Source of the DNA: Atriophallophorus winterbourni
Taxonomy: Eukaryota; Platyhelminthes; Trematoda; Plagiorchiida; Microphallidae
DNA length: 64,000 nt
Assembly: GCA_013407085.1 (NCBI GenBank)
Contig: JACCGJ010015001.1
Coordinates: 1-64,000, forward strand
Direction of reading: 5' to 3'
Numbering within the stretch: position 1 is the stretch's first letter; each line of letters starts with the position of its first letter. The position numbers and the translations under genes were made by a program. The notes beneath the pieces are model-generated. The model worked only from the letters and a program-made list of their open reading frames with translations. It was not told the origin of the DNA and made no database searches. Of the stretch, positions 1-64,000 are shown in pieces.

Positions 1-892
1 GTGCCAACGTCTCGAAAATTTCGCACTGAAATAAGCGAACATAGAAACCGGATCAAAAGTCAACCTTGCAATCCCAGTGAATCTTAATCACTTATTCAGG
101 CCTATATGTACAGGTTTTGGACACAGGTCACAGCGTGGATCTTGATAACGTGGAAGTGATAAGGCGGTGTAAAACCTTATAGAGAAAAGCTTCAGGCTGA
201 GGAGATTGAACTAACAAATGCTGGTGTGAGTTCGGTCATCGAGGAAGATTGAGCGGATATCTCCACAATCTGTCGTCCGCTTCTGCCTTGGGTAGCGATT
301 AACGTGCATGATCTCTAAGGTACACACGGATTGAGCAAGCAGGCTTATCGATCATTGGACGTTGTACACATCCGCACTCACGAAGCAATTAAAGGGGTAC
401 ATAGCATTTATTGTATAAATATTACCGTGTATAACCCTTGGTGTGCACACAGATTGCGCAAGCAGTCGGTCAGTGTGATATTGTTCGCAAATACACACAA
501 GCAAAACAATTAATGGATTAACACAGTATGCAGGGTGATGTATCAATTTCCTTTGATCTTGACTTTCTATCTTGGGTAACTTAGGATTTGAACCTGAAGC
601 GTGTTAGGACTGACATACTTGGTCGGACGAAGCTTCTGTGTCAGAAACTAAAAGTTACCAAAATTCTGCTCTAACCGAGTCATTGCAAACTTTCTTCCCG
701 TAATCAAGTGTCATTTTTGGTAAAATCGGAGACTCCCTTCGTAAAACACATAATTTCAATTACATTTTGTAACGACGTTGTGACATCAAATCATATCTGA
801 ATATTTCATTCGTATACTCGTTGTGACAACGCATGGCAATCAACGGTTATACATTGAAAATTAAAACGTTCAATATTTGTTGTTTTTTATAG
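1..892. other. No gene recognised; SINE-like remnants
   Basis: No convincing exon is visible. Positions 108-135 resemble sequence near 27,700, and 540-665 holds a tRNA-like remnant listed separately. Short ORFs here have no recognisable family signature. Confidence 0.4.
540..665 (-). mobile_element. tRNA-like SINE remnant
   Basis: On the minus strand a B-box-like GGTTCAAATCC follows a stretch shared with the repeat at 27,690-27,880 (TTCTGACACAG, then CTTCGTC, then GACCAAG). That spacing suggests the tRNA-derived head of a SINE. No hammerhead core is present. The copy is partial and the boundaries are approximate. Confidence 0.4.
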
Positions 893-1305
893 CTGAAGCA
901 TTAAACGAGGCTTGTATGAACCGTGGCAAAGATCCCGAACAATGTTCACGAAATAAATCGATTATAGCGGACACCGCTCCGACCATAAATATTGAAACCG
1001 GTGAAGACGATTCCAGGTTGCCAGAAATCGCTCCAGAGTTTGGGCACGAGCCCATGGAAAGAATTCCACCAGTTGACGACAACTCTGACGGAAATAAACA
1101 AACTTACCTGCCTGACAATTTGTATTTTAACGATCTACTTGGAACTACACAGCTACCGATTTTACCAAGATTATTGCAGAATTCGGACTTGGATGAACGC
1201 ATGCCAGCTGGCTACCACTTACCTCCGCCATGGTACTCATCCAAAGATGTCCGAAGTATACGTGAAACCAGAAAAAGTGTGCCTATTAAAACGAGTTCCA
1301 TGTGA
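893..1305 (+). CDS. 3'-terminal exon of an unknown gene
   Basis: A T-rich tract ending in TTTTTTATAG gives a good splice acceptor at 891-892. From 893 a frame stays open for about 137 codons to TGA at 1303-1305; the first two bases finish a split codon. The peptide is hydrophilic, rich in acidic residues, Pro and Asn, with no membrane segment, and ends basic (SIRETRKSVPIKTSSM). A perfect AATAAA lies 97 bp after the stop. Splice site, open frame and polyadenylation signal together favour a true last exon of a gene that starts left of the window. I do not recognise the family. An upstream TTG in the same frame is only intron sequence. Confidence 0.6.
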
Positions 1306-1401
1306 ATATCACCGTGCGTGTGTTTTGGGGTTTCAAGTGTTACATAAATGGATATTACTGCCAGTATATTTTTTAAAAATTAAGTGTATCTTGATTTCGA
1401 A

Positions 1402-1407
1402 AATAAA
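1402..1407 (+). terminator. Polyadenylation signal AATAAA
   Basis: Canonical AATAAA 97 bp downstream of the stop of the 893-1305 exon, implying a short 3' UTR. Confidence 0.55.
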
Positions 1408-3110
1408 TGTTAAAAATGATTTAGCTTGTTCTCAGTTAGCTCCGATTAAATTGGGCTTAGTGATTTTTGAGGGGGCATTGATCGGCTATCATGTGTTCTT
1501 TTCCAACCAGGTTCAAAGTTCGCGCAAGTGCTCCAATCACGTTTCCGTTTAAAAGCTTAGTGTAATTACTTAGAATACGAAGAACGATACAAAAGCGGAA
1601 TTTCTTCACAAAATGTTGTCAAAGATATTCAGAAATCGAACAAACGCCTTTCGTCTAGGACAGCAATAGTGGTGCAACAGATAAGACGTCACATTTCGAT
1701 TCGGCACAAGAATTTTCAATAATCAAATTAATTCAACTACACATAAATATATTTTCTAAAAACATTATGTGAACACTGTTAGGGGGAAGATATCATACTG
1801 TCAGCCGCGTTTTCCGATTCAGAAAAATCTACGATTTGTCAACCAAATAGCGGGCAATGTAAGGGACGAAAACTTTACTGATTTTTTAATCCCTAAAATA
1901 AGGATGAGAGATCGACTTTGTTTAGATGAAAATGATTATCAAGCCAGCAGGACCTCATGCAGAAGAAGAAGAAGAAATTGGCTTTATTCATATAAACGAA
2001 TTTTCAGCAGTTACAAAAATTTCACCAAATAATTTAAAACAAATTGACCGACAGGTCCCGATATCAATTTTTCGACTGAGCGATGTTTCTTTTCCGTCTT
2101 GATTGATAATGCGTTGGGTGTGCGTGGAAGATTGAGATGTCTCTGATCACCCTGTAACATTCACAGAAGCGTCGATCGACGATCATGTCTCGAATTGAGG
2201 CTGTAGTCGCGAAGCGCAGCCGCGCAGGTTGGAATCCACCAGCAGATGCACGTTCCGGGAAAGTTGATTATCCCGAGGTTGTCATACTTCGTTGTGAAAT
2301 GGCTACCAGCTAGGTTACAATAATAACTACGATAGCTTAGCCTCTACAGCTTCCCGAGGAGAAAAACGAAGATGAACACTATTTACATGGGACCCGACGA
2401 TTAGATTAGAAATAATCAATATTGTGGTCAAATCGAACCGCCTAGCATTCGATACGAAGTTGTATCATAAAGCTTAATTGTAGGGTTTACTATCGTCACT
2501 GACCTGGTTAACATCCGAAATGTATCAATCATGATTAGATTCTGATAATTTGAAGAAATCCAACTACAAAGTTGGATCTATGCTGGGTACAGGAGAGAAA
2601 TAAATTCATCTATATGGCTATAAAAATCAGACTAGAACTTACAGTGCCAAAATTTCTCGAACACTGGAATGGTTTATGAATGAGATTGTATGGAAGCATC
2701 TTCGCCAGGAAAAAGTCACATTAGTTCATGAAAGTTAATATTGAGAAACTTGGTGCAACGTTTTCGATCTTCAATTATAACAAACTAAATGAAAAAAATT
2801 TGATTTTCGTGTTTTTAGTTTCTACTGTCGATAACCACATCCAGAGTCCACAAACGTGTCAGTATCAGCGATGTTGTCTTGTTTACAACAGGACCGATAG
2901 ACGAACCGGTAGACTATCTCGTGATGACGTAAGCAACGGGTTATATGCTTGAACAAACTTTGAACGTGCCCGGTGTGATCAGTGTGCTTCTGAACAGGAT
3001 AATTTAATTCCTTTTGCTTATATTGCAAAATTGTTTAAGTTGTTATAAAACATATAACATTCAAACATTACTACTCGTGAGTAGCCAAATTACTCAAATA
3101 AAATGTTATT
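1408..3110. other. No gene recognised
   Basis: AT-rich non-coding sequence. The short ORFs show no splice context or family motif. Confidence 0.4.
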
Positions 3111-3133
3111 ATTGATTTGATTTGATTTGATTT
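3111..3133 (+). repeat. (TTGAT)n short tandem repeat, possible LINE 3' tail
   Basis: Four or so tandem TTGAT units directly after an AATAAAAT-type sequence. This looks like the short-repeat 3' tails of CR1-like elements elsewhere in the window, so 2,800-3,133 may be a 3' remnant of such an element. Confidence 0.4.
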
Positions 3134-3297
3134 TCACAACTTGTATTAAATTCTGTTATCATATTACTGATGCACAGCGAGTAGATGTATATGCCGGAGA
3201 CTTTTCTAAAAAAATTCAGGATGTGTTCGAATATGTCGTCACTCCACAACTGCGTTTTTGATTCAGACTGTTGTAATCATGTTGTGGAATTTAATTG

Positions 3298-3400
3298 CGG
3301 GGGATGTGAGCACTTGTAAACATTTGCCAATTTTAATCAACTCTGATGCCTGACCGGGAATCACATGTTTGATTGTGTATTTGAGCATCGTGGTTCCTAA
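3298..3400 (+). repeat. R1 repeat fragment
   Basis: Contains GGGGGATGTGAGCAC and, about 80 bp on, GAGCATCGTGGTTC, both also found in the R1 units at 7,736 and 9,988. The hammerhead part is missing. Confidence 0.45.
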
Positions 3401-3767
3401 TCCGGCCATCAACAATGGTTTTCAAGCAAAACTATTTTAACACTCTTCCAAGTTTCGTTGTTTTTAATTTTCACAATGACGCCGATAAACGGTCTGAAAC
3501 TTGCTGTGGATTAAGTGTGATGTGTGGATGTGGGCAACATTAGCATCACGTATCCCATATCTCACATACACATCACCATATCCCATTTGACCGTGGGTTT
3601 GCATCGAGTTTGCAGCCAAATTGGAATAATTTTGAATGTAAAAATTTCGAATTGTTCATGGACCATAAATATCATTGTGGTTTGTGTTGGATAGCACTGG
3701 TTGATACTCATATTTGCAAATGAACCAGAACGAGGCACATAGTTCTTTCATTAACTACTGCTTTTTC

Positions 3768-4180
3768 AGAACTTAGAAAGTTTTATGGTAGGAAAAGCTG
3801 TAACCTTAACAATAACCATAGAACGACAGGTATATTGAGTAAAATTACAAAATCTCTCAAAAATCAATAGGAACAGTCACATGCCGCATGGTTCGTCATA
3901 AACTCATCGAGTTTGGAAGAGAAAACCTCAACAGATTCCGAGCGTGTGATTTCTTCAACCAAAAAGTTCCAAGTAAAACAAATTCTTACCGATAAACAAT
4001 TTCGACGAATATCCAATCGAGAATGCGAAATGCTTAAAGTCGTTGGATGTTTTCGTGTTCGAGTAAGGCCATTGGGCTTTAGCAAGTGTTTAAAGGGATG
4101 GTTCTCGGTATGCAAGATTTTGAATGTCAACAATAGGTCTCTCCGTATCCGTCGTTTGGTAAAATCATGTAGATTTCTAC
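3768..4180 (-). mobile_element. CR1-like LINE 3' fragment (sub-family A)
   Basis: The minus-strand frame resembles the C-terminal region of CR1/Jockey-type reverse transcriptases (NGLTRTRKHP, SRLDIRRN, SVRICFTWN). The same block occurs at 13,605-14,080, 24,640-25,100 and 35,800-36,128. The low-coordinate end carries the family 3' end. Frames are broken and the element is 5'-truncated. Confidence 0.8.
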
Positions 4181-5039
4181 CTTTCAGTTACTACGATAGA
4201 TCAGGTGTTCACTATTCACTTGCCTACACAATTGCGTAACATTTCTTTCACACCGTTGCACCCACGGTACCACTTATAGTGTTACTAAACTTTCTTAACT
4301 ATATTCCAAGCATAAAACGCTACGTCATCCAGACTTTTGCGATTTGGTGCGTTAAATTTCTTTCGCTTGTTAAACATTTGGAGAAATCAGGAATAAGTAA
4401 GTCAAATAATGAATCTAGACCAGCTGTTTAGTAACCAAGTTCAGTTCAGTGTCCTGAATGATATAACCGCAATTTTGGCACGATTCAAGGCTAAACAAAA
4501 AGCTGTAAAACGCCATAGTATATACGTATGACATGACTATGAAACGGAGCTTTATATTCCGATCCATGCGGTTTGGGGTAGTGTGAACTAATTCCTTATA
4601 TTATATAGTTCGGATAAATATTGGTGATCAATTCATTTTCATTCTAACTGTTTGATTCACTACGAGTGATATCAGTAACCAGACGCCATCACATGGTTAC
4701 TCGATATAAAAGCTTACGATTTCTGTTTAAAAATCAATTCACCATGGTTGACACAATTTATGATGCTCGAATGTCTTATCATAAATATAGAGAATTGAGT
4801 GAAATTCCAACGACACGAAAGGCTGGAATTGTATGTCACGACAGAGAGCGGATGACCACGTGTTATGAGAGTGAAACAGAAATTAAAAAAAGTGTCTGAC
4901 TTGGCGAGTTACCGCGATCATTGTTACGTTGGTAAGAAGTTGATCACTTTGATTTCACCTACGCACGAGGTTGATCAGACCAAGTTTAGACCATTGATGC
5001 TCACAGTGTAGAGCGAATCGAGGTCAAATCACAATTCCT
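4181..5039. other. No gene recognised
   Basis: No splice-supported ORF. A 77-codon plus-strand ORF at 4666-4899 has no recognisable feature. Confidence 0.35.
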
Positions 5040-5292
5040 ATCTTGTCGTTTATTACATTAAAGCGTTTTGTGAAGAATAAGTTGTTTATGTTTGTGACTA
5101 CTCGTCCGTGTCAAGCCCAACGAAATATTCACATAGCTCATCACAACAGTCCATAATGGAAGCACTGGACTCGAGTTTCGCTTTCATTTGAACTCATCAG
5201 CAGTGCATATCCTCTAATTCGAATGGGATTCGAACACCCGACCAACACCAATGTAGCCCCACGCCTTACGAACTGGGCTACCGTCCACCGTT
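5040..5292 (-). mobile_element. tRNA-headed SINE with hammerhead core
   Basis: Read on the minus strand, the element starts with a tRNA-like head. An A-box-like TAGCCCAGTTCGTAAGG lies at 5262-5282 and a B-box-like TGTTCGAATCCC at 5225-5236, as expected for an internal RNA polymerase III promoter. A hammerhead core follows at 5162-5206, then a body without an ORF. A second body copy lies about 425 bp away at 5480-5640. This order is reminiscent of schistosome Sm-alpha repeats, in which a Pol III promoter precedes a hammerhead. Activity is inferred, and the 3' end is approximate. Confidence 0.7.
5162..5206 (-). ncRNA. Hammerhead ribozyme motif (SINE type)
   Basis: Minus strand: helix I 5' strand GCACTG (5201-5206), CTGATGA (5194-5200), helix II region (5180-5193), GAAA (5176-5179), then palindromic ACTCGAGT and C17, then helix I 3' strand CAGTGC (5162-5167). 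Helix I pairs over six bases. Predicted cleavage is after the GTC, between 5168 and 5167. Helix II pairs poorly here, while the sister copy at 5590-5631 shows GCTCA/TGAG(T). All core bases are present; self-cleavage is untested. Confidence 0.7.
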
Positions 5293-5479
5293 TGACCGAT
5301 CGCAATTAAGCGTTTATGAATATTTCTCCAGACTGGCACATTTAAGCAACCTTGTTTGCCCGATCAGTCCTAAAGGAGATACCATCATCTGTTGTGGTCG
5401 CCCAACCGAACAGATCTCCGTGTCAAGTCTTCCCATCGTATATAGTGTAAGCTAACACTGATTAGATCTGACGGACATT

Positions 5480-5640
5480 GTTGCTTAAACGTTTTGTGGA
5501 GAATATGTTGTTTATGTATGTGACTACTCATCCGTGCCAAGCCCATCGAACTATTCACAAAGTTGCTCACGACGGTCCGTAATGGAAGAACTAGACTCGA
5601 GTTTTACTCATGTTTGAGCTCATCAGCAGTGTTTTAAGCA
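5480..5640 (-). mobile_element. Second SINE body copy, degenerate hammerhead
   Basis: Repeats the body of the 5040-5292 SINE with a period of about 425 bp but lacks the tRNA-like head. The hammerhead region (5590-5631) keeps CTGATGA, a helix II arm GCTCA with partner TGAGT, and CTCGAGTC. GAAA has become AAAA (G12 lost) and helix I is mispaired, so it should be inactive. Confidence 0.6.
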
Positions 5641-6955
5641 CCTCGATGCAAGGTTAAACATGCCATTCCACTCATGTTGTTTGTCCATTTGTCAATCGCG
5701 TCCTCGTTCACACTGGAGGACATTTCCAACGTCAGTCGTCTTCAACCAAGAATATTGCAACGAAAGAGAACGCCACTTTGTCATAGCGTTCATCACGCAT
5801 ATGGAAAGGAATAAAATACACCACAATCTTTTGCAGGCAAATATCGTTAGCGTAACAATAACCTTAGTCTCTCCGTGTCTGTTGTAACTATGATCTGATT
5901 TGTCGGTCGATTTCGTGCAAACCAATTGATTTCAAGCCCTCACGACGTTGGACTCGTTTTACCGAACTTGACAAATTGCTGCTCCTTTTCCGATTATTTT
6001 ACTCGACTTGTGTTAAATCTTCGATGTGCCGTGTATAGACCGAATAAATGAATGACACAGTCTGTACAGTGAACGATAATCGCATTTTGCACTTGCGATC
6101 GATATTGATTGATGCTCGATCGCTAGTTCATTCACTGTTTATACTATACAACTTGTTCTCATACCAATATTCCAAAACTCGAATCCTCGCGAGTTTGCGA
6201 TTGTTTTCCTCAGGTGCCTTCTGTTCTTGTGTTTCGCCGAAGGCTGGGTTTCTTTGTATACACCGATAGCACATGATTAGCAAATTCGAGCACCATAGCT
6301 GGAAAATGACAGGCGAGACTCGAGAGGATTTATCATATTACGACCGAAATTGTTATCAAATTACATCAACAATTGCAGCTATATTCTTTTTCCATAAGCA
6401 TCGGCAAATATCAGGACCGAAAATCTACCAAATGAACTACGTGCAAATGTGTGAATAGCTTTTTATGTGAACAAAAGGTTGTGCGTCCATGAGTGTTATG
6501 CGATACCACTAACTAAAGTTAACACATAACCGATAAATCTTATCTGCTTTGTTTATTACATGGTCTATTTGTTTCTCTAATTCTCCGAACAGTTTCTGTG
6601 CTGTATGTCGGTGTATTGGTCGATATTTTGTGCTCTCCTGCAATAAAATCGGATTACCCATCTAGTGTTAGTACAATATTCATCGTCTAAAGCGGGAAAC
6701 AAATGCGAAAATGTTCACAAGCATTGTTGCACACTTGGAATATTGCTTTCTAGAACATTAGGCTTTGGAACTGATTCCAAACTTGTTATGTCCCACTTGG
6801 AAGAATTCAGAACCTGTAGCCGCTCGCCATCTGCATTCATCGATCAATCGTTGAACATGATAACAGCTTTCAAATGGTTTGAAATAGCAACATCGTTAAT
6901 ACTTTTGGGGAAGTTTTCAATAATGAATATTTTGTGTTTCAATATTTTTTCACAG
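5641..6955. other. No gene recognised
   Basis: AT-rich sequence. Several 60-75-codon ORFs have no splice or family support. The first exon of the next gene may lie here but I cannot identify it. Confidence 0.35.
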
Positions 6956-7216
6956 ATGTACCTGAAAACTCACGTCCCCCGACCCACGCCTTCAGCCACA
7001 ATGCCAGACGATTTAATTGGCATTGATTATTTAACATTTGTGATCAAACAAGCCAACACCCTTATCGATTATCGCACTGGTCTGGATACCATCCATCTTT
7101 ATGCTGATCCTTGGTATCTACTTTATGCTACCCAATTTAAAGGAAAACATCAGTCAATACGGTTTATTAGAGATCCTTGTGACGTGTCCGTTGCAGGCGA
7201 AACACCTGCGATACGA
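6956..7216 (+). CDS. Candidate internal exon of an unknown gene
   Basis: The acceptor is strong (AATATTTTTTCACAG just before 6956). The frame stays open for 87 codons and ends at CGA|GTGAAA (donor at 7217, phase 0). The peptide is globular in composition, with MPDDLIGIDYLTF and LYADPWYLLYATQFKGK. I recognise no family. The next acceptor, at 7498, is also phase 0, so the two can join. The exons at 8078 and 8248 appear to belong to the same gene. If the exon were first, its ATG at 6956 would be the start, but it abuts the acceptor. Confidence 0.45.
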
Positions 7217-7497
7217 GTGAAAATCTGATTTCTTTCTTGCTGCGAATCTCAAACGGTTGACTTCTCGTTCTGATTCATTATTTTTGCTTCCCATGCCGCT
7301 TTACATTAATCATGTTTTCGTACACGCTACCTTCAAATCGCTTAACCAAGGTGATGAGCAGTTATTGGTCGTTGCTACCAAATGTTTAGTCAGTTTCATT
7401 TTTATGACTGGCTAGTTTGGAGGCTCTGGATAAAACGGTTCATTAACAAACTTTGCTTATTCGTTTCATCATATTCATCAACTTCCATGTTTCACAG

Positions 7498-7738
7498 CTC
7501 AAAATTGTCCTTCCATTTTTCGGCCATTCAGTAATTAAATCGTTGAGCGGACAATATGCTCTTTACGAGCTAATATCTACAGAAAGTATCAAATTACCGA
7601 ATCAGAGTTCAATCCAAACCGTCTTAATCTCGATCAACTGGATGCTCAAAGCACGTTTGAAAAGTTTAGCCACCAATTGAAAAGGAAGTACGACCTTTCC
7701 TTAGATCTACCTTTGCCAATGATACTGAAATTGCTGTG
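7498..7738 (+). CDS. Candidate exon with frame conflict, ending inside an R1 repeat
   Basis: The acceptor TTTCACAG precedes 7498. One frame reads protein-like from 7498 to about 7580 (LKIVLPFFGHSVIKSLSGQY) and then degrades. A second frame reads protein-like from 7583 to 7738 (KYQITESEFNPNRLNLDQLD, later LSLDLPLPMILK). A TATCTACAG acceptor at 7582, a tiny intron, or an indel could reconcile them; I cannot decide. The 3' end at 7738 (phase 2, donor GTGTGT) matches the acceptor phase of the 8078 exon. Bases 7731-7738 and that donor lie inside an R1 insertion. An in-phase alternative donor is at 7688 (AA|GTACGA). No family is recognised. Confidence 0.4.
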
Positions 7739-8014
7739 GTGTGTAACGGATGGGGATGTGAGCTCCACAAATATTGTTTTTTAGAAGCGCCTCGAACGCT
7801 TGGCCAGGAATCACTTTGTTGTTCTGTATTTAAACATCGCAGTTCATTGTAAAACCCTATACAACAGTGACATACACGTAAACCTTTGTTTACCACTTTA
7901 CCATTGTTTCACGGCTCACTGAACCTGATCCAACTGCCTTCATCTGACGACGACAAACAGCCAGAAACCGGTAGTGGTGTGTAAGGGATGGGGATGTGAG
8001 CACCGCAAATATTG
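7731..8014 (+). mobile_element. R1 hammerhead repeat with 7-bp target-site duplication
   Basis: ACTGAAA at 7724-7730 is repeated at 8015-8021, bounding a 284-bp insertion. Inside, sequence from 7736 (GTGGTGTGTAACGG) recurs at 7974 (GTGGTGTGTAAGGG), giving a 238-bp unit. Apart from about 5 extra bases, the homology starts exactly at the base after the predicted hammerhead cleavage site. There is no ORF, so this is a non-autonomous element. Confidence 0.75.
7940..7977 (+). ncRNA. Hammerhead ribozyme motif (R1)
   Basis: CTGACGA (7944-7950; N7 is free to vary), AAACA loop, GAAA (7964-7967), CCGG, T-A17, then GTGG (7974-7977). Helix II is weak here (CGAC/GCCA) and helix I (TCAT/GTGG) uses wobble pairs, so this copy is probably poor although the core is kept. 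Confidence 0.6.
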
Positions 8015-8077
8015 ACTGAAACACCATATTATTCGCCTTATTACTTTATGAACCTGATTTCATCAACTAGCATACAG

Positions 8078-8183
8078 CTCCCAACAAGTGATCCTCACGG
8101 CTTACTACAAAGCACTGCCATGGACAATAACAAAACTTCACCAAACAAACACCCAAACAATGAAAATAATAATAGCGCATAGT
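8078..8183 (+). CDS. Candidate internal exon of the 6956-8349 gene
   Basis: The acceptor is CATACAG (ending at 8077). The first base completes a codon split after phase 2, as left by the exon ending at 7738. Thirty-five codons follow (VILTAYYKALPWTITK, then MKIIIAHS), ending at AGT|GTGAGT in phase 0. The consensus donor and matched phases on both sides support a real exon. A second frame ends in TAG at 8179-8181 but has low-complexity Asn-rich sequence and is less likely. No family is recognised. Confidence 0.5.
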
Positions 8184-8247
8184 GTGAGTTTCGGGAAGGG
8201 TAAGCACAACAGTTATTAATATTACTCTATTTTTCATTCCTCACCAG

Positions 8248-8349
8248 GCAGCTGCAGCCTATATAGCAGTTTCATCAGCACGAAACTATAAAGATGATAT
8301 AATTTCACCCAATGATCACTTGTTTGGCTGTCGTAATATATCTCGGTGA
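8248..8349 (+). CDS. Candidate last exon of the 6956-8349 gene
   Basis: A pyrimidine-rich tract and TCACCAG form a strong acceptor before 8248. Phase 0 matches the previous donor. It encodes 33 residues (AAAAYIAVSSARNYKDD, ending FGCRNISR) and a TGA at 8347-8349. AATAAA occurs 93 bp after the stop. The downstream gene end is therefore well supported even though the product is unknown. Confidence 0.55.
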   Translation, partial: AAAAYIAVSSARNYKDDIISPNDHLFGCRNISR

Positions 8350-8441
8350 TGCATCGTGCCTACTTTGCAACTAGTAAATAGAGCGTTGAGCACATTTTTC
8401 GAAACCTGCCTCCGTGGGAGAACTCAAACCTGGAACTTCTG

Positions 8442-8447
8442 AATAAA
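8442..8447 (+). terminator. Polyadenylation signal AATAAA
   Basis: Canonical signal 93 bp after the TGA of the 8248-8349 exon. Confidence 0.5.
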
Positions 8448-9371
8448 CAACGTCTGCATTATCCGTTGCCTCTCCGCATAGATTTGTGAAACGTTGTTGA
8501 GTTAAGATCATCGAGTACTATAGATTATCGTCATGGTGGAACACCTTGCCAAAGGACTTGGTTGTATGGATAAACAACACTCTAGGAATGCTGAGACACT
8601 GCTACTCTGTCTAACAGAAACCATAATAGATATTGCCACTTCTAAAGAGAATTTTCGAGAGATTCTCTGACCAGTCGATTCTCCGCATAATTAATATAAT
8701 ATTTAATAACAAATAATATACCGTCAAGTTACTAAACTAGCCGCTAGACTCAGTCGGAAACCCTGCAATAAGTGAATCAAAACTTATACGATAATTAAAC
8801 TTATACGTCAAACTTATACTTAACTTATACTTATACTTAGCTTAAACTTACACGATAATCCACATTACCGTCTCCGTGGTGATTTGCTTTTGGGTTACAA
8901 TATTTGACTGCCGCAAATCACCTTTTGCAATGCTTATTTAGTCTATAGGGATCGCACAAGAAAAGTATTCACTCATCACTCAACTGTAGATGACATCTTT
9001 GCTGTGCGAGTTCGTTTTACGTAGAGCAGTCTACGTGAGCATGTGGTAAATCCCCCACATCAAATCATGTATAAGAGAAACCACGATGTCTTTTTGGTGC
9101 TAAACCCATCGATCTACACTGTGCAAACGAAAACATTTTCAGCCCTTCGAATTTTTACCGGATTCTTGAGATTTTCAGTATGCAACAAAATCCCGTTTAG
9201 CTTGTTACATTATTCATAGTTCCCGTATTAATGTGTGGTTTTCTATGAAGCTTTATGTATTTTAGACCATTAAAATGGAATTCGATTGAATGGTCTGCAT
9301 GAAACGTAAGAGGGTCAGAACAGGTATTGCTGTTTTTATTTTATGTACCGTTACGAAGCATCAACTTGTAT
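8448..9371. other. No gene recognised; ACTTATAC-like repeats
   Basis: Non-coding. About 8,783-8,860 holds imperfect tandem copies of AAACTTATAC/ACTTATACTT. Nothing else is recognised. Confidence 0.4.
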
Positions 9372-9873
9372 TAGTGGATAGTAGGACGTGATACAATATT
9401 GTTGTTGGCCTCCTTTGATCGATGTCGACCATGGATGGTTTGATGCTCAGCGGGATTTAAAATGACTAAACTTTCCGATTCGAGAGTGGTTATCTCTCCC
9501 ACTACGATCAAAACCATAAGCAGTACTCGGTCGATCGACGTCAGTTGTACGCGGGTGGCGTGATTTTCGTTCAGCAGCAAAGAGCTGTACCTGTTCCTCC
9601 CCAGCTTGCAGACGACGCTTTACACAATACCTGCAAAGTGTGTAGTCAAACGCAAGTTCTTCCTAACTTTTAGGGTCAATGCTGAGAGCATTCATAACAT
9701 TTTTGCACACGTCTTTGTACCGCAAGTGCGGTCTGCCTAAAGGTCAACTTCCTGATCTCAACTCACGATAGAGAATAGGAACATTTATTATTCTGTACGC
9801 ATGACCTTACTAGCGTGGGCGGCGCTGTCGTAGTAGAGTGAACACGCTCTTTAGACCGGCTTTAGAAAGCACT

Positions 9874-10151
9874 TGAACAGTTGGCATACAAGTATAACCT
9901 TGTTTACCTTCAATCCACTGTTTCAAGGCTCACCGAACCTGATCTTACTGTCTCCACCTGACGAAGGCAAACAGCCTGAAACCGGTAGTGGTGTGTAAGG
10001 GATGGGGATGTGAGCAACACATTACTTTGGTCATCCATAAGCGCCTCGAGTGCTTGACCAAGAATCACTTTGTGATTCCGTGTCTGAACATCGTGGTTCG
10101 TTGTACGAACCCTATATAACAGTTGGCATACAAGTATAACCTTGCTTACTT
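9874..10151 (+). mobile_element. R1 hammerhead repeat nested in RTE, 7-bp TSD
   Basis: AAGCACT at 9867-9873 and at 10152-10158 flanks the 278-bp insertion. The other RTE copies are continuous at this point. The insertion is longer than one unit: AGTTGGCATA at 9879 recurs at 10,121 (period 242 bp), so its ends are terminally redundant by about 35 bp. A complete hammerhead lies at 9954-9991. Confidence 0.8.
9954..9991 (+). ncRNA. Complete hammerhead ribozyme core (R1)
   Basis: Helix I CCAC (9954-9957) with GTGG (9988-9991); CTGACGA (9958-9964); helix II AGGC-AAACA-GCCT, four Watson-Crick pairs; GAAA (9978-9981); CCGG; T16.1 and A17 (9986-9987). Predicted cleavage is after 9987. ACCGGT makes a loop-less palindromic helix III, so folding probably needs two RNA copies. 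Best preserved copy in the window. Confidence 0.8.
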
Positions 10152-10984
10152 AAGCACTCGTTACCTTTTCCATCCAAGATATGTTAAAGATACGGCGGAT
10201 GCTTCGTAAATGGAAAGCATTCAGTTTCCATTCGTGTCTTGCGTGTTTCACGGAAGTAAGGTAATACATTTAGTACACATGCGCTGTATACCGTCATGTT
10301 TGTATTCATAGTCAACTTACGTTTGCCTAAGACACGAGAGTTTTAACAGGAAAAGATGGCAGCTGCTCTACCGATCCGGTTATCAATCTTTGTGTCTAGC
10401 GAAATGTTATCAGCAATGGTTCATCAAGATATGTGAAATTATGTACTGGTTCAAGCTGACTATTTACAAAAGTGATGATGAGAGGCGATACAATCCCTTG
10501 ACTAAGGAGGTTGGTCTTGCTCATGCTGATTGTTAGCCCAAAGTATTTGCATGCTGACGAAAAACAATCCATTAGCGACTGGAGGTTCTCTTGGGAGTGA
10601 GCAATAATGGCTGCACAGATTAGCACATTTCATGCCTTGCTTTGTGCTCTCAACCCGTTCAGGTTGAAAAACTTGTCATCACATCGCATGCGAAGTTGAA
10701 TACCTTCTGTTTCCGTCATAGAAGCGTATTTTAGAAGAAAGCAAAGAAAATACCGAACAGTGCGAGAGCTAGAACACCCCTTTGTTATACGTTTAGGCGA
10801 ATTTCAAAGGCTTCTAAACTGCAAACGTTAAAATAGACTGAGGCCTTCATGCCAGAGTGGAAAGAAAGAACGAGGTTGAACAGTCATTGAGGGCAATCTA
10901 CACAATCTCTCTCTCTCCCTCCTGCCACCACCGAAGAAGCGATTGATGAAGTATCGGTAGTAAAGCGATTTACAACAATCATAT

Positions 10985-11890
10985 CATCCAAAATGGTCCT
11001 GTTCGAAGATAATATGAAAATTTTGACGCAAATCACTTCTGCAGATCATTGTGAGAAAATGCAAATGGATTTGGACAACGTGTCAAATTGGACGGCTTTG
11101 AATGATATAACATTCAACATACGGGAAAGTAAGATGCTACACCTTAGCAAGAATGTTCCTTGGATGTATCGATTGTGAACTGAAAACTTGTCATGGAGCT
11201 CGTTGTAAAAAGATCTTGGAAACCTGAAGAGATCGGTTCATTGACAGACTATATATCGAACGGCCAAAAGATTGTTAGGTATCTTTTGAAGAATATTTTG
11301 AAGATTCTCGCTGGTAATGTTACCAATGATAATGAACGTCTACTTTCGCCCTACGATGGATTAAGTGGCAGATGTCTGGGCTCCTTGGCCGCGAACAAAT
11401 TACTCTCTGATAAATTCTATCACAGAGCAACAAGGTTAGTGATATCTCTTCGCAATGTTCAGTATGCTGAAAGATTGCGACGTCTAAGTTAACGTGACTT
11501 TACTGAAAGGTAGATACGAAGCGATATTATTCTGATCTATAGATTTGTTTCTAACGAAGGTCATCTACCAAAACACCTGCTTGGTGTGTATAATGAGAAA
11601 ATGACACGCGGACATACCTTATCCCTTTACGTCACAAGTCGGCGCCATTGTTTCTCCGTACGTGCTATATTTCTTTGGAATTCCCCACCCCAACATGTGG
11701 TGAACTCTCCTTGCCTGGCGATTTTAAAAGCGAAATTGGACATACACATGCAAAAGAACATCATTCGTGAGCCTTACATTTGATATTCTCTATTCATTTT
11801 ATAGTATTATATTTTTCACATTTTCATTCATAGCGTCATTCTGTGGTGTTGTAAAGTATTAAAGTTTTAACCATAAATCCTGGAATCCTT
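10985..11890 (+). mobile_element. CR1-like LINE 3' fragment (sub-family B)
   Basis: Plus-strand pieces of a CR1/Jockey-like reverse transcriptase: LFEDNMKILTQI (a decayed FADD region), SDKFYHRATRLV, then FSVRAIFLWNS. The 3' end has AACCATAAATCC and an AATCCTTGA tail. A second 3' end of this sub-family is at 17,805-18,140. Truncated and frameshifted. Confidence 0.75.
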
Positions 11891-12392
11891 GAAAAAATGT
11901 TTTAGAGTAATTGAGGAACTCACGTGGAATTCCGTCCTCACCGGTGGCCTTCCCATTCGATTGCTTTGTTGAGCTCATTAAGATTAGGAGGAATATCTAA
12001 GTGTTAAAGTGATAAGACAACATGTAATTCATCCCATATTTCGAGCAGGTGATTAAAATTAGATTAATATTATTGCCTGCAGACACCATGTCAATCAACA
12101 TGTTCTTAAAACGGTTGATTGAGTTCCCATAGCAACCTCAGCTCCAACACAAGTATTCTACTGATTGACCGTTTCTCGTAAAGCGCTGAGTTCTCTAAGA
12201 CGTTCTTGAGCTGAATCACAATCCACTGGTGACACGGAGCAAATAGATTATGTAATGTTTTTGTTGATTGGCGCACGGATATTGTAGGCGATGTTGTTTG
12301 ACTGACAATCACATCACACCCACATCCTATAAACATAAAGCAATTATTCTCTTAAAAATTTCCTAATATTTTTGTAAATACGTAGCAGATAT
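11891..12392. other. No gene recognised
   Basis: Non-coding; no splice-supported ORF or repeat recognised. Confidence 0.35.
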
Positions 12393-13100
12393 CTCCAATT
12401 CAATTCAATTCAATTTTAATGGTCTAAAAAGCATATAGCTTAACAAAAAACCACAGAATAATATGGGAATTACGAATAACATGGGTAGAAAAACGGGATT
12501 TGTTTGCTTACTGAGCAGTTCAGGAATCAAGTAAAAATCCATAGGGCGGAAACTGTTTCAAAAAGTTCAAATCTTTTATGGTGTAAAATATATAGGTTCA
12601 AAGTTCGGATTGGTCGACATGAAATTGTCCAAATTCGATTTGAATATATCCAAGTTGGGTGAATGTGCAACATTGCAAGGTAGGGAGTTCCAGGTAAAGC
12701 ATACACGTACAGATTAAAATACCTTCGACAGTTTAGTCTCGAGTCGGGAATAAGTCCTGTATAGTCGTGACTCCAGCTGGTTATGGGTGGTAGTCGCGTG
12801 AATAGTTTATTTAGGGGATGGTTGGGAGTATGCAGTATATTGAACATAAGAATCAAATCACCTCTAAGACGGCGGTAACGAGAGTCGAATAGATTGAGAC
12901 TTGCAATACGATCTTCGTATTGTTTGTGCTTCAAACCGCGTACGAGCTTGGTGGTCCGATGTTATATTCTCTGCAAGAGGCAGCAAAATTACGGCAACAT
13001 AAAACTGGGTGTGTAGTTGTGTATAATCGAAAGGCTTGCAAGTAAACTGGGATATTTTTAGCGTTCGTTTGCAAAACGATTTGTAAAATTCTTTGGACAA
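12393..13100 (-). mobile_element. CR1-like LINE 3' fragment (sub-family D)
   Basis: Minus strand contains YRRLRGDLILMFNILHT and SRLNCRRYFN, typical of CR1-like RT C-termini, and ends in an (AATTG/GAATT)n tail at about 12,395-12,416. Frameshifted and truncated. Confidence 0.7.
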
Positions 13101-13604
13101 TACCCGATATTGTTTGTACCATTGGTGATTAATTTGATCGATTGGTAACGGATTTTAAAAATAATCAAGTGTCGTGAGCCAGTTAATTTAATGAGCACAT
13201 ACTCTTTCTACCCCCTTATTGTCTGACTGAACAACTGTCAGTCATTAATGATAAAGATCACTGCAACGTCAGGTGGGCTAGATTGATAAATCGTGTTCAA
13301 AACGCGTGTGCATTCAAATGAGAAAACGATTGTTCTCGAGATAATTACATTGTTTTAATTATCAATAGGTGTATGCGAGCGATTGCCAAACTGGCATTTG
13401 TTCATATTCGTATTCTACAATCTCTACAAGCATTTTCTTGTTATTTGTACCGCTTAAACAGAATTGTTATTATGAGCAATCGTGGCTTAGCTTAGTATGT
13501 GGAATTGAGGTGTTGGTTTAATAATAAATAAAGTTTCATCCTGACACAAAGTTCAGACAAAGCTTAGAGGTCATCTTTTGCTTTGGCATCTGAAAGGGTT
13601 TGTT
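13101..13604. other. No gene recognised
   Basis: AT-rich non-coding sequence without recognised features. Confidence 0.35.
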
Positions 13605-15260
13605 CTGATTCAGAACTCAGAACTCAGAATGTCAAATGATAGAAAAACCAGTAAGCTTAACAATAACCATAGGATGACAGGTATATGGAGTAAAAATACA
13701 CAATCCCACAAAACTCCATATGGACAGTCACATACCACATGGTTCGTCATATACTCATCCAATTTTTAGCGAAAACCGCAACAGATTCCGAGCGTGTGAT
13801 TTCTTCAGGCACAAATTTCCAAGTGAAACAAAATTCTTACTGAGAAAAAATTTCGACGAATATCCAATCGAGAATGTGGAATGCTCAAAGACTTTGGATG
13901 TTTTCGTGTTCGAGTAAGGCCATTGGCCATCAGCAAGCGTTTAAGGGTATGGTTCACAGTAAACAAGATTTTGAATGCCAACAGGAGGTCACCACGTATC
14001 CGTCGTTGGGTAAAATAATGTAGATTCAGTCTTAACATTCGCTCTTTGAAACGAGGCACCAACTTGATAAATCCTGTCAAGTAGTTTGATATCCTTCCTC
14101 AGCCATGGTGCCCAGGCTTGGATGGAATATTCCATAACAGGACCATATACGTGTTAATTTCCCAGGGTAGGGTTTCGGGCGGAATATTCTTTTGAGAAGA
14201 CTCAAGATACGACAAGATTTATTGTACACTATACGGCAATGATGTCCATGCTTAAGGTTAGACGGCACCCAGATACCGAGATCCTTTTCTGCGGTGGTCC
14301 AGACGAGATCTTGCGTGCCAAGCTGATACGTGTGGTGCAGAGATTTTCCAAGCCGCAACATTTTACATTTCGCAGGATTAAATGGTAACTCATTTGATTA
14401 AGACCAACGAAATAAGGCGCACAGATCCCGTTGTAATGCCATACAGCCATTAACAGACCTGACACGTTTCCATATTTTAATATCATCTGCAAAAAGTATC
14501 AAGTTACATCTAATATCCTCTACTATATCGTTCATGTACACCAAGAATAGAAGAGGTCCAAGCACCGAGCCTTGCGGAACTCCACTTGTGACGTCTATTC
14601 TTCTAGAGAAGGTGCTGTAATTCAAAGTTTTAATGGTCCAAAATGTAAATACTTTACACTAACCACGCGAACTTCGACGTGTCTATCAGTAAGATAGTTT
14701 CGTATCCAATTCAGCAACATCCCGTTATTCCATAAGCTTTTTTATTAAAATTTCATGGTTGACTCTATCGAAAGCTTTGGAAATGTCGATGTAGCAAGCA
14801 TGTAGAGCCTCACTTTCGTCTAGCGCCTTGGTCGAATCCTCTAACGTCGTAAGAAGATTAGATAAACAGCAATGATTTCTTCGAAAACCGTGTTGTGATG
14901 CAGTCAAAAATATTTTGGTTTACAAAATGTTCTTTTATGCGCGCAGTCACAATGCGTTCCATTAATTTAGAGATCACCGGAAGTAGCGTTACCGGTCTAT
15001 AGTTTGCTGTCTGAACGGCTACAATCTTCGTAGATAGGGGTTATCATCCCGGCTTTCCAATGTGGTGGTATTTTTCCTTCATGTAGGCTGAGATTAAATA
15101 AGCGCGCGAGAGGAGCAGTCAAAGCAATTCGACACCTGCGAAGTATGGCGGGGCTGATTTTGTCTGCACCAGGGGACTTTTTTCGTTTAGTTGACAAAGT
15201 TCCCGCACAACCATATATTCATTGACCGTCATTTCACTTAGTAATTCCAAACGGGGCATT
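13605..15260 (-). mobile_element. CR1-like LINE, longest copy (sub-family A)
   Basis: On the minus strand the reverse-transcriptase blocks follow in order: KSPGADKISPAIL (about 15,170), IPPHWKAGMITPIY, SQHGFRRNHCC (about 14,890), DISKAFDRVNHE, GVPQGSVLGPLLFLVYMND, LILFADDIKIW (catalytic FADD, about 14,480), AEKDLGIWV, then RRIRGDLLLAFKI and the C-terminus (about 13,990). The 3' end at 13,608-13,632 has repeated TCAGAAC/TTCTGAG units. Stops and frameshifts break the ORF, and no endonuclease domain is seen, so it is a dead 5'-truncated copy. Confidence 0.9.
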
Positions 15261-15850
15261 TAGGGGCATTTAGGTACAACCCACTGAGTTTACATTTTGC
15301 CATTTTCAGGTGAGTCATCATTTTGTGCTTATCAACCTGCTGGGACGTAGACCCAGAGCTGTCTTTCGTGACTTTGTTTAATATAGGTGACAAGGTTGAA
15401 CTTAGACTAAGCTTGAAATGCCTCCGATTTAACTGATCTTCAGCGTGGTAGACAGCAATGGCTATTTCAGAACTTTCAGTATCTGCATCGGTTTCGAACG
15501 CAAACTCAAATAATTACTTCCTTTATTTTTTGTTCTGAGCAATATGGAGTGTTAACGACCTTGTAAATGTGGTAACCTTCGGACGATATCCCAGTTTCAT
15601 ATAAGTGATTTAACGGTTTTCACTTGTTTTAGCCTGATAATCCTTTGTTCAGTGTTTGACCTCTAACTTAACAACAATCAAGTTTTATGATTAATGTTAG
15701 AAACCTCTAAATGGTTTCGCGATAGAGTGAGTTTGTTATTTAACGACACATACAATGTTTACTCTTGGTATTTATTGCTCGATCCCAATCGCTATGAACT
15801 TCGTTTAGAAAACTAGTAACTCCATCAACGCCAATGTGTCTGTATTTTGT
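15261..15850. other. No gene recognised
   Basis: Intergenic sequence between the LINE and the GPCR gene. Nothing recognised. Confidence 0.35.
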
Positions 15851-15856
15851 TTTATT
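15851..15856 (-). terminator. Polyadenylation signal for the GPCR gene
   Basis: TTTATT on the plus strand is AATAAA on the minus strand, about 45 bp past the GPCR stop codon. Confidence 0.5.
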
Positions 15857-15900
15857 CATATAACAATACAATCATAAACTCCTGGCAATAATGCTTGTAA

Positions 15901-16830
15901 TCAATAGACCGAAACGCAAGTGTCAGTGCTTTCGATTGAAGATTTCTTCAAAACCTTCGAAAACATGTTCATAATGGTCACGTGTAGTGGCTTTAATAAT
16001 GCTATGTACAACAAAGGTATCACACAACTGTTTACCGTGAGCAACGAGGCTGTGACAATTTGCGCCGGGCTGCCAGCAATGTATTCAATACTGGCTGTTC
16101 TACTGAGTAGAAAATAAATTCCATCCGGCGTGATGAGGGTGGTTGTAATGAGAATGTGACAAACAATGCTGAAGGTCAAACGTCGACCGACTTGCTTGCT
16201 TGTGGACGGATCGTTTCCTTGGCTTCGTCGTAAGTAGGTGAGTATTCTCCACGACATGAATATATTCATTACTGTTGGCAGCAGATAGGAGGAAAAAAAC
16301 CAAATGTATGAATCAATGACCACAATTAAAGATGGAGCAAATGTACATTTACTTTTCGGGCTGACGGATAAGTGGAACATGATTGGTAGACTGCAAGCAA
16401 ACGCCAGAGTGATCAGTAAAGTGTAGTATATGATCAACCTTCTGCGTTGGTGACTTTTGTAAAATACCGGCCATGTGACTGCTATAAATCGATCCACTGT
16501 AAGCGTGAAGGAGTTGTAAAGACTCAACGCGATGGCGTAAAAAAGCGGCCAGTTTGAAATCCAAAAGTGACATACAGCGACGTTGGTAACGGTTTCATTC
16601 AATGGTAACGTCCATTCTAGATAGATGTATAATGTGGTTATGATACAGACGAAAGTGTCGAACGTGGCTTGTGTTATCAAAAGTAATTTTGGAACAAAAC
16701 AAGAGAAAGTGGAAAAGTACAATATGACAATGAAGAACAGATTGACAATGATGCCAAAATTGAAGATGACCAAACGAAAAATGTTCACCAAATACTGCCA
16801 ACTGGTTGTGACTACGGTGTATAATACCAT
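15901..16830 (-). CDS. Class A (rhodopsin-like) G-protein-coupled receptor
   Basis: Intronless 309-residue ORF with seven hydrophobic segments at about residues 14-40, 46-72, 88-118, 130-154, 168-200, 217-242 and 255-280. Class A marks are G26-N30 in TM1, D58 in TM2, C87 and C162 placed for the TM3-ECL2 disulphide, and DRF (113-115, variant of DRY) after TM3. TM7 has NSCVIPLLY (267-275), so the NPxxY asparagine is replaced; TM6 lacks CWxP. N78ET could be glycosylated. The N-terminus is very short. It should sit in the plasma membrane and couple to G proteins; the ligand is unknown. The divergent motifs fit flatworm-specific orphan receptors (PROF-like), which is an inference. The ATG at 16,830 is the first in frame; an in-frame stop lies about 45 bp upstream. 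Confidence 0.9.
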   Translation of the reverse strand: MVLYTVVTTSWQYLVNIFRLVIFNFGIIVNLFFIVILYFSTFSCFVPKLLLITQATFDTFVCIITTLYIYLEWTLPLNETVTNVAVCHFWISNWPLFYAIALSLYNSFTLTVDRFIAVTWPVFYKSHQRRRLIIYYTLLITLAFACSLPIMFHLSVSPKSKCTFAPSLIVVIDSYIWFFSSYLLPTVMNIFMSWRILTYLRRSQGNDPSTSKQVGRRLTFSIVCHILITTTLITPDGIYFLLSRTASIEYIAGSPAQIVTASLLTVNSCVIPLLYIALLKPLHVTIMNMFSKVLKKSSIESTDTCVSVY

Positions 16831-16955
16831 TATGACAATGAGGGGCGAAAATTGACGAGTGTATATAAATTACAGGTCCACCAATCAGAAATGAAATAGG
16901 AAAATTCGATTGGGCGGGAATTCGTGTTTTGAGGGAAAACGAATAAATATATGTT

Positions 16956-16975
16956 GTATATATATATATATATAT
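16956..16975. repeat. (TA)n tract upstream of the GPCR
   Basis: Short TA dinucleotide run about 130 bp upstream of the GPCR start. A TATATA-like sequence also lies near 16,860. Promoter role is possible but unproven. Confidence 0.6.
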
Positions 16976-17804
16976 TGTGTTCAGAAGAATTAAAGTTCAT
17001 TAGCCCCAAGCTAAAATTTCGAACCAATCTTTTTCTTGAATTTTTTGCTATCGAAATCATTAATTTTCTAAAACTCGAAATTTTTAAAATTTTGTTAGCC
17101 AAGTTGAAAATGTAAGTCGCACATTCCACGATGCTTTTCCGTGGCTGCTGATTTCACAGACTCGAATTGTTCACTCTAGAACGCGTGTGCATCTGAGGGT
17201 TAGCTATTTTGACTGAGAGAATAATCCGTTTGGCGGACCACCCACTCAGGCACCTAATCAAAATTCGCTTCAGTTTGTCGACACGTAGTCATCATCTCAC
17301 CATCCAAATACGATAGTCCCAAATTCTACTGTCGTCGTAACTTTTATTCACTCCGTGTGGAACAGTTTACCTTAAGAAATTGTTTCGTCATCGAGTGAAC
17401 TGATTTTCAATTAAAATTAGAAAATGTTTTGTTGAATAATACTGTACACTCACCGGTTTACGAAAAATCATCAGAGCCGGAATTATACATACGCGCTTAA
17501 AAACATATTTACCCAAAATGATATTTCCGACCGATATTTCTCCACTCTATATCATACTTGGAGTAATTTTCTACCCTTAATTCGAACCGCTTGGCTCGAA
17601 CTATGAATGTGTGATTTATTAAAAATTTTATACTTATTCCACATTGAATTTTACATCATATTTGCCCTTATCACCATAAATACAAAATCTTCAAAGGTGT
17701 TAAATTCTCGAGATTGGGGTGAAAAACCTATGTTGCATCAGCGAAACCAAATTAATCGAGATTTTGAATGTAATCACATTATCTCGAAAATATGAAAATG
17801 TACC
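16976..17804. other. No gene recognised
   Basis: AT-rich intergenic sequence; no recognised exon or repeat. Confidence 0.35.
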
Positions 17805-18140
17805 GAGTCAATGAGACTCCTGAATGATGCTTGCGGACACACCTTATCCCTTTACGTTCCAAGTTCCCGTATTGATTGTCGGCGCCATTTTATCGCCGTA
17901 CATGCTATATTTCTTTGGAATTCCCTGCTCCAACATGTGGTGGACTCTCCTTGCCTGGCGATTTTTAAAGCGAAATCGGACTTGCACTTGCAAACGAACG
18001 TCATTCGTGAGCCTTAGATTTGATATTCTCTATTGCTTTTATACTATTGTAATTTTTATGTTTTATTTATACCGTAATCCTGTGATGCTGTAAAGCATTA
18101 ACTTTTTTAACCATAAATCCTTGAATCCTTGAATCCTTGT
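17805..18140 (+). mobile_element. CR1-like LINE 3' end (sub-family B)
   Basis: Encodes HTLSLYVPSSRIDCRRHFI and AIFLWNSLLQHVVDSPCLA, matching the 3' part of the 10,985-11,890 copy. It ends with AACCATAAATCC followed by tandem TTGAATCC units (18,118-18,138), the octamer-like 3' tail of this sub-family. Confidence 0.8.
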
Positions 18141-18439
18141 TGGATTTTCTCTAACCTGTTAAAACAATCGTCTCTATTCTTTTAAAGTGAAACAAGGTTG
18201 AGATACACAATTGATTGTGGTGCTCACATCCTCGTCGTCACGCTAGATTGGTTATGTTAAGCGTCTTGAGCCCTTGGTCTTTAGGTCTTTGTAGAAAACT
18301 ATTCGAGAGTGGCTTTCTAGTACAAGATTCAATAATTTATGGCCACAAAAAGTACATAGCTTACCGATTACCATATCATAGTAAATATTCGTTCATGAAA
18401 AAGGAATAAAAAATAATTACGTAATGTCAAGTGTAGTCC

Positions 18440-19600
18440 AGTTGAATACTTACCATGTGTCAATAAACAGGTGAAGTCAAATCGTTATGCAACAAATAGG
18501 TGTCCAAATTTCGAATGAATGTTTCGACGCTGGGAGAGATGAAAAGAGTTTCAGGGAGGGCATTCCACAGGAAACCGACACGTACAGAATAAAAATATCG
18601 GCTACAGCTGATACGGGATTGTGGAATTTGTAGTGTCTCTGAGTAGCTGGGTGTGTTGTGACTCACGGTATTCGAATAAGTTTGTTAAAGGATGATGTAG
18701 GGTATTTAATATTTTTTATGTTAGTATCACATCACTTCTAAGGCTTCTTTTAAGGGGAGTGAGGAGTCTCACTTTCCGGAAACCACTTACAAGTTTTGTT
18801 GCACGATTGTATATTTTATCACATCACATCGGAGCGACTTCAAGTTTATAAATAGGAGAAATTATTCAGCGTTTCCAATCTGTATTAATCACACCATTTG
18901 CCAGTATTTGTTTGAACAAGTATGTAAGTGGTTTGTATAGCAAGTTCGCACATTGCTTCAATATAAGCGGGTTTATTCCGTCAGCCCCAGGGGATTTTCC
19001 GGTTTTCAGATTATCTAAGGCTTGATGAACGCGACATTTATTTTACTCAGGTCAACCGTGGTTGAAATGGTTTGATTTCGGATGTGAATTGCATGTTCTC
19101 TCGGGCTGAATACAGATGTATAAAACGCGGCTAAAGCTTCATCGGTTTCTGATGCGGTTGCTGTTGGTCCAGCTGACATGTTCACACTAGGGTCCAGTCG
19201 TTTGACATCGTCATCAAGTTTGTCAAGCATGAGCGAGATTAACGCTACAGATAGTATATTTTGTGATTCCAAGTGATGAACTATTTTTTTTCCGTCACTA
19301 TACGATCTAGAACTTTGGATATCACAAGAAGCAGGATGATATGACCGTAGTCTGCAAAATCTGAACATCTACCACCCTTGTAGATAGGTGAAATTACAAA
19401 ATTCGAGGTCATCGAGTTGTCGCATTTTGCATGCACTTTTGACAAAAAATCGTAACGCTTGACAGACCTGGCATTAGGACTTACCGCCTTTTGGCAAACC
19501 GTGCACATGCAGACCGGTGCGCTTTGTTTTCTTGTCGGGGTCATCGGGTCATGGTTGTGAGCAGCACTGTTCAGTGGTGTGTGCAAAAGAAGTGGTTCTG
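18440..19600 (-). mobile_element. CR1-like LINE fragments in rearranged order
   Basis: Minus-strand blocks, reading from high to low coordinate: FVISPIYKGGRCSDF with KVLDRIV (about 19,310-19,400), then EALAAFYTSVFSPRE (about 19,100), then LKTGKSPGADGINPLIL (about 18,990), then the C-terminal SRISCSRYFYSVRVGFLWNA (18,500-18,640). In a normal RT the IYKGG block follows the KSPGADGI block, so the order is permuted, or two partial copies are joined. Confidence 0.7.
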
Positions 19601-21086
19601 TCGAGCGATCGATGATGAATATCGTGAGCGCGACAAAATGCGGTGAATAAGAGCCAATTCAGAATTGAATCCGGCGATACGCACAATGTTGAAGATATAA
19701 CCAGTCGATGGGAAGAATGAGATTTTTCCGATCACGTTAATCTCTTTGAGGACTTGAAGAATATTAACAGCGTGGCACGCGTAGATCCAATATCGAAAAA
19801 ATCTCGATAAATCCGAATTTGATGGTATTATCGAAAACAGCTACGAGGGTGGTATATCCAGAAGCCTCCCTTCGAGGGAATTCCAACAAAGTATAATACA
19901 TTCACGTACGCGTAAGTGTAAGAACAGTATATCCTGAAAATCATCAGCATGTCGCGTATGAAGGAGTTAGGATACACAAATTTAACAAAACAGTTTCTTG
20001 ACGAGTATATGGGATTCGAATTTAACCCGTACTTAGCAGACTCAAATATGCCTGCGTGTTCAAATTACAAGATAATAAAAGTGCTTGTATAAAGAATTAT
20101 ATACACCGAACAAGTGCACACTACAAACCGTTTCAGCCGACCCCAATTAATAGCAAACCGAATTTGTGTTTTGAAACAAACGCCCAATGTGCTCAGAACC
20201 GCGAAACCTCGGATGGATGTTGCACAGAATCTCCAAACTCAATTGATTCAAATGGACAATCACATTCGTTATGTACGTCTTTTGTTAATCAGTTACTACT
20301 ATTAATTTGTAAGTAGCACGTTTAAACATTAATTATAGAACCACGGTGTTCAAACAGAATCAGGTAGTGATACCTGGTTAAGCACTCAAGGCGCTCATGG
20401 ATTAACAAAGTAATGTGCTGGATATCACAATAGTCTTCATACGTAAATAATTGCATGTACATTTTGTCTTCTAATTTAATGTAGTCAATCATCCAACAGT
20501 ATAAGTGTTTTGCTCCGAATCGCTTGGACTAAACATGTATCGTACATTTCACCTGATTGAATGTGATGTATTCTGCACAATTGCAGTTGGTGGAAGCCGG
20601 ATGTGATCATATCAAGTCAATTGAGGCTAAATCACGTTTTCTGTTCGAAAAGGTTTTAGAACACTCGATGCAGCGCTAACCGCGTCACTTCCTGCGTTTC
20701 ACTACCACTTGATGATTGTGTCTCAATTCACCGCAAAGTTCAACCATTCCAACACTGATCGCGTTCACCCACAAATCCCACGTTACGAAAGAACGCCAAT
20801 CGGTAAAACGCGTTTGTTACGCACAAAACAAGGAACAACACAACCAAATCTTTATAGGTAAACCTCAACATGTCTGCCCCGGTTGTTAACTAGATTTAAT
20901 TTGTTGGTCGATTTCATATCAGCAGGTTCGCTTCAACCTCTAACCGAGAAAGGCGCGTTTAAGCGACCTTGACCAATCGCATATCGTTCACTAGCGGCTG
21001 AAGTGTTCCATCTGTTTACGTTTTCGAATATATTTTCACTCGAAATTTTTTGGCGCAATTCTTCTACCGAAACCCTAATTATTACA
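19601..21086. other. Mostly unassigned; possible exon and R1 fragment
   Basis: At 20,093-20,260 a frame with helical composition (MDVAQNLQTQLIQMDNHIRY) ends at a GTACGT donor, but a second frame is equally open and the acceptor is weak. At 20,335-20,420 there is a minus-strand R1 fragment (CACGGTGTTCAAAC, then CACTCAAGGCGCT). Confidence 0.3.
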
Positions 21087-21189
21087 CTAAGGCATTGTGG
21101 TGCTCACATCCCCATCCCTTACATACCACTACCGGTTTCTGGCTAATTTGCCGTCATCAGGTGGAGACAGTAAGATCAGGTTGAGTGAG
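21087..21189 (-). mobile_element. Short R1 insertion with hammerhead and 13-bp TSD
   Basis: CCTAATTATTACA at 21,074-21,086 recurs at 21,190-21,202, bounding about 103 bp. The insert contains the whole hammerhead plus about 45 nt of downstream R1 sequence. The last two bases of the repeat (CC) may belong to R1, so the duplication is at least 11 bp. Confidence 0.7.
21126..21164 (-). ncRNA. Hammerhead ribozyme motif (R1)
   Basis: Minus strand: CCAC, CTGATGA, CGGC-AAATTA-GCCA (three pairs, closing C/A mismatch), GAAA, CCGG, T-A17, GTGG. Core and helix I are intact; helix II is slightly weakened. Confidence 0.75.
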
Positions 21190-21965
21190 CCTAATTATTA
21201 CAATTTATCGGTTTTCGTCGCCCGACTTATTGGTGCTTCATATTCTTGTGTTGTGTCGGAGGGTGGTTTTCTGCATTTCGCCCGAAAGCTAGTGATCAGT
21301 ACTCATCGCTATTGCACTTCGCACTCTGATTAGACTAGCGAGAAAATATTTACTCAATCCAAATTCAATGGTTAGAAACGTGCAAACATTGAGTTGTCTT
21401 GGTTAATCGTGCATTGTCTTTCGCAATAATCCACACGATATGAAATTATGGTCGATTTGTATTGAACAGCGGTCAACAAACTTGGCACATACAAAACTAT
21501 TTAAAATTACGCAACGAAGCATTGTTTTTAACTGAGTCAGATCTCAATCGGAATAAACAAACGAATGGTGAAAGTCTAAAAATAAGATTCACTTTTCGTC
21601 TACGGTAAACACTATTTAAATCAGAATGTTAAAATGTTATAATTATTAATGAATCTCAATTCATGAATGATATCATATTCATAAATAAAGATCTGTTGAA
21701 CTACTTGAAATTTATAGTTATTCATAGAATATGTACATTGTATTTGAAACACTAAATTACTGTAAAGCTGCCTTTCGTCATACCCAAACTGTAAAATATC
21801 AAAAGACATTATTCTCCATGATTTGTTGTTGTTTCTGCTTGCCTGTTCATGTGAAGATTGCAAGATTAGGTTCAATAGCCAGAAACCGGCAACTTGTTCA
21901 CCATTCTCCCACAGGTTTAAGCGCATGCGGATCCTTATCGTACTGCCCTGTCTTTAATACTGTCC

Positions 21966-22003
21966 TTGCTTGATGAATTCAAACAGTACGAAACCGGTCT
22001 TGG
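21966..22003 (+). ncRNA. Degenerate hammerhead (R2)
   Basis: TTGATGA at 21,970 (C3 changed to T), ATTC-AAACA-GTAC helix II, GAAACCGGTC at 21,990-21,999, then TTGG. Loss of C3 should abolish activity. Confidence 0.55.
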
Positions 22004-22190
22004 GGTGTGTGGTAGAAATGTATGCAAATGAGCAATTTTATTCATAGTTATGATTATAACACCATTATACATGTGTTTGGTCACATGTGCTTAGACATGT
22101 ACCAGCGTAATCCAACAGTGGCTTACAAGCGCAATTTGTTTACCATTCTTCCACTGTTTCAAGCGCATGCGGATCCTAATCCTACTGTCC

Positions 22191-22228
22191 CTACCTGATG
22201 AATGCAAACAGAACGAAACCGATCTTGG
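22191..22228 (+). ncRNA. Hammerhead motif (R2), core kept, helices weak
   Basis: CTAC, CTGATGA (22,195-22,201), ATGC-AAACA-GAAC, GAAA, CCGATC, TTGG. Core bases survive, but helix II, helix III (CCGA) and helix I carry mismatches. Confidence 0.6.
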
Positions 22229-22265
22229 AGGTGTTGTGGAAATGCACGCAAATGAGTATTTAAGT

Positions 22266-23095
22266 TATATATTATAACAAAGAATGAAAAATACCATATA
22301 TTCTTATGTGTTTAATGGCTTCATCTGGAGGCAATGTGTGATTAGTTACATTCAATTTTGTTCGGCAATTAATTTTTTGTTAATGCGGCTTTACACATAA
22401 GTTTACTATAGTTAAAGGAGTAAAATTTCACTAGTCAGATGTTGTGCAGTCAAACTAATAGATGAAACGGAGCACGGTTTTTTATGTTGTATGTATGCAG
22501 GCCTGTGATTGTGTCTGTGTATATTGAGTTCGAAGACGGTACGATTGATCCGAGTTGTGTATTCGACTTGCATTCCAGCTGTTCGAATTTGGCCCCTCAC
22601 AGAGGGAAATGTTAAGTCTGAAAAATATCACTCTTGTTTCTATAGCACGCCAGACTTTTATCTTAGAAGATCGACATCTAAGGTTTGTATGAAAAATGTA
22701 GTTAGACAAATCAGATGATTTAGCATCGGACACAGCTGAGGTAAACAAAAAAGAAACGGACACATTCACGAAGAGAATCATTTAAATAAGATTCTGTAAT
22801 AAATTCAATGGCTCCAAACAGTTGGCCATGTCAAACTAACCTAACAACTGGTTCACTTCAACATTCACACGTCAAATTTCAATAAGGATCTGGAATATAA
22901 AATGTACTATAAAACTTCATCAAGAAAAGTCCAGAGAAACGCACAAGTTAGCGAAATATTTCCGGAAGAATATGTTATATGCAAAACGGCAAAAGCATAT
23001 GTAACATGAAAAATCTCGAAAGCGATTCATCTATTTAAACATTCTTCCATCCACCTATCTATATATCACTAATCCAATAAACGTTCATCTACTAA
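22266..23095. other. No gene recognised
   Basis: AT-rich non-coding sequence. Overlapping ORFs at 22,412-22,781 have no family signature. Confidence 0.35.
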
Positions 23096-23096
23096 A

Positions 23097-23163
<67 letters not shown>

Positions 23164-23181
23164 TTATCTATCTATCTATCT
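23096..23181. repeat. (TCTA)n microsatellite
   Basis: About 20 tandem TCTA units with one TTTA variant near 23,161. A GATA array of the opposite sense lies at 36,744. Confidence 0.95.
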
Positions 23182-24429
23182 GTTTTTGTTATTCATGTGC
23201 TGATTTTGCTAAAGATGGTTTCATGTTGTATACCTCGTTCGGTACTATGATGTATATTTTGTATGACTAACATTTCTCCCGAAATCATCGACAATTACCT
23301 TCACGCTAACTTGATTTATCAACTCAGCGTATATATGAACCTGCCAATATCTTCATTTGTTCAACTGTATTTTCTGGTTTCTTTTTATTTATTACTTTCA
23401 TCCAATTAACGGCCTAATGTGGGTTGGTTTGCAAGTAAATTGCAATTTAAACTTATTACTTCTTACCCAATAACTTAGAGATTAAGCATTCAACTTGATT
23501 TATTAATCTATAAATTTTGGAAACGCTACCGAGTTATCCCGTTCGAATGCCAAACCCTACAACTGCACCTCTTATTTTCTTGCTGGACTCATTGGAATTG
23601 CTCATTACTAAGTTAGTCATCAAATGGGTGTGGCAGTCTGCTGCATATAAGTCACGCGATCAGCAAGTTTGGAGCTTATATCATTTCTAGCATTTTCGCA
23701 ATCGAAACTACGAAAAATAAAACATGGAAACATTCTTCATTGTGTCAATGCGGGAGATGTTAGCCACACATTACTTTGTTCATCTGTATTGTCAAAGCGC
23801 TGTAAACGACATTGTGAGTAGTATAATTTCTAAAATTTAATTGAGCGACTTTAAATTAGAAGCATAGTACGAAGTTAGAATCTTTGGTAAAAAAAACAGT
23901 TCAGCGGAGCCAGTCATAGATTAGTTTGTCTTGGTACTTTATTGAAATATTTAATATCTTTGGATACGAGGATACGGAATTTAACAAACAACCATTCGTT
24001 TATTTTCCCACAATCTTCTCTCTCTTTTTTCATCATAGCAAGATTAGGTATGCAGGATTTGGCAGACAGATCGTACCAGCAAATGCCACAGACCATCGAA
24101 AATCGAATACGAGGTTGTACAACTGTGGTTCGGAAATTGGTCTGAAAACTGTCTGTAGCAATTCACTCGATTATCTTCCTCCTACAAGCATAAGTAAAAC
24201 CTGAATTAAGTGTTTGATACATGAAGAAAATGGAAATCAATCATATGGAGTTTTTTAAAGAAATTCAAAGAGATTTGATGGTGTAAAAGCATTTTGTGTT
24301 ACAATAACCATATTATAATGTTAATTAATTTGTATGTGATTTGCAGCATTCTATGCAAAAATAGATGATGTAATACATACAGATTCAGGAATTAGAATGA
24401 TAGGATAATAAATCATTTTAATATTAGGA
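23182..24429. other. Mostly unassigned; one possible exon
   Basis: At 24,039-24,110 a frame (MQDLADRSYQQMPQTIENRI) follows an excellent pyrimidine tract and TCATCATAG acceptor. The downstream donor is weak and no partner exon in phase is found. An R1-like fragment (GGGAGATGTTAGCCACACATTAC) lies near 23,750. Confidence 0.3.
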
Positions 24430-25103
24430 TATCGGTATCTGCGTGTCGTTTAACCTTAAGCCTGGTCATCATAGCCGGATAGTGTACAATAAAGCTTGTC
24501 TTCTAAAAAGAACATTCAAGATTTTTACGCCCGAAACCCTACCCCGGTTAATTAACACGTATATACGTCCCGTTATAGAATATTCCACCCAAGCCTGGAC
24601 ACCATGGCTGAGGAAGGTTATCAAACTACTTGACAGGATTTATCATCGTGCTAAAAAGTTGGTGCCTCGTTACAAAAAATTGGCCTTTCAAAGAGCGAAT
24701 GTTAAAAATGAAGTACACGATTTTTTCCAACGACGGATACGCAGTGACCTCATGTTAACATTCAAAATCCTGCATACTGAAAACCAATCCCTTAAACACT
24801 TGCTGATGCCCAATGGCCTTACTCGAACATGAACACATCCAAAGTCTTTGAGCATTCCACATTCTCGGTAAGAATTTGTTTCACTTGGAACATTTTGCCT
24901 GAAAAAATCACACGCTCAGAATCTGTTGAGGTTTTCGCTTCCAAACTCGATGCGTTTATGACTAACCGTGCGGTATGTGACGGTCCCTATTGGTTTTTGA
25001 GAGATTTTATATTTTTATTCCATATACCTTGTCATCCTATAGTTATTGTTAAGCTTACTGCTTTTTCTATCATAAAACTTTCTGAGTTCTGAGTTCTGAG
25101 TTC
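24430..25103 (+). mobile_element. CR1-like LINE 3' fragment (sub-family A)
   Basis: Plus-strand RT C-terminus: FNLKPGHHSRIVYNKACLLK, IRPVIEYSTQAWTPW, YHRAKKLVPRY, RRIRSDLMLTFKILHT, NGLTRT, SVRICFTWNILPE. The 3' tail at 25,079-25,102 is three tandem TTCTGAG units. One frameshift near 24,830 separates the two main ORF pieces. Confidence 0.85.
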
Positions 25104-25964
25104 ATTCACATGCATTTCCATACCACGTATGTACCACACTGAAGACCATCTTACTGGTCCTCTCTTTTGATTTCTCGGTCTTGCTCAAATAGAGTTGAAA
25201 CTCAAATCAATATACGAAAAGCTGAATTGGTTCTTCTGGTGCCTAACCCTTGATTACAAAAGAGAAACAAAAATTGAACTGAGAATATCCGATGCTGAAA
25301 AGGACACGAAAAACTATTTCACCTTATGTGTGTAACAGAGCACTCTAAGTTAGGACGGTGCATGCACACACACACACACACTCAATCACACAATCGGACT
25401 TCACTCTAACAAAACCACAGAACCGCATGCCTTTAGGTGTCACGCTTGAGTTAATTATGCAGAAACATCAGGTTGCTCAGCCAAAACAAGCGTGGTTGTT
25501 TTTGTGAACTTCATTTGGTGGTGCTATGCACTTAATTTTTTACACATCATTGGAGATAGGTTAAGAACACTTTTACAAATTAGTTATCAGTTCATCAACA
25601 AGTACTGTAATGATCACGTAAGGTGCAAAAACTTAGTGAATAGCTAGTTTTTTTGATGCTCACATTCCCCTCACGTAAAGAAAATATTTTTGTATTTTAA
25701 AATTTGAGTGCAACATTGGTCTCAGTTTGCATTGCACAATCTTGTGAGGAAAGAAGGAACTTTTATGTTCGCAACTGCAGAGTAATAAATCGGTTTATCG
25801 TATGTTTTAGTTGATAATGAAAAAGTGATGGTATATTAAAGATATATTTCTTGTTCCGCTGTTGGATACGTTTGGTACGACCAACCTGTTCAATAACATA
25901 AGCCCACACTCGTGTAGATAGGGTTTAAACACATGATCCTGAATACAAATGATTATTTCCATTC
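25104..25964. other. No gene recognised; short CA run
   Basis: Non-coding. A CA dinucleotide run lies near 25,365-25,381. Nothing else is recognised. Confidence 0.35.
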
Positions 25965-26285
25965 ATTCCCATCACACACATACCCCACGACCCCTGTTTG
26001 CACTGTCCTTACCTGATGAGTGCAAACAGCACGAAACCGGTCGTGGAGTGTGTGATGGAAGTGCATGCAAATGGGTATTTTTGTTCATGATCATGGGTTT
26101 AAACCCTCTCTACATGTGTTTGGACGCATGTTATTGAACAAGTTAGTCGTACCAACCTTAGCCAACAGCGGCATACACGCGCAACTTGTTTTCCATTATT
26201 ACAAAGTTTCAAGCGCATGCGGATCCTGATCCTACGTTCCGTTCCTAATAGTGCAAACAACATAAAACCGGTCGTGGTTTCCAAG
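25965..26285 (+). repeat. R2 repeat with hammerhead and flanking inverted arm
   Basis: Contains a well-preserved hammerhead at 26,009-26,046. The left part (25,969-25,992) is the reverse complement of the post-cleavage part (26,039-26,058). A second, partial R2 unit (GCGCATGCGGATCCTGATCC, AAACCGGTCGTGG) follows at 26,210-26,280. Confidence 0.75.
26009..26046 (+). ncRNA. Hammerhead ribozyme core (R2)
   Basis: TTAC, CTGATGA (26,013-26,019), helix II GTGC-AAACA-GCAC with four perfect pairs, GAAA (26,033-26,036), CCGG, T-C17, then GTGG. Predicted cleavage is after 26,042. Helix I (TTAC/GTGG) uses two wobble pairs. Helix III is palindromic ACCGGT, as in R1. Confidence 0.75.
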
Positions 26286-26329
26286 TAATCGAAGTACCAG
26301 CAAGGTGGATCAAAATCTATTCATAGAGC

Positions 26330-27090
26330 ACATTACGAAAGGCTCCAATTTCATACACAAGTCACAAACAGCGTCGCAACGCTTTTGAGGTAGGATGAAC
26401 ATGCTTTGTAGACTAGAGTTAGAAAGCGTTTCTGTATGTGTTCATCTCTCCATTCACGACATGTTCGAAATGCGACAGATGCCTCGCAAATGCGGTGCAC
26501 TCGGCATCCATGTAAGTCCTGCGTGGATGATCCAGGTTTCTCTGTAATGCGGTAACCAATACGCAAGCTCTAGTTTTCATTTATTTTGTCTTCACGGTCA
26601 ATTTACGGTTACGCTAAACCCAGAGCTGAAACAAGACGAAATAGCAGTTGCATGTCAATTCGTTCATGAATCTCAGTGTCTAACGAGAGATTGTCCGCAA
26701 AATGTAAGCCAGGATATGTGAAGTGATGAATTGGTTGATGTTACGTGCTTTCAACGGTGTTGATTTGGGGTTATACAGTCCCCTTAGCCATGAAATTTAG
26801 TCCTTTCATGTTGATTGTAAGCCAGACACGTTTTACGCTGATGAAGATGTAGTTGAGAAGGAACGCAAGCAGCATGTCATGGATCAACAAATACATTACA
26901 ATGGTGTATGCGTTCAAAATTTTCAGACTGGACAACTCAAAATCAGGACCCCGGTGCCGGTAAACGGCTTCTATCCTCCGCTTAAAAGCGTGATTCTACA
27001 GTAGAGAAAAAAATTCTGAAAAGAGTAGAGACAAGAACACAGTCTTGTTTGACTCCCTGGTGAATTAAAAAAAGATTGTGAGGTGCAATC
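26330..27090 (-). mobile_element. RTE-like LINE fragment
   Basis: Nucleotide similarity on the minus strand to the RTE copies at 9.4-10.9 and 37-38.4 kb, such as the TTAGAAAGC block, the CACGACATGTTCG block and the AGTCAATTTACGGTT-like block. ORFs are destroyed. Confidence 0.6.
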
Positions 27091-27689
27091 AATAGAGCGA
27101 AGTAAACGCCTTATGTCAGAGTGGAACGACAGCAAGCTTAAGCAATTTCAGATGTCAGTTTATAAGTTCAAAAACTTTGAAAAAACTATCTCTGTTAACG
27201 TAATCGAAATCTTTGTTGAAACAATTAAAACGATGCTAAAACTAAAAGTTGTTTCCGACAAATGTATTGAAGTTGTATCAGTGAGAAAATCATGTCTAGG
27301 GTTAATTTTCCCTTGTGACAGTTTCTTCGATATTTGGGGTAAACTCTATGAGCTAATTCCCATGGCCGCATCTGTAAAACATCGAACAACAATTTGCCAA
27401 AGATAAGAAGAGTGTTCTCGGTGGTGAATTGAGTTAGATTTATCAACCTTATTATTTGATAGCGTAATGATTATTAGAAGCTATTAGTAGAATTATGAAC
27501 GCTTTTATATTTTATCTTTTTTACCTCAAGGATACGCTACCTTTAGAATTAAGCATTGAACCACATTTTTATTATTAAACGTAAAAACTGTTCATGAATC
27601 TATACGGAGCGAAATACAGGGAACTTTGCACAGTAATAAATATATATATAAACGGTCAGTCATTATAACGTGTTTAAACTTGATCTGAA
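27091..27689. other. No gene recognised
   Basis: A 107-codon plus-strand ORF at 27,083-27,406 straddles the end of the RTE fragment and shows no known motif. Confidence 0.3.
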
Positions 27690-27880
27690 TGCGTTTTTGG
27701 CACAGGTCACAGAGGAGAACTTGTTAAGCTAGTAGCGAATCGGTTTCTGACACAGTAGCTTCGTCAGACCAAGAGGTCACTACAAACAGGGGTCAGGTTC
27801 AAATCGCATTCACCAGCCCAATCCTAAGCTGAGTAAGACCTGGACACGCCATGGTGGGCGCTGAACTGGCGAGATTAAGA
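27690..27880 (+). mobile_element. tRNA-like SINE
   Basis: A-box-like TAGCGAATCGG and B-box-like GGTTCAAATCGC about 70 bp apart, with TTCTGACACAG and CTTCGTCAGACCAAG between them, as at 540-665. No hammerhead core is seen, so it differs from the SINE at 5 kb. Confidence 0.5.
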
Positions 27881-28479
27881 TCAATTAACGCATAAGATTC
27901 CCCGATCGACCACAAACGTTTTCCACGACATTGATACGGTAGAATTGTTTCAGCGTCATGTAAAACCTTGTATATAATGTCTCTATGTCGAATCAGTTGA
28001 GATTACCAAGACGGACGTGAATGCAGTCAATAAGGTGGACGAATCGGACAATATGTATTGCTATGGGAATATTTCGTCGTGATCTCTGGCGTGCATATAG
28101 TAAGAACATGTGAGTGAACAGGGTGATTGACCTTGAACGCACTCTCCAGTAACAAATCACCAATGTCGAATACGGGCCAATATGTAATTTGATCATAACC
28201 TCAATGTTACTTATGTTACTTTCGCCACCTGCGGAGTGAATACAGACAGAATACGGTTCCGATATGCAAGTCATGGGATAAGTGCAGTACAATACATTGA
28301 GCATTTATATCACTTGACGGAGGATGACTTTTAACACCGTGGTTTGGTTCTTTGCCTGAACCCTAATTACAGTGAGTGGATTTAAAAAAAATTTAAACTT
28401 TTGGAGCAGCGAAAACCAGAAAACCACTGTTGGAGAAATTGTCTCCACTAACCCATGGTTAATGGTAGCCGGAACCGAT
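27881..28479. other. No gene recognised
   Basis: Non-coding; a 103-codon minus-strand ORF (27,993-28,304) has no family signature. Confidence 0.3.
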
Positions 28480-29048
28480 GAGAAAGAGTTCTAAGAACGT
28501 ATGGTTACAAACGAACATGACTTTGCTGCAACGCGTATACCACCGAGCTACAAAACAGGTGACCGGACTATACATCAGGTCGTACGAGGAGAGGATTGAA
28601 ACTCTGAACCTGTTTGACTTTTCGTACCGTCGTGTCAGGGTTGACTTGATCCTGCTGTTCAACATTCGGCATACAGTGGATCACTCACTTGAACATCTAT
28701 TTCATCGGCAAGAAGCACGTGGTAGTAGATTTCATGGATACAAGTTAATTATTCCACACTCTGGATCAAATTGTCAACGCTTCTTCTTTGCTGTCCGAGT
28801 TTGTTTTATATGGAACTCTCTGCCCACGCATATCATTTGTGCATCAAGCCTGAACATGTTCAAGGCTGAACTTGACAAGTATATGTTGACCAAATCCAAC
28901 CTCGCGCCTGAATACACATGCTGACTTCCAAATATTGATAAAATATTTGTGTTGTTTTTATGCATTCCCTATATTTTTAATCTATGGTTACTGTAAAGTA
29001 TTTGCTTTTTTGGAACATTAAAACTTTGAATTACTTTGAACTTTGAAC
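28480..29048 (+). mobile_element. CR1-like LINE 3' fragment (sub-family C)
   Basis: A 148-codon frame with VYHRATKQVTGLYIRSYEER, SYRRVRVDLILLFNIRHT and FFAVRVCFIWNSLP, the RT C-terminus of CR1-like elements. The 3' end is TTGGAACATTAAAA followed by ACTTTGAA tandem units (29,020-29,047), an octamer-type tail. Confidence 0.8.
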
Positions 29049-29049
29049 A

Positions 29050-30925
29050 GCAGAACGTGAGCAACAAAAGCAAAAGCACAAAAAGAATATACAGAAGCAA
29101 AGAGAATTGTCAAGGTGGCGTCAGACCAAACAAACTAAACTACGTCTAGTCACAGCCGTGGAAGCAGAATAAGAAGGGCAACAGAACAACACCAATGACC
29201 TGTATTCCATCATCAAAAAAACCATCAGGAAAATTTGCAAATCCAGAAAGGCCAGTGAGAAACAGAGATGGAGAAGCAACAAAAGACGAATAAGGTCAGA
29301 AAAAGAGATGGATCGAGCGCTTTCAGGAGCTACTTAACAGACCAGCTCTTTCAAACCCAGCCAATAATTTGTCAACCGAAAGTGATCTGCCAATCAGGTG
29401 TTGTACACCCACGAACGAAGAGATCCACAGCGCACTTAAGCAATTGAAGAACGGCAAAGCTTCAGGACCTGACAGCTAACGTTGGACGTCCAAACCAGTG
29501 TGGAGCTCCTCCGCCCACTCTTCTGCAATATCTGGGAGAAGAAGTACTAACTCACTGGAAAGGAGGTTTCCTTATTAAACTCTCCAAGAAAGGCGACCTC
29601 AGTTCCTGCTACAACTACAGAGGGATAAGGCTGCTTTCCATCCCGGGGCAGATGCTTAACCACACCTCGCTCAACAGAATGAAAGACGCTGTTGCCCCAC
29701 ATCTTCGTGACTAACACGTAGGCTTCTGAAAGGAGAGATAGTGCATGGACCAGATTGCAACCCTGCGAATCAATCTGAAGCATTCCCTTGAATGGAATTC
29801 GTCTCTCTTTACACCAACTTCATCGACTATTAGAAGGCGTTCGACAGCGTCGACAGACTGTCCCTTTGGAGACTACTAAGGCACTACGGAGTACAAGAAA
29901 AGATCACCAACATCGTCAGGAAGTAATATGAAAAAGATGACCCGCAGAATAGAGCATGGCAGACAACTAGCTGGTACCTTCGAAGCGAGAACGGGAGTAA
30001 TAGAAGGCTGCTCACCCTCTCCGTTCCTGTTTCTGCTGGCCACAGACATGATCATTAAGATATCGACAGACCAGAAGCAAAACGGCATCCAGTGAACACT
30101 TTGGAAGTATTTGGAAGACCTCTACTTTGACGACAATCTGGCTCTTCTTTCCCACACCCAACAACGGATGCAAGAAAAGGCTACCATCTTTTTGGTTAAC
30201 TGAGCTAGGCCGGGTCTCAACATCAACAGGAGGAAGAACAAGGTGTTCAAGATCAACGCATCCAAACACGACACCCATCACAGTCCAAGGTGAGGCGCTA
30301 GAAGAGATGAACAGTTTCACTTATCTCGACAACATCCTGAACAAGATTGGAGCAAGAGATGCAGACGTCAGAACCCGCATTTGTAAAGCACTAACAGCCT
30401 TCCATCGGCTGCAGAACATCTAGGGATCTAGCGAGATCAGCATTACCACCAAGATCAGTCTCTTCAAAACCATAGTCACGTCAATACTTCTCTACGGAGC
30501 AGAGACCTGAAGAACCACAGTCACCATGATGAAGAAAATCGAGGTCTTCATTACCAGCTGCCTCAGAAAAATCCTAAAGATCTGCTGGCCCTACAAGATC
30601 AGCAATGAAGAAATATGGCAACGAACGATGCAGCAGCCTGTTGACAAATACACCCTACAGAGATGTTGGGAATGGATTGGCCACACACTCCGCAAACACG
30701 CATCAAACATCACCAGCAATCTCTCACCTGGAACCCTCAAAGGAAGAGCAAGAGAGTGCGACCTAGGAATACCTGGCACCAAGAGCTGGATGTAGACGCC
30801 AAGCAGATGGGCAAGACGTGGGGACAGCTGGAGAGACTCGCTAAGAATATTGAGGCCTGGAGATAGCTGGTTGGCGGCCTATGTTCCAGCAGGGACCAAA
30901 GGCGGAAGTAAGTAAGTAAGTAAAG
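29050..30925 (+). mobile_element. RTE-like LINE, second lineage, long dead copy
   Basis: Pieces of reverse transcriptase and C-terminus in order: SIIKKTI (29,205), KNGKASGPD (29,455), KAFDSVDRLSLWRL (29,840), GCSPSPFLFLL (30,010), LALLSHTQQRMQEK in the palm (30,140), ITVQGEALEEMNSFTYLD (30,285), FITSCLRKILKICWPYKISN (30,550), RCWEWIGHTLRK (30,665). It ends in an AAGT tandem tail (30,905-30,924). Many stops and frameshifts. The protein pattern resembles SR2/RTE-type elements of flukes. Confidence 0.85.
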
Positions 30926-33184
30926 CCCATCATAGAAGAGATTTGTCGTAACTTGATATCGAGATACACCAGACGTTTGCTAATACAGATGTCCACTACA
31001 GTTTTCAGCTTATCATACAAAGCTGCAGCGATAAAAGCATTCTAGTGGTGAAAGACGCGTTCCAACAGCTAGGTATTGTACTTGATACGGGAGTACGTTA
31101 TTATAAAGCACTATAGCACAACGCGTTTTAAAAAGTCTGTTGTAGAATAATTATCAGAAACTAGCTCTTGTGATCTTATTACAATATTATAACTTTTAAG
31201 CACACAATTTTTCATAAGATTCAGCGTCTAATAATTTTGTCGTTAATAAACCAATCTGCCGCAAGCGAAACATAAATCAGTAGTCGGTAGAATAGAAAGC
31301 CCTTCGACTTATTATCGCCTAATCTACTAAGCGAAAACACTGAATTTAACAGGATGGAGGACATTCATGTTATATTAACCTATTAGTATATTGTTTCAGT
31401 TTCAGCTCTTGGCAACGAACTCAGTATCAGGAAGTCCACATGCACACGATTTCAACTGACCCGGTTCCGGAGGATGTGGTGGGTATCTATGTCCAGGGTT
31501 GACGTCTAATCTATCCAAGTGCCACACAAATCCGTTGATGGTGCAGGCTAAACGCGACACCTCAAACATGGCTTTCTTTGCTCTTTGACCTACCGCTCAA
31601 TATGCCCTGCGGTTTGTACAAGCTTTTGCTTCATACACCGTAATAAACTATTGAATTATTAATCTTGAATAAACAATTTCAACTCATACAATCCGGGGAG
31701 AATTATCCTTGGGTTACATATGACCCGTGCTCATTCTTATGAGTGAGATGTGTTCGCCCACCGGACAGAGTGTTAAGCTATCACTGACTCATTCTCCTAT
31801 TATCGATACTCATTTTAAATTTAGATTCAGTACATTTTTACCGAAATTAACAATCGCGGAGTGGATCGAAATGCTAGGGCAGCCCCCGTGGCTAAAAAAA
31901 CAATAATGTTGGTGTTAATATTGAATCAACAATTTAGCTGAAATAATTATTAGAGCAACGATATTTATCTAACATTCACACGAATGACACCATCAAGGTC
32001 GAACCTCCATTGGCACGAATAAAAGTCGACGCGCTATTCAAAGCTATTAATTCAAAGACGTGGCGCGGTAATAGCCTTCTGCAGTAGAGATCCGCGCAAT
32101 CGTTGTTACGTGTGCATCTAATGGCGTACGATGTGACCAATGATCTGGATTTGGATTTTCTTCATTATAATGAGGGTTTCGACTGTGCAGATTATGGCTA
32201 ATAGCAATTCATATGTTCTCTTTGTAACAAAAAATAAAGAAAAAACTAATAGATACTTCCCCCGGTTATTACTGTACACACTCCATTTATATCGCCCAGG
32301 ATTTTACGCAGTGCCGCTGAGTTTCGGGCGTGCGAATGGCTATTTATCTTGACATATCGGTTGCTGATGTAATTCGCTTGAACGCCTACCCTGGTTATGT
32401 CCATACAAGAGACATGCTACATGAGCTGCCCATGATCATTGTTAGCTCCATTAAGCTAAAATGTATTTGTCAGCGAAACAATCAGCGAATATTTAAGGCT
32501 TTGTGAAACGATTTTGCCGTATTGCTTCTAGAAGTTGAAGTTTTATTTTGAATTCTGAGACATGTCAGCGTATGTGATTTATAATCGTGCCATTAAGATA
32601 GATATCGAGGTAGAGCACTTTATTGAATTGCTTTCTCTCCTATAAGAGCGGTGGCTATCAAGCCCATCGTAATATCCTATCGGTATAAGTAGTTTCACGT
32701 ACTTTACAATGATCGACCTCGGCCGAAGGAGGTCAACAATAATGGAGGAAAAACACTACATACCTAGAGTAAAAGAGACATAGAATCTGTAAGTATGCTA
32801 TACGGCCTCCATCTTCAACTATCTGTGAGAATGCATTTTCTCCATCAAGCTGGGTCGTGCCTATTATCTCGCCGCATGAAAACAAAGTTGTGTACTCCAT
32901 TAGCCTCCGCAGCAGTCTATTAGGCCAGTTGATAAGCGTTTTGCAACGCTCTTACTTAATCCTTTATCAAACTAGGGTTAATTAAGTTGAAGTTCACCTC
33001 GAAACTGAATCCGTAGACACAATGTTCTGCTCGTGTAGCATGATGGAGCTACACGAACGGTACTCGCAAAAATTCGTAGCGTCCTATAAAGATTCTGTGG
33101 TTGCTTATTTATCATGTTTCGGATACGATTATTCTACCTCGTAAGCCATTGGAGACTTTACCAATGCGATCAGAGCCTGGATAT
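30926..33184. other. No gene recognised; one RTE 3' scrap
   Basis: About 2.2 kb without supported exons. At 32,706-32,745 a plus-strand scrap (GATCGACCTCGGCCGAAG, then GTCAACAATAA) matches the RTE 3' end. The 31,400-31,660 segment is slightly GC-richer but unrecognised. Confidence 0.35.
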
Positions 33185-33560
33185 GTAATTGTTGTTTGCC
33201 TCCATCGATCGATCTCGAATATGAATGTAAATCACAATCGCATGTTTATTCCATACTTCACATAATCAACCATGACTTTACAGCCCAATTGGCAAGTAAT
33301 ACTATCTTAAGTAAAGTTCAGAGCAATAAAGAAAACTCGGTTGATTAGCGAATATTGCAAGCTATCAGCGTGAACTCAACATACTCAACATACAAACTTA
33401 GCGTCTGTTCTTCCTTTTCTTGTAAGTGACGTTTCCTACTATGCCTCCAAATTAAATGGCCAAGAACATGTTCTTCACAACTCACGGGGTCAATGTCCAA
33501 AGCTTTCAAATTTCTTTTAGAACAACTTTGAACCACGTGAGGATTCGGCCAAGACTTCAC
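33185..33560 (-). mobile_element. RTE-like LINE 3' fragment
   Basis: Minus-strand frame resembles the RTE C-terminus (CSKRNLKALDIDP, HSRKRHLQEKEEQ), and the 3' end near 33,195 has TGTTGTTTGCCTCCATCG-type sequence shared with the other copies. Confidence 0.65.
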
Positions 33561-33689
33561 ACGAATTCATTTAGCACACGGAGTTTGTTTGCCAGACCTG
33601 ATAAACAAAGTGTTTGAGTGAAACATGCAACAGAGACTTGAAGTCAAAATTTTGACGAACCTCTGTAACTTCAATATCGATTGTGCAAT

Positions 33690-33975
33690 TGTTATCATCA
33701 TGGTGATGTATTGCTCACCCCCCCCCCCCGAAATCACACTCCACTGTTTGCCGTCATCAGGTGGAGACAGTAAGAATAGGTTCAGTGAGCCTTGAAACAG
33801 TGGATAAATGGTCAACAATTGTATACTTGAATGCCACTGTTGCATAGGGTTCGTACAACGAACCACCATGTTCAAACACAGAATTACATAGTGATTCGTG
33901 GTCAAGCACTCAAGGCGCTTATAAATGACCAACGTGATGTGTTGCTCACATCCCCCGAAATTACACTCCTCATCA
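33690..33975 (-). repeat. R1 repeat, more than one unit, hammerhead deleted
   Basis: GTGATGTATTGCTCAC at 33,703 recurs as GTGATGTGTTGCTCAC at 33,934 (period 231 bp). On the minus strand CTGATGA (33,754-33,760) and half of helix II remain, but the stretch holding GAAACCGGTA is deleted. A run of about ten C lies at 33,719-33,729. Confidence 0.65.
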
Positions 33976-34519
33976 TCATACTTGGTCAAAAAGTAGAAAT
34001 GTCGGAGGCACCTTTTGGTCATGTGAGTAATTAGTTACAAAGATTCGTTCCGAAACGGACGTTTTAAAATCTAAATCATTTTCGCTCAATTTGCCACACA
34101 ACTCTCATTATGGTGCCCAGGGTTCTGTTATAGTACGAATCCATGGTTTTAATACCACGGACAATGTATGCTGCTTAATGGTCAAGCAAAATACGTAATA
34201 AAATCATGCTTTGAAGAGTGGAATATCCAAAATACAACGGTGACCTCGCGACTATCTTACAGCTCGACAACGGAATAACTTTGTATGCAATGAGAAAGTA
34301 GCGGTTGTAATAGTTTGCTTATTTGAAGTATTGCCTAAAAGACAAGATAAGAGTTGATCAGTATAACAATACAACTTTACAATTTTGCTCGATAAAATAA
34401 TGCAATATGAAAGCTCGTCCAGTCCTGTGTTTGTTTTAAAGCCAATTGCTTTTTAAACCATACATCTTGACGTTCAGTACTTTGCGTCACTGCTAAAAGT
34501 AAATCATACAAGGACAGTG
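33976..34519. other. No gene recognised
   Basis: AT-rich non-coding sequence without recognised features. Confidence 0.35.
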
Positions 34520-34925
34520 TTTGGGTGTTTTAATATCATTTCATGCAAGAACTCGACCTTTAGGCAGAGCGCACTTGCGGTATAAAGACGTTTGCAAAAT
34601 AGATATGAAATCTATTAACATTGATTCAACGAGTCGGGAAGAACTTGCTCTTGATCGCTCACATTGGAAGCATTGTGTAAAGCGTCGTCTGCAAGCTGGG
34701 GAGGAGCAGATACAGCTCTGGGCTGATGAACACAGATCACGCCACCGGCGTACAACTGACGTCGATCAACCGAGTATTGCCGGTCGCTGTTGGAGAGATT
34801 GCCACTCCCGAATCGAACTGTTTAGTCATTCAAAAAGCTACAGAGCATGAAACCATCATGCGTTTGTGGTGAACATCCATGGTCGACATCGACCGGAAGA
34901 GGCCAACAACAACAGCCGTGAGATG
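34520..34925 (+). mobile_element. RTE-like LINE 3' end with zinc-finger-like C-terminus
   Basis: Plus-strand 109-codon frame: RAHLRYKDVCKIDMKS, WKHCVKRRLQAGEEQ, then CWRDCHSRIELFSHSKSYR, a C-x3-C-H-type end usual in these RTE proteins. It is followed by the 3' end GGTCGACATCGACCG and GGCCAACAACAAC. Confidence 0.8.
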
Positions 34926-35796
34926 ACGTGGAATTATTAGGGATCTAGTTAAAGAATGATTTAAGAATATTGCGCACTTTAGCCCCATCTCTAAAACAAA
35001 GATTTTAGTAACATAATTTAGGTATACTTTTAACGAGTTTACAATAATAAAATTAACTCTAGAAAAGGGCGATGTGTCAGCCACCGTTCTTTCTTGAAGT
35101 GGTTGCGATGGAATCATGCGTTTGAACGTGGTACTATATCAAAGCTCTTTTTCTCAATGGTTCCTTGGCTATCTATTGCCTGCTGTCATTCCAGCTCCTG
35201 CAATGTACACATTATTCATATGTATACAATATTCCGTTTTCCATTAACTATATACTCGAGTCCTTTCACCGCACACAAACCGAAGCCTTTAGTTTTCCAC
35301 TTTCACGAAACAAATTGATTTCACATGCCAACCTGATAACCAACAGGTAGCACGCACACATCCGGAAAAACAGTCAAACAAGCATATCGTGAATGTCGTT
35401 GTCTGCGGAATTCATCTCTCCACCCGGAGGGACAACTTGTCACGAGTTAGCGTAACCAGTCAATTGTGTGCACATTCGCGGAATATCTTGTCCCGGATCA
35501 GCTTTGGCACACGATATTACCTTTCACTTCGAGCTAGCGGATCGATCTGATGAGGCATCTGTGTGAAATCGATAATCAATTCACGGTGCGCGCGTATGTG
35601 CACGATTCAATCGCAGCGTGAAGTGGATTGACAAATTCGAGCATATTTTGATTGGCAAAGAAGCTTCCTGATTCTTCGAGAAAAAAAAACGACACGTTTT
35701 TCTATGGTTTCACCCTGCCTCAAAGTTAACCGTGTGTGAAAGTGTGGTTGACCGCCGAAGACGAATAGCAATCGATATATTGATGAAAACGCATTA
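34926..35796. other. No gene recognised
   Basis: No splice-supported ORF or known repeat. A CTGATGA at 35,548 lacks the rest of a hammerhead. Confidence 0.35.
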
Positions 35797-36128
35797 GTTT
35801 CAGAACTCAGAACTTAGCATGTTTGATGGTAGAAAAAGCAGTAAGCTTAACATTAACAATAGGATGACAGGTATATGGAGTAAAATTACAAAATATCGCA
35901 AGAATCAATAGAGACAGCCACATACCTCATGGTTCGTCATATACTCATCCAGTTTGGAAGCGAAAACCGCAACAGATTCCTAGCGTGTGATTTCTTCAGG
36001 CAAAAAGTTCCAAGTGAGCCAAATTCTTACCGAGAAAAAATTCGACGATAATCCAATCGAAAATGCGGAATGCTTAAAGCCTTTGGATGTTTTGGTTTTT
36101 GAGTAAGGCCATTGGGTTTTAGCAAGTG
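35797..36128 (-). mobile_element. CR1-like LINE 3' fragment (sub-family A)
   Basis: Same 3' block as at 3,768 and 13,605, including TCAGAACTCAGAACTTAG at the tail and the region encoding the RT C-terminus. Short and broken. Confidence 0.75.
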
Positions 36129-36474
36129 TCTTACCAGGTATTTTTGAAAGCCAGCGTAGTTCAAGATACTGAAGAAAGGGATGCCAGATTTTTACTCAAA
36201 CAAATCGACGAAATAATTAACGATTCAGATTACGTAAATGTCTAGCATTCATATATAATCTTCTTATTGGTAATAAATGATAATCGCACTCGCAAAAATT
36301 CGTGTTCAGAAGGATCCACTCGAGGATTTTTCGAAAGACAGTGTTCGACAAAAACGAGTGAAGAAACTTAGCATCTATTTAACTGCATGCAATTCGTCAA
36401 GGTCAGACAAAACAAGCTCAACGTGGTGACCATAAATTCCTGAATCTTGAATGGTGTGGACTTGGTATATTTTG

Positions 36475-36575
36475 GTGCTCGCATCCCAATCCATTACACA
36501 CCACTACCGGCTTATGGCCGTTTGCCGTCATCAGGTGGAAACAGTTAGATCAAGTTCAGTGAGCCTTCAATTTAA
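36475..36575 (-). repeat. R1 fragment with degenerate hammerhead
   Basis: Minus strand at 36,501-36,538: CCAC, CTGATGA, CGGC-AAAC-GGCC, then TAAGCCGGTA in place of GAAACCGGTA, then GTGG. G12 and one A are lost, so no activity is expected. Confidence 0.65.
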
Positions 36576-36743
36576 CCAGTTGGCATGAAATCGCCTGGCA
36601 AAGGAGATCGAAGTAACAAAACAGTACAAACAGGCTGATGTGCTTATTATACTTACGAGATTTTCTTCTGCTGTTGATTAATGGGTGAACGTGATTAACG
36701 TTGGATTCGATCTCGAGCGACCAGACGTATGACTAGTCTGGCG

Positions 36744-36847
<104 letters not shown>

Positions 36848-36949
36848 CTCCAGTGCGTTCTTACATACACCTCATTACTGTTGATCAACAGGTGAGATAA
36901 TCTATTCCTACCTCCATAAATTTGAAACAACTTTGTAGACCACCGAAAT

Positions 36950-39900
36950 GTTTCTCGATCTTTCGAAAGGGATAGTTTGTTAATGGGCGAAACCTCGGTC
37001 GATGTCGACTATGAATGCATATCACGAAGGCAGTATTGGTTCATGCTCCACAGCATTTCGAATTCGAAAGGAACAATCTCACTCGCAGTGCAAAAAGCGA
37101 TGTGCAGTACTCGTACAAACGATATCAGTTGCACGTTGATGGTGTAATCTACTAACAGCAGCCTAGAGAATCATCTCATCCACACCTTAAAGACGACGTA
37201 TAACGCAGCGCCTACTAAATAAACGGTCAAGAGCAAGTTCTTCCCAAATCGTAGGGTCAATGGAATGAAATGAAATGACAGTTTTGATATTTCTTTTGCA
37301 AATTTCTTTCGCAAATTTCTTTGATTCGAAACTGTGGTCTGCCATATGGTCTAATTCCTGATTTCAACTCACGATAGATTAGGTCATTTGGAATACAACC
37401 GTAGACAGCGCCGTCGTATAATGGTGAGCATGCTCTGCTGACCAACTTTAGAAAGCATTTGAGAATTGGTTAATTTGCTCATCCACGATATGTTTATGAT
37501 GGAAAGCATTCAGTTACCGTTCGTGTTTTATGGATGGTCCAGTTCTCGCTGCCGTAAAGTAAAGCATGTAGTACGCACGCACTGTATAACATCACCTATT
37601 TCTTCACAGTCAATTTGCGGTTTCCCCTAAAACGAGAGTTTATTCCCGACGAAACGGCAGTTGCTATGTCAATCCACTTAGCAATCTCTGTGTTTAGTGA
37701 AATGTTATCCACAATAGTTGAAACACGCTATGTGAAATTATGTACTGATTCAAAATAAATGATAATGGATGGTGATAAATTTTCTTCACCAAGACATTGG
37801 TTATGCTCATGCAGATTTTTAGCCGAAAGTATTTGTATACCGACGAAAAACAGTCCATCATCGACTAAGTGTGCTTTCGGGAGTGAGCAGTAATGGCTGC
37901 ATCGTCGACAAACAGAAGGTCACGGATTAGCACATTCGTACCTTGATTCGTGCTCTCAACCGGTTCAAGTTGAAAAACTTGCCATCACATCGCGTACCTT
38001 CTGTTCTCGTCATGGAAGCGTACTTCAGTAGCAGCGCAAACATTGTGCCGAACAGCGTCGGAGCAAGAATGCATCTGTTTGACACCTCGGTGTATTTCAA
38101 AAGCTTCTGAACTGCAACCATTAAAATGAACCGAAGCCTTCATGCAAGAGCGGAAAGAAATAATGAGTTTGAGTGGTCTTTGAGGGCAGTCTACAAGATC
38201 GAGCGTTTTGGAAAGACCCTCCCTGTTGGCGTACTCCTCCATACTGCTAATTGCGATAGTCAGTCCTTGGACGAATGATGGTGACGGCGAGAGCAATATC
38301 TGCTATTTCACTGCTTGCAGATGACGCTTAAAACAGTGCCTACTAAGTGAGTGGTCAAGAGAAAGTTCTTCGCAACACGCAGTGTTAAAGCTGCTCTAAC
38401 TAGTCGTTAGTTTTCATCTGTCAGCATTCGTTTAAACTTCAGGGCAATACTCATCACAGAAGCATTTCCTTCGAACCAGTCCCTCGTTTGAGCTTCAGAT
38501 CATAAGCGGAAAGAGCGACTCGGCGCAAGCTACTTTTAGCTATTCCCAGTTTTCAGTATGTGATTTGGCTTGAGTTGTTTTGTTGTGCTCGATTGTGAAG
38601 GTTTTTACAAATCGAATAACATGTTTAGGTTCGCGCATATGAGTAACGTCTATCATTGGCGCAGGAGCCGATTTGGGCGCGGTTAAATATAGTCTGTGAC
38701 ACTTCAGTTCTGCACAAACCAGTCGGGGTCGATGTCTGCGCTTTGATGCGATTTTCTCATGGGTACCTTTTCATATTTTCATTTCGCGCTTAACGTGGAT
38801 AAGATCAAGCCGATGCCAATGCTTGGAGCGAGGATGTTTCAAAAAGACGTTATGCTGTGGCATTGTTTGAAAGACAGTGTTAGTGACATAAATACTAAAC
38901 CGTCTGCGTAGTTCCAAAAGGCGTTGTCTATTTTCCTTGCTTCTACCTACTCCGAACTTTCCTAGATAGTTTGGCCAAGACTTGTAATCTGCCCAACTTT
39001 GTCATTGAATTCATCAAATACCACTACTTAGTTTTCAGTTGCACGCTCTTAAGGACTGTTGTGTGACTACGCTCAAATTGTATTTCCAAGCAGGCGTCGC
39101 AGCATACATGTTCTTTAACGTAATGGTACCAACACTGCATTTCAGATTTAAAGTGCAAATCCGTTGGCTTGTGTTGTTGCTTGGTTCTGCTGCTTTTAGT
39201 ATGTTGTTTCGCAGGGCAAAAACAACTCCAAGTAGCCGATGCCCGTCAGAACCCATTCCATTACAACAATGTGTGATCTCATTCGGTTTGCATACTCGCA
39301 GCCAGGGCAGCCACGTCGACCTTCGAAATTTTTAGCTCACTTTTAATAAGAGCTGATTTTCTCATGTCTTTGATGCCTAAGATTTCGTCATAGAATCCTG
39401 GGAGCATGGACCTGACGTTACAGTTACCGCGCTGATCGGTGTTGGTTAATAATTACTAACGCTGGTGCGGAAAATATACAGGCAGCTTTTTGGTTGGTTC
39501 CTAATCCGCATGCACTCAGGAGAGCAGACCGTGGTGAGACGGCAACTTATTGATGTCCAGCTTGAGGCGGGCTCTAGCCGTGCAATGAAGCTTGAGGATC
39601 TTTCCCACCGTCGGAAGCAGCCCCAGGCGTTGAGCTCTACGCCAGTCGAGCCAGTATCAGCCGCTTCCCGTGTTATTATCCACATTAGCGGAATGGCGTG
39701 TCCTCTCCATTGATTCGCTGAGATGTACGCCAGGGAAGTTCATTATAGGGAACTAGCCGATGCCCGTGTAGCAAGTGCTCCCTCTCTACAACACCGATAG
39801 AACCAAAGTAACAACTAGACTGACAACGATATCGCCACAGGAATTGCCAGGACGAAGTTGAAATACAACTTCGGACTGCCTAACAAGGTTCCGGTTACTT

Positions 39901-40150
39901 TCTCGAGGTTGATACCCGATTTGATGTATCCACAAGACAGTGGAGGTTTGAGATAAGGGTTTTCCTTACCCTAGGTGGACCGCTTTTCTGCAGTTAGGAG
40001 CTCCACCTTTCCGAATCAATTTGGTTTTAATGTGCCAGTCAGCCGCCTTCACCCTTTCTCCTGTCAGTAGAAGCAGTTCCGCCGGGTCACACATGGCCAC
40101 GCGTGCGGGCCTGGAGCTGGACTTAGTTTTCACAAGCTCACCATTAGAAC
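36950..40150 (-). mobile_element. RTE-like LINE, most complete copy
   Basis: On the minus strand, from the 5' end: a GC-richer leader (39,840-40,150) shared with 54,430-54,970; an endonuclease piece (GVVFALRNNILK and MYAATPAWKYN, 39,035-39,256); reverse transcriptase pieces (SMEEYANREGLSKTLDLVDC, ILAPTLFGTMFALLLKYA, RLRARIKVRM, 37,927-38,296); the C-terminal IPNDLIYRELKSG and GRPQFRIKEICERNL (37,257-37,445); and a 3' end near 36,980. At about 3.2 kb it approaches the usual RTE length but has stops and frameshifts. Confidence 0.8.
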
Positions 40151-41129
40151 ATTTATTGAATTGAAGTTATCCCCAAAATCACTCAGGCCATGACAAACTT
40201 GGAACCTTCTTGGCAATAGTTCGACCTAATCCACGGGCATTGAGCACACGAATACAATTAATTATAATACCAATGACACTTAGGCGAAAAATATTTCGAA
40301 ACAAATATGATGTTATCTTCATGTTTAAAGTCTTTGGAATCAAATGGTTGCGACTACATCGGGGAACTTTGTGTTTCAGACACAAAAGCTTTATCGAAGC
40401 AAGGCTGGTATCCAGAACGAAAAATCTACTGAGAATCAATACATTACACAATGATTAGACCAGAATGTGAAATCTTGATCAAGTTGAACACGCAAGCCTT
40501 AAGAGAATGTGCTATCTGCCATCGAGATGAGTCCACCGATACGCAGTCGGTCATAAGTCGTTGCGCACGAGTGAGGAAGTCAGTCTTTATTAACACAATT
40601 AAAGTACGACTTTGTTGAGATATTTCATGGAAGAGTTCATCTGAAGCATTCACACACGTTCTAAAGTTCCACGGTTTACTGACCATAGAAAGTACTTGGA
40701 ATAATGTTAAATCATGATTCAAAGACTGAATTGTTCTAACATTAATCGATTTTATGCTAAAATTGACTAGGATTGTGTGTTTGTAGCTTGTGTTGAAAAG
40801 ACAGTCGACAACCAAAACACGTAGGACGATAGGGTCGCATTGGTAGTCGGCGTAAATCAGTGGCACCTGATTATTTATCAGCTGACATGGCATGTGTGAA
40901 ATATCCGAAACGGGGTGATCGAACCAAGCGCGATTTTCGATTTTATGTCGCGCAGTGTGCTGGCGAGGTTGACAAATTGAAAATCGACTGTATCAACAGC
41001 CGAAAGGAAACTTTTGTATGTGGAAATGTCAAACTTAGCTCATTAATCGTTTTACGTTCATGGCTTTGTTAAATACGGTTCTTACAAACCAGGATGTTCA
41101 AATACACATTCAAAGAGTGATCAGCAATA
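40151..41129. other. Unassigned; 149-codon minus ORF
   Basis: A minus-strand ORF at 40,444-40,893 of 149 codons is the longest unexplained frame in the window (PWNFRTCVNASDELFHEISQ). It has no recognised motif and no clear splice sites. It may be a decayed retroelement segment. Confidence 0.3.
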
Positions 41130-41640
41130 ATGTGATACTCGCCCCATGCACTCACTCATCAACACAGTCAGTTTCTGATTGGTTGCCATCATCAGACGGA
41201 GAAAATAAAATTAGGTTCAGTAGGGCTTGTAGATTTAGAAAAGTGGTAAGCAAAGTTACACTTTGAACCCACTGTTTAATAGTGTTTGTACATCGAAGCA
41301 CGATGTTCAAAACACAGAATCACATGGTGGTACCAGATCAAGGATACCTGAACCAAATCTTTACTTTCTCCACTTGATGACGGCAAATAGCTAGAAACCG
41401 GTTATGATGCTGGGGATGCTAACAATACTACTTTACTCGTCTACGAGCACTTGACGAGGAATCTCTCTGTGAAGGTGCATTTTAATATTGTGTACGAACC
41501 CCATTCAACAGCGGCTTTCAAGTATAACATCAAGGCTCACTGAACCTAATCTTTACTGTGCTCACCTGATGACAGCAAACACGCATAAACCGGCTGCGGT
41601 GTGCAAGTGATAGTTCACGAGCACAACAGTATATTGACTA
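41130..41640. repeat. Cluster of degenerate R1 units in both orientations
   Basis: Minus orientation: CTGATGA at 41,189-41,195 with GAAAC downstream (about 41,173-41,178). Plus orientation: 41,370-41,407 (TTGATGA, GAAACCGGTT) and 41,562-41,600 (CTGATGA, TAAACCGGCT). All have core changes. This is a nest of old copies. Confidence 0.6.
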
Positions 41641-42439
41641 ATGCAAGAGCACAAGGAAATTCTAAGTCCTAATGTGAAGGGTAGCATGAACTCGAAGTAA
41701 ATCAAAGCATTTGCGAACGAAAATGCTTCCTTGTCGTTGGAGACGTGTATTGCCGCAAACCGCGTACTCGTTAGAGGCTCTAAACGGATGAGTTTCACAC
41801 TGAATTAACCAAAAGGGGAGGTTCAAGGACAGATACCATGGTTATTTGATTACACTCATGTCCGTTGAAATGATTCAGATACTAAAATGAACCCGTTTGT
41901 TTCGAATAAGCCGTTAAGCTTGTCTTGCTCTATGCCAAAAAGCGGTGCGGCGGAAAACGATTTTGATTGTATAACCATAACAACACGTCGTTCATCATCC
42001 AGGAAATAGATACCTTTTGTTTTTGCACATATCATATCCACTTTCAATGGATGCATAGAGGAAGTAACCATGAATGAATGAATGTTGGAAGCCGGTATTT
42101 GTGACTCCAATTCCCCGAAAGACTATGCAAAGTGCACACAATATTTTTCTCAGCTCAAAAGGTACTCGAAAAATAGTTCTACGCCATACGGTCTCCAGCC
42201 GCCAGTTGAAAGTTACGTACCGATTTGCTTATCGAACCGAAACTGGTATTCGTGTCAACGTTGATTAACCTCAACCGGGTCAGCGGAGTGCGTACGAGCA
42301 GTACGATCAAGATATATAAATCTAATGCGACTCATTATAACACGTGATTAAATAGTCAGATCAATGAAGGGCGATTTCTTTCACAGCGGTAAGCAGTACT
42401 CATTTGATCAAAACCGTTTGCATGCTGTCTGCGTTCAAT
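41641..42439. other. No gene recognised
   Basis: A 61-codon frame at 42,082-42,264 is protein-like in composition but lacks splice or family support. Confidence 0.3.
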
Positions 42440-43660
42440 CGCAGAAATCAGCAACCTTTGTTGATGACGATTCACTTCACACTACCTTCAAACTGAGCAG
42501 GCGAGATTAGATTCATCACAGCTCATAGGCTCAATATCCAGAGCTTTCATGTCTCTTCAACAAACTTCCTTGTACCGTATGTGCTGCCTCATCATCATTT
42601 ACACACGGCCCAGCCAGCGTAAGCGACGTTGTATAGGCAACATGATCAGCAGACCACCTTTAAAGAACACTTCAGCATTTTTTTACTATCAGCCACGCGA
42701 CGAATGCTGTGTAAATGAAAACGGTGTAACAGATGGTGAAGGGTAAGTGCTGGCCGTGAAAGCAACAGTATACATTTGACCTCCATTCTTACCGTATGGA
42801 TCGCTCAGGTTTAGCTGTCATATAATACGGTACGCGGCAAACACATGCTGTGTACGAGCATTTTTTGTCTTCACGATCAACCTGCGATTGACCAAGATAG
42901 GGAATTCTAAACGGGACAAAAAGACAACTGCGCGGTCAATCCCATTATTATCCCGTGTCTGGTGAAAGACTATCGGCTCTATTTAAACCGAGATGCGTGA
43001 CATTATGCACCGGTCTGGTCTGAGAGATTTCAGTAGTGACTATGGGAGGCGATACATGCCCATGCCGAAGAAGTTAAGTCGGTCATGTTATCAGCTAAAA
43101 TTCTTTGCATGCTGACGAAAAACAGTTAATTAGTAACAAAGGCTGTGCTTGGGAGTAAGGAATGAGTTATGAGTCGTCTGCAAGCAGCAGGTTGTGAATT
43201 AGCACATCGTATATCTCCCAACAATTCAAAATAGAGAACTTGCTACCTCAACGTGTGTATGTAAAAACCTTTTGTTTTGGTTCAAAAAACGTTTCAGCAG
43301 CACAGCATATTTTGAGCAGCGTGAAGGTTATAGCACATCATTGCTTGACGCCTCAGCCAAATTCAAAAGCTTCGGACAACCAATAAAGCGGACTGATATT
43401 CATGGCAGAATGTTAGACATGACGAGTTTAAGTGACCTCCGGGAGCAACCAATAAAATTCAATCATTTGAAAAGTTCCTTCACACAAACCTAGTCGAAAG
43501 CATCTTCTAACTTCGGGTGGTAAAACATCTTGTTTTAGGCGGTGTTGGAAAATACCGTCCATGCTCCTTTCTATTTTCTTTCTAGAATTATGAGCTCCGT
43601 TCTTCTTTTGTGATTAAATAAGTCGACGAATCACTGGATCACTGGAAAAAATGCAACGAG
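42440..43660 (-). mobile_element. RTE-like LINE fragment
   Basis: Minus-strand nucleotide similarity to the other RTE copies, including the blocks seen at 10,330-10,650 and 37,680-38,150 (the GCATGCTGACGAAAAACAG region at about 43,108 and the flanking RT). ORFs are destroyed. Confidence 0.65.
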
Positions 43661-43664
43661 ATTA

Positions 43665-43930
43665 TAAACATGCTCACTTGTATGCATTTCCATTACACAC
43701 CCCACGACAGCGCATGTGGTTCCTGATCTTATTGTCCCTACTTGATGAGTGTAAACAGCACGAAACCGGTCCTAAGGTATGATGAAAATGCATGTAAATG
43801 AGCATTTTCGTTCATGATCATGTGTTTAAACCCAATCTGCGTGTTTGGGCACATGATTGAACAGGTTGCACGTACCAAACTTATCCAATAGTAGCATACA
43901 AGCGCAACTTGTTTGCGATGAGATTATCCT
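43665..43930 (+). repeat. R2 repeat with degenerate hammerhead
   Basis: Hammerhead region 43,738-43,775: TTGATGA (C3 to T), helix II GTGT-AAACA-GCAC (four pairs with a wobble), GAAACCGGTC. As at 25,969, the left flank (43,685-43,708) is the inverted form of the R2 post-cleavage sequence. Confidence 0.65.
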
Positions 43931-45014
43931 TTCTAGCTTGGTTGATCAGCGACATCAAGCTCGTTTTCGTTGATGGCTGCGTTTGAAATACCCCGGAATT
44001 GCAATTGCTTACGTTTGAGCTGATAGTGGGAATAGTCAGTCTTTCAAAATTCGCCCTCAATCATATTGTTGCCAATCATTTCGTCTCCTTTGCATTGCGC
44101 ATGATGTACATAGATGTTTGTTTCATGCCGTTTCGTCACTTACCCTACCATCCCCTATGTTGTTCTACGGTGTTCGGAGAAACGTTTCTACTGATCACGA
44201 GATGCGTCAAAGTAATCGCAGGACTGCAGATCGATCGACACTCATCTGAGTGTGAAATCAATCAGACATTTCGTCGGAAAGTGTACATTCACCGTATGGC
44301 ATGTCTTTCGATCTCTTCCACTCGAAGTTTGTATCATGATCATTGAGAATTATGCACACGAAAGCAACCAACGTCCGTCAAAGAAAACATGTAGGATTAA
44401 TTCAACGTCAGGCTAACTTTTTTCGAAAACACCTCCAAATCTTTTTATCGCATCCCAAATTAAAGGGTTCGGTGGACAATAAATTGTTACGAGTGGAAGT
44501 CAAAGTCACCACCAATGCAGGAAGCATCTTCAACATATCGAAATAATAGCGGAGAATATCTCTGTCCTGGTAGAATGTACTGGCACATTGGATCGAACGT
44601 TCGGTCGGTCCAGGTTTGAATTCAGTTATGATTGCACGTCTCGAGAAAACCAGATCCCTGCCATACCCAGGTGCAAAATGGTTAGTTGGAAAAATAACTA
44701 CAACAGCCTAGCATCGTGTCTAGTAGATGCAATCATATCGCCGTTAGAGCGTCGTGCGTAAGAAACCGGTTAAGTACCGACCTTATGGAACTGGTCAAGC
44801 GCGTAAGGAACAAAAAGTACAATCTACTGGAGTGTGACATCGGCTGATTGCACTGCACAAATGTGTAGCACATCTGCTCATAGTCAGCTTACTAAAGCAA
44901 CCATTTTTGTTAGGATTCTTCTGAAAATCATTTCTTCCGGATTATGATAATAGCCGTTAAATTCAAACAGTTTGACTTTGCTCACAATCACTGATGTTGT
45001 TCATACCGTATGGC
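43931..45014. other. Unassigned; two unexplained ORFs
   Basis: Plus ORFs at 43,999-44,346 (115 codons) and 44,343-44,546 (67 codons, basic, RQRKHVGLIQRQANFFRKH) lack splice or family support. Confidence 0.3.
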
Positions 45015-45245
45015 ATGGTACAAGATACAGACAAAGTGCTGCACAGTCAGAGACTGCACGTGGACTAAGATACTGTCGGGTTGCCCAGGCCTAGACAGAT
45101 ATGAGAAAGAAAACAGAAAAGGAAAAGTAATGGTAGTGAGACTCCAGCCTGCAGCTCACAACCTGTATCCAATTAATTTAGCACGGTGTTAGCCACACAG
45201 CACAAAGTACTGCACAAGTGTACGTCCGTTCTCATATTAGTCAAT
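45015..45245 (+). mobile_element. R3 repeat copy
   Basis: About 230 bp: AAAGTGCTGCACAGTCAG near the start, GGTTGCCCAGGCCTAGACAG in the middle, AGCACGGTGTTAGCCACACA near the end. No ORF. R3 is a short interspersed element seen only in 45-64 kb. Confidence 0.75.
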
Positions 45246-46544
45246 AACATCGTTCGGATAGAGAACACTTCCGTTCAAAATTATCCTAATGTTTAAGCTC
45301 AGTTACTTTAATGATAAAACCCGGGGACATGCGCTGTGTGATACATAAAATAACCGATGTACTTTATAGCACATTACGTTTAAAATATCATTTTATATAA
45401 AGATAGCAAAGCAAGAACATGGGCGCAGCAAATAAATCAGCGCAAGCAATTCTCAGCAAATCCAACAAATGGAGTATTTGGAACGTAGAAAACGGAAGGT
45501 TTCCAGTGAACCGGAAAGCGTTCAAGTTTGCCACAAAAGTGGGATCCAAAAAGCGTGGTAAAAAATGGAATTACTGGAGATATCTGCAAACGACACTGGC
45601 AGGTTGAATGAAGAAAATTATACCGCTGGGTATTGCAATCATTTTCAGTGTTCGGCAGATCAGAAACGAGAGAAGCTTGGTTGCCCAAATCTTTAGCGAT
45701 TTACCCAACGTCGGAATGAATCAAACGGAAACACTCGGATGAGAAGACAAAAAGAGAGAAAGAAAGAAAGAAAGGGACCAATTGGATAAAACGCATGCGC
45801 AAATAGTCAATCTAGTAGAACGAGAAAATCCAGCGTTACAAATGTCACCCGAAGAGCTCTTGGGATGTTTCATTATCACGGTTGACTGGACATATCCTCA
45901 GAGGGGGGTACGGAACTACTTGTCCGGGTCCCACTCATCACGCCAGAATCTACATCGGACAACGTGGGGTCGTCACCAAAGCGAGAGGAAGCGTCACCGG
46001 ACTGTGGCAAATTGCGCGGGATACCCCCACTAAATAGATAATTTCAAAAAAAGAAAATAGCATCACAAATGAACGACATTCAACAGATATGACAAAGAAT
46101 ACATTAACGGGAAGGACTCACTTTCGCAATGCTTCAAAAAACAATTACTATCGAGATGATAAAAACAAGTGACGCACCACAAAATGGGGGGTAAAGAATA
46201 TTGTTTCGTTTTCAGCTAAATGGTAAACAAAGTATAGCAGTCGGGAGAGTTTCCGTCAATTACTGACGTGAGTTGGAAGGTGGCACGTGGCTTGTCATAC
46301 GGTCAAATACAAGGCCGTCCCTAAAGCGAGTTCGATGTTTTAGCTCGGAAGTAACGGCATCCGCTTACTCCAGGAGTTGGATCAGTTAGTTCGGTGGTAA
46401 ATATAAATGCGAAATATAACATTAGCGTTGACATTATGTTTACTTGATGGTTAGTGTTCCCTTTAGTGAGTAGAGGATAATTGCACGCAGTCAGTCGGTC
46501 AACCAACACTGTGATTGGCTGGCGAGTTTACAGCGGAGTCCACA
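45246..46544. other. No gene recognised; purine-rich tract
   Basis: Non-coding beyond the myosin gene end. A GAAA-rich run lies at 45,746-45,776. Short ORFs show no known motif. Confidence 0.35.
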
Positions 46545-46790
46545 GCTTATTGCATGGATGTGCAATCGTGCAGCATTTATGTGCTGTGCGGCTAACATCG
46601 TGCTAAAGTGATTGGCCAACGGCAGTGAGCTTCATGTTGAAACACGCTGGAGTCTCACTACCATTTCTATTCCCCCACATATATGTCTAGGCCTGGGCAA
46701 CCTGACAGTATCGTAGTTCACGTGCAGTCTCTGACTGTACGGCACTTGCCTGGACCAGGCTTGTGCTTTCATACCATACCATACCATACC
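46545..46790 (-). mobile_element. R3 repeat copy
   Basis: Nearly full-length minus-orientation R3, bounded on the right by a short (CATAC)n run (46,776-46,791). Confidence 0.75.
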
Positions 46791-46903
46791 ACAGCTTATT
46801 CGTACCATTGAACGTTTTGTATCTAGGAATAGTAGCATCTTCTTTACGTTACACTGCTATACACGGCAGGCGGTAATTACGCGAGGAACAGATGTGACAG
46901 CAC

Positions 46904-46909
46904 TTTATT
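46904..46909 (-). terminator. Possible myosin polyadenylation signal
   Basis: TTTATT on plus is AATAAA on minus, about 745 bp beyond the myosin stop at 47,654. It is the first canonical signal I see; a variant signal nearer the stop is possible. Confidence 0.35.
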
Positions 46910-47653
46910 GAGCAATAATTACTTTAACATTTATACAATTCTACTATCGAGAAATCATCAGCGAAACCAGATAAACAGTTCTATCGCGGCTGGAGATATT
47001 GTCAGAATAGATCGTGCAAATCAAGAATCTCACAAAAGTTCGCATGCAAAATCAACACGACCGTCAACAGTTAAATTACACAGTCTTTCACAACGAACAA
47101 AATGATTGCACACTTGGATTCAAAAGATACGATGGCCCACCGGAATGGAAAACAGCTAAAAACGATCAAATTCAAGATAAATTTTATACGAAAAATCAAA
47201 AATAACCCTCAGTACAAAGCGCCATTTGGCTTCACAAATTCGCCCATGAAACAGGAACCCGGGCTGAAGCAATTGAACGACGCGTTTTTAGAAACATGTG
47301 GATATCGTTCAGCAAGAGTAGCACGTCAGCAAAGACAGCGGTGGCGGCGGCGGCAGCAGCAGCAAGAAAAAGCACAAGCGTGAAACGTATAGAATATTGA
47401 CTCGGATCGTGGAAAAAAACAAACACGAATAACATTTCTGTTGCGATTAAAATAAGGCACAATACAGTGTTCGGTCGAGGAGAGGGGGATATTCTGAAGA
47501 GCCAACACGCACACACACACATACATACAATCGGCAACACACGCGACGATTTAAAGAAAAGATAAAGCAATGCAGCCACATCTTAGGGGGGGAGAATCAT
47601 GAATTCTGTGGAGTTGGTTAGATAACTCTAGCGCATGGGAGAAATGGGTACTG

Positions 47654-47756
47654 CTACGGCTGAGCAGTGGGCTGCGAATCGCCATCTTCGGCGTAAGACC
47701 CGTTGGGGGAAGCTGAGAGAACATCGGGGGCGGCAAACTCGGAAATTCGTGACATT
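47654..47756 (-). CDS. Myosin last exon: non-helical tail and stop
   Basis: After a pyrimidine-rich tract and CGCGTAG acceptor, the first base A completes CG|A (Arg) left by the exon ending at 48,932. It reads [20 protein letters not shown], then [13 protein letters not shown] and TAG. Proline- and serine-rich sequence after the coiled coil is what myosin II tailpieces look like, and SRIS could be a phosphorylation site. Exact phase fit is the main support. Confidence 0.75.
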
Positions 47757-50700
47757 CTACGCGTGGTACAGGAAGTACACAAGAACAACACGAAAAACGG
47801 GGAAAACACGTAAAAATAGCAACAAAACAGCGCGAAAATGGCAACACCATACAACATAACAATAACGACAGCACCGAATTAGCGAGGGTGTGGGGGAGAG
47901 AAAAATTGAAATAAATAGATGTATAAATATCGTAACAAAAATTAAATGAAAAGCACAGAAATGTCTAGTCTATAAAGCAACAAAGGAATCAAGGCTGCCA
48001 GTTACATAACAGATCAATTTAGGTGTACATGTGGTTTAATAAAATGACTAATGTTAGACTGAGAACATTAGAGGTTGAGTGGTGAGCCATGATCAATTGA
48101 ATGCCATCATATCATATCATTAAGCTAAGGTTGATGATGTAAGCGACTCCTTAGTAATCATTCGATTGGAGAAAGTAAGATCGACATCAGCGATCGTGGA
48201 AAGACTAATATTGCGTCCGGCATCAAGGTGCAAGTAAATTACAATGACGAAAGGAAAATAGCTTCATGTTTCGACAACTAAGGTCACCGTTTGAACGAAA
48301 GAAGCAAGAATAAACGTGATAGAAAGATTGCTATCTCACAGGTCACAAAAGTGAACCGTTTTCGCGAAATGTTGGTTATATTCGGAGAAAAAATCGAGGG
48401 GTTATGCGATTAGTCGACAAACAAGAATGTTGCGCTTCGTAGCATTAGATCTGGTCGGATATCCAGCAGAGATGTATGTATGTATGTATGATGTATGAAA
48501 GCACAAGCCTGATCCAGGCAAAGTGCCGCACAGTCAGAGACTGCACGTGGGCTGAGATACTGTCAGGTTGCCCAGACCTAGACAGATATGACAAAATAAA
48601 TAGAAAGAAAATAGGGATAATGCAACGTAACTTCACGAAACGGATATAAATTTCACGAGATATGGCTGTAAACACCGGGGGTCTACTGTGCAGTTACTAA
48701 CCTTTTTATGCGATAAATAGTTTCGAAAAATAATAACATGCGCTAAAAAATCACATAAATGTTTGTGCTCATAAGCCACGTTGCATGTCTTGTAATCAGT
48801 AATTTTCGAATAATATCACTCGAAACTTAAAGATAGTCGACGCAACAGCTAACTACTGGTTGGGTGTCAACCAGCTGGGCTAGTCACAGAACAACATGAA
48901 GCAAACGATACGAAACATTCGGAAAACTTACCGTAGCGTTTTGCGAATGCTTTGCAATTCGCGTTCAGAAATCTGTCTCGCATCATTCGACTCGTCCAGT
49001 TCGCGCTGCAATCGGCGGGTGATGGCCTTGAGGCGAACATTTTCCTCGTCCACACTTTCCATATCTCGTCGGATACGCTTCAACGAGGCCTGGGCTTTCT
49101 CGCAAGCCTCTTTCGACAATTCCGCGGCACGCTTCTCATCTTCGCTCTAGGTTCGTGGAAAAAAATAAAGATTAATCGGGGAAAAAGCGGACACGTATCA
49201 AGTGTTTGGAAAACACAACCAACCTGCATGGTTAATTCTTTGACACGTTTCTCTAGTCGACGATACGCCTTGGACACATTCATTCGCTCAGCTTTCTCTG
49301 CCTCCAGTTGTTCGTCGTATGCAGACAAGCGAGCGTCCAAGGCGGCCAACTGCGTTTTGTAACGACGGTTTCCTTCCTTTTCTGCTTCTACGAGACGGTC
49401 ACGAAGTTCCTTGACCTGAAAGGAAAATTGTATCGTGAGAATGTTATAGTAAAAAATACCTCTCGGGTCAGAAAATTTGATACGGCAACTACAAACAGGT
49501 TCGCCGTTGTATCTAACAAACCCTCGGCTTGACAGATAAGCGTCGAAGAAATGGGAAAATCTTAGAGTATAAAATCATCATCCTGCAGTTAGGTTAAGTG
49601 CCGCACATTCTGAGAGCGTACATGGGCTAAGACAATGTTACGCAACCCGGGCCTTGACAGATATATAAGGAATGTATAGTGACAGTGCGCCTGCAGCGTG
49701 TTGTCGCAAAAAGTTCATTACTCGGGGCGATAATTTTAGAGAAAGAAACTGCATGATGCAAGCAGATCCATGCTATGAACACTACCGTACAATAGCAGTG
49801 TTTTCTATTTGAAAAGAAAATAGCCTACTCATGTTAATTGGCATCGCAACTGAGCTGTGATTGTCAATCAATTGATTGAAAACATGCACAAGCTGGCTAA
49901 TATTGGTGGGTGAACGAATAAATGTAAAGAACATAGAAGGCACGAGGATATTGAGTAACCTCCGTGAACAAAGGAAGCAAACATCCCCAGTCCTTTTCCT
50001 TCGGTGTAAAATCAAGCGCTAGTGGTGGAGCATTACCAGAGCTCTGCACATATTTTGTAAATTAATACAAAAATGCAACCACACCACAGCTCATGTTCAG
50101 TCTGATCTAAAGAGCGGGAAAACGAGTACGGGAACTAACCTGTTTTTCGAGGGAAGCACGTTGCGATTCAATGCGCGTAACATTATTGCGTTCTGTGCTG
50201 AGTTCAGTCTGAGCTTGCTCGGCTTGCACTAACAACCGCTTGTATCGTTCCTCGGTGGCATCAAGTGCAGCTTGCGTCTCCTCCAATTGGTCTTCCACGG
50301 AAACTAGGCGAGCGTCTTGACGGCGCTTCTCTTCGACAGCATTATTTCTGCGAAGAGTAACGGGAGTGATCAGTTTCGACGAAGCACGATAGCACAGGTT
50401 TTGGAAAAGAAAAGTGTAGTAATAATCAAGCCAATACCAGCGCCATCGTTTTAGCGAGATTGAACGCTCAAAATCAGAAAAGAGGAATGGAAAAGTTTTA
50501 TTCGAATATATTGGAGATTTCGTTATGGATAAATAGCAACTAAATATTATACATATCATGTTAATAGCAAGTTCATTCTGGCAAAGATATCTCAAATCAC
50601 GTGACATGAATGGCCTTCGACGACCGTGTGGACAGTAATATTATATGCACGAACGTGCAATTGTACAGTGCATTTTGTGCTGTGCAGCTAACACTGTGCT

Positions 50701-53700
50701 ACATTGATTGGGCACTGATAATGAGGTGAATGCTGAAACAGGCTGGAGTCTCATTATCATTTGAATTTTCTTTCACCCATCTGTCAAGGCCTGGTCAGTA
50801 TCTTAGTCCACGTGCAGCCTGACTGTGCGCACTTTGCCTGGATCAGGCCTATGCTTTCACACAGAATATAATATACATCGATGCGTTTTATAAAGGCAAG
50901 AGCGGTTAAAAAGGGTGCATCCCAGGTATTTACACACGGACGCGAACACTCCAGTTCATTTATTATATAAGTTAACTTGGATCCACTATGTGGTGCGGAC
51001 GTCCAAGCTGATTAACAGTAGCTCCGAAGTATACCTTCGTGCAGTTTTAAATTCGCCCGAGAGTTGATTATTGCCATACTGGAGCATGCGTTTAACCCTG
51101 AAACTCCGCTACGTATTGAAATGAATGGGCACCTATTATGGTGGGAAATATAGTCTAGCAGCCTGGTAGGCCAAACCGCGGTAGAGGGAACCATAGCACA
51201 TGTAACGCTTTAAGCAAATAAAACCGGAGACAAGCAAAGACAAAGTGACCGTTCGGGCTGTACTCGGACCTTACGTAAAATTCACATTCAGCCAGATGGT
51301 TGTCTCTACAGAATTATTGGAGTAAGAGGTTACCATTGCAAGGGCAACGATGCACTGCAAAATAAACTTTTTGGTATTAATGTTGATAAAAAGAAGCAAA
51401 TCAAGCTAGTTTTACGGATACCGAACTGCCGATTTCCGAAACGGATACTTTTGCGAGCACGTGGTAAGCTGCCGGTGTAATGCTGATGATGGTGAAAGGC
51501 TGGACTCAGGGGACCAAATAACAAAAATACGTTAAATAAGGAAATATATCGCAGTGGTATCGCGCAGTTACTTTAAACAGCACAACACGGCACACAAATA
51601 ATTCGTAACATTACGTACTTGCCAGTATTGGCTGCTTGTAGTTCTTCTGTAAGCTCATCCAAATTGGTACGAAGAGTACGCACCATACGTTCGGAAGCCT
51701 GCAACTCTTCTTGAAGCTGGTTCTTCTCCGTTTCAAATGTGCGATATTTCTTTTCCATTTCCTTCAACGCTTCCGTTACTTGCTCCTTCGCTCGGAGCGC
51801 TTCCTCCAACTCACGCTGTGCGCTACCGCCAAGACTCTGGAATTTCTTCAGTTGTTTCACAGCTTCGTCCTTCTGACGAGAAGCAACATCCAAACGTTGT
51901 TTGGTGTCCACCAATTCGGCCTCAAGCTTTTTGCGGGTGGCCAAATGACCGGAAGCCCGATTGCGTTCGTCCTCCAATTCAGCTTCAAGTTCACGAAGTT
52001 GTTTGATCGCAGAACGGCGCTGCTCTTCCATCAAACCATCCTTCGAAGCTAGTTCATTCTCCAATTGTGTTTTGACAGCATTTAGTTGCACCTATGGAAA
52101 ATTACAGGAACATTAATGGCACCGCGACATATTTCAAAAACAAATGCGCAGTTGGATCGAAACGTACTTCAACACGTTGTCTTTCCATCGTCACCGTGGA
52201 AACCTCGTCCTCCAGTTCTTCTACTTGCTGCCGTGCTTCACGAAGCTGTTGCTCGAGTTGATAGTTTGCCTTCTCTAATCCGACAATGCTCTTTCCCGTA
52301 TCATCTCTATTCGAGCCTAATTCCTCGAGCTCTCGAGCCAAACTGGCGCGCTGGCGCTCCGTGTCTTCCAATCGATCTTTCAGTTCGTCAACTTCATTCC
52401 GGTACATTAGAACACGCGTATCACGATCCTGCATTTCACGCTCCATGGTTTCCTTCTCAGCCTGTAGTTTGTTGACCTGGTTCATGGCCTCGGCGTGTGC
52501 AGCTTCCAGTTTCTTCACTTTGCGTTCGTTGTTGGTTTGGTCGGAACGTTGAGCACCCAGTGCGTGATTGGCATCCTCAAGCTGAAAGTACCAGCATGAA
52601 GAGATAGATATGAACATTTCCTTACAAAATTATCAGTAAGTGCAAGGAATGGTTTCTACCAAGAAACAAGAATAAAGGCGTCTCATATGCAAAATATTTG
52701 CGCAGATAAGCGATCGTAGAAATGATGCGGTATTGCAATAAACGGAGTGGAAAGTAAGAACGATTGGAATAATCTTACCTCGCTCTGGAGTTTCTTTCTC
52801 GATCGCTCCAGACGGTCCACTTGAGCCGTTAACTCGTCGATGCGGTTTGTGGCTACATCCAGTTCTCGTGAGAGACGTTTTTTGTCATTCTCCGCTTGCT
52901 CAAGCTGCAAGACGTCATCTTCGACTTTTTTCTTCGCCTCTTGCATCTGTAAAGTTGAAAAATTTACAAAAGGTAGAAAAGTTTGTGGGGAGTGATAAGT
53001 AAGCAGGTTGAACTTTGAGAAACACCCGTGAAAGTTGATGAACACTAGGGTAAATGACATGAGCTGAATCAATGCAAAAACGGGTGAAAAACCACAAGGG
53101 AACTGAAGGTAATATAAGATTACAATAGGGTGAAATGACTAAAATGTATTGGGGCTATTGTTGAGAGATGTGACGAAGTATTCATAACAAATTCAGCGTC
53201 TGAGGAGATCTCCAATTCACGACTGCGAATCATGACAGTACCTAATTCTGTGCACCAAATGTAGAGGTTATTGTAAGACCTATGCTGAAGTATGTATGTA
53301 TTCTGAATGAGATATCAAGCCTGATCCAGGGAAAGTGCCGCACAGTCACAGGTTGCACGTGGGCGAAGATACTCTCAGGTTGCCCAGGCCTAGACAGATA
53401 TGAGGAAGAAAAAAGAACAGGAAATGGTAGTGAGATTGCAGCCTGTTTCAGCATGCAGCTTACTATCTATGGCCAATCAATTTAGCACGGTGTTAGCCGC
53501 ACAGCACAGAGTACTACACGATTGCACATCCGTGCATCCGAGCTCATGAGCCGGCGGTAACTCAAGACTAAAATCTGAAAGTACACCAACAAAATCAGAT
53601 GAGTGAGAAACGAGAAAGGATGCAAAAGGATTTCCAAAACGTTAGGCTAAATCAACATACTTGCATGTTCAATGTTTGCACGTGCTTCTCCAAGGCAAGT

Positions 53701-56700
53701 TTGCTTTGCATTTCAGCTTCGAGGGCATCTTTGATGCCTTCGCGCTCGTCTTCAACTTGCCGGATCAACGATTGCAGCGTCAATTTGGAACGAGTTTCTT
53801 CTTCCAATCGAGTGCGTAGCTCGTTTAATTCGCTGGTCAACGCGGACTCAGCACGCGTGGCACGCGCCAGTTTAGACTCGATGTCTTCTAGTGAACTTGT
53901 CAATGCTTCATTATCTGACAAGGCTTTCATCAGACGACCGTCCAAGTCACTTCGTAGTGTTTCCAGCTCCTGTATCTTGACACTGGCTTCCGTGTATTGT
54001 TGCTCACCTTGGCGACGGCGTTTTTCAGACTCGGTTCTAGAATCGGAGCGCAATTTGAACATTAGTCCATGGAAAACGGTTCATCGAGGAGTTAACAAAC
54101 AGCAGCATTCAAGGTTTACAGCACCATACATGTTGAGTAAAAATAGCACGAAACTAGTTGAGGTGAGTGTGTTGAGAAAGTGTACGAACAGATGTCCATG
54201 CTTATGCTGCTTACCAGAGTAATTCCTTTTCTATTTTTGGTTTAGCTATCGGCAATTCGTCTGATTTTCGGCATTTTTAAATCCTGGCTAGAACTTTCAG
54301 ACATTGTGCCTTCACGCAACAGTAATAATTCTGTATTGCGCATGTGGTACCGTGTTGAATCGATTCCATACCGTTACTAAGCTGTATACTTTACTTTACT
54401 CTTGTACGACTATCTCCACTTCGAGGATGAGCCGGCTTCAATGAAGATTCTTGGCAATTTGGGTACGAAGCGGCTTCCCCAGCACCACTCGGCGTTTGTC
54501 CGAGTCAGCTTCTCCAGCCTTTGCTTAACCAAGTGCGACCTGCACGGCAACAGGGAGTTGCCAGAAAGAGGTGGTGTGTACCAACTAACCGTCTACCAGA
54601 CTCTGTTCCAGATTTGTCCTTAGGGTTTTCTCCAGAAGCCTTTCCCGCGATCCGGTATCCCGCAAGGCAGCGGAGGTTTAAAATCAGGGTTTTCCTTCCC
54701 TTAGATGAAATGCCCTACCAGGCTAACGAGCTCCATCTGCCCGAAGCAAACTGGTTTTCAGGCGCTACTCACTCGCCCTTGCCCCTTCTCCTGTTGGTAG
54801 AAGCCGTTCCGCCGGGCTCGGGGAGCCACTCGTGCAGTCCAGAAGCTGGACTTGATTGTCAGAGGCTATTTGAGACGCGTGCCATATGGGAGCATTTTAT
54901 AAACAGTGGGAGCTTATCCCAACTGCCACCCCCGGCTATGCCAACCTACTAAGCTACTAAGCTGTATGCAGAAACACGATTGAGTTTCACCATTATTTTT
55001 TCTAACTTATATCTGTCTAAACTTGCGCAACTAGACAGTATCCCAACCCACAGACAGTCTGTGCTTCAATTTGCCCGGATCCATGCTTGTGCTTTCATAG
55101 ACATATACATATACTACGGAAATAGCAGAAAACGATACTAGTGAAAAATAATAGTCGCTGTATAAACAAGGGATGATTACGCAAACGAAATGCACACATC
55201 AAAGGTATTTCGGCGCATCCGCTGAGACAGAAAGTACAGCGTACAAACCGTCCCAGCAGAAAAATGTAAAAATAACTTGCTTTGCAGCTTGCAAGGATTG
55301 AAGTTGCTTTTGCAAATCTTCTATGGTAGCATCCTGTTGAACTTTCGTCTGTTCGAGCGAAGACTTATGCTTTTTCGCTAGCTCCAGCTGTTCGTTCAAA
55401 GTTTCCATGGCTTGGGAGTGATTTTTCCGCATGTCTTGGATGGCGGTTTCATGAGCTCTGCAACGAAAAAGAATAACAGCGAGTAGAAACCAGCAATTAG
55501 AAAAACGATGGTACAATCGCGTTCAACTCATCATACACAGTCATTGCTTCAGTTTGACGACGCATGGCGCTGACGTCAGCCTCGAATTTTCGCAACGCTT
55601 CCGTCTGTGCCACAGAGTTCGATCCACTTTCAATCAGTTCCATACGCAACGCCTCGGCCTCCTCACTATAGTTACGTCTTTCTTCCTCGGCTTTCACACG
55701 TTTTTCACGCTCTGAATTGATATCGTCTTTCAATTCTTGTATGAGGGAATCATTTTCTCGGATCTAGCAAATCAAATCAAAATAAAGCATATGATAATTA
55801 GGAAAGCATAGAAGACTAGTTGCATGCAACAGTTGTACATTAAATTACTGACAAAACTGCTTTAAAATTTGGCGCATGTTCACTTTTGAGCATGTGATCG
55901 CTAGCTCATTGCTACGCAATAAGACCCTATCAAGAAGTCATTAAATCACGATATGCCATGGTAAAATTGGATAGTAAAATAAGTGGTCTTGTAGGGCGAA
56001 TCTGTCGATCTGACAAATCTCAGAAAACTATCTAGGTAGCTTGCTAACAACGATGCATGTATGCATGTGTGTGCGAATGCTTGTGTTTGCAAGTATGTAT
56101 ACATGACCGGCATGGCTTTGCAATTTTGAAGTACTTCTGTACTGCTCACATAACAACGTGTTAACTTGATGTGATAAAGGCGCAGAGCTGCATACGGAAA
56201 CAGGCTGAAGTCTCAATGCCACTTGCTCTTTTCCTTTGTCTGTCTAGGCCTAGGCAACCTGACAGTATCTTGGCCCAAGCAAAGCCTGACTGTATGGCAC
56301 TTTGCCTGTATACAGGCTTGTGATTTCATACTTCAATACAAACATGTATGGATGTGCGTGTGCATATATGCACACATGTATGTCTGATGTATGAAAGCAC
56401 AAGCCTGATCCAGGCAAAATGCGCAGTCACAGACTGCACACGGGCTAAGCTACTGTCAGGTTACCGAGGCCTAGACAGGTATGGGAAACGAAAAAAGCAA
56501 TGGCAGTGAGACCCCCACTTGTTTTTGCATGCAGATCACTACCGGTGGCAATTTAATTTAGCACGGTTAGCTTAACAGCACAAAAGTGCCGCACAATTGC
56601 ACCTCCGTGTGCGAGGTTTAGGTGGATGATGATTAGATAAATATCGTGCGTTTAGCATCAAGAATGGATTAGCCGGCCTCAAAAACCGTCTTGCGAGTGA

Positions 56701-59700
56701 CGCTGTATCATGAAATACCTTGGGTTAAGTTGCCTCTAGAGCAACAGTTAGTGTTTGTTACAGTAAAGCTCTTTAAAACTTTATCACTCGCCTATGAAAC
56801 AGTTGACCGGAATAGTATGAGGAACCAGCTATATTCAATTATTTCCACGAAGCCTCTGTGAAAATGGTATGTCTTACAAAGTTTCTTTTCTTCAGACTGA
56901 TTTCTCCGTTACTGGGTAACGAGTTAGACCTAATCAGAGCGCCAAACACCAGACTTTACCTCTTTGTCAGGATGTGGAGGTCCACTGGGTTTGTCCACTA
57001 CACCTAAGCGGGCCAGGAACTGGACTAGGTTATTGGTGGCTTCAAGAGGGAGGATTTTAAACTGAAGCATTATACCAACATGCGTCTCTGCAAACACCCT
57101 TGGGACCTAGAGAAATCTTTGTTGTTCATTAGGCCTCTCCTGAGGTCAAAACTTCGACAGCTAAGCAGACTAAGAAAGTATGTATGTATGTATGTATGTA
57201 TGTATGTTTGTATGTATGTTTGCATGTATGTATGTACGTATGTTAGCATGTATGTATGTATGTATGTATGTATGTATGTATGTATGTATGTATGTATGTA
57301 TGCGTGTGTGCCCGCATGCATGTTTGTAAGTAAACATGGCAGCCAGACTTTGGGCACATTAGCGGTACCACGATTTTCAGTGTCACAATCCAAGCGAGAT
57401 TGCGAAGCAGTGTTACTCACCTTCTTGGCTGCTTCAGCTCGAGCGAAAATCTCGTCGTCCAGACGACTTTGAAGCTGAACCAATTCCGTCTCTAGTCTAT
57501 TGATTTGTGCCTGTGACTCCTCTAGTTTACGTTGATGTTCCACATTAAGCTCCGACTTCTCGGCTGTTTCAGTCTCTAAACGGCGCTTGGATCGCTCAAG
57601 ATCCTGTTTGGATTTTTGCTCACGACTCAGCTTATCCTCAAGCTCTTGAATTGAGCTTTCGTACTTCGCCTTGAGTTTGTTCAAATGTTTGTTACGTTCC
57701 TCCTCTTCAGCCAGCTGATTTAGTAAATCATCGGCCCGATCACTAATCACTTTCTTGTCTCGTGTGAGCTTATCAAGCTTGTCTTTAACGTTGATGTAAT
57801 CGGCGTTGAGCTCATTCATGCGCTGTTCGATCGTCCCCTTTTCAACTTGCATCTTTTGCCGTTGTTGTTCCTCGGCTTCAAGCTGATCGGTCAAGTCGGC
57901 AACCTGCAAATGGTGATCGAGAGTAACCGTAGCATTAGTGACAATATTAACACAAGTGTAAGCTGTTGCGCCTGTAAACGTGCACTTGCCTGTTGTTTCA
58001 AACGCTTTTGCTCTTCCGTCATGATTTCCAACTTTTTCTTCTCTTCCGCGCCACGGTTCTGTAATTCCGTATAATCGTCGTCGATCGCTTGCAGCTTTTC
58101 TAACAATCGACCATGTTCCTAGAAAAAAGGCGAAGACGATGAGAGAATGGCTAGAACAACCTCCTAACACCAAGGTGCATCGTTAAATTGCGGACAAAAT
58201 AAATCTTGGTGTGTAGCAAACCACAACAGTGCGGACAAGTAAAGAGCCACGATCATTGACTGCACGAAGGTTGAGATAATGTAGAGAATCATAGAACTAG
58301 ACATGATAATGGCTTAATTGCTAGGTGATTAAATTGGGAAGACGCACAGATAGCCATAAGATATAAAGAAAGATCGGACCATCATCATTCGCCGTCAATC
58401 AGCCTCAATTTTAGAATTCTGCAATGCCTACGAGCAAAGGGGCCAGATTAATCTTGGTAGTTATTGTGATACATGAATTCCATCGGAACACGTTAGAGTA
58501 GGGGATAATTTGAAACTACTTTACCTTCAAACATTAAAGGTAAAGTCGTCACTGATTAGATTTGTTAAGCCACGATCATCATCATCATCATGAAGCACAA
58601 GTCTGGAGCCAGACAAAGTGCCAAGCAATATGAAGCAGGAAAAGCAGATAAGCCACGATAACCAACATTCACTTTTATATGTGTCGATGATATTCGAATA
58701 TGCGTACCGCTTGTAAATTCATGTTGGATTCGTGCTCTTGTGTCAGCTCGGAATTCAACTGATTCTTCTCCTTGGTCAGTTTGTCGCAAGCACGCTGGAG
58801 ATCAGCCAGCTCAGCGTTGACCTTCTCGAGAGCTTCGCGTGCCTAAAAATTCAAGTTTAATGGATAATTATTTGTGTACATGCAATATGTTCAAAAGTGA
58901 TACATCGAAAGTAGCTAAATAGGGTTCGTGCAACGAACCAAGATGATCAAAAACAGAATAACAGAGTGATACCAATTGCAAGCAATCCAAAAACTTCAAT
59001 GGCGAATGTGGAGTATGCGAGGAACACAACCCACCGCTTTTTAGGAACTATTTCGGTTTTGCACAGGTAACTCCGTTCTAAATTGAAACATCGGCATTGG
59101 GTTGCGTGCAATAACACGCTACAGACTTACTGCAATTTTGATTTTTTGATATCTGACTAGGCCTGGGTAACCTCTCAGTATTTTAGACTGTGCATAGTCC
59201 TTGTTTAAGTGCCAAGGGGTTTCTGTTTCGTGATTCCGTACTGTTGAGGTTTCACTGTGCGTGGTTTACTAGATTGTGCTGTACTGTAGTGCTGAGAAAT
59301 TGCTCAGCCTTTTGAGGGAAACCTCTGAAGAGGTGCATCACTCTCAGCATCAAAATCTATAGAACACATTTACCGCAAGAGGAAAACGTTCCGAGGTATG
59401 AAACCAGGAGAAAAAGAAAGCTCCGCATAGTTATTAACTGCGTGCACGGTGAAATACTGACAGGTTGATGAGGCGTAGACAAATAATACGGATTAAAATT
59501 AAACTAAACTAAATGTTGCCGAGAAAAAAAGGTAAGGTTAATTCTCTCGAAAGGTACAAGCAAGACAGATATTAAGCGCAACTTTGACGCATCAAATGAG
59601 CGCAAGAGAAAAGGGGGTGAACATACTTTACGTAGTTCATCTTCCTTGGCGGCCACAATCTCTTCCTGGCGAGTGACCACAAGTAGTGGTCTGATTTTGG

Positions 59701-62700
59701 TGAAAAGTCGCCACCATGACCAATTTCGTAGTTTCAAGTAAGCCACACAATTACGTTGAATAAGAGTGACGGCTTGAAGATCTCGTTTCCGCATTTCTTG
59801 AGCACTACATTGAGCGAAAAAGGACGAGTTATTCATCGTAAAATTGTTTCGCGAGAAAATGTGTGGATAGAATCACGAATCTGAAGACGTATACATAACG
59901 CAATGTAGCTTATACGTAGAGACACCGTTAAAATAACCAGGCGCTGATAGATACAAGAGAAAGGTAACAGCGACAGTTATAATGCAGTGTTATCGCACAT
60001 AGCTTGGCGACATTGAAAATAAATTTTCTGTGATACTGCTTGTTGAAATTGACTGAACATTGCCGCAAAAATTAAGCGAGATGAAAGAATATCGCCGAGC
60101 AAAAGGCAAATGAAACATTTGAGACTTAAAAGCAGTCTAGGGCTCGTCAACCTGACAGTATCTCAGCTCACGTACAATCTATGACTGTGCGAAGCTTTGC
60201 CTGATTTTAGTGTTGTGATTTTATACCGAAACACTGTAAAGCATAACCTACAAGTTGGGGAAGACTAGATACTACTCACGACTGCTGATCATAGATCATG
60301 ATGCAGTCAGCGCGCAACGGGCACCTGCTGTCCGACGACTGCTTATCACTGTGAGCGCAGCGAATCTGACTGTTTAGTCATTCAAAAAGCTGTGTGAAAC
60401 ATGAAATCATCATGCACATGTGATGTACGTCCATGATCGACTTCGACTGAAGAAGGCCAACAACAACTCAATGATAATGACTAAAAACTCTTACTACCCT
60501 CCCAAACGTACCGTTTCGCTAGATAGCCCCGAGCACGAGCTTGGAAGCGGATAATGATGTCATTCAAACGGGTATCCCGGTTTTCTTCTAGCTGCGCTAA
60601 AACACCAGCCTTGAAAAATATCTTGCTGTGACCAAGCCGATAGAGAGACGGTTCAATATCCAGAAACTGCAACATTTTCATCGCCGCCTCTCGGCCATCC
60701 ATAAAGCCCTGAAAACAGAGCGCACGAGAAAGGTGAAATCAGATAAGAATAGCTTTTACGGTATAACGAGTTTCCAATGCATTATGACTGTATTGCAGTA
60801 AGCGACGAGAATTCGACAGAGTTCACCGGTGTTATGGTAAACAGCTGTGCAGCCATTGAGGTGATGTCTTGACAGGCGAGTCTTGAACTTGGCTAATCCA
60901 CATTATTTGAGGTTAATCACTATCGTTTCGAACGAGTTTTCACACACATGGTGACAGTGCAGCAAAATAGGATACAGGAATATAGGATCGTCCATGTTGT
61001 GGGTTGTATAGCAGTGGAACACCGGTATGCATGACCGATAAAAACCCCTCTTGAGGTGAAGCTTATGACATGTTGTTTACTGCGCTATTTCGTGTGATTG
61101 TCCTTAACGTAATTCGTACCACGTAGCTGGGTGGGTTGCTTATAGCATGCAGAGGGCACGCTGTAACAACTACTATCACTGGTAAGCAGTTTTAACTCAG
61201 AAAACCCCCAAACCATATGATTGCTGCTAACTCTTACTCGAGTTTTTGAATATTCTCGGGCAACCCAATGGTGCCTTGAGCCAAGCAGTTTTTATTCACC
61301 TCATGGGCGATCTTTTAAGCCCCAACCATGCAAACAAATAATCCCGAATGAGCTCAACTTTATCTGTGTGAGTCACATCAGTCGAAAAAATGCGGTATGG
61401 TAAGTGATGACGTACTCATTAAAATGTCCGCGGCATCGCAAATGAGCACTAGTATTATTACAATCTGTCAGTGCTTTATACAACGACGGACAACTAAGGT
61501 AGTTAAAGAATGCCGACCTCGATTGCGAACAATCTTTTGCCGACAACTGGTGGCCATCTTCACTCAAGATCGGTAAGATTTTGCAACTAGATAACAAGAT
61601 GGAACAATTGCGTCGTACATTCTACTTTTAACACATAGGGAAACACCTCAACCTCGCTATGAATGACCGGTGTTGGCCTGAATGCTGCACACGGTTTGAA
61701 TTTAGGTTTTACAAATCCACATATACCTGCACAGTAAAATCATGTGAGCCATTGAGCAGTCGAAATCACTATTAGGCACAGAATGCACAGCACAACGCAG
61801 CTTGGTTTTGCTTGCACGAGCCAAAACACAGTATAACTGAACATACATGTGACGCTATGCTATGCATGAAATCACAAACCTGATCCAGGCAAAGTGCCGC
61901 ACAGTCATAGACTGCACTTGGACTAAGATACTGTCAAGTTAGGCCTGGGCAACCTGACAGTATCTTAGCCCACGTGCAGTCTTCGACTGTGCGGCACTTT
62001 GCCTGGATCATGCTTGTGCTTTCATACATCATACATACATACATACATCTCTGCTGGATATCCGACCAGATCTAATGCTACGAAGCGCAACATTCTAGTT
62101 TGTCGACTAATCGCATAACCCCTCGATTTTTTTTCTCCGAATATAACCGGTTCACTTTTGTGACCTGTGAGACAACAATCTTTCTATCACGTTTATTCTT
62201 GCTTCTTTCGTTCAAACGGTGACCTTGGTTGCCGAAACATGAAGCTATTTTCCTTTCGTCATTTTAATTTACTTGCACCTTTATGGCTTGTGATATGATC
62301 CCGTTAAACATGTCTACACAGATATGAGAAAGGAAAATAGCAATGGCAGTGAGACTCCATCGTGTTTTCGCATGCAGCTCACTATCGGTGGCAAACTAAC
62401 TGAGTACGGAGTTGGCTTCACAGCACAGAAGTGATGCACGATTGCACATCCGTGGCGCTATGGTACGGTATATTGACCATAGGTATAGCCAAAGAGGAAG
62501 CCGAAATGTTGTGAATCAAAGTTTGATAAAACAATAATCGAACGAGGCATCCAATCCGGCAAATGTCATTTCAAATATACAACAGGTGCTACTGAAAAAG
62601 AACATCAGAATAACTGACCTTTGCGACTACGTTTGGCGTGATTATCTCATATCGTTGTCGGAACTCTTGGAACAACACACGAGACGGAAAACCTTGGCGA

Positions 62701-64000
62701 CAAATACGTATACCTTCTAAGACACCGTTGCATTTGAGCTGGTCTAAAACCAAATTCGATTCAATATATCCGGCACGTTTCTTATGATTCGGGATGATAC
62801 AACGCACGAAACTTGGGAACGTGTTTTTCAACACAGCCATCAAACGGACCAAGGATTCTTTGTACAACTGACTGACGGTGCGGAACATGCCTTTTCTAAT
62901 ACCGCGAGCACCGAACGCCGATTCGCCTGCTGTGGTAGCCGACATGCCCACTATTTCCGCATCTTGATAAATGGCCTGTAGTAAAGCATGCATCAAATGA
63001 AAATGAGCCATTGTCAACAACCAAGTAGACGTGAATGTGAGTTGAAAACCAACCTGCACCAATGGATCGGTAGATGAAAGCAGTAAAGTCACAACGTTAT
63101 CGTTCAGTGGATCCATGTTTTTCATTAGCCATTGATTGGAGATATAATCCACTCGCCCCGCATAGTGAACAACCCCGAAATCAATGGAAGAACGGAAATC
63201 AGGTTTGAAAATTTTCGGATGAGATTCTTGGTTTTTGAGCAGTTTTTCGACAAAAGACTTGTCTGTGGCTTTAGGGAAGAAGCACTCGTCATCCAAAAGA
63301 GCAAGAATGCCCATTGGCTGAGAAGAGAGCATAGGAATCGAGTAATTTGGTTGAACATATAGGGAAAGAAACCACTTTTACACAGCATCAATCAGCAGTA
63401 AATAGACGTGTGAGCAGTGAAAAAAGAAGAACAAGTCGTGAATCCGATAAAATCCAAACTGATAAGCAAAACCGTTGATTTTTCAAACTACGTACATGTT
63501 ACTTGGCGCAAACTATTCATCGGATTGCATAACGCCGTAATCGTATTTGACAAAATAACGAAAAACAACCTATTAATTGTTAGTCAGCCAACGAATACAG
63601 ATGTGGCGCACCAAAGTTTGCTCAGGCAGCTTAACAGTCGAAAAACCAAAAGTAACCAGGCACACAATTTGTGGTAACGCAGTGGAAGTGTGCACAAAGT
63701 GCACTGAATATTGACAAGCGTGTCTAATGTATGGTCGCTTGGTGGGAACAAACAAATGTCCACGGTGATCAGAAACCACGTTGAGACAAATTATATATAC
63801 GTAGGAAAGCACAAACCGGATTCAGGCAAAGTGCCGCACAGTCAGAGACTGCACGTGGGCTAAGATACTGTCAGGTTGCCCAGGCCTAGACAGATACGAG
63901 AAAGGAAACAGAGAATAGAAATGGTAGTGAGACTCCAGCGTGTTTCAGCATACAGCTCACTACCGGTGGACAATCAATTTAACATGGCGTTAGCCGCAAA
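47654..64000 (-). CDS. Non-muscle/smooth-muscle-type myosin II heavy chain, 5' end outside window
   Basis: Seventeen exons, listed singly below, join in phase to about 1,431 residues. This matches the C-terminal part of a myosin II heavy chain (about 1,960 residues) from the motor domain onward. Visible are [14 protein letters not shown], loop 2, [12 protein letters not shown], the reactive-thiol helix ([15 protein letters not shown]), converter ([13 protein letters not shown]), two IQ segments, [12 protein letters not shown], a full heptad-repeat rod and a 33-residue tail. The joined rod aligns without gaps to human non-muscle myosin as I recall it, for instance 88 residues between the RQEE and ADLTDQL regions. 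It would form dimers and filaments that pull on actin, with light chains bound at the IQ motifs. The roughly 520 N-terminal residues lie right of the window. Sixteen introns: five are 76-86 bp; two have GC donors. Confidence 0.93.
48225..48590 (+). repeat. Left arm of a long inverted repeat (partner 61,936-62,290)
   Basis: The segment with TGACGAAAGGAAAATAGC, TAGTCGACAAACAAGAATG and GGTCGGATATCCAGCAGAG, plus the first part of an R3 element (from 48,497), recurs almost base for base in reverse complement at 61,936-62,290. Confidence 0.85.
48497..48600 (+). mobile_element. R3 repeat, 5' part only
   Basis: Begins after a TATG/GATG run with AAAGCACAAGCCTGATCCAG and stops after CAGATATGACAAAA. 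Lies in the last myosin intron. Confidence 0.75.
48932..49146 (-). CDS. Myosin exon: C-terminal rod
   Basis: Starts [13 protein letters not shown] after an ACCTAG acceptor and ends at CTACG|GTAAGT in phase 2. Contains [15 protein letters not shown], the conserved end of the myosin rod. Confidence 0.93.
49224..49415 (-). CDS. Myosin exon: rod
   Basis: 64 codons, [15 protein letters not shown] to RVKELTMQ, phase 0 at both ends; followed by a 77-bp intron. Confidence 0.93.
49590..49700 (+). mobile_element. Degenerate R3 fragment
   Basis: AAGTGCCGCACATTCTGAG, GGGCTAAGACA and CCTTGACAGATAT in the R3 order; in a 724-bp myosin intron. Confidence 0.5.
50140..50347 (-). CDS. Myosin exon: rod
   Basis: First base A completes AA|A (Lys), then [14 protein letters not shown] to ASLEKQ, ending at CAG|GTTAGT. 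Corresponds to the region with the conserved EKRRLEARI in vertebrate proteins. Confidence 0.93.
50645..50865 (-). mobile_element. R3 repeat copy
   Basis: Nearly full R3 in minus orientation within the 1,271-bp intron (GCTAACACTGTGCTA, GGAGTCTCATTATCATTT, CTTTGCCTGGATCAGGC). Confidence 0.7.
51619..52091 (-). CDS. Myosin exon: rod
   Basis: 157 codons, [14 protein letters not shown] to ELQAANTG plus two bases (AA|GTACGT). Contains [15 protein letters not shown], a conserved rod signature. Confidence 0.95.
52168..52581 (-). CDS. Myosin exon: rod
   Basis: 138 codons, [11 protein letters not shown] to MERQRVE, phase 0 at both ends, donor GTACGT. Contains [20 protein letters not shown] and VEELEDEV. 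A 76-bp intron separates it from the next exon. Confidence 0.95.
52779..52946 (-). CDS. Myosin exon: rod
   Basis: 56 codons, [17 protein letters not shown] to RKKLQSE, phase 0, donor GTAAGA. Corresponds to the KKKVDDD region of vertebrate myosin rods. Confidence 0.93.
53300..53560 (+). mobile_element. R3 repeat copy
   Basis: Nearly full R3 in plus orientation in the 714-bp intron (AAGCCTGATCCAGGGAAAGT, AGGTTGCCCAGGCCTAGACA, TTAGCACGGTGTTAGCCGCA). Confidence 0.8.
53661..54036 (-). CDS. Myosin exon: rod
   Basis: First base A completes AA|A (Lys) left by the exon ending at 55,281 with a GC donor, then [14 protein letters not shown] to HVQTLNMQ, ending CAA|GTATGT. Confidence 0.93.
54430..54970 (-). 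mobile_element. GC-rich RTE-leader-like insertion
   Basis: Shares with 39,840-40,150 the blocks GGAGGTTTAAAATCAGGGTT-like, GTTTTCCTTCCCTTAG-like and GTTCCGCCGGG. In the RTE copy this is the 5' leader. It has no intact ORF and is inserted in the 1,244-bp myosin intron. Confidence 0.6.
54990..55110 (-). mobile_element. R3 fragment
   Basis: TATCTGTCTAAACTTG, GACAGTATCCCAACCCAC and CATGCTTGTGCTTTCATA in R3 minus order. Its 5' part seems cut by, or adjacent to, the 54,430-54,970 insertion. Confidence 0.6.
55281..55457 (-). CDS. Myosin exon: rod, GC donor
   Basis: First base A completes GT|A (Val), then [19 protein letters not shown] to LQSLQAA plus AA. The only donor that keeps phase and length is GCAAGT at 55,280-55,275. 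The alternative GTTATT breaks phase with the next acceptor. Confidence 0.88.
55537..55763 (-). CDS. Myosin exon: rod
   Basis: 75 codons and two bases, [20 protein letters not shown] to RRQTEAMT plus GT, donor GTATGA. The 79-bp intron is in phase 2. An earlier-looking GTGTAT donor would break phase. Confidence 0.92.
56145..56345 (-). mobile_element. R3 repeat copy
   Basis: Minus-orientation R3 in the 1,657-bp intron, head-to-head with the next copy across a TGTATG-rich spacer. Confidence 0.7.
56385..56630 (+). mobile_element. R3 repeat copy
   Basis: Plus-orientation R3 (AAAGCACAAGCCTGATCCAG through GCACAATTGCACCTCCGTG). With the preceding copy it makes a divergent inverted pair about 40 bp apart. 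Confidence 0.75.
57177..57303. repeat. (TATG)n microsatellite in myosin intron
   Basis: Imperfect TATG array with TTTG, TACG and TAGC interruptions, about 120 bp from the 57,421 exon edge. Confidence 0.95.
57421..57903 (-). CDS. Myosin exon: rod, longest exon
   Basis: 161 codons, [14 protein letters not shown] to FARAEAAKK, phase 0, donor GTGAGT. Contains [20 protein letters not shown], a strong non-muscle/smooth-type rod signature. Confidence 0.96.
57990..58118 (-). CDS. Myosin exon: rod, GC donor
   Basis: 43 codons, [18 protein letters not shown] to QKRLKQQ, ending CAG|GCAAGT, the standard GC-AG donor context. The intron is 86 bp. Confidence 0.92.
58708..58842 (-). CDS. Myosin exon: start of rod
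   Basis: 45 codons, [18 protein letters not shown] to SNMNLQA, phase 0, acceptor TTTTTAG, donor GTACGC. Confidence 0.92.
59627..59804 (-). CDS. Myosin exon: second IQ region and rod start
   Basis: First base T completes CG|T (Arg), then [38 protein letters not shown] and VTRQEE, to DELRK, donor GTATGT. The IQ-like segment binds a light chain by homology. The invariant Pro region marks the lever-rod junction. Confidence 0.95.
60135..60230 (-). mobile_element. R3 fragment
   Basis: GCTCGTCAACCTGACAGTAT, then GACTGTGCGAAGCTTTGCC, in R3 minus order; in the 707-bp intron. Smaller R3 scraps also occur at 58,590-58,640 (+), 59,150-59,225 (-) and 59,405-59,490 (+). Confidence 0.6.
60290..60470 (+). 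mobile_element. RTE 3' end fragment
   Basis: CGAATCTGACTGTTTAGTCA, then ATGATCGACTTCGACTG and GGCCAACAACAAC, matching the 3' end at 34,800-34,925; in the 707-bp intron. Confidence 0.7.
60512..60708 (-). CDS. Myosin exon: converter and first IQ
   Basis: [40 protein letters not shown], then [16 protein letters not shown]; ends at CG|GTACGT in phase 2. Includes the converter and first light-chain-binding helix. Confidence 0.95.
61862..62460 (+). mobile_element. R3 copy split by an inverted insertion
   Basis: The 5' half of a plus R3 (61,862-61,935, to CTGTCAAGTT) resumes at about 62,318 (CACAGATATGAGAAAGG) and ends at 62,460. The roughly 380 bp between is a reverse-complement copy of 48,225-48,590. 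Confidence 0.75.
62619..62975 (-). CDS. Myosin exon: loop 2, actin interface, SH1 helix
   Basis: 119 codons, [17 protein letters not shown] to ITPNVVAK, phase 0. Has [31 protein letters not shown] and [18 protein letters not shown]. Loop 2 is about two residues shorter than in human non-muscle myosin IIA and has few lysines. Confidence 0.96.
63054..63317 (-). CDS. Myosin exon: motor domain, first exon in window
   Basis: 88 codons, [20 protein letters not shown] to [11 protein letters not shown], phase 0 at both ends, acceptor TTCTCAG. About residue 525 onward in a typical myosin II. The preceding exon is beyond 64,000. Confidence 0.95.
63800..64000 (+). mobile_element. R3 copy running off the window
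   Basis: Well-preserved R3 (AAAGTGCCGCACAGTCAGAG, GGTTGCCCAGGCCTAGACAG, GGCGTTAGCCGCA) in the intron 5' of the first visible myosin exon. Confidence 0.8.

Follow-up and report, generated by a model that had tools for sequence, protein, structure and literature searches.

A 242-bp retrozyme-like repeat family with a predicted dimer-type hammerhead in the trematode Atriophallophorus winterbourni

The window, the whole stretch of 64,000 nucleotides of contig JACCGJ010015001.1 that was analysed, carries on its minus strand, from ~47 kb to 63.4 kb, the exons of a class II myosin heavy chain with motor and tail domains (Pfam), whose nearest solved relatives are non-muscle and smooth-muscle myosins and whose exon at 62592-63377 (minus) has its best protein match, 67% identical, in Echinostoma caproni. 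A long open frame at 15904-16869 (minus) encodes a rhodopsin-family seven-transmembrane domain (Pfam 7tm_1), and ARAGORN found no tRNA. The analysis centres on a short insert with a hammerhead motif, laid out as follows (unit position 1 is the first base after the predicted cut; all features on the plus strand):

9876-10151: insert of one 242-bp unit with ~34 bp repeated (from unit 131 across the motif to ~162-164)
9867-9875: left flank AAGCACTTG, possible target duplication (shared 7-mer AAGCACT, p 0.03 to 0.06 depending on flank length)
10152-10160: right flank AAGCACTCG, agreeing with the left flank in 8 of 9 letters and so a possible target duplication
9944-9999: extended motif with outer helix Ib and internal loop
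9944-9948 and 9995-9999: outer helix Ib, CTTAC and GTAAG, beyond the internal loop
9954-9991: hammerhead motif (helix I, core, helix II, palindromic helix III)
9954-9957 and 9988-9991: helix I, CCAC and GTGG
9958-9964: core CTGACGA
9965-9968 and 9974-9977: helix II, AGGC and GCCT
9969-9973: helix II loop AAACA
9978-9980: GAA
9981-9986: helix III palindrome ACCGGT, without a loop
9987: position 17, an A; predicted cut between 9987 and 9988

The motif at 9954-9991 had been singled out in a first-pass annotation of this DNA, and on re-reading the sequence we found its letters and coordinates to be correct; the outer helix Ib with its internal loop, absent from that annotation, can be read in the letters and is present in the single-strand fold. 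The motif has the CUGANGA and GAAA core, a position 17 that is not G, an open-ended helix I and the three helices of a type I hammerhead, the third of which exists only between two copies in the two-strand fold. A strict scan of the window returned three hammerhead motifs (9954-9991, 26009-26046 and, on the minus strand, 5162-5206), compared with a mean of 0.006 per shuffled window (500 dinucleotide shuffles, at least one motif in 3 of them), which rules out a chance motif at 9954-9991 and argues that it is genuine. The motif had also been assigned to a 242-bp repeat devoid of ORFs, and both points hold: a direct repeat of 31 bp begins at 9877 and again, 242 bp on, at 10119, arrays with a spacing of ~242 bp occur elsewhere in the genome, and the longest ATG frame of the window copy has 42 codons, on the minus strand. 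Further copies and relatives of the unit are found in the window:

7736-8013, plus: older copy (B), starting at unit 1, the predicted cut; ACTGAAA flanks, p 0.055
21087-21192, minus: older 5'-truncated copy (D) with an 11-bp target duplication, TGTAATAATTA
33744-33955, minus: older copy (C), hammerhead partly deleted; ATGATGAT flanks, p 0.01, ends refined by eye
36473-36570, minus: older 5'-truncated copy (E), no target duplication found
41067-41611, no single strand: older decayed copies (G), partly head-to-head
21889-22279, plus: related subfamily with C at position 17 (C17), two motifs ~226 bp apart
25856-26277: related C17 subfamily, inverted piece 25856-25979 (minus) and main piece 26006-26277 (plus) with the motif 26009-26046
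43666-43914: related C17 subfamily, inverted piece 43666-43708 (minus) and main piece 43709-43914 (plus)

Both inverted pieces of the C17 subfamily (25856-25979 and 43666-43708, minus) start three bases ahead of the predicted cut, at GTC/GTGG with the stroke marking the cut. Exact-pattern scans of collections of viral contigs and genome contigs returned no match. In the 537-Mb genome from which the window comes (15840 contigs), a DNA search returned at least 130 matches to the 242-bp unit (best 40 of 1979 first-look candidates scored), many of them 97-99% identical to the window copy. The near-identical units occur both as dispersed copies and as long head-to-tail arrays in which hammerheads follow each other at ~242 bp.

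Folding of the motif depends on whether one or two strands are considered. The single-strand minimum free energy (MFE) structure of the 61-nt motif is not unusually stable (z -0.76) and pairs 3 of the 10 core positions, and a plain monomeric hammerhead was rejected on this ground. With two strands of the window copy the MFE structure is a double hammerhead with six helix III pairs, and the two commonest family types likewise fold into a double hammerhead with all 10 core positions free. Double hammerheads with free cores are predicted for three of the ten window copies (A, D and I), the other seven folding otherwise, and helix III is, as in dimer-type minimal hammerheads, too short alone and self-complementary. 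Two-strand folding thus backs, as a prediction, the earlier proposal that ACCGGT pairs only between two copies. When the 13 base pairs of helices I, Ib and II are scored over the ten window copies, 74.6% of cells are paired, a value reached by 2 of 500 shuffles (mean 68.1). Changes on both sides of a pair are not exceptional in number (79 of 500 shuffles), and in seven copies the first helix II pair is non-standard. R1, a model built from these ten copies, gave 12 matches with E below 1e-6 in the window, ten of them to its own members. The covariance-model check proposed with the first-pass annotation went against it, as the motif at 9954-9991 scores 11.8 bits with the Rfam model RF00163 (Hammerhead_1, cut-off 34 bits) and no Rfam match reaches its curated threshold anywhere in the window; below it, 5162-5206 scores 33.8 bits and 26007-26048 scores 31.2 bits.

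To describe variation in the family we used 174 other units from 31 loci, all matches of at least 90% identity, with known overlaps removed. The base pair at the foot of helix II is U.U in 90 of these units, C.A in 72, A-U in 3 and something else in 9; since 162 of the 174 have U.U or C.A at this place, the perfect helix II of the window copy is a rare variant, and its description as near-ideal fits this complete copy but not the family. Divergence over the 24 positions of core, palindrome, position 17 and helix I is 1.46%, compared with 3.30% over all 242. Of random position sets, 0.1% gave a value as low, as did 2 of the 242 circular shifts (true position included); these controls only partly remove the common history of units in one array. 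The two-type site in helix II keeps a plain 30-nt window across the whole motif from being low in variability (rank 211 of 242). Two-strand folding, the reduced divergence of core, helix I and palindrome, and published dimer-type hammerheads together support a hammerhead whose helix III would form only between two copies. At unit position 217 (window 9962), 172 of the 174 young units have a C, giving CTGACGA, and older copies read CTGATGA; the latter sequence places an ATG where a Penelope-like frame would start.

The ends of the inserts are not spread evenly along the unit. Ten of the 42 3' ends contained in the stretches examined lie in unit 36-50 (2.6 expected) and 15 in unit 150-165 (2.8 expected), so that 25 fall into two zones, ~42 and ~157 nt beyond the site of the predicted cut, and the sequences ahead of the two zones, ATTACTTTG and ATAACCTTG, are alike. 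The other 17 lie elsewhere, several of them in decayed copies where the alignment may end too soon, and at the 3' end at unit 101 in locus L015 the copy is interrupted by another sequence of ~147 bp. At the 5' side, 4 of 39 ends lie near the cut (-2 to +3; 0.8 expected) and 9 of 39 in unit 105-132, at a hairpin (4.5 expected), both of which are weak fits. Among all 29 inserts with both ends in view, ten have shared flanks at p<=0.05 (six at p<=0.001), though the letters shared at one of the ten, 33744-33955, are the element's own at the ends used; 12 chosen inserts tested before the full set had given 8 of 12 at p<=0.05. Target duplications longer than 4 bp are therefore seen at part of the inserts, and shared flanks at p 0.05 are absent from the remaining 19 of 29, including the young L010, L014 and L027.

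In all four young head-to-head inverted inserts (L006, L011, L015 and L018, with pieces more than 90% identical to the window copy; L016, which has the arrangement of L015 on another contig, was excluded from the count) the two outer ends differ, one lying near 42 and the other near 157. Each of the four also has shared flanks whose length none of 2000 shuffles reached. Older head-to-head inserts are mixed, with two of six at best fitting this rule: 43666-43914 (outer ends 40 and 149 of another subfamily's unit) and L049 6584-6755 (~32 and 151) come near it, 25856-26277 (129 and 4), 41171-41611 (237 and 16) and L052 5135-5309 (32 and 110) are off, and an insert of L048 near 3540-3679 is readable at one end only. 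The family thus has inverted head-to-head copies, recurring 3' ends and short target duplications, all of them features of Penelope-like elements, and the paired ends and short duplications of the young inverted inserts resemble Penelope-like insertion.

Penelope-like elements are present in the same genome. A GIY-YIG profile gave 17 matches above the cut-off, and a Penelope-like reverse transcriptase (RT) fragment of L049 gave at least 150 (best 150 of 2413 candidates scored), some of them in tandem ~2525 bp apart with frames of up to ~850 codons. Contig C10209, which includes L070, has four such head-to-tail matches at this spacing, with frames open over 686 to 851 codons. A piece of frame at L070:1-1239 stays below the cut-offs for RVT_1 (29.4 bits, cut-off 29.6) and GIY-YIG (19.7 bits, cut-off 22.6), L071:3-1166 matches RVT_1 at 27.6 bits (cut-off 29.6) and no other domain, and L070:1212-2651 has no domain match. 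By eye, a hammerhead-like motif can be read at the start of the next Penelope-like frame: CTGACGA, then a hairpin, then GAAACGTC, the palindrome ACGT standing where helix III would be. This or a similar motif recurs in five of six loci inspected. Rfam detected no hammerhead in L070 and L071 and, up to E 0.5, nothing in seven Penelope-like loci, though R1 detects members of the 242-bp family in two of these; run unfiltered on L070 and L071, R1 gave weak matches only (E 2.9 to 4.6). No sequence homology was found between the 242-bp unit and the Penelope-like units of L070 and L071. L049 has one head-to-head inverted copy of a Penelope-like element.

The 242-bp unit itself holds no RT and GIY-YIG frame and none is joined to it at the loci inspected; a direct link between unit and Penelope-like frame in L048 and L049 was rejected, as the unit pieces there seem to have been inserted separately, one of them flanked by a 14-bp repeat. 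At L051, L053, L054 and L055, GIY-YIG frames lie beside retrotransposon-like frames and recur on both strands, in an arrangement like that of large palindromes, the neighbouring domains having been named by eye.

The reading that we consider probable is that the 242-bp repeat is a non-autonomous, non-coding retrozyme-like retroelement, in which a dimer of the hammerhead would cut after A17 and reverse transcription would start at ~42 and ~157, probably by a Penelope-like enzyme. Tandem units would be transcribed by read-through, and two hammerheads, within one RNA or between two, could pair via ACCGGU and share a helix III of six base pairs; from fold and variation, we infer that this double hammerhead, including that of 9954-9991, would cut after A17; a linear or circular RNA would serve as intermediate. 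The clustered ends suggest that an RT copies this RNA at a nick in the target, starting internally ~42 or 157 nt past the cut, and the four young inverted inserts suggest that starts from both target strands lead to head-to-head inserts with short target duplications. Likeness to the elements described in the accessible parts of PMC3846280 and PMC11167929 points to a Penelope-like element as the probable supplier of the enzyme, which the 242-bp family would then share, and cleavage may serve to yield unit-length or circular RNA, as it does for retrozymes in the accessible part of PMC7229834. An essential role of cleavage in insertion is weakened by the Penelope-like element of Anolis, since its hammerhead mutants still insert in vitro and its RNA-seq data have no ends at the cut, as far as the accessible part of PMC11167929 tells. 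According to the same source, the Anolis element has two internal RT start sites that match genomic insert ends, both target strands are extended and the hammerhead lies beside the start. The 242-bp family is alike in its two recurring end sites, in its hammerhead and, by inference, in the use of both target strands, yet the two sites are 30-40 nt apart in the coding Anolis element and ~115 nt apart in the non-coding unit.

A narrower proposal is tentative: the dimer-hammerhead retrozyme could be a substrate of the Penelope-like machinery with two fixed ATWACYTTG starts, 42 and 157 nt past the cut, one used per target strand, which would leave a head-to-head insert with one end of each kind. 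If true, this would tell which enzyme moves animal retrozymes, a question left open in the accessible parts of PMC7229834 and PMC7761336, in which Penelope-like elements figure as strong or likely candidates. Paired fixed ends of this sort were not found described in the accessible parts of the literature searched, and the question of the retrozyme enzyme becomes testable in a young family in which ends recur, targets are duplicated and inverted inserts are paired.

On a different account, which we regard as unlikely, a Penelope-like element has lost its coding part and left the unit as a solo or tandem terminal repeat (pLTR), and the hammerhead is the ribozyme of that element's start region and does not define an independent retrozyme family. 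The accessible part of PMC3846280 describes pLTRs of 193-218 bp, an optional 31-bp tail, inverted and solo pLTRs and duplications of 8-10 bp, which would suit the unit. The ATG in the CTGATGA core of older copies also falls where the Anolis frame starts, but it is ACG in nearly all young units, the Penelope-like junctions examined carry a different motif, and no coding frame adjoins the unit, even at L048 and L049 with their apparently separate inserts. That another RT, such as that of a LINE, makes the inserts, with the inverted ones arising by twin priming, seems improbable to us. LINE twin priming likewise yields inverted inserts with target duplications, and by eye the window is rich in LINE-like fragments; its second start is usually variable, however, whereas the outer ends of the four young inverted inserts lie in fixed zones inside the unit, and no poly-A or simple tail is seen at the 3' ends inspected. 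Equally improbable to us is an old satellite spread by recombination, with the hammerhead a relic without function: the long head-to-tail arrays, the mismatched helix II base of most units and the unconserved 30-nt window (itself due to the two-type site) would agree with it, but the dispersed inserts with target duplications and the reduced variation of core, helix I and palindrome would not.

Dimer-type minimal hammerheads of Penelope-like elements, reportedly the work of Cervera and de la Pena in 2014 and of Lunse, Weinberg and Breaker in 2017, and tandem retrozymes of animals, including platyhelminths, are already known, and the retrozyme-like 242-bp family adds to these kinds of element, with the closest dimer-type hammerheads compared by description only. 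The minimal hammerheads, as described in the accessible part of PMC7761336, are of type I, lie in tandem without a real helix III and are reported to cleave as dimers, which agrees with the earlier remark that very short helices III are known from Penelope-like elements; the 242-bp unit has the same type I motif without a real helix III, also in tandem, but lacks an RT frame and has the outer helix Ib and internal loop. Metazoan non-LTR retrozymes, in the accessible part of PMC7229834 (Cervera and de la Pena 2020), are non-coding tandem repeats of 170-400 bp with low GC (under 50%), type I hammerheads, some of which need dimers, and target duplications longer than 4 bp, and they co-exist with Penelope-like elements in hosts that include platyhelminths. 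The 242-bp family is alike in these traits, the need for dimers being predicted from folding, and its non-coding tandem unit has a GC content of 46%. It differs in the loop-less palindromic helix III, and that part of the source describes for metazoan retrozymes neither internal 3' ends that recur nor inverted inserts with paired ends. One axolotl retrozyme hammerhead has U.U at the base of helix II and is more active as a dimer (PMC7229834, accessible part), a mismatch also present in 90 of the 174 units of the 242-bp family; the family offers a natural series of dimer-type hammerheads with helix II paired or mismatched.

Apart from the 242-bp family, the window contains a second hammerhead family with a normal helix III, on the minus strand at 5162-5206 (the Rfam score of 33.8 bits, cut-off 34) and 5590-5630 (a weak HH9 match). 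A copy of ~148 bp is repeated, the family looks like the SINE-like elements of Schistosoma, and a stretch upstream of the 5162-5206 motif bears a resemblance to a tRNA-type B box. The Schistosoma Sm-alpha and W elements are trematode repeats with type I hammerheads, three candidates of which were shown to cleave (PMC8490949, accessible part). They and the 242-bp family are both trematode repeats with a type I hammerhead, but the Sm-alpha and W motifs have three stems in this source, and, compared by description, the family of 5162-5206 (minus) looks closer to them than the 242-bp family does.
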